Positions 1 to 26,450 of a stretch of DNA of 26,450 nt are shown here, in pieces. Numbering within the stretch: position 1 is the first letter of the stretch; the number at the start of each line of letters is the position of its first letter. The translations under genes and the position numbers were made by a program. The notes beneath the pieces were generated by a model. The model saw only the letters and a program-made list of their open reading frames with translations, was not told where the DNA came from and searched no databases. Source of the DNA: a virus; the IMG/VR virus record IMGVR_UViG_3300042898_001360, positions 1-26,450 of that record; one strand, written 5' to 3'.

Positions 1-1
1 T

Positions 2-3000
2 AGTAAAGATGTAAAAGAGTTTATTCAACTTACTAAGGATAAAATTCCTAATCCAAGTACATCAGTTAATCAGTATGAGTTTAAAACTACTACTTCTTTC
101 TGGCAAGACTTTAATAAACCAAGAATACCATATGTTCAACTTACAATTTTTGGGGAACAAATCATTAAAGATTATGATGAAGCCGGTAACCCTATCTATG
201 ATACAACTGATGAAGGTGTTAAACTTTATAATTTTAATGTAGAGGTAACTGATGCATCTGTTGAGTCTAGAAACATTGTACAAGGATTTACTTCTAAGTT
301 TAGAGGTACTGTAACAAGTCCTTATGTAAATAGAGTTGGTAGAGAGAACAAACCATCTCTAAACTTAGAGAAGATTATTAATGACTTTGCTGATTCAACA
401 GGTAAGTTAAAAGTATCTGATTCATATAATTTTGCTAGAGCAATTGGTATTTATCTTGATGATGTTCCTTCTTTAAAAGAAGAATTAACAAAAAATAATA
501 AAGCTCTAGAAAAATATGGTCTTCCATTTATCTTTGATATCATCAAGAATATACATAGAAGAGATCAAAATAAACAAAGCAATACTGTAAGGAATGCTAT
601 TAATAAATTCAAGGAAGATCCAATTAATAGTTTAATGGATGGTATTCAAGCAGGAGTATTAGGTAAAGAAAAAGTAGATCAAAAGAAACAGATATTATTA
701 TTAGCAGAATTACAAGCAAGATTTGGATATGACTCATCTAACTTTGCAGTAAAAAATGCTGAGAAGAATTTAGTGTTTGAACATATTGAGAACAATTCAA
801 TATCAAGAGTTGTTTATGGTTTAAACGCAGCTACAAAACTTTCTGATCTTTGGACAACTGACAAGTTACAGTATATGTCTCATATGGATCCAAGAGTTAA
901 TCCATATACAAATAAGCTTGCTACAATTAAATCTTTATTTGATTTTAGAGATTCCAATCTTGTGAAACTTGCAGATAAGAATTTAAAGTTATTCATGAAT
1001 TCTGGTACACAAAACTCAATTGAAGAGGATGGTACTAATACAACTAGTCTTGATGTAAATAGTAAAATGATCCAAGAGATTCATACTATGTTGAAAGATG
1101 GTATGCAAGAGTTCATGCGTCACGCTTCTAAGTCTTCATCATTTGGTGCTAAGATAGAAGGTGGTATCAATGGAGGTGTTGGTAAAGAAGGTACTGATAA
1201 AAATCTTTGGGTGGACATTGATATGTTTGCAAAAAGAAGTGCATTCCCATATGCTTTTAAAAATCACTTTGCTCCTTATATGGCAGCTGAAGCTGAAAGA
1301 ATATTCAAGTTTAGATCTAAGCCAGATGTATTTTCAAAATATGGTGGATACAATAGACCATTAGGGAATGGACTTATGGCCGGAGAAGTGTTTACTGCAT
1401 TTGATAATGTATTAAGAGAAAACACTAAGAATGATATCTATAAGCTGATAGATTCTGCAATAGCAGAAAATAGAACTTTTGATCTTATTGAAGAACTGAA
1501 GAAAGATACTAAGCTATCTAATCAAGTTAAGTCAGATACAGAACAGTATTTTAATGAGCAAAATAAAAATAACTTAGCTGCTTTCCAGGAGTCAAAATTT
1601 TTAGATTCTAAATTGAAAGACAAACTTGCTGATTACAATATGTCTCCTGAACAAGTTGAGAAAACATTAATAGATGCTTATACTATGAATTCATGGATTC
1701 ATAATTTTGAAATGGGTATCTTATTCTATGGTGACTTTGCTCAATACAATCATGACAAAGAAGAGATGCACAAAAGAAATACAGGTTCATCTTCAGGTGG
1801 TAGAACATTAAGAACTGATATTGCTGCAAGAAACTTTGTTAACGGATTCTTGAGTGATAGTTCTTATGCAAGAGCAAAAGGGTTACAAACATTAGAATAT
1901 GACGGTACTTTTAATACTGCAATTATGCAAGATGTTAAAAGAGACTCTATATACTTACCTCAAATTGAAAAAGGTCTTAGAGCAGACTATACAAAAAGAT
2001 ATACGGATGCTGGAGTAAAAAATGCAGCTGACCTTATTGAATATAGAATAGCTAAAGAGATTAAGAAATATCAAGAAATGGAAGAAGCAGATGCACAAGG
2101 TTATGTTACCTTTGATGCATACCGTGTTTTAAAGAATCTTGAAAATGATTGGTCAAATGCTCAAGAGATTCTATTCCAAAGAATTAAAAGTGGAGAAGAA
2201 GTACCAGCAACTGAGATTACAGAATTACTTCCTCCATACAAAGTTCAGAACTTTGGTTTCTTAAAAGGAACTGAACTACCTGTTACATCTATGCATAAAC
2301 TTTCATTGGCTCCATTAATTCCTTCTGTGATTGCAGGATCAGATTTAGAATCATTGCATGTGCAAATGATCAATAAGAACATCCAATATGCTACATTCCA
2401 AACAGGATCTAAAGTAGGAGGTATGACTTCTACAGTTAATGAAAAAGGTGAAGCAGTAGCAGATGAAATTTATGACAACAAGGAACAAAGAAGTCTTAAA
2501 AAAGATATCAAATTTACTCCAAACACTATATACTTAGAGTATCTTAAAAATGTTACCAATGTGCCTTCAGCATATAAAGGTAAAACTGTATTCTCTACTC
2601 AGTTAAGAAAATTAATTTTATCTGACTTGTATGATAATGGTGAACTAATTAATCCGGCATACAAAGATAAGATTGAAGCGTATGAGCAAACAGTAGATGA
2701 TTACTCAGACATCTTAAAAACTGAATTGCTTAATGACATTGGTTATGAGTACAATGAAAAAACAGGTAAGTATACTGGAAACATTAAAGACTTCTTAGAT
2801 GTAGTTCAAAGAGAACTAGAAAGAAGAGATATGCCTGAGCATCTAGTTGAGTTAGTTGGTTTAAATAAAGACAATTCAATTAGAACAGATTTATCATTAC
2901 ACTTAAAAGCAGATGAGATTGAAAAAATCTTAGTTGCTCTTGTAGAGAAAAGACTTGTAAAACAAAGAGTAAAAGGTGAATCTTTAGTGCAAGTATCAAG

Positions 3001-6000
3001 TGCCATGACCAATGGTATTTGGGATAGAGGTCTTAAAAAAGCTACAGTAGAAGAAATTCAAAAATATATGGGAAGTAATAACTTACCATTTTATAATAGA
3101 CCTGATCCTACTAAACCCACATTAGCAATGAAAGTTGCTATTGCTTTACAGGGAGAATTTATTAATTTACTTAAATTAAAAGATTTAGATGGCAAACTTA
3201 TTGAAACTAGACAAAGACTTAATGAACTTATCAAAGATGATAAATGGTTGGATGAAGGTAATAATAGAAAAGCAGTAACTCTTTCTGCAGTACGTATTCC
3301 AGTACAAGGGATTAACTCTATGGAATTTATGGAAGTCTATGAATTCTTAGACCCAGCTGCAGGTAACATTATTATACCACCATCAGAGATTGTTGCTAAG
3401 TCAGGTACCGATTTTGACATTGATAAACTTACTACATTCATGCCAAGCATTGACAAGAGAGGTCAATATATTGCAACAGGGATGACTAACAAAGAGTTAA
3501 AACAGTTTATTGAAAATAGAAAAAATCAACCAGATGCTAAAGCACTTAATTCTGGATTAATTAAAACTCAGAAAGCTGCATTAGAAAACAGATTGATTGA
3601 AACTATTGTTGGTATCCTAAGTCTACCTGATAACTATGCTAACCTTGTAAGACCAAATGATACATACTTACTTAAAGATGACATTGCTGATAAAATTCAA
3701 GATGATGTAATTGAGTATGATAGATTTGCTAATGCACATGAGGAAGGTTATAGATTAGGTAAAAAAGATAACAAAGTAATTAGTCCAACTAGAATTTTGG
3801 AGTCTCAGTATAACTTACATAAACATGAAGTAAACATGATTGGTAAGAAAGTATTGGGTATGATTGCTATTGATAACTCATTACACCCAATATTTAACTC
3901 AGTAGGTGCTTCATTACCAGCTACTTATCAAAGTGCATACTATAGTGATGCCTTAGGTAAGTATGTAGAGGACAATAAGAACACATATGAGATGAGACTT
4001 TTCTTACCTCACAATGAAACTAAAGATGGTAGAATTTCACTATCTGGTATCAACAGTGTAGATGGTAAAGATAAAATTGCCGATTTATATAATCAGATGA
4101 TGAATGGTGCGGTGGATGTTGAGAAAGATGCATGGATCTTCTTTATCCAGGGTAATTATGAAACTACTCCTATGATCACTTTCTTGCTTAAAGCAGGGGT
4201 GCCAAAAGAGGATGCAATTATGTTTGTGTCAAATCCATTAGTAAGGGAGTATGCTAAAAAGCAGCGCTTGATTAGCAGTGATTATGCTAAATTATCGGGG
4301 ACAGTTCCACAAGACTTTAAAGATTCATATACAAAATTTAAAGCTGCAGTTGATGTTTTAACTAAGTATGGTGTAAAAAGAGCTGGTTCATTAATTAGTA
4401 ATGCTAATTATTATAAAAGTGTTACTGAGAATGTACTTAATACAGGAATGCTTGAAGATGGAGTGTTTGATTTAACTAAAATGAAATCAATCATAAAAGA
4501 TGCTAATGTTAATACAGACTATGCTGTAGGTATGTTCTTGCATTATCTGGAGTTAGAAAAAATGATGCGTGGCTTTAGTACATTAAAGTTCCAATCAAAT
4601 CCTGATACTAAGACTTCTAAAACTTTACAAGAGTTAATTAGAAGAAACTTAGCCTTTGAAGAAACTAAAGGATTATCTAAATTAGAACAAGGTCTTGCTG
4701 AAAAAATGCAAGAATCAATTCTAGGAAGCTTCTTTGACAATAGACTTGTATATGATTTAATTGTTCCATTATTCCCATTGAGAAATAATGATACAGTTAC
4801 TAACTATATAATCAATACTGCAACTACAAAACAAAGTTCTATCTATAAAGCTTTTGGTAAAGGCCAGGATGGTATGCGTCAATTTATTACACAGTATAAG
4901 AATGCAATGCCAAATTATATTTTCCAAAACTATATGTCTAATCTATTAGATGAAAAAGGAGAAGTAACTAGCATGCCTACTGAGTATAAAGAAAAAACTA
5001 TATCAGATAAAGCTGGAGTTAAGAATGGTGCTGTAGTTGAGGGTAAAAAATTATATGTAGATAAAGCTAGACTTGCAAAAGAGTATGCTGAACAATTATA
5101 TACACAAGAAAATACTACTGAGGAAAGTTATGATAAACTTGGTTTAACAGCATTCCCGGCAGCATACAATATGTTCCCTAATGAGTCAACATACTTTAAA
5201 TATGTATTTGAAAGAGAATACCAAAGAAGTTTATATCCAATTGAATCTTTAGAAACAAACAAAGACTTTAAAAGATTAGTTGAAGAACTAAAAGATAAGA
5301 ATAAAGCTTATGAAAAATATTTAAGTGATAGAGCATTAATCCATTCATTTAATAGAAAAGCTATAATGGAGATTCCAACAGGATCATATACTGACAAAGT
5401 GTTAGATATGGTTGAAGAGTTTCCACAACTGAAAGCTAAATACCCTATCTTGTCTCAATTAACCAAAGCTAAAGTAAAAACTAAAGTTCAGGTTCTTACA
5501 TTGAATGATGTTAAGATGATGAAGGATGGTCAGTTAGCAGAGATCTATCACCAAAATCTTAAAGACCTTGGAGATGCTACTGTAACTAAACTTACAAATA
5601 CTGAGGATAATAAAAGATTAAGTAAACTATTTAGTCTTTTACCTATGATGATGATCTATCAACATGGTATGGGTTATAGTACTTATGGGTTTACCGAAGC
5701 CCTTCCATATGAAGATTATATGGGAGTAATGCAGACTGCATCAGAAATATTTATGAAAAATAATATGAATGGTGTTACCTTTGATAGAATCTTTGATAGA
5801 TTAGTTTCTAATGCTTATGGTTCTTTTAAAGATTATGTTACTGATCCTGCAGACTATAAGCAAATAGCTAGAGGAAAAGGTTCTAAAGCTACAGGCGTAG
5901 AAGAAGGTGAAGTTCTTGAAGCATCTAATCCACTTGTACAAGCTTTATTAGCAAGGGCTCAGAAGATAGATGATAAAGAAGTTGGGGATACTGAAGAGGA

Positions 6001-6694
6001 TACTGAAGAAGAAGCAACTTATAATTATAATCCTTCTAATGTATCTGAAGAAATAAGAAATAATAATAAAAAATATGTATTAGATACTTTCGGTACACCT
6101 ACTTCAATTAAATTTATTTCTGAAAAAAATAATAATGGTTATCAATTTGATTTTAATGATGGTACTACTATACTAACAACTGCAAATGGTAAGGCATTAA
6201 GTATACCAAACATGAATGAAAAAATAGTAGAGCTTTCAAAAAAAGATGCTGGCTATGATATTAAAACTCTTATTGGATTAAATAAAATTGTAGAAGAAAA
6301 TAAAAGTGCTGAGTTCCAAAGAATTGATACAAATATTGTAAATGAAGCTGCATCTATTACAAATTCAAAAAATTTAACAGAATTATCTGGAAAATTATTA
6401 ATAGCTATACAATCTTCTCAATCAGATACAGAAGAGGTAAAACAGTTTTCAGCAAATGCTTGGGATGCTATTTATTCGGTTATAATGAAGATGGCTAAAT
6501 TAGATCCAAATAATTATAACTATGAAGAAGGTGTATTTTTAAATGATGAAGATCTCAGTACATTAGAAACAGCCGTTAAAATTTATAAATTTAAAAATAA
6601 TATAAAAGATACCTATGTAACTGGTATAACTACAAATACAAATGCACCAGAAGGATTACCTCAAATAGGTAGAACCTCAACAAATTGTCAATAA
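2..6694 (+). CDS. Virion-type single-chain DNA-dependent RNA polymerase (5' partial)
   Basis: The frame is open from base 2 with no stop and no ATG, GTG or TTG before the ATG at 635, so the gene starts upstream of the window; 2230 residues are visible. Residues below are counted from base 2. D1137-F-D-I-D1141 (bases 3410-3424) is the metal-binding DxDxD loop of two-barrel RNA polymerases, preceded by the conserved stretch RIPVQGINSMEF. Upstream, MHKLSLAPLIPS (from 764), GSKVGG (K804) and TQLRK (866-870) match the beta-like barrel with its conserved basic residues. Both halves of the active site are therefore in one chain, as in YonO and in Cellulophaga phage phi14:2 gp66. By analogy it is packaged in the virion, ejected with the DNA and transcribes early genes. 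An acidic linker near residue 1996 leads to a C-terminal segment of about 220 residues of unknown function. Another giant gene follows 18 bases downstream on the same strand. RNAP identity is fairly certain; packaging is inferred from the family. Confidence 0.85.
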   Translation, partial: SKDVKEFIQLTKDKIPNPSTSVNQYEFKTTTSFWQDFNKPRIPYVQLTIFGEQIIKDYDEAGNPIYDTTDEGVKLYNFNVEVTDASVESRNIVQGFTSKFRGTVTSPYVNRVGRENKPSLNLEKIINDFADSTGKLKVSDSYNFARAIGIYLDDVPSLKEELTKNNKALEKYGLPFIFDIIKNIHRRDQNKQSNTVRNAINKFKEDPINSLMDGIQAGVLGKEKVDQKKQILLLAELQARFGYDSSNFAVKNAEKNLVFEHIENNSISRVVYGLNAATKLSDLWTTDKLQYMSHMDPRVNPYTNKLATIKSLFDFRDSNLVKLADKNLKLFMNSGTQNSIEEDGTNTTSLDVNSKMIQEIHTMLKDGMQEFMRHASKSSSFGAKIEGGINGGVGKEGTDKNLWVDIDMFAKRSAFPYAFKNHFAPYMAAEAERIFKFRSKPDVFSKYGGYNRPLGNGLMAGEVFTAFDNVLRENTKNDIYKLIDSAIAENRTFDLIEELKKDTKLSNQVKSDTEQYFNEQNKNNLAAFQESKFLDSKLKDKLADYNMSPEQVEKTLIDAYTMNSWIHNFEMGILFYGDFAQYNHDKEEMHKRNTGSSSGGRTLRTDIAARNFVNGFLSDSSYARAKGLQTLEYDGTFNTAIMQDVKRDSIYLPQIEKGLRADYTKRYTDAGVKNAADLIEYRIAKEIKKYQEMEEADAQGYVTFDAYRVLKNLENDWSNAQEILFQRIKSGEEVPATEITELLPPYKVQNFGFLKGTELPVTSMHKLSLAPLIPSVIAGSDLESLHVQMINKNIQYATFQTGSKVGGMTSTVNEKGEAVADEIYDNKEQRSLKKDIKFTPNTIYLEYLKNVTNVPSAYKGKTVFSTQLRKLILSDLYDNGELINPAYKDKIEAYEQTVDDYSDILKTELLNDIGYEYNEKTGKYTGNIKDFLDVVQRELERRDMPEHLVELVGLNKDNSIRTDLSLHLKADEIEKILVALVEKRLVKQRVKGESLVQVSSAMTNGIWDRGLKKATVEEIQKYMGSNNLPFYNRPDPTKPTLAMKVAIALQGEFINLLKLKDLDGKLIETRQRLNELIKDDKWLDEGNNRKAVTLSAVRIPVQGINSMEFMEVYEFLDPAAGNIIIPPSEIVAKSGTDFDIDKLTTFMPSIDKRGQYIATGMTNKELKQFIENRKNQPDAKALNSGLIKTQKAALENRLIETIVGILSLPDNYANLVRPNDTYLLKDDIADKIQDDVIEYDRFANAHEEGYRLGKKDNKVISPTRILESQYNLHKHEVNMIGKKVLGMIAIDNSLHPIFNSVGASLPATYQSAYYSDALGKYVEDNKNTYEMRLFLPHNETKDGRISLSGINSVDGKDKIADLYNQMMNGAVDVEKDAWIFFIQGNYETTPMITFLLKAGVPKEDAIMFVSNPLVREYAKKQRLISSDYAKLSGTVPQDFKDSYTKFKAAVDVLTKYGVKRAGSLISNANYYKSVTENVLNTGMLEDGVFDLTKMKSIIKDANVNTDYAVGMFLHYLELEKMMRGFSTLKFQSNPDTKTSKTLQELIRRNLAFEETKGLSKLEQGLAEKMQESILGSFFDNRLVYDLIVPLFPLRNNDTVTNYIINTATTKQSSIYKAFGKGQDGMRQFITQYKNAMPNYIFQNYMSNLLDEKGEVTSMPTEYKEKTISDKAGVKNGAVVEGKKLYVDKARLAKEYAEQLYTQENTTEESYDKLGLTAFPAAYNMFPNESTYFKYVFEREYQRSLYPIESLETNKDFKRLVEELKDKNKAYEKYLSDRALIHSFNRKAIMEIPTGSYTDKVLDMVEEFPQLKAKYPILSQLTKAKVKTKVQVLTLNDVKMMKDGQLAEIYHQNLKDLGDATVTKLTNTEDNKRLSKLFSLLPMMMIYQHGMGYSTYGFTEALPYEDYMGVMQTASEIFMKNNMNGVTFDRIFDRLVSNAYGSFKDYVTDPADYKQIARGKGSKATGVEEGEVLEASNPLVQALLARAQKIDDKEVGDTEEDTEEEATYNYNPSNVSEEIRNNNKKYVLDTFGTPTSIKFISEKNNNGYQFDFNDGTTILTTANGKALSIPNMNEKIVELSKKDAGYDIKTLIGLNKIVEENKSAEFQRIDTNIVNEAASITNSKNLTELSGKLLIAIQSSQSDTEEVKQFSANAWDAIYSVIMKMAKLDPNNYNYEEGVFLNDEDLSTLETAVKIYKFKNNIKDTYVTGITTNTNAPEGLPQIGRTSTNCQ

Positions 6695-6712
6695 TATTTA
6701 GTATATTTAACT

Positions 6713-9700
6713 ATGCCTTGTTCAAAGAAAATTACCCAGTTATTAAGAGATCAAATTTATAATGAAGCAAGACCTGCTTTAAGTAGATCTCTTAATGATG
6801 CTCAGAAAATAATCAATAGCATCAATGAAAAATATGGTGAGAAAGTAGTAGGTCTTATTCAAGGAGATACACTAGATCTTAATGTATACGTTCCATTAGA
6901 ACTTGTAGATAAATACTATGAGAATGAATTAATGATGGAGATGGAGGAGATCAGACTTGCACAAGAAGAAGCAAGAGATATCCAAAGACAAGATGCTAGA
7001 AGAGCCGGGCAAGAATATACTGATGATTACTTATATGATAACACAGAGTCAACTAATTTGTTTAGTGATGAGCAAATTAGAATTGCAAGAGATAGAGAAA
7101 TAGCAAATAAACTTGGAGAGAAATACAAGAAAGCATTTGGTATTGAATATCAAACTGTATCAATGGCAGAGGCTGCTGTAATACTGCAAGACAGTCCAAC
7201 ACCATATACTTCAGATGTAGCGGCATTCTTTTATAATAACCAAGTATACTTTATAAATGGTAAGTTTAATTCCAATTCAGTAATACATGAGTTTGCTCAC
7301 CCATTAGTTAAAGCTATTCAATTTCAGAACCCAACTTTATTTGCAAATTTATTTGGACAGTTAGCTACAACAGCTACTGGGATGAAAGCTTTAGATAGAG
7401 TAAGATCAAAGTATCCTGAGTTAAAAGAAGACACAGAAAGATTTATGGAGGAAGCAATAGTTACCGCAATGGAACTAGATGCTGAAATGAAATTAAATAA
7501 AATCAAATCTGATGACAGTGCATTCCAGAAATTTATTCAGAACTTACTATATGCACTTAAACAAGTTATCAAAGCTCTTACAAAGAAAGTAAGCTTAAAA
7601 AAATTATCTACATCTACAGACTTAAACAGTCTAGTAGACATGATGATTAATGAAGACTTTGTTATAGAGGATCTGCAATATCAACTCAATGTGTTTGCAG
7701 AGTTTAAGAAAGATACTGATTCATTCCTAAAAGAACTTAAGTCTATCAAGCCTGAGAACCTAGTCAATGCTATTGACAGATTCCATGATGAGATGAACTT
7801 CCAACTAAACCAGTTAAAGATATCTCCTAAAAAATTAAGAGAAGAACTTGGTAAAGATGGTATAGATATCATTAAAAACATCCGTGACTATGTAAGTGGT
7901 TATGAAAAAGCACCAGAAGAAGCTACAGATGAAGACTTACAAAAATTAGTAAGTGTACTTCAACTTGAGCAACAAGATATGAGAACCAGATCTTTGGCTT
8001 TTGTAAATAGTTTAAATGAACTTGAGATGTTTGGTAGAAGAATTCAAAAGATTCTTTATGACTTAAAACAATCCGGGAAACATTTAACTGAAGAAGGTAA
8101 CCAAAAGATTCAGTTCTTTAAAGAGTTTATGGAAAGAGAAGTGGTATTCTTGAAAGATGTGAATAAGCTTATTGGCCTTGATCCGAGTACTGACATGAGT
8201 AAAAAGATTTACTCTATCAAAAACTTGATTGAGAATAACATTGAAGAAGCAGGAGACCTTACAATAGACTTTGTAAAAAAATTCTTTGTTAAAATTGGAG
8301 ATACCATGCAGTCAAGTGTAAGAACTAAACTGAATGAAGCTATTGATAAAATTTTAAAAACAGAAAATTATACAGATCAAGAAATTGAAGACTTTAAGAA
8401 CAAACTCTATGATCAATTAGATGTAGAGGATCTTAAACAAATCAATGTTGATAGTCTATTACCAAGGCCCTTAAATGCTATTAAGTATTTAAATAGAGCT
8501 ATCAAAAATTACAATTCAAATAAAATTACTGAAGCTTCAGTTGATGCTTATTTGAGAGGACATGTTAAAGATGTATCAATGGCTGGGGCTCTAATGAACC
8601 CTGTTGCTAATATCAATGATATGTTTGGTGTGTTTGCACAGTATATGCGTGATCAACAAGCTGATGCTGCTGTAGAAACAGAACGTAAACAAATGCAGCA
8701 AGTAGATGAGTTAAAACCTTATTTAAATGCTGCAGGATGGAATCCTAATAGCACTAATCAATTAGCTGACATGACATTGTTTGTTGATAAAGTTGGTGAC
8801 ATAGATAAAGATGGTAATTTCAAAGAATATGAAATCAATACTTTCTTAAATCAGTTTCAAAACTATAGAGCAGACAAAGCTAAATTAGAGAATGATCTGA
8901 AAATTGCTAAAGACAAAAATGATAAAACTATGATTGCAGATGCAATGAAGGTTTTATCTGACTTTAATAAAGACTATATGATCAGAAGATATACTGATGA
9001 AGTATATGAGGCTCAGAATATTTGGAAACAGGAGAATAGAGTAATTGACCCAGCTACCAATAAAGAAATTACTGTATCTAAAGAAACAGCATTAGAAGCA
9101 TATTTAGAAAGAAAAGAAGCATTAGATGATTTAAAAACATATAATGTATCAAATGAGTTTACTGAGCTTGATGACCTATTAGACTTTACTGGTTCTGATA
9201 ATGCAAGAACTAGATATAATGACTTGTTTAATCCATATGATAATGATGGTAAATTTAAACAAGGTAAAGATCTTGAGAAAGTACTTATCCGTAGATTATA
9301 TAGAGAAGAATCTAGAAAGTTCTATGAGAGTACTACTAATGTAGACAAGTTTCAAAAGGATTTAGATCACTTTGTTAATGTTGAGCTTGCCGGGATGGGG
9401 GTATCATTTGATTCAGATCCTGCTAGATATGAAGAACAAATGACTAAGTTCTTTAATAAGAACTTAAAGATTGCTTATAGTGATGAGTATTACCAAAGCC
9501 GTAATAGCATCATTGATGAGATCAAAAAGATAAATGAAAAAGGTAAGGGCTCAGAAATCTCTACAAAATTAGCGGGACTTTATGAACAAAGATATAATAT
9601 TGTTAATAGAGTAACTGATAAAGATGGAGAACCCAATGCATCAGAACTAGGTGAAGCTACTATAAAGAGATTAAAGGATATTGAAGAAGAAATTATTATT

Positions 9701-12583
9701 CTTCAAGATCAGTTTGATAGAAAGACTGGTTTATCTAAAGAAGAAGCTAAAAAATTAAGATACTATGAAGAACAAATCATAGGTAAAGGTAAAGGTGGTG
9801 AAATGACTGCTGATCAAAAGCAAGAGTATGCTGATTTAACAGCTAACAAATCTGCATTTGGATTATCACCACAGGAGATAACATATTTAAGAGGTCTTTA
9901 TAGAGAACTATCTGAGTTAACAGACATTACTTGTACTGAGTATTATACACAGTCTTTTAATAAAGCACTTGGAGATTTAAAAATTGAAGAACTTACTCAA
10001 GAGAATGCTGATAGCTGGATAAATTCAGAGAATGTTTTACATGCAAAAGCAAATAATACTAGATTCTCTGAATGGTTTGATAAAAATCACTATAAAAGAA
10101 ATAGCTACAATAATCAAACTGGATTATATGAGGATAGATACTTTAGATTAAAAGCATGGAGTGTATCTAGACCATCTGATTCTAAGTATTATAAATCTAC
10201 TGAAATTACAGACCCTTCAACAGGTAAAACAAGAATGGTACCGGGAGTTCCTATCCCTAAGTATTCATATATGCGTATTAAAGATAAATACAAAACAGGA
10301 TACAATAGTAACACAGGTAAGGTTGAACTCAAAGTAGGAGAGCATATTGATAATACAGGTAACTTCTTACCTAAAGATTATACTCCAGGTAAAAAAGGTA
10401 GTGCAAAAGATGACAAGTATATCAATAAAAAATATACTAATCTTAAAGCATCAAATAATGCTCAGTTTAAATTACTTGAGAAGTTAAAAGAAATTACTTT
10501 AAGAGATCAAGAAGACTCACCATACTCATCAAGACTGTATTTAGATCTTCCAAGATTAAGAATCCAGGATAATTTAGAGTATTTACAATCAGGTAAACTA
10601 GCTGCAGATGCAAAAGATAAAGTTAATGGTGCGTTAAGTGAGGTTAAGAGTTGGGTTGCCAAAGCCACAGATGACCCGGAAAGAGGTCTAAACTTTAGTA
10701 CTGATTACTTATATATCAAAACAGACTTACAAGGTAATCCTATCTCTAGAGTTCCTATCCGTGGTCTATATAAAATGAACATAGGTGAAGTTTCTAAAGA
10801 TGTATTAAGATCATTACTTACTTATGGTTACTCTATTGATAGACAAAAGATGCTTATTGATAATCAACCTATTGCTAAAGCATTATTAGATACATTAAGT
10901 GATCCAAATAATGCATTGGATAGATTGGATGTTGCAAGTAGTGTACTAGCAAAAACAAGAGATAAGGCTTCTATGTTCTTGAAAAGAGATACTAATAGAA
11001 GATTACAGTTGGCTAAGGATTATGTCAGCAGAACATTCTATGGACAAGGAGTTAGTGAATGGGAACAAGATCACCCTTCTACTAGTAAAATTGTACGTGG
11101 ATTAATGGGCCAAGCAAGTAGAGCATTTTATGCATTGAATCCTGTTTCTACATTAAAAAATAAACTTGGTATGGATTTCCAAAAATTGATATATACTTCT
11201 GGAGGTAAATATATTAGTTGGGGATCAATGGCAAGAGGAACTATTACTTCGGCAAAAACTGTTATTGATTATGCAGCTAATGGTGTATATACAGGGGGAA
11301 CAAAAAGTTTAAATCTTCAATTGGCAGATGCTTTTGATATGTCTCCTGATAATGCTGAAAAGAATGCAGGAAAGAGTAGTACTAGAACTGCAATAAAAGA
11401 CTTAATGAATGGTACTTGGATGTATTCAGATAGAAAACTTACTGAAATTCAAGGTTCATTAGATTTAGGTTTTAGTTTATTAGAGTTCCAAACTGTTGAT
11501 CAAATACAACCTGATGGTTCTACCAAACAAATATATTACTATCAAGCATTTGAGTTGGATGATAAAAATTTAGTAAAGCTAAAAGATGGTATTAATCCAG
11601 AATGGGGAGTAACAAAAGTAAATCATACTATAGTTAAAGGAGATACCTTAGAATCATTAGCTAAAAAATATCACATGAGTGTGGAAGAGTTAGCTGAAAA
11701 GAATTCTATAAAACCAGGTACAGATCTTACAGAAGGTGACTCTTTGGTAATCTCACAAAATAAAAAGTTCAATGAAGTAAAAAGAAGAATCTATAGTGCC
11801 AATAAAAAACTTAATGGTACTATGAGTAAGATTGATTCTCCAATGGCAGAAAAATACATGCTATATGATATCTTTACTTTCTCAAGAAAGTTTGGTACAG
11901 GTATGTTCTTATCAAGATATCAAATGGATTCTTCAGGTGAAACACTTGGTGATAGATTGTCCGGTGAAGTTTGGGATTGGGATTTAAATGAAACATCCAA
12001 AGGAAAGTATATCAGCTTTATTAGAACTACTCTAGATTTAATTAAAGACTTTAAAACTTACTATCCATTAATGACAGTTGATGAAAAGAGAGCTGCCAGA
12101 GAAGTTATAATGGAAGGTATGATGTTATTCATTACAGGTTTATTGGTATCTCTATTATTTGGATATAGTGCAGGTGATGAAGACAGATTCAAAAAATTAA
12201 AAGAAAGACAAGAAAGATATGGTGTCGCAGGTTGGCTTGCTAATCATGCTTTATATCAACTAATCATGGTACAAAGAGAGAATCAATCTTTTATTCCAAT
12301 TCCAGGAGTTGGTGCTGATGAATGGTTAGATTTTACTGAAACATCTACAATTGTAGTTGGACCAACATTATCTTTATATTCTAAAATTTTAGTTGACCTG
12401 GGTCTAATTCTTACAGGTAGTGATAAAGCTGTCTATAAACAAGAAGTAGGACCATATACATGGCAAAAAGAAGGAAGATATAAAATTTGGAATCACTTAG
12501 GTAGTGTATTCGGTATCTCAGGTAAAAATGCAAGTCCTATATGGGCTGTGAAAAAAGCTGAGATGTTTGAGAACTTAAGATAG
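6713..12583 (+). CDS. Giant zincin/LysM protein, likely virion cargo or ejection protein
   Basis: A 1956-residue protein starting 18 bases after the RNA polymerase gene and presumably co-transcribed with it. Near the N-terminus, H192-E-F-A-H196 in VIHEFAHP is a zinc-metalloprotease HExxH motif. It is followed by acidic helices (FMEEAIVTAMELDAE) that could supply the third zinc ligand. The middle is largely charged and helical, with many coiled-coil-like stretches. A LysM domain lies at about 1638-1681 (HTIVKGDTLESLAKKY, then a LVIS end), which in known families binds peptidoglycan or chitin-like glycans. A strongly hydrophobic segment at about 1801-1821 (MMLFITGLLVSLLFG) could span a membrane. 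Crass-like phages carry giant proteins next to the RNAP that are packed into the virion and ejected; size and position fit that role. Protease activity is likely from the motif but unproven. The gene ends at TAG just before a bidirectional terminator. Confidence 0.65.
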   Translation: MPCSKKITQLLRDQIYNEARPALSRSLNDAQKIINSINEKYGEKVVGLIQGDTLDLNVYVPLELVDKYYENELMMEMEEIRLAQEEARDIQRQDARRAGQEYTDDYLYDNTESTNLFSDEQIRIARDREIANKLGEKYKKAFGIEYQTVSMAEAAVILQDSPTPYTSDVAAFFYNNQVYFINGKFNSNSVIHEFAHPLVKAIQFQNPTLFANLFGQLATTATGMKALDRVRSKYPELKEDTERFMEEAIVTAMELDAEMKLNKIKSDDSAFQKFIQNLLYALKQVIKALTKKVSLKKLSTSTDLNSLVDMMINEDFVIEDLQYQLNVFAEFKKDTDSFLKELKSIKPENLVNAIDRFHDEMNFQLNQLKISPKKLREELGKDGIDIIKNIRDYVSGYEKAPEEATDEDLQKLVSVLQLEQQDMRTRSLAFVNSLNELEMFGRRIQKILYDLKQSGKHLTEEGNQKIQFFKEFMEREVVFLKDVNKLIGLDPSTDMSKKIYSIKNLIENNIEEAGDLTIDFVKKFFVKIGDTMQSSVRTKLNEAIDKILKTENYTDQEIEDFKNKLYDQLDVEDLKQINVDSLLPRPLNAIKYLNRAIKNYNSNKITEASVDAYLRGHVKDVSMAGALMNPVANINDMFGVFAQYMRDQQADAAVETERKQMQQVDELKPYLNAAGWNPNSTNQLADMTLFVDKVGDIDKDGNFKEYEINTFLNQFQNYRADKAKLENDLKIAKDKNDKTMIADAMKVLSDFNKDYMIRRYTDEVYEAQNIWKQENRVIDPATNKEITVSKETALEAYLERKEALDDLKTYNVSNEFTELDDLLDFTGSDNARTRYNDLFNPYDNDGKFKQGKDLEKVLIRRLYREESRKFYESTTNVDKFQKDLDHFVNVELAGMGVSFDSDPARYEEQMTKFFNKNLKIAYSDEYYQSRNSIIDEIKKINEKGKGSEISTKLAGLYEQRYNIVNRVTDKDGEPNASELGEATIKRLKDIEEEIIILQDQFDRKTGLSKEEAKKLRYYEEQIIGKGKGGEMTADQKQEYADLTANKSAFGLSPQEITYLRGLYRELSELTDITCTEYYTQSFNKALGDLKIEELTQENADSWINSENVLHAKANNTRFSEWFDKNHYKRNSYNNQTGLYEDRYFRLKAWSVSRPSDSKYYKSTEITDPSTGKTRMVPGVPIPKYSYMRIKDKYKTGYNSNTGKVELKVGEHIDNTGNFLPKDYTPGKKGSAKDDKYINKKYTNLKASNNAQFKLLEKLKEITLRDQEDSPYSSRLYLDLPRLRIQDNLEYLQSGKLAADAKDKVNGALSEVKSWVAKATDDPERGLNFSTDYLYIKTDLQGNPISRVPIRGLYKMNIGEVSKDVLRSLLTYGYSIDRQKMLIDNQPIAKALLDTLSDPNNALDRLDVASSVLAKTRDKASMFLKRDTNRRLQLAKDYVSRTFYGQGVSEWEQDHPSTSKIVRGLMGQASRAFYALNPVSTLKNKLGMDFQKLIYTSGGKYISWGSMARGTITSAKTVIDYAANGVYTGGTKSLNLQLADAFDMSPDNAEKNAGKSSTRTAIKDLMNGTWMYSDRKLTEIQGSLDLGFSLLEFQTVDQIQPDGSTKQIYYYQAFELDDKNLVKLKDGINPEWGVTKVNHTIVKGDTLESLAKKYHMSVEELAEKNSIKPGTDLTEGDSLVISQNKKFNEVKRRIYSANKKLNGTMSKIDSPMAEKYMLYDIFTFSRKFGTGMFLSRYQMDSSGETLGDRLSGEVWDWDLNETSKGKYISFIRTTLDLIKDFKTYYPLMTVDEKRAAREVIMEGMMLFITGLLVSLLFGYSAGDEDRFKKLKERQERYGVAGWLANHALYQLIMVQRENQSFIPIPGVGADEWLDFTETSTIVVGPTLSLYSKILVDLGLILTGSDKAVYKQEVGPYTWQKEGRYKIWNHLGSVFGISGKNASPIWAVKKAEMFENLR

Positions 12584-12590
12584 GACTAGA

Positions 12591-12613
12591 AAAAAGGGGG
12601 TGTAAAAACCCCC
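12591..12613. terminator. Bidirectional intrinsic terminator between convergent blocks
   Basis: A five-pair G/C stem (GGGGG at 12596-12600, CCCCC at 12609-12613, 8-base loop) is preceded by an A-run at 12591-12595 and followed by a T-rich tract. It reads as a terminator on both strands, between the TAG of the giant + gene (12583) and the stop of the - strand mazG-like gene (12618). Confidence 0.8.
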
Positions 12614-12617
12614 GTTA

Positions 12618-13007
12618 TTATTTTTCTATTTTAATAAACTTTGTTAAGTCTGGTCTGAAATATCCGGGACCTTTTAGTATCTTACCATCATCACGGAGAA
12701 CAGGTTTACCATTATCTCCTAATTTACTCATGTTACTAGCTTGTATCTCATCAAAGACTTCCTCTATGATATGCTGCATACCATGTTTAAGGATAGTACC
12801 ACATAGAATATATAACTGATCACCAAGAGCATCAGCAATCTCTACCAATGAATTAGCTTCACATGCTTCCTGATACTCATAGTTCTCCTCAGCCATTAAT
12901 CTATATCTGAGTTCATACTCATCTTTAGTAAGTGGTTGTGGCCATTTACCATTTTCTTGTCCAAATGCCTCATGAAAGGTCTGAACAGCTTTTATCTGTT
13001 TTTTCAT
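12618..13007 (-). CDS. MazG-like nucleotide pyrophosphohydrolase (PRA-PH type)
   Basis: A 129-residue all-alpha NTP pyrophosphohydrolase. The metal-binding pattern is visible as E40/E41-x-x-E44 (AEENYEYQEA) and E56-x-x-D59 with D63 (VEIADALGD). The C-terminal stretch SNMSKLGDNGKPVLRDDGK is typical of the phage and phosphoribosyl-ATP-pyrophosphohydrolase-like branch. Such enzymes hydrolyse nucleoside triphosphates to monophosphate and pyrophosphate. In phages they are thought to adjust nucleotide pools or lower alarmone-type signals; which substrate applies here cannot be told. It is the last gene of the - strand block. Its ATG lies only about 11 bases after the T-run of a terminator hairpin, so it either depends on read-through or is driven from a promoter inside the upstream gene. 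A bidirectional terminator follows. The length is normal for a single-domain member. Confidence 0.85.
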   Translation of the reverse strand: MKKQIKAVQTFHEAFGQENGKWPQPLTKDEYELRYRLMAEENYEYQEACEANSLVEIADALGDQLYILCGTILKHGMQHIIEEVFDEIQASNMSKLGDNGKPVLRDDGKILKGPGYFRPDLTKFIKIEK

Positions 13008-13018
13008 GGTGTAAAGTT

Positions 13019-13049
13019 AAAAAAAAAAGGGTGACCTAAGCCACCCTTT
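13019..13049 (-). terminator. Intrinsic terminator after the DUF932-like gene
   Basis: An eight-pair stem (AAAGGGTG at 13026-13033 with CACCCTTT at 13042-13049, 8-base loop) is followed on the - strand by ten T residues (A-run at 13019-13028). The T-run ends 11 bases before the ATG of the MazG-like gene, which leaves no room for a normal promoter in between. Confidence 0.85.
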
Positions 13050-13096
13050 CCCCTTTTGATAATTTATTATTCACCCACTATTACTAGTCAGTATTT

Positions 13097-14209
13097 TTAG
13101 AAAAATGCTGAAAAATCAGCCTCTTCATCATCATCATCAGATATGTTGATTTCAAAATCATCAAGTTCTAAATCAGAAGTGATATCATCTTCTACTCTGT
13201 ATAATTCTTTTTCTATGATTAATTTTTCTTCATCCGTAGGTTCTAAATCATAAGCAGCACATGGTGGAACTTTAGGAACCTCAAATGTGTTACCTACAGG
13301 GTCAACATAAGTAATAACTTCATCTATCGTAATATTACAATCAAGTTCTTCTACTTCTAATTCACTTTCCTCAGCTTCTACTCTGTCAATCTCAGTCAAA
13401 ATGTTTAACTGGTTCTCTGGTTGACCATAATTTGTTGTTAATGAATCTACTACAGCTTCAACTTGGGGGGTAACTTGAGGGGTGACTTGGGGGGTACTAA
13501 AGTTATTAACAGTTGATATAAAATAATGTAACACTCTCTGATCTTCCATCCATGTTTTAGGATGAGAATGTTGCAGTGCAGTAGTTACATAATTATAAAA
13601 TGCCCATAGACTATTAGTATCCTCAAATACATGACTTGGTTTGTCCATTTCATTTCTAATCATACTAGCTTGCTCAGTAGTAAGAATTTTATACTCAGCA
13701 AACAGGATACCTAATAACTGAGATTGTTTTCTCTTAGTCATAGATATAACTTTCATAGCTTCCTTATCAGATACTAACTGATTATAATACATAGTAGCAT
13801 CAGCAATCTGATCCTTAATAGTCTGTATTGTTTCTGCATCTGCTGTACCAGTATGTTTTCTAGCCCAGCTTCCCATGTCTCCACATACCATCACGGTTCC
13901 TATTTGGTTCACATATGCACCAACACCACACTTAAATCTTACTTGCTTGTTATAACTATTAGTCCAAGCAAACATCATAGATAATTCTGGGTCACTATTA
14001 TAGTTCAATCTATAAATACCCTGAGCAATCTGACCATCTGCAGTTGCTCTATACTCTTCTGTTGTAATCCCAAAACCTGCGTTAGCAAGTTCTGTAAATA
14101 CATAATCCATTACTGACTCATGGCTGATAACTGTGTAGCTATCACCATGAACCGGTAAGTCAATACTAATCAAATGTGCTTTTGTGCAATCTTGAATTTT
14201 CTTTGGCAT
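13097..14209 (-). CDS. DUF932-like protein with acidic C-terminal tail
   Basis: A 370-residue protein. Residues about 80-210 resemble the DUF932 phage/plasmid family: NSYNKQ (84-89) where members have an NSxDG-type turn, a GVGAYV...VCG stretch, HTG (119-121), and LWAFYNYVT (201-209) matching the usual LWxxYNxxT. The biochemical role of the family is unsettled. After about residue 238 the domain gives way to a low-complexity linker with three TPQV repeats (239-250). A very acidic tail then ends in DDDDEEADFSAFF. That ending resembles the acidic, aromatic-tipped tails of single-stranded-DNA-binding proteins, suggesting protein-protein contacts or nucleic-acid mimicry (inference). The ATG is 1 base from the stop of the polymerase gene upstream, so the two are translated from one transcript. 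The DUF932 call rests on motif memory and is moderate. Confidence 0.55.
   Translation of the reverse strand: MPKKIQDCTKAHLISIDLPVHGDSYTVISHESVMDYVFTELANAGFGITTEEYRATADGQIAQGIYRLNYNSDPELSMMFAWTNSYNKQVRFKCGVGAYVNQIGTVMVCGDMGSWARKHTGTADAETIQTIKDQIADATMYYNQLVSDKEAMKVISMTKRKQSQLLGILFAEYKILTTEQASMIRNEMDKPSHVFEDTNSLWAFYNYVTTALQHSHPKTWMEDQRVLHYFISTVNNFSTPQVTPQVTPQVEAVVDSLTTNYGQPENQLNILTEIDRVEAEESELEVEELDCNITIDEVITYVDPVGNTFEVPKVPPCAAYDLEPTDEEKLIIEKELYRVEDDITSDLELDDFEINISDDDDEEADFSAFF
13461..13496. repeat. Three tandem 12-bp units, G-rich on + strand
   Basis: Three 12-bp units (ACTTGGGGGGTA, ACTTGAGGGGTG, ACTTGGGGGGTA) encode the repeated TPQV peptide in the DUF932-like gene. The + strand shows G6, G4 and G6 runs, unusual in this AT-rich DNA. 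The number of units could vary by slippage. Confidence 0.85.
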
Positions 14210-14210
14210 C

Positions 14211-16109
14211 TTAAAATAAACTTAATTGGTTATTAATAGGTTCTAAAGACCTAATCTCTTTATAAATGTTCTCTAGATAATACTTTGTATTAATATCATA
14301 CTCAGCAAAATCTTTTTCTACATGATCAATCATAATAGTTTGCATCCACTTCCCAGCCTCTACCTGGATTTCTCTCCCGTCAGTATTATTCTTCTTGATA
14401 ATCTTTGACCCGGAATTGGAAACAAAATATCTTATTGTATGTTGTAAAGGTTTAATAGTATGTTCTCCATCAGCAATAAAGTGCTCATAGAATTCCCAAT
14501 CTCCTTTAATCTTTACACCACCACAGTAATCAAATATGTTTTGGTTCTGTGCTAAGTAGTCTTCAGGTTTAATCCCGTCAACAAAATAAGCTTGGATAGC
14601 TTTAGGTATAATTAAGAAACTCTTGTTTTTATGAAGAGCTAAATCTTTATACTCAAATCTACCTTTACTTTTAGCTTTACCATTTTCTGTAATAGCTATA
14701 TAGTTGTTCACATCACCAAGAATGATTTTACTATAGGTATCATGTTCTAACTGTAGCATGGTTCTCTTCTCCCATCTTGCACAGATATCCATATATCTAT
14801 CAACATACTCCCGCGGGATCATAGTCTCTAAACCATCTGTATTCTGCATTAGTGGAATAGCATTTGGAATCTCTTCACAAATCATCTCATACAACATAGT
14901 CAAACTTAACTGACCATTAATAGTAATCCTCATAGTAAACTCAGGATCATACAGGAAGCTATTCTCATCATTACTCAACCCATAGGTTGAGTTTAAGATA
15001 ATCTTGTATACATAATTCTTGGGATCTGACTTTGGTATCTTCTTTCTTTCTTCAAAGAACCACTCATACAGATCACAGAATTCTTCCTTAGGTAAATGTG
15101 CCGGAGACCATCCATTTCTAATAGCTAGATTAGGATAAAAACTGGTAACATCACTTGTCATGATAACCATATCTTCCACAGACTCATATACCTTAGCAGA
15201 CCTAGCACCATGTATACCACCTAGACCATAATCAGTCTTCACTCCTTTGTACTGTACAGAGTACTTAAAGCCTCCTTTAGTTTGACCAGGATAGATGACT
15301 ACATCTTGAAACTTCTGTAATAGATTCTCAAATGTAGCTGTCTTGAATTGAATATAGGGTAGGATAATATCTTTAACTACTATCTTGTCCCTATGTGTTC
15401 TCATCTGCTTTAAGTCCCACTTCCTGATACCAGTGTGGCTACTTAAGAAATGCAAAAACAATTCTTTAGAAATCCGTGGTTCAGATGCAGAGAATAAATT
15501 GATATTATACTCTTCAGTCAAAGTCTTCCTAAGTTCTATCTGACTCTTACTGAGCTGCATGATAGCCTTAGTGGACCTAACATCATTAATACAATATCTA
15601 ATAATCTCTGGAATCTGATCAATATTAATTGTCTGAGTATGATGAATAGGCATATCCATTATATTCTTCCAATCCATTGTATACTGAATCCACTTTAAAG
15701 AACTTCTCTTAGCTGCATTATCCCAGTGATTAAGTTTAAATACATCTACCTGGTTAATCTGAAGATCCCGTAAACTAAATTCTAAGAATTCCTGACGGTT
15801 CTGTCTGCCAATTACATCTTGTGCCTTACTATAAATAAACCTAGCAATTGTCTCACCATCTTGGTTAAGTAATTGTTCTTTATTTCTAAGGACATGTTCT
15901 GTAATTTGACTATCAAACCCCAAACCATTAAAAGATACATGCCACTCTCCTAGTTGAATGTTTCTTTCTAGAAACCCAATAAATTCTATTATTTCATTTT
16001 TGTCTTTATGGACTGTGAATATCTCACGTTCCTCAGACTTAACACTCTCAAACACGGCAATGAAACAATTGGATAATGTTTCAAAATCCATCACATAATG
16101 TGTTCTCAT
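14211..16109 (-). CDS. Family B DNA polymerase with 3'-5' exonuclease
   Basis: A 632-residue replicative polymerase. The exonuclease domain shows Exo I D8-F-E10, Exo II FNGLGFDSQI (N61, D66) and Exo III Y172-x3-D176. A YGLGGIHG loop (294-301) links it to the polymerase core. Motif A is D320VTSFYPN, motif B is K369-x3-NSTYG (373-377), and motif C is N423-T-D425-G instead of the usual DTDS; the catalytic second aspartate is kept. SKGRFE (481-486) fits the thumb KxY position. Motifs A and B are only about 49 residues apart, leaving little room for a TPR2 insertion as in protein-primed enzymes. The C-terminus is NQLSLF, and QLSLF matches the bacterial beta-clamp-binding consensus, so it probably uses the host DnaN clamp. 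Its ATG follows a terminator by about 38 bases, so it may have its own promoter. It is paired with the DUF932-like gene. Identity is secure; clamp use is inferred. Confidence 0.93.
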   Translation of the reverse strand: MRTHYVMDFETLSNCFIAVFESVKSEEREIFTVHKDKNEIIEFIGFLERNIQLGEWHVSFNGLGFDSQITEHVLRNKEQLLNQDGETIARFIYSKAQDVIGRQNRQEFLEFSLRDLQINQVDVFKLNHWDNAAKRSSLKWIQYTMDWKNIMDMPIHHTQTINIDQIPEIIRYCINDVRSTKAIMQLSKSQIELRKTLTEEYNINLFSASEPRISKELFLHFLSSHTGIRKWDLKQMRTHRDKIVVKDIILPYIQFKTATFENLLQKFQDVVIYPGQTKGGFKYSVQYKGVKTDYGLGGIHGARSAKVYESVEDMVIMTSDVTSFYPNLAIRNGWSPAHLPKEEFCDLYEWFFEERKKIPKSDPKNYVYKIILNSTYGLSNDENSFLYDPEFTMRITINGQLSLTMLYEMICEEIPNAIPLMQNTDGLETMIPREYVDRYMDICARWEKRTMLQLEHDTYSKIILGDVNNYIAITENGKAKSKGRFEYKDLALHKNKSFLIIPKAIQAYFVDGIKPEDYLAQNQNIFDYCGGVKIKGDWEFYEHFIADGEHTIKPLQHTIRYFVSNSGSKIIKKNNTDGREIQVEAGKWMQTIMIDHVEKDFAEYDINTKYYLENIYKEIRSLEPINNQLSLF

Positions 16110-16147
16110 AGGCTAGTTCAGTTAAGCTGTTCCCCCTTTTAGTGCAT

Positions 16148-16176
16148 AAAAAAGTGGATAGTAAAACCACCCACTT
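16148..16176 (-). terminator. Intrinsic terminator after the 119-residue gene
   Basis: A stem of AAGTGG (16152-16157) with CCACTT (16171-16176) is followed on the - strand by a T-run (A-run at 16148-16153). It lies between the stop of the 119-residue gene and the polymerase ATG. It is weaker than the other terminators because of its 13-base loop. Confidence 0.65.
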
Positions 16177-16197
16177 CCTTAGTTCAATTAATACTAA

Positions 16198-16557
16198 TTA
16201 CTTAGCTTCTTCTACAGTCATAAAAGATTTGTAATCAAAACTATTTGCATTAATTGCAAAGATTTTAATTAAACCTTCTACTGCTGTTTTGTCTTCAATA
16301 TAGAACTCTTGGAATACTTCAAGTTTATTTCTTTCTTCCTTGTGCCCTTTTGTTCCAGTTACAGGTTGACCATACTCATCTAATTTAGGAAGCATCTGTA
16401 AAGATGTTCTTTTAATCTTAGAGATGATAACAAAAACCTTAGTTCCCGGATCAAAAATACATTCTACATATGGACATGATTCACTAATAGGAATCATTCT
16501 AAAAGTTTGCTTTTCTTGCCAAGTGGCTTGAACAAGCATCATTGTGTTTTCACTCAT
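16198..16557 (-). CDS. Unknown 119-residue protein
   Basis: No family recognised. The protein opens with MSENTMMLVQATWQ, then alternates short beta-like hydrophobic stretches (TFRMIPIS, TKVFVIISKI) with a charged loop (GTKGHKEERNKL) and ends in helices. This is compatible with a small all-beta or OB-like fold, but that is only an impression. The ATG is preceded on the - strand by an A-rich leader, as expected for Bacteroidota-type initiation without a Shine-Dalgarno sequence. It is the last gene of the unit that begins with the 438-residue protein and is followed by a terminator. The lack of long overlapping alternatives and the tight position between genes support real coding. Confidence 0.7.
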   Translation of the reverse strand: MSENTMMLVQATWQEKQTFRMIPISESCPYVECIFDPGTKVFVIISKIKRTSLQMLPKLDEYGQPVTGTKGHKEERNKLEVFQEFYIEDKTAVEGLIKIFAINANSFDYKSFMTVEEAK

Positions 16558-16585
16558 TTGTTTTTTTTTATAAATTTAATACAAA

Positions 16586-17152
16586 TTAATCTAGAATTTT
16601 TATATTTTCCAAATCAACCACCTCAATCAACAACTTTTCTTTTTCTAAATCAGGTTTGCTACATAATTCACCTACAAATTGGAGTAAATCAACATCAACT
16701 TTTAATATATTAGCATAGTCATCAAAATACTTCTCAGGATAAAGATAACTTTCAATATATATTTTATTTGCACTATTACTATTAAAGTGCTCAAGAATAA
16801 TGCGCTTTAGATCATTCTTTATTTTACTGTATTTGCCATTTACAATATAATTCCAATCATTTTGTAAATCAGAAAAATCAAATGTAAATATACTAGTTGT
16901 ACTATCTACTACTACATGATCACTAAGTCTAGTATGTTTAAAAAGAATATTCTTTTCAAAACTAATATACTCAGGATCTGTTCTTGTATGATATACACAA
17001 ACTAATTTTGCATCCTCGGTAGAATAACTTGTTCCCCATGACAAATATGTCTCTGTTGGAATAGCTGGGCTACCTTTTTTAATTTCTAAGAGCGGATACA
17101 AAAACACCTTAGATTTTTGAAAATATTTAGTATAAAGCGCTTGTAAGGGCAT
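16586..17152 (-). CDS. Unknown 188-residue protein
   Basis: No family recognised. The protein looks soluble, with mixed strands and helices and many aromatic residues (MPLQALYTKYFQ at the start, YLYPEKYFDDYANIL in the middle), and ends in an acidic stretch with VVDLENIKILD. No membrane segment or signal peptide. Its ATG lies 3 bases after the TAG of the PD-(D/E)XK nuclease gene, so translation is probably coupled to that nuclease. A role beside the nuclease or the polymerase is suggested only by position. Confidence 0.7.
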   Translation of the reverse strand: MPLQALYTKYFQKSKVFLYPLLEIKKGSPAIPTETYLSWGTSYSTEDAKLVCVYHTRTDPEYISFEKNILFKHTRLSDHVVVDSTTSIFTFDFSDLQNDWNYIVNGKYSKIKNDLKRIILEHFNSNSANKIYIESYLYPEKYFDDYANILKVDVDLLQFVGELCSKPDLEKEKLLIEVVDLENIKILD

Positions 17153-17155
17153 AAT

Positions 17156-18175
17156 CTACAATTTTACATTACCAATTGCTAGCTCATAAGGCAACGTATA
17201 ATCTTTGTTTTCATAGTGATACTTTACAATATCTTCTATGTCTTCAAAGTCTTGTTGCCAAATTGCTAAACTCTCCTGTGAGACTTGAAAGGGATACACT
17301 TGGTTGTATTTATCTATTACAATAAATGTAACTACTATATTCCAGTCAGCCTTATCAGATAATTCTTTAACAAACTTATAGTATGCCATTTTATAATATA
17401 CTACTGCTTGAATCCAGTACTTATAAAATTTAACAGCATCAGGAAAATCTGCTAGATTCTTACCTGTTGTTTTAAGGTCATTAATAAATATAGTCTTTGA
17501 CTCAGAGTCTATTACTACATTATCTAGGATACCCTTAAAACCAAAGGGTAGATAATCAACATCAATTAATAATGGCAACTCATTATGAACTGTGATGTGA
17601 GTATCTTCCTCAGTCCTGTCAAGTTGTAGTAGAGCTCTAACAGAAGTATTATTTCTAAGAACTTCAACACTTTCTTTACAGCCATGCAAAGTAGGTTCAT
17701 CTACTACAGTCTTGTCTAGACTTGATTTAAGAAAAGTAAAGTAATCTTTGTGTTCCTCAGTCAGAATCTTAGCAAGTCTTTGCTCATCTGTCTTTAAGGA
17801 TTGGTGTAAGTTAATTGTGAGTAGTTGTGTGAGTATCTCAGTAGAGTAATCATCCAAATTTAAGGAATCATTTCCAACTGTGCAATGGTATTTAAAAATA
17901 TTATCAATAATTATTTTGTTGTTACCACTTGGTAACTTACCAGGTAGTAACATAAATTGGTCATCAAATGTATGTGGATCAAGTAGTAAACAGTGTAGGA
18001 CACGCCCTGTTACCAGGTGCGCATCCGTACTGTCCTCTCTTTGATTCAAAACATAATGACTGTAAAACATTCTAGGTGAAAACAATAGCTTGTTAATGCT
18101 ACTGTAACTAAAATAGAACTTCTTGTTGTAGAATTGTGTTAGTTCATCAGAACCAGTCAATGTCAGTGGACTCAT
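17156..18175 (-). CDS. PD-(D/E)XK exonuclease (RecB/RecE/Cas4-like)
   Basis: A 339-residue nuclease. The N-terminal FSYSSINKLLFSPRMFY resembles the opening of RecB/Cas4-family nucleases, and G57-R-V-L-H61 matches the conserved GxxxH. The catalytic core is GILD218, then D233-L-K235 in INDLKTTGK, followed by Q256-x3-Y260 (QAVVY), the usual Q-xxx-Y motif. No cysteine cluster for an iron-sulfur centre is apparent, which favours a RecE or DUF3799-type exonuclease over Cas4. It would resect double-stranded ends to make 3' tails for the Sak4-like ATPase and the SSB-like protein encoded upstream in the same block. The ATG lies inside the preceding gene (29-base overlap), implying coupled translation. 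The core motif needs most of the upstream residues, so a much later start is unlikely. Confidence 0.8.
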   Translation of the reverse strand: MSPLTLTGSDELTQFYNKKFYFSYSSINKLLFSPRMFYSHYVLNQREDSTDAHLVTGRVLHCLLLDPHTFDDQFMLLPGKLPSGNNKIIIDNIFKYHCTVGNDSLNLDDYSTEILTQLLTINLHQSLKTDEQRLAKILTEEHKDYFTFLKSSLDKTVVDEPTLHGCKESVEVLRNNTSVRALLQLDRTEEDTHITVHNELPLLIDVDYLPFGFKGILDNVVIDSESKTIFINDLKTTGKNLADFPDAVKFYKYWIQAVVYYKMAYYKFVKELSDKADWNIVVTFIVIDKYNQVYPFQVSQESLAIWQQDFEDIEDIVKYHYENKDYTLPYELAIGNVKL

Positions 18176-19463
18176 TAGTTTGGGTTATTTGATGGTTATT
18201 TGATAAGAGTTCGGTTTCTAGAGTAACTTCTGTGTCTTCAATATCTAGTTCAGCAATCATCTCTCCCATAGCTTCATCTTCTTCCTCAGTAAAGATAGGT
18301 TCCACGTCATCAATGATCTCTCCTATGAATTCATTTAATACAATATCTTCTGAACCAGCTACTCTTTCTTCTTCATCAAACTCAATAGGCAATTCCGGTC
18401 CAACATAGTCATCTTGTACACTATAAGTATAGTTACTACCTAAACTAGCAATATGATCAGGATGTACAGTAATAGTCTTTACAGTAAAGTACTTACTATC
18501 TCCTCTATTTTGGATCTCACTACTCAAATGTTCCATTACAATTTCCAACTTATCTGTAGTAAATTGACCCTTGTTAAGTAAGCTATCACCTATATCATCA
18601 AGATCAGTATATAGAGATCTCATGTTCTTACCCAGGTAACTCACAAGAGACTTAAAGTTAACATGATTCTTAGAATGGATATCTGAAATTCTATTTGCAT
18701 AATTATGAAATAATAACTCAAGATAAATCAAACTCTCAGTGTACCTAGAATTTGCCATAATCTCCATAGCTAGTACATGATTATCTGTATCTGAACTCTT
18801 AAACATTTCACCAAGATGCTCAAACATCTCTCTATCAATGACAGTAGCATCCTCACCATTTAGTATATCAATCACACAAGACTCATCATAGATTGTAAGA
18901 GATTGTAAATGCTCGTACTCTTCTTTGTATTGATCATCAACAATCACTACTCTCTGACTGTATTTAGAACATTTACTATTAGCAATAGCACCATTAACAT
19001 TATTAGCAACAGTCCAAGATATTGCAACCTCTTCATTTTCATAGAACTCAAGAGCAGTTTCAATTTTATCTCTAGTATGTCCATCTAATCTGTGATCAAT
19101 AAGTTGTATAAACTCCTTCAACTCAGAAGTTGGTAGAGTATATGGCCACTTATTTATAGTCATATGGTGTGTGCTTTTAGAACAACCAAAGAAAACATTA
19201 GCTTCTTTGATATTTCTAACAGTTTTGATACCGTATTCTACAGATACATTTTTAAACTTAACTCTTGGTACACTAACTTCTGGTAAGAAATAAATCTTAT
19301 CACCTTGTTGTGGTACATAAGGTGTTTTAACAATGTCCAATAAAGTACTGCTATCTTCAGTAAATGTGCCCAACCAAGAATCAACTTCACAACTTACATG
19401 TTTGGTATCATTAGATGACCAATGTGTATCTAGGTCAAGGTGAAAATATAATATATGTTTCAT
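18147..19463 (-). CDS. Unknown 438-residue protein with acidic tail
   Basis: No family recognised. The N-terminus (MKHILYFHLDLDTHW) and first 110 residues look beta-rich; the middle, about 120-330, is more helical. From about 355 the chain is strongly acidic with clusters such as FDEEER and FTEEEDEAMGEM, and it ends in ESTDIDWF. An acidic tail with a terminal phenylalanine is characteristic of single-stranded-DNA-binding proteins, though nothing else proves such a role. It opens a transcription unit: a terminator lies only 12 bases upstream of its ATG. Its end overlaps the nuclease start by 29 bases, so a role in recombination or replication is plausible. No membrane segment seen. Confidence 0.7.
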   Translation of the reverse strand: MKHILYFHLDLDTHWSSNDTKHVSCEVDSWLGTFTEDSSTLLDIVKTPYVPQQGDKIYFLPEVSVPRVKFKNVSVEYGIKTVRNIKEANVFFGCSKSTHHMTINKWPYTLPTSELKEFIQLIDHRLDGHTRDKIETALEFYENEEVAISWTVANNVNGAIANSKCSKYSQRVVIVDDQYKEEYEHLQSLTIYDESCVIDILNGEDATVIDREMFEHLGEMFKSSDTDNHVLAMEIMANSRYTESLIYLELLFHNYANRISDIHSKNHVNFKSLVSYLGKNMRSLYTDLDDIGDSLLNKGQFTTDKLEIVMEHLSSEIQNRGDSKYFTVKTITVHPDHIASLGSNYTYSVQDDYVGPELPIEFDEEERVAGSEDIVLNEFIGEIIDDVEPIFTEEEDEAMGEMIAELDIEDTEVTLETELLSNNHQITQTNESTDIDWF

Positions 19464-19475
19464 TTTTAATAGTTT

Positions 19476-19498
19476 AAAAAGGGGAGTGTTACCTCCCC
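19476..19498 (-). terminator. Intrinsic terminator after the MoxR-like gene
   Basis: A six-pair stem (GGGGAG at 19481-19486 with CTCCCC at 19493-19498, 6-base loop) is followed by a T-run on the - strand (A-run at 19476-19480). The next ATG is 12 bases further on (19463). Confidence 0.85.
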
Positions 19499-19506
19499 AT
19501 TAATTA

Positions 19507-20676
19507 TTACTTAACTGCCATTTTAACAACATTGTTGTTCATCATCAATTTGCTGAACTTCAATTTGTTACCATTTACAATCTCCTTGATCATGAAATAT
19601 CTCAAGTCATCAGTAAATGCTTTACAGTCTGTAGTCAGTTTAACCAAACGGTCAATCATTGGATCTGTAACTGTTTTAGTACTAGCATGCACTAGGGAAT
19701 AGTTAATTACTCTGGTAGCAATCACACTAGATAAATCTGCACGAAAATCATTGTCTTGACCTACTGCAGATACCAAACTGTTCATAACATATTGCTCATC
19801 TTTAGTCATGATATCTTCCGGACTAATAATTCTATCCAACTTATTATTAATAAACATAGTAAACATAGAACTAAAGTCTGCTCCAACAGAACCTTCACCA
19901 ATCATCTGAACCATAGGTAAGTTATCTTCAAACTTAGGAATAGAACTGATAGCATTGAAGAATGTAGTTACAGATCTTGGATTAATTCTTTGAGTCACAA
20001 GTTCTGGATTCATCAACATAAAGTTGATACATCTACCGTCAATATTTGCTTTCTCCGCCCACTTAGCCCACACATTTACATCATACTTCAATTCAACAGA
20101 TACAAAACGAGTCTTCTGAGCTACATCTAGACTAGTAACATTATAGTCACCATTGTCTGGATTAGTAGTTAAGATAACATGCCAGTTCTTTGGTAGCTTC
20201 CATGATACATATTCTTGTCTATCTAAGATCTCCATTGTTGCTTGCATGAATCTGTGGTCAGCACGAGTATAGTCATCCAATACTAGGAAACCACCCTCAC
20301 CTTTACCTTGAATCCACTCAGGAGCAGCATGAGACATTCTCTTATCTACAATCTTGAAACCTGCTTTCTGAGCTCCACCAATCTGAGCTTCATTAATCCA
20401 TTTAGTTTTACCTTCTGCATTTTCAATTTGAAATTCTTTAACAGGAAAACCCACTAAGTCACCTAGTTCTTCTAACTGAGATAGATTAAGTTTTACAACT
20501 TGCATATTCATCTCTTTACCCAACTGCATAATAGCAGAAGTTTTACCTAGACCTGCATCACCTTCAATATTAATAGCCACAGGAACTTTTCCTTCAGACT
20601 GAATGTGCTGGTTATTGTTAACCATATGCTTAATAAAATCTTTTAACTCTTCTACGTTCAATTGTACTTGATTCAT
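19507..20676 (-). CDS. MoxR-type AAA+ ATPase
   Basis: A 389-residue AAA+ protein. In residues counted from the ATG at 20676, Walker A is GDAGLGKTS (39-47), Walker B is FLVLDDY (130-136), sensor 1 is the asparagine in TTNPDN (172), and QKTRF carries a likely arginine finger (R190). These fit the MoxR/AAA_5 group. A GTG directly before the ATG could also start it, but the ATG preceded by an A-rich leader is preferred. It lies 10 bases downstream of a gene encoding a VWA-domain protein. MoxR ATPases typically work with VWA partners as chaperone-like complexes that remodel proteins or insert metals (RavA-ViaA is the best-known pair). The two likely form one machine here. The target is unknown; virion assembly, host takeover or replication are all possible. 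A terminator follows. Confidence 0.85.
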   Translation of the reverse strand: MNQVQLNVEELKDFIKHMVNNNQHIQSEGKVPVAINIEGDAGLGKTSAIMQLGKEMNMQVVKLNLSQLEELGDLVGFPVKEFQIENAEGKTKWINEAQIGGAQKAGFKIVDKRMSHAAPEWIQGKGEGGFLVLDDYTRADHRFMQATMEILDRQEYVSWKLPKNWHVILTTNPDNGDYNVTSLDVAQKTRFVSVELKYDVNVWAKWAEKANIDGRCINFMLMNPELVTQRINPRSVTTFFNAISSIPKFEDNLPMVQMIGEGSVGADFSSMFTMFINNKLDRIISPEDIMTKDEQYVMNSLVSAVGQDNDFRADLSSVIATRVINYSLVHASTKTVTDPMIDRLVKLTTDCKAFTDDLRYFMIKEIVNGNKLKFSKLMMNNNVVKMAVK

Positions 20677-20686
20677 CACTCTTTTT

Positions 20687-21874
20687 TTATAGTTCTAATT
20701 TAATTACTTTGCCTGGCAGATCATTGTTCATACTTGATCTCTCTGATATAACCCAAAGGACATTACCTTTTGGTTTTACATTTGCATCACATTCTCCATC
20801 TGTGAAATATACTAGGCTTGTATACTTCTTGTTGTTCTCATTATAGTAATCTAGGACAGGATCAAATTCTGTCCCACCTCTTCCTTGTACTTTAAGGTCA
20901 TTCTTACCTCTGTAAGCTTCAATACTGCGGATACTAGTATCACACTGTATTATAGTAATGTCAACACCTGCTTTATAGATATGATGAATCTCATTCATAA
21001 ACTCAAGAAGTTCATCATTACTTACAGAACCTGAGGTATCAATAGCTAGTAGCATGTGTTGTCTCATCTTAATCTTAAGACCAGGATTGTCAGAGAATCT
21101 TCTGTTCTCTTTTCTCCTGATCTTTTTAGTAAAGACTTTAGTACTAACACCAGTAAATCTTCTGATGTAACCTCTCCAGTCAAACTTAGGTGCAACTATT
21201 TCTTCAATGACAATGACCCCTTCAATTTCTCCGGGAACTGATCCTCTCTTCTTGACGGTTTGTTCTTTTGCATCTCCAAGGACTTTTTGTAATTGCTTTT
21301 CAATGAGTTTTTGTTCAGCCTCACTAAGATTCTCAAACTCGTCCCATGTACTATGATCTGGTAAACCCTCACCATCCCCTGAGTCCATTTGGTCACACAA
21401 CTTATCAAACTCTGGAGAACCACTTGTACCATTCTGATCTTTCTCATCCTTTGCTTCTTTAAGTTTATCATAATAATATCTAGCACCTGCTTTTCTATCA
21501 AGATTAAGTTCAGCATAGTCATCAATCATGATACCACCCTCAGGTAGATAATCAACATCAATATACTGATTGATCTCCATGTCCATAGCAATGTTAGCCA
21601 ACTTTCTATCACTGAACTTAAACACAGTAGTAAGATGACCAAATGCAATATGCAATAATTCATGTTTGAGCAAACCAAGTCTATGATTCTCACTCAATCC
21701 TTCCCAGAACTCATCATTTACCACTAACTGATAATTGATACCATTCTTACTGACACCTGCAGTAGGTACCTTTTTACTCCATAGCTTATTCAACATAATG
21801 AGAAAGAACCCGTAATAGGGCTCTTTCAACATTAAATCTTTGGCTGTTTTACTAAGACTCTGTACCTTGTCCAT
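20687..21874 (-). CDS. VWA-domain protein with HExxH motif (DUF2201-like)
   Basis: A 395-residue, two-part protein. The N-terminal half contains H71-E-L-L-H75 followed by FGH, then a conserved ANIAMDMEINQYI stretch. This is the metallopeptidase-like part of DUF2201 proteins. An acidic variable linker lies at about 140-205. The C-terminal half is a von Willebrand A domain with the metal-ion site D279-T-S-G-S283, T335 in GRGGTEFD and D359 in FTDGE. All three MIDAS elements are present, so metal-dependent ligand binding is likely. The MoxR-like ATPase follows 10 bases downstream, forming the classical AAA+/VWA pair. Its start overlaps the preceding gene by 23 bases. Whether the HExxH site cuts proteins or is only structural cannot be judged from sequence. 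Confidence 0.83.
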   Translation of the reverse strand: MDKVQSLSKTAKDLMLKEPYYGFFLIMLNKLWSKKVPTAGVSKNGINYQLVVNDEFWEGLSENHRLGLLKHELLHIAFGHLTTVFKFSDRKLANIAMDMEINQYIDVDYLPEGGIMIDDYAELNLDRKAGARYYYDKLKEAKDEKDQNGTSGSPEFDKLCDQMDSGDGEGLPDHSTWDEFENLSEAEQKLIEKQLQKVLGDAKEQTVKKRGSVPGEIEGVIVIEEIVAPKFDWRGYIRRFTGVSTKVFTKKIRRKENRRFSDNPGLKIKMRQHMLLAIDTSGSVSNDELLEFMNEIHHIYKAGVDITIIQCDTSIRSIEAYRGKNDLKVQGRGGTEFDPVLDYYNENNKKYTSLVYFTDGECDANVKPKGNVLWVISERSSMNNDLPGKVIKLEL

Positions 21875-22274
21875 CCTTTAGTTTTACATTAATTTCAAAT
21901 TTGTCAGCAGGATAACCCATCTGACCTAGGAAGCCAATCATACTATCTGTAAATAACTCCATAAAGAGTTCAATAGATTGATTACTTGCATTGTTTGCTG
22001 TCATTGCAGACAAACATGATCCTGTACTTAACTCACTACCCCCATCTTTAGCAAATGGATTTAGTACCTTAGCAATATGCTTATGACATTTAGGAGCTTG
22101 TTTCTCCCAAATTGCCATATTTCTCTTACCAAACTTGTATAATACAATTAATTCTCCCGAATACTTTTTTACATCAACACCCTCAAGGGCTTGAAATGCT
22201 ACTACTGAATTCTCATCATCTGTTGAACGTAGCATGCTCAACAAGTTCTTTGTTTCTTCTTTGTCAAAAATCAT
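21852..22274 (-). CDS. Unknown 140-residue protein
   Basis: No family recognised. An acidic helical N-terminus (MIFDKEETKNLLSMLR) is followed by mixed structure, a serine/threonine-rich loop (GGSELSTGSCLSAMTA) and a hydrophobic helix (SIELFMELFTDSMIGFLGQM) that is too polar for a clear membrane segment. The start overlaps the previous stop as TAATG and the end overlaps the VWA gene by 23 bases, so it is coupled on both sides. Gene order suggests an accessory to the MoxR/VWA pair, but no motif supports this. Confidence 0.7.
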   Translation of the reverse strand: MIFDKEETKNLLSMLRSTDDENSVVAFQALEGVDVKKYSGELIVLYKFGKRNMAIWEKQAPKCHKHIAKVLNPFAKDGGSELSTGSCLSAMTANNASNQSIELFMELFTDSMIGFLGQMGYPADKFEINVKLKDGQGTES

Positions 22275-22615
22275 TAGTCTTCAATTTTTAAAGTTTTAAT
22301 CATCCATTGTGTAGGTGTATTTATATTATCCACCCATTCTTTTGCTGTAGGAATGTAATTGTTACAGTCCTCTTTTACATGTTGTTCTCCAACATATCTT
22401 ATGTACACTCTCTTTCCCACAGAATTTATAAAATAAGTACCAAATGTTTTTTCACATTCAAATATACCCTCACTGTGGTGACGGAACATTCTGTGTTTAG
22501 AATGACCTATCCATTTTTTTGTTTCATCAAACCATTCATGAATATGCATGTACTCCTCTGGTTCTCCTCCCCATTTACGGGAACTAGAAACTGCGTGTTG
22601 ATACGGATGAGACAT
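22274..22615 (-). CDS. DUF6915-like protein
   Basis: A 113-residue protein if started at the ATG at 22615. The frame is open 11 codons further up, but the family normally begins close to SHPYQHAVSS, and this ATG lies 4 bases after the preceding TGA. Recognisable conserved stretches are SHPYQHAVSSSRKWGG, IHEWFDETK, the histidine-rich HRMFRHHSEGIFECE, VYIRYVGEQHVKEDC and IPTAKEWV. These match my memory of DUF6915, a small family found in bacteria and phages with no assigned function. The clustered histidines suggest metal binding or catalysis, which is inference. The stop overlaps the next ATG. Confidence 0.7.
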   Translation of the reverse strand: MSHPYQHAVSSSRKWGGEPEEYMHIHEWFDETKKWIGHSKHRMFRHHSEGIFECEKTFGTYFINSVGKRVYIRYVGEQHVKEDCNNYIPTAKEWVDNINTPTQWMIKTLKIED

Positions 22616-22619
22616 TAGT

Positions 22620-23036
22620 TCAAGCTTTAGATAATAAATCACCTTCATGAAAATAGTCCTCTGTTTCAGTAATGTAAATAGTGTTATTTACTTTATACTT
22701 ACCAGATGGCACCATAATAGACATAACACCATGACCACCTTCATTATTCCACCAATCCTCAACATCATTTAGAATTGCTTCTTCAGCAAAGTCTGATATA
22801 TCAGAACAAGCACGTGAATCAAGGTCTTTTAAGTTCTCAGCTTTTTCAAGTCCATAAGTTGGTAGGTCTGAGATAGTCTCAAAAGCAGTCTCTTCATCTT
22901 TATCTAATACTTCAGTTGTATATACTACATCTTCAATTGCTCCGGAGTCTCCTCCACCTGCATAATAAATTTTAATTCCGGTCACACCACGGTCAGCCAA
23001 CTGTAATAGAAGGCCTGTTAAATCATTTTCTGTCAT
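22620..23036 (-). CDS. DUF6878-like protein
   Basis: A protein of about 138 residues. Motifs IKIYYAGGGDSGAIEDV in the N-terminal third and WWNNEGGHGVMSI in the C-terminal third match what I recall of DUF6878, a family of unknown function in bacteria and phages. The longer start at 23075 would overlap the GIY-YIG gene by 38 bases. The ATG at 23036 sits one base after that gene's TAG (TAG-T-ATG), a typical coupling arrangement, and is preferred. Its neighbour is another small conserved domain of unknown function, the DUF6915-like gene. Confidence 0.65.
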   Translation of the reverse strand: MTENDLTGLLLQLADRGVTGIKIYYAGGGDSGAIEDVVYTTEVLDKDEETAFETISDLPTYGLEKAENLKDLDSRACSDISDFAEEAILNDVEDWWNNEGGHGVMSIMVPSGKYKVNNTIYITETEDYFHEGDLLSKA

Positions 23037-23037
23037 A

Positions 23038-23463
23038 CTATTTAATTTTGTAAAATCTGCCAAGGATATTGGCATTTAGATATTCTTCTTTCTCAAGCAC
23101 CTCATATTTAAACTGGTGCTTTACTTCTTGGTAAGTTAATTCCATTGCTGAGTAACATATCATCAAGATCTCTCTTTTGATAACAACTCCTGCCTTGTGA
23201 GCATCTTTAAGAGTCTTGTTACTGCTATAATACTTCATGAAGTCAGGTCTGAGCTCCCGGGTATATTTCTTTAGTCTCTTATCTGTAGACATAGCCAAAG
23301 CTTTCTTACCCATTGGTCTCTTTATATTAGCAAAAAAGTTTTTCTTACCAATATATGCAACAGACTTACCATCTATGATAGCAGTCATAATGTAGATGAA
23401 TCCAATACCACCTTGCGGGATACATGTTTCATCAAACTCTTTACCTTTATACTTCCAAGTCAT
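23038..23463 (-). CDS. GIY-YIG-family endonuclease
   Basis: A 141-residue protein. GFIYIM (21-26) and AYIGKK (36-41) form the two halves of the GIY-YIG signature. YSSNKTLKDA (79-88) and the invariant glutamate E113 in TYQEVKHQF follow, then a YLNANILGRFY end with asparagines typical of the fold. It is essentially a stand-alone nuclease domain with no DNA-binding extension. In phages such enzymes act as homing, repair or host-DNA-degrading nucleases. The location inside an operon between a coiled-coil gene and DUF6878 argues for a resident phage function, but free-standing homing cannot be excluded. Its start overlaps the coiled-coil gene by 17 bases. Confidence 0.75.
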   Translation of the reverse strand: MTWKYKGKEFDETCIPQGGIGFIYIMTAIIDGKSVAYIGKKNFFANIKRPMGKKALAMSTDKRLKKYTRELRPDFMKYYSSNKTLKDAHKAGVVIKREILMICYSAMELTYQEVKHQFKYEVLEKEEYLNANILGRFYKIK

Positions 23464-23713
23464 AAATCTCTATCCTTAGTCTTAATTCCATATTCTCTAG
23501 TTCAAATATAGCATTCTTTCTATTTAAGTCTTCTACTTGTTCTTCAAGAAGTTCATTTTGCTCTCTAAGTGTATAATTTTCATCTTTTAACACAGCAATT
23601 TCATCATTTACATCTTCCAATTCTCTTTCAATCTTTTCTCTTAGATTATCAAATTCATCTCTTGCAGAAGATATATGATCTTCTAAATCATTCATTGATC
23701 TTTCTAAACTCAT
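23447..23713 (-). CDS. Small coiled-coil protein (88 residues)
   Basis: Almost the whole chain is a heptad-patterned coiled coil, for example LREKIERELEDVNDEIAVL and LREQNELLEEQVEDLNRKN, with a high share of Glu, Leu, Asn and Lys and no proline. It is likely a dimeric helix that scaffolds or tethers a partner. Its ATG overlaps the primase stop as ATGA and its end overlaps the GIY-YIG gene, so it could be a partner of either. No family assignment is possible from such a repetitive sequence. Confidence 0.75.
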   Translation of the reverse strand: MSLERSMNDLEDHISSARDEFDNLREKIERELEDVNDEIAVLKDENYTLREQNELLEEQVEDLNRKNAIFELENMELRLRIEIYDLEV

Positions 23714-24690
23714 AATGCTTGTTTTAATAGTGGTAATAATTTATCTCTGACAGCTTCAATACCATGGTCTTTGACTGAGTCAGATAGGTCTTTAGACATC
23801 TCAAGCACTACATAACTAAAACCATACTTGTCTTGATATCTCTGAGCAGCTTTGATACCGGGTTCATCATTATCAAACAGTACAATTGTCTTAAAATACC
23901 GTTTACTCAGTTTTCCCATGACTGCCTCACCTATCATTGTATTCTCGCTGTCTGGTGCAATACATTCAACATTCCCTATACCAAGTTTATTAAAACACAT
24001 TAAGTCCTTTAGAGAGGATGTAATGATCAAATACTTGGGCTCATAAGTTAGTTGATCTATACCTTGAACATAATTTTGAACCTTGATAAATTTCTTATCT
24101 AGATTCTTAGGCATGTAGATCTTGTACAACTCACCATCCTGGCGGAAATAACCATAGAGATATGGCTTAGTAAACTTAAATGAAGTCATAGAACCATCTT
24201 CTTCCTTCTTTTCCATAGTAAAGTATGCCAAGGGCACTACGCTATACTTGGCCAAAAGTGTAGAACTAATACTAAAACTTGTCCAGAACTTAGAGTCTTG
24301 GGAATTCCAGTGTCTCATTTCATAGTCTACAACTTTAAACTTGTCATGAAATTTGAACTCAAGTACTACTGGAGCATCATTATGTAAGAGAAACTCTTGA
24401 TAATCATTGATAATCTTATTAGCAGCATGACCTCTTGATGGTAGATTAAATAAACATTTTACTAATTCTATGCTATCACCCTGGTTGCCAGAAGAAAAAT
24501 CCTTGAACTTATAAAAATTTGATGCATCAGTATATATAAACATAGAAGGAACTTTATCCTTTGAGTTAAATGCAGAAAGCATTTTTACATCCTGACCAAT
24601 CAGTCTTTCCTTTAAGTTCAAATAATACTCATATGCCCATTCTCTGGGAACATCCCGTAAATCAGATACTAGATTCTTAGTTGAAATCAT
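23710..24690 (-). CDS. DnaG-type DNA primase (TOPRIM), zinc finger degenerate
   Basis: A 326-residue protein. The N-terminal part has the layout of a CHC2 zinc-finger domain (about 38-80: SAFNSKDKVPSMF, then YKFKDFSSGNQGDSIELV), but the zinc-binding Cys/His positions are replaced. The TOPRIM domain starts at about 219: LIITSSLKDLMCF occupies the place of the usual LIIxEGxxD, with the first glutamate replaced by serine. LFDNDEPG (D273, D275) supplies the DxD pair, and KDLSD (300-304) the last acidic region. Similar zinc-less forms occur in phages of Bacteroidota, so this is probably functional. It makes primers for the PolB encoded downstream. No helicase domain is fused. A terminator lies 10 bases before the ATG. 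Confidence 0.78.
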   Translation of the reverse strand: MISTKNLVSDLRDVPREWAYEYYLNLKERLIGQDVKMLSAFNSKDKVPSMFIYTDASNFYKFKDFSSGNQGDSIELVKCLFNLPSRGHAANKIINDYQEFLLHNDAPVVLEFKFHDKFKVVDYEMRHWNSQDSKFWTSFSISSTLLAKYSVVPLAYFTMEKKEEDGSMTSFKFTKPYLYGYFRQDGELYKIYMPKNLDKKFIKVQNYVQGIDQLTYEPKYLIITSSLKDLMCFNKLGIGNVECIAPDSENTMIGEAVMGKLSKRYFKTIVLFDNDEPGIKAAQRYQDKYGFSYVVLEMSKDLSDSVKDHGIEAVRDKLLPLLKQAL

Positions 24691-24700
24691 AATTTACAAT

Positions 24701-24732
24701 AAAAAAGGGGAGCTCAAGACTGAACCCCCCTT
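24701..24732 (-). terminator. Intrinsic terminator after the SSB-like gene
   Basis: A six-pair stem (AAGGGG at 24705-24710 with CCCCTT at 24727-24732), possibly with inner pairing in its 16-base loop, is followed by a T-run on the - strand (A-run at 24701-24706). The primase ATG follows 10 bases later. Confidence 0.8.
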
Positions 24733-24747
24733 GTTAATAAGGATTCT

Positions 24748-25428
24748 TTAGTCTAAGCTAAAATCAGATGAAGTTTTAGGTGTGATATTAAGATCATCAT
24801 CACCAAATGCTTTCACATCTTTTACTTCAATCTTTTTAAGATGTTTTGCTTCATCATAAGGCATAACCTTACCTGCTTCTACTTCAGCCATAGCATATTT
24901 CTTGTTCTCTGCTTTTGGTAACCACATGTCATAGTTAGTATAACCTGATTTGCTTTCATATTCTTTACCTGCAACACAGAATTCTAAGAAATGATTTTGA
25001 TATGGTGCATGTTTAGTAAATGCATTTACAAAATCTTCAACAGTTTCATGTTTACCATCTTGCTCACGGAACCAATCATTAATACCTAATGTATTACATA
25101 AGTTCTGTAAGAAGATAAGAATAGATCTATCTCTTTGAATCTTGATACCAGATTTAGTTTCTCCATCTGCAAATGCATATTGGCTAGCTTTGATTCTACC
25201 AATCTGACCATCATATCTACCCAGGCTCTCATTATCTTTGTCAATCCAGAAACCTTCAAAATCTTCAATAGGTTCTGTTTCTACATGCAAGATAAGATGT
25301 TTTGCACCTTCAATGAATCTAAAATCTTCTAGTTCAATGCTGTTAATTTTTAATGTATGATTTCCTGGTGCAATTGTTTTTGCCATTCCTGAACCACCTG
25401 TTCCTAAGTCTGTTGTGCTTAATGCCAT
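24748..25428 (-). CDS. Probable single-stranded-DNA-binding protein
   Basis: A 226-residue protein. The first half looks beta-rich (NHTLKINSIELEDF, KHLILHVETEP), consistent with an OB-like domain as in phage SSB or DUF669-type proteins. A helical region follows (DRSILIFLQNLCNTLGI). The end is acidic: KAFGDDDLNITP and a final SSDFSLD. It lies 21 bases downstream of the Sak4-like ATPase, a pairing common in phage recombination modules. A later ATG at codon 15 could be the start, because the first 14 residues (TTDLGTGGSG) are a flexible lead-in; the longer form has an A-rich leader. The SSB call rests on position and tail rather than on a signature motif. Confidence 0.5.
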   Translation of the reverse strand: MALSTTDLGTGGSGMAKTIAPGNHTLKINSIELEDFRFIEGAKHLILHVETEPIEDFEGFWIDKDNESLGRYDGQIGRIKASQYAFADGETKSGIKIQRDRSILIFLQNLCNTLGINDWFREQDGKHETVEDFVNAFTKHAPYQNHFLEFCVAGKEYESKSGYTNYDMWLPKAENKKYAMAEVEAGKVMPYDEAKHLKKIEVKDVKAFGDDDLNITPKTSSDFSLD

Positions 25429-25449
25429 TTTTTCTATTTTTTATTTGTT

Positions 25450-26172
25450 TTATACATAAATTTTATCCCAGTGAAACTCTAGTTCACCTTTGTCATTCAT
25501 CTCAGAAACTACTATTTCTTCATTTCTTAAGTGCTCTGGTCTTGCACCACAAGTCACTTCTTCACTAGTCTTAAATGATAGAATAGTTTTATTACCTTTT
25601 CTAAACATATAACCAATTGCATCTGCATTTGCACAAATAAGAGATTTAATTTTACCTGTCAAATCAATGTTTGCAGCTAATACCATCTCACCTTTATCAT
25701 CTACTTGCTTGTCCTTAATGTGACCTGCCAAAATAATATGGGGTGCTAAAGTATCAATAAAATCTAAAACTTGAAAGAAAGCTTGCCTTAAATATAAATA
25801 TCCTGCACCATTTGGTAAGGACAATATATTATCGCCATCATAGCTTTTACCCATGCTTGTATTTTTATAAAGCTTTATTGCTAAAGGGCCAACCATATCT
25901 TCTAGTGCTGTTACAGTATCAATTGTAACATACTTGTATGGATTACCTGCAGCTTTAATTGCTTTACCTGCATCAAGTAGTTCTTGTAAAGAAGTTACTT
26001 GGATCTTTAAAGCCTCTACATAATCAGCACCATTCTCTAGATCTATGATTAGATTATCTTCAAGACCCGCAAATGCACTTGTCTTACCAGTTTTTGGTTT
26101 TGAATAAATAATTAATCTTTTAGGATTAACTCTTTGAGGGCCCACTTTTTTAGTTGGAAGTACTATACTCAT
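25450..26172 (-). CDS. Sak4-like RecA-fold ATPase (AAA_24)
   Basis: A 240-residue phage nucleotide-binding protein. Walker A is SKPKTGKTS (24-32), LIIDLENGADYV follows with the acidic residue typical of the family, and Walker B is YVTIDTVTAL (81-90, D85). IILAGHIKDK in the second half matches the sensor-like region. Sak4 proteins are small RecA/Rad51-related ATPases that help anneal single strands in phage recombination and usually work with an SSB; here the SSB-like gene is next. Its ATG overlaps the TGA of the upstream gene (ATGA). Length is usual for the family. Confidence 0.85.
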   Translation of the reverse strand: MSIVLPTKKVGPQRVNPKRLIIYSKPKTGKTSAFAGLEDNLIIDLENGADYVEALKIQVTSLQELLDAGKAIKAAGNPYKYVTIDTVTALEDMVGPLAIKLYKNTSMGKSYDGDNILSLPNGAGYLYLRQAFFQVLDFIDTLAPHIILAGHIKDKQVDDKGEMVLAANIDLTGKIKSLICANADAIGYMFRKGNKTILSFKTSEEVTCGARPEHLRNEEIVVSEMNDKGELEFHWDKIYV

Positions 26173-26450
26173 GTTAATTTAATTTTAGATACTGCTATTG
26201 CTAATTTTTCAAAATCATTAGAAATCCTTTTACATATTGCTTCAATTGATTCTTCACCTGTAATATGTAAAGCCAATTCTCCTATTTTTTCTTCAGCTTT
26301 TGGAGCAAATTGCTCTTCAAAGTCGGGAAATATAGATAAAGACTTTTGTAATCTGGGAAGTTCTAATTCTTCTTCTTTAGCTTTTGTTTCAGCATCAGCT
26401 TTTCTCTTCTCATAAAGGGCATAAGTAATCTCAGTACCATCTTTAAGAAC
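26169..26450 (-). CDS. Unknown protein, C-terminal part (cut by window edge)
   Basis: The frame stays open to the right edge, giving the last 93 residues ending at TGA (26169-26171), which overlaps the Sak4-like ATG as ATGA. It contains a charged helix (ADAETKAKEEELELP), then PDFEEQFAPKAEEKIGELAL and a helical end (SNDFEKLAIAVSKIKLT). It is a soluble-looking, lysine- and glutamate-rich protein with no recognised domain. The translational overlap indicates it belongs to the same operon as the ATPase. The + strand frame over the same stretch is a shadow. Confidence 0.7.
   Translation of the reverse strand, partial: VLKDGTEITYALYEKRKADAETKAKEEELELPRLQKSLSIFPDFEEQFAPKAEEKIGELALHITGEESIEAICKRISNDFEKLAIAVSKIKLT

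Follow-up and report, generated by a model that had tools for sequence, protein, structure and literature searches.

The family-B DNA polymerase (PolB) encoded in the window, the 26,450-base viral stretch analysed here, ends in the peptide QLSLF, which is very probably a clamp-binding motif; through it the phage PolB would dock on the DnaN sliding clamp of the host and be processive without a clamp of phage origin. The evidence comes from the tail itself, from its conservation in close relatives, from the recurrence of similar peptides in distant crAss-like polymerases, and from searches for clamp genes in related phages.

The window polymerase and its C-terminal peptide

We assign the window PolB to the crAss-like family-B polymerases by its match to phrog_1252 and by the invariance of its predicted exonuclease and polymerase motifs (Table 1). 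The Pfam model PF00136 reaches 18.8 bits against this protein, below the cut-off of 23, and the best PDB fold matches of the structure model are family-B polymerases. Deviation of motif C in the crAss-like PolB group is known from a previous study (PMC7544198). Crassvirales are recognised by their terminase, portal, and giant virion RNA polymerase genes; a relative (G021) has PHROG matches to terminase, portal, and head; its terminase is 26% identical to that of cr6_1 (E 6.6e-34) and its giant ORF is 22% identical to the gp50 region of crAss001 (E 3e-9).

Table 1. Positions of the window features referred to in the text
Feature	Position	Strand	Remarks
1956-aa protein	6713..12583	+
DUF932 gene	13097..14209	-	next gene after PolB
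Family-B DNA polymerase, crAss-like group	14211..16109	-	632 aa; phrog_1252, E 1.2e-141
PolB stop codon	14211..14213	-
QLSLF, residues 628-632	14214..14228	-	at exact C-terminus; predicted clamp-binding pentapeptide; from ORF translation
N preceding QLSLF	14229..14231	-
Linker EPINN, residues 623-627	14229..14243	-	from variability and structure model
Last PolB helix, residues 608-622	14244..14288	-	from model; tail projects from helix end
Motif C variant NTDG, residues 423-426	14832..14843	-	N423, T424, D425, G426 invariant
Motif B KIILNSTYG, residues 369-377	14979..15005	-	K369, N373, G377 invariant
Motif A DVTSFYP, residues 320-326	15132..15152	-	D320, S323, Y325, P326 invariant
Exonuclease DxE (D8-F-E10)	16080..16088	-	D8, E10 invariant in alignment
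438-aa protein	18147..19463	-
Gene upstream of primase	24748..25428	-

The translated PolB ORF closes with ...RSLEPINNQLSLF-stop, and the initial annotation had read this end correctly as NQLSLF (14211-14231, minus strand: N-Q-L-S-L-F-stop). It had also likened the tail to the peptide by which bacterial polymerases bind DnaN, and this likeness holds against the published clamp-binding consensus QL[S/D]LF (PMC12309361), which QLSLF fits including the essential Q and LF. Among the 21 ORFs kept for the window, the PolB tail is the only strict match, compared with a shuffling expectation of 0.075 strict matches anywhere in these ORFs. A five-residue motif is short, and the resemblance might be due to chance; however, the probability that a given PolB pentapeptide fits even the wider pattern is 6e-5, a strict match at a C-terminus arose in none of 200 shuffles, and the peptide is both conserved (80/80 loci, see later) and recurrent. 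Conservation refutes chance resemblance, to which we attach a negligible probability. In the AlphaFold model of the whole PolB, residues 623-632 form neither helix nor strand, pLDDT values below 50 are confined to residues 628-632, and the QLSLF tail is predicted to sit in a flexible, accessible segment.

Several other features of the window and its relatives were recorded. The neighbouring DUF932 and 438-aa proteins end ...DEEADFSAFF and ...STDIDWF, respectively. Both endings are acidic tails with terminal aromatics, as are the commonest endings in their relatives, and they recall the acidic tip that SSB has in bacteria. Only its position makes the gene upstream of the primase SSB-like; in most relatives its product ends SSDFSLD and lacks the DDxPF-like tip (DDLPF, EDLPF) found in both p-crAssphage SSB-annotated proteins. 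In the 1956-aa protein, residues 1635-1680 give a LysM-like match and a zincin-like HEFAH is also present; its ORF has no match among the named phage records. Several short ORFs in G021 (L111:9913-10853 and 16594-17016) have TTxKPLNQN and EQYYNETFKSE in common, as would members of a repeat array. Terminase frames contain 10 in-frame TAG codons in cr6_1 (W03) and 10 in-frame TGA codons in G049, which fits recoding of stop codons in the late genes of crAss-like phages.

Conservation and recurrence of the peptide

The initial annotation had proposed that the tail be looked for in related PolBs, and the motif is kept in every close homolog: all 80 loci retrieved from IMG/VR, 74-95% identical to the window PolB, end in Q[LY][SKT]LF (QLSLF 55, QLKLF 18, QLTLF 5, QYKLF 1, and QYSLF 1). 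Q, L-2, and F stay the same in all 67 of their distinct 3' ends, and positions -8 to -6, the final three residues of the EPINN linker, are freely variable. The ATG of the DUF932 gene lies one base past the PolB stop, so that the last PolB codons double as its translation-start context, and throughout the window group the downstream ATG lies 0-3 bases past that stop. The last two codons are TTA in 65 and TTT in 67 of the 67 ends, whereas background use is 0.28 and 0.70. Because these near-fixed codons exceed background and adjoin the next ATG, a nucleotide constraint overlaps the tail in the window group, and part of the conservation at the DNA level may stem from the start of the next gene rather than from the protein. 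That the conservation of the tail is itself a DNA or RNA constraint imposed by the DUF932 translation start region, as the near invariance of TTATTTTAA 0-3 bases ahead of the next ATG would suggest, is nonetheless most unlikely: the window group varies its codons at Leu-4 and Ser/Lys/Thr-3, the peptide of the Suoliviridae described later is encoded by varied codons, far from the next start, and in phi14:2-type PolB and in PolA the motif lies inside the gene. The internal and distant cases largely refute the start-codon constraint, and we set it aside.

The PolBs of gut Suoliviridae, which are about 27% identical, end in or near a QLSLF-like peptide (QLSLF, QLSLWD, QMSLWD, QLNLFNFDEY, QLELF, QLTIFDD, and QLSLFDDQTC). 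Their tail codons vary synonymously and the next gene, where visible, starts tens of bases away, which argues for constraint on the peptide itself. Six distinct phi14:2-type (Steigviridae-like) PolBs have no tail but carry an internal Q[L/M/G][N/D]IFD (QLNIFD, QMNIFD, QMDIFD, or QGNIFD) in an insertion approximately 50-60 residues before the end, and the structure model of L130, one of the six, places the motif within a disordered loop (residues 580-611). PolB is encoded in two parts in phi14:2, in cr53_1 (with an HNH gene between the parts), and in two phi14:2 relatives (L081, L084, L129, L132), in line with the introns expected in crAss-like polymerase genes.

The QLxLF tail was not found in 10 sampled proteobacterial-phage PolBs or in 3 Queuovirinae-like PolBs, and no clamp motif was found in the PolBs of p-crAssphage and of Flavobacterium phage FpV4; clamp docking would therefore not be universal even in phages of Bacteroidota. 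Most tail-less PolBs (proteobacterial-phage, FpV4, and Queuovirinae-like) stop at or shortly after the helix equivalent to the last one of the window PolB. Few named phage records were sampled, and a search of IMG/VR for relatives of the p-crAssphage PolB found none. In a PolB tree built with the tails cut off, the window group, the phi14:2-type PolBs, and the proteobacterial PolBs fall together (96/95), as do Suoliviridae and p-crAssphage (100/99); the AU test rejects a tree that joins the window group with Suoliviridae (p = 0.0006, for groups picked after the first tree had been seen). Because the two tailed groups stand in separate clades, the tail requires at least two changes on this tree. 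The separate clades favor independent gain, with two gains as the simplest reading; a single gain followed by several losses would be less simple.

A crAss001 PolA query found only itself, and an alignment query yielded 80 PolA loci with short flanks; a crAss-like terminase is present in many PolA records. Steigviridae PolAs (crAss001, cr111_1, cr108_1, and tikkala) carry Q[GQ][DN]L[FW] just ahead of a conserved NWxSxxQ segment. This segment probably belongs to the thumb as laid out in Pol I, near the site of the thioredoxin-binding insertion of T7 polymerase, and the loop with the motif would then be a thumb loop. At this one loop site, 70 of 75 distinct crAss-type PolAs have Q..[LMI][FW] (QGDLF 19, QLSLF 16, QLDLF 14, plus others) and the remaining 5 have degenerate forms (AGTLF, QLSFF, MSDLW, MQDLF, and DGDLF); one PolA (L403) is without the anchor used for this count, yet has QGDLF. 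A further recurrent Q-x-[SA]-[LM]-F (QQSMF, QRSLF, QQAMF) lies elsewhere in many aquatic PolAs (L371-L389 and similar).

Clamp genes and the host clamp

The initial annotation saw no sliding clamp in the window, and indeed PF02767 (DnaN) has no match there; absence of a clamp cannot be concluded from this record alone, the window being a fragment of 26,450 bases. A clamp gene elsewhere, for which a search had also been proposed, did not come to light as a DnaN, gp45, or PCNA type in relatives as large as 122 kb: PF02767 has no match in the records of 33 relatives (46-122 kb), and PF02916 and PF00705 have none in 14 large relatives; several of the relatives are 110-122 kb, with completeness not given. 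PF02767 likewise has no above-threshold match among 29 named phage records (one weak match, in CAjan) or 25 PolA records (one sub-threshold match, E 0.005). The relatives searched thus do not appear to encode the clamp of a T4-type replisome. These searches were profile-based, and a very divergent clamp could escape them, as the annotated beta subunit of JG054 did.

On the host side, the crAss-like affiliation points to Bacteroidota as the host phylum. The more specific suggestion of Bacteroides finds no support here: a search for relatives of the polymerase in the genomes of 84,980 bacterial and archaeal species returned none. DnaN is present in 12 of 12 Bacteroidota genomes, and one Bacteroides DnaN aligns with solved clamps across the SDGHKL and C-terminal MPM segments, which presumably line the client pocket. 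Candidate client motifs are found in several Bacteroidota proteins: DinB endings include QLSLDF, QLKFGF, YQLQLFD, and similar forms; UmuC-like proteins have Q[LIVM][NDGR]LF (QLGLF, QINLF, QVNLF, QMNLF, QLNLF, and QIDLF) followed mostly by acidic residues; and some DnaE proteins have QVSLFG. A clear motif in the C-terminal region of MutS was seen only in Pedobacter genomes (QLQMF), and MutS therefore adds little. Judged by sequence, the phage variants QLNLF, QMNIFD, and QLSLFDD belong to one class of peptide with these client motifs.

Two other partners or purposes for the tail have to be weighed. The tail might bind a processivity factor, or some other replisome protein, that the phage encodes and that bears no recognisable likeness to a clamp, a reading favored by the facts that the genes of the related phages are mostly unannotated and that clamp families were searched by profile only. 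We nevertheless consider it improbable, as the peptide corresponds to the bacterial DnaN consensus and to the motifs of Bacteroidota DnaN clients, and as its recurrence in PolB and PolA amid different surroundings is better suited to a constant host partner. Alternatively, the tail might bind host DnaN mainly to deprive the host polymerase of its clamp. A QLSLF peptide would contend with host clients for one pocket, and E. coli polymerases are known to compete for one DnaN groove (PMC5731819); against this, the motif forms part of the polymerase, whichever its family, and no other window protein has a strict match, so that clamp theft as the main role is decidedly unlikely.

The earlier suggestion that the phage PolB may use the host clamp is thus supported by the conservation of the tail in 80/80 loci, by its recurrence in distant crAss-like polymerases, and by the absence of a detectable clamp in the phages searched. 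For host-clamp docking we propose that the host clamp loader would load DnaN, and that the flexible PolB tail would dock into the hydrophobic client pocket of this ring; PolB, at the primer end, would then be tethered to the ring behind it and gain processivity. Tethering of this kind is established for RB69 gp43/gp45 (PMC3012046) and for E. coli Pol II/DnaN (PMC5731819).

Known systems and a possible common docking point

Polymerases with clamp-binding peptides are familiar from other systems. E. coli Pol II is, like the phage PolB, a family-B enzyme with a QLxLF peptide, and its QLGLF at residues 779-783 docks in the DnaN groove (PMC5731819); it is, however, a cellular translesion enzyme, whereas the phage PolB is shorter, crAss-like, and has NTDG as its motif C. 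The identical pentapeptide is likewise C-terminal in B. subtilis PolC, where it binds DnaN with a KD of 3.8 uM (PMC12309361), but PolC is a family-C cellular replicase. The phage family-B polymerase gp43 of T4/RB69 binds gp45 by a flexible C-terminal clamp peptide (PMC3012046); T4 pairs a PIP box with a PCNA-like clamp of its own, whereas no such clamp was found in the crAss-like relatives searched. Queuovirinae phages such as CAjan and JG054 have PolBs of the same broad family without a QLxLF tail, and directly upstream of PolB they have a gene annotated as DNA polymerase III beta subunit, an annotation that our profile search supports weakly in CAjan and does not support in JG054. Finally, actinobacterial PolA2 has a QxxLF in an unstructured loop that was modeled on DnaN and, according to the 2026 report, had no precedent among bacterial A-family enzymes (PMC12926913); that loop belongs to a vestigial exonuclease domain, whereas the crAss-like PolA loop precedes NWxSxxQ, in what is probably the thumb.

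The new part of the present analysis is the recurrence of the predicted motif at three sites across two polymerase families. The literature that we searched, with most subscription journals outside the search, gave no report of a crAss-like phage polymerase docking on the host beta clamp, and the passages searched in three central papers on crAss-like polymerases (PMC7886860, PMC11348598, and PMC7544198) do not mention a clamp motif. Docking on host DnaN could be a constraint shared by these phages, such that PolA and PolB, in replacing one another, keep or re-evolve a clamp peptide, each at a site of its own (the tail or an internal loop of PolB, a thumb loop of PolA); we regard the chances of this broader reading as evenly balanced. 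If true, it would explain how such different polymerases are exchanged in place. If the host clamp is used, a common docking point would make polymerase swaps workable, the phages would have a testable host dependence that could bear on host range, and a simple peptide assay would be at hand.
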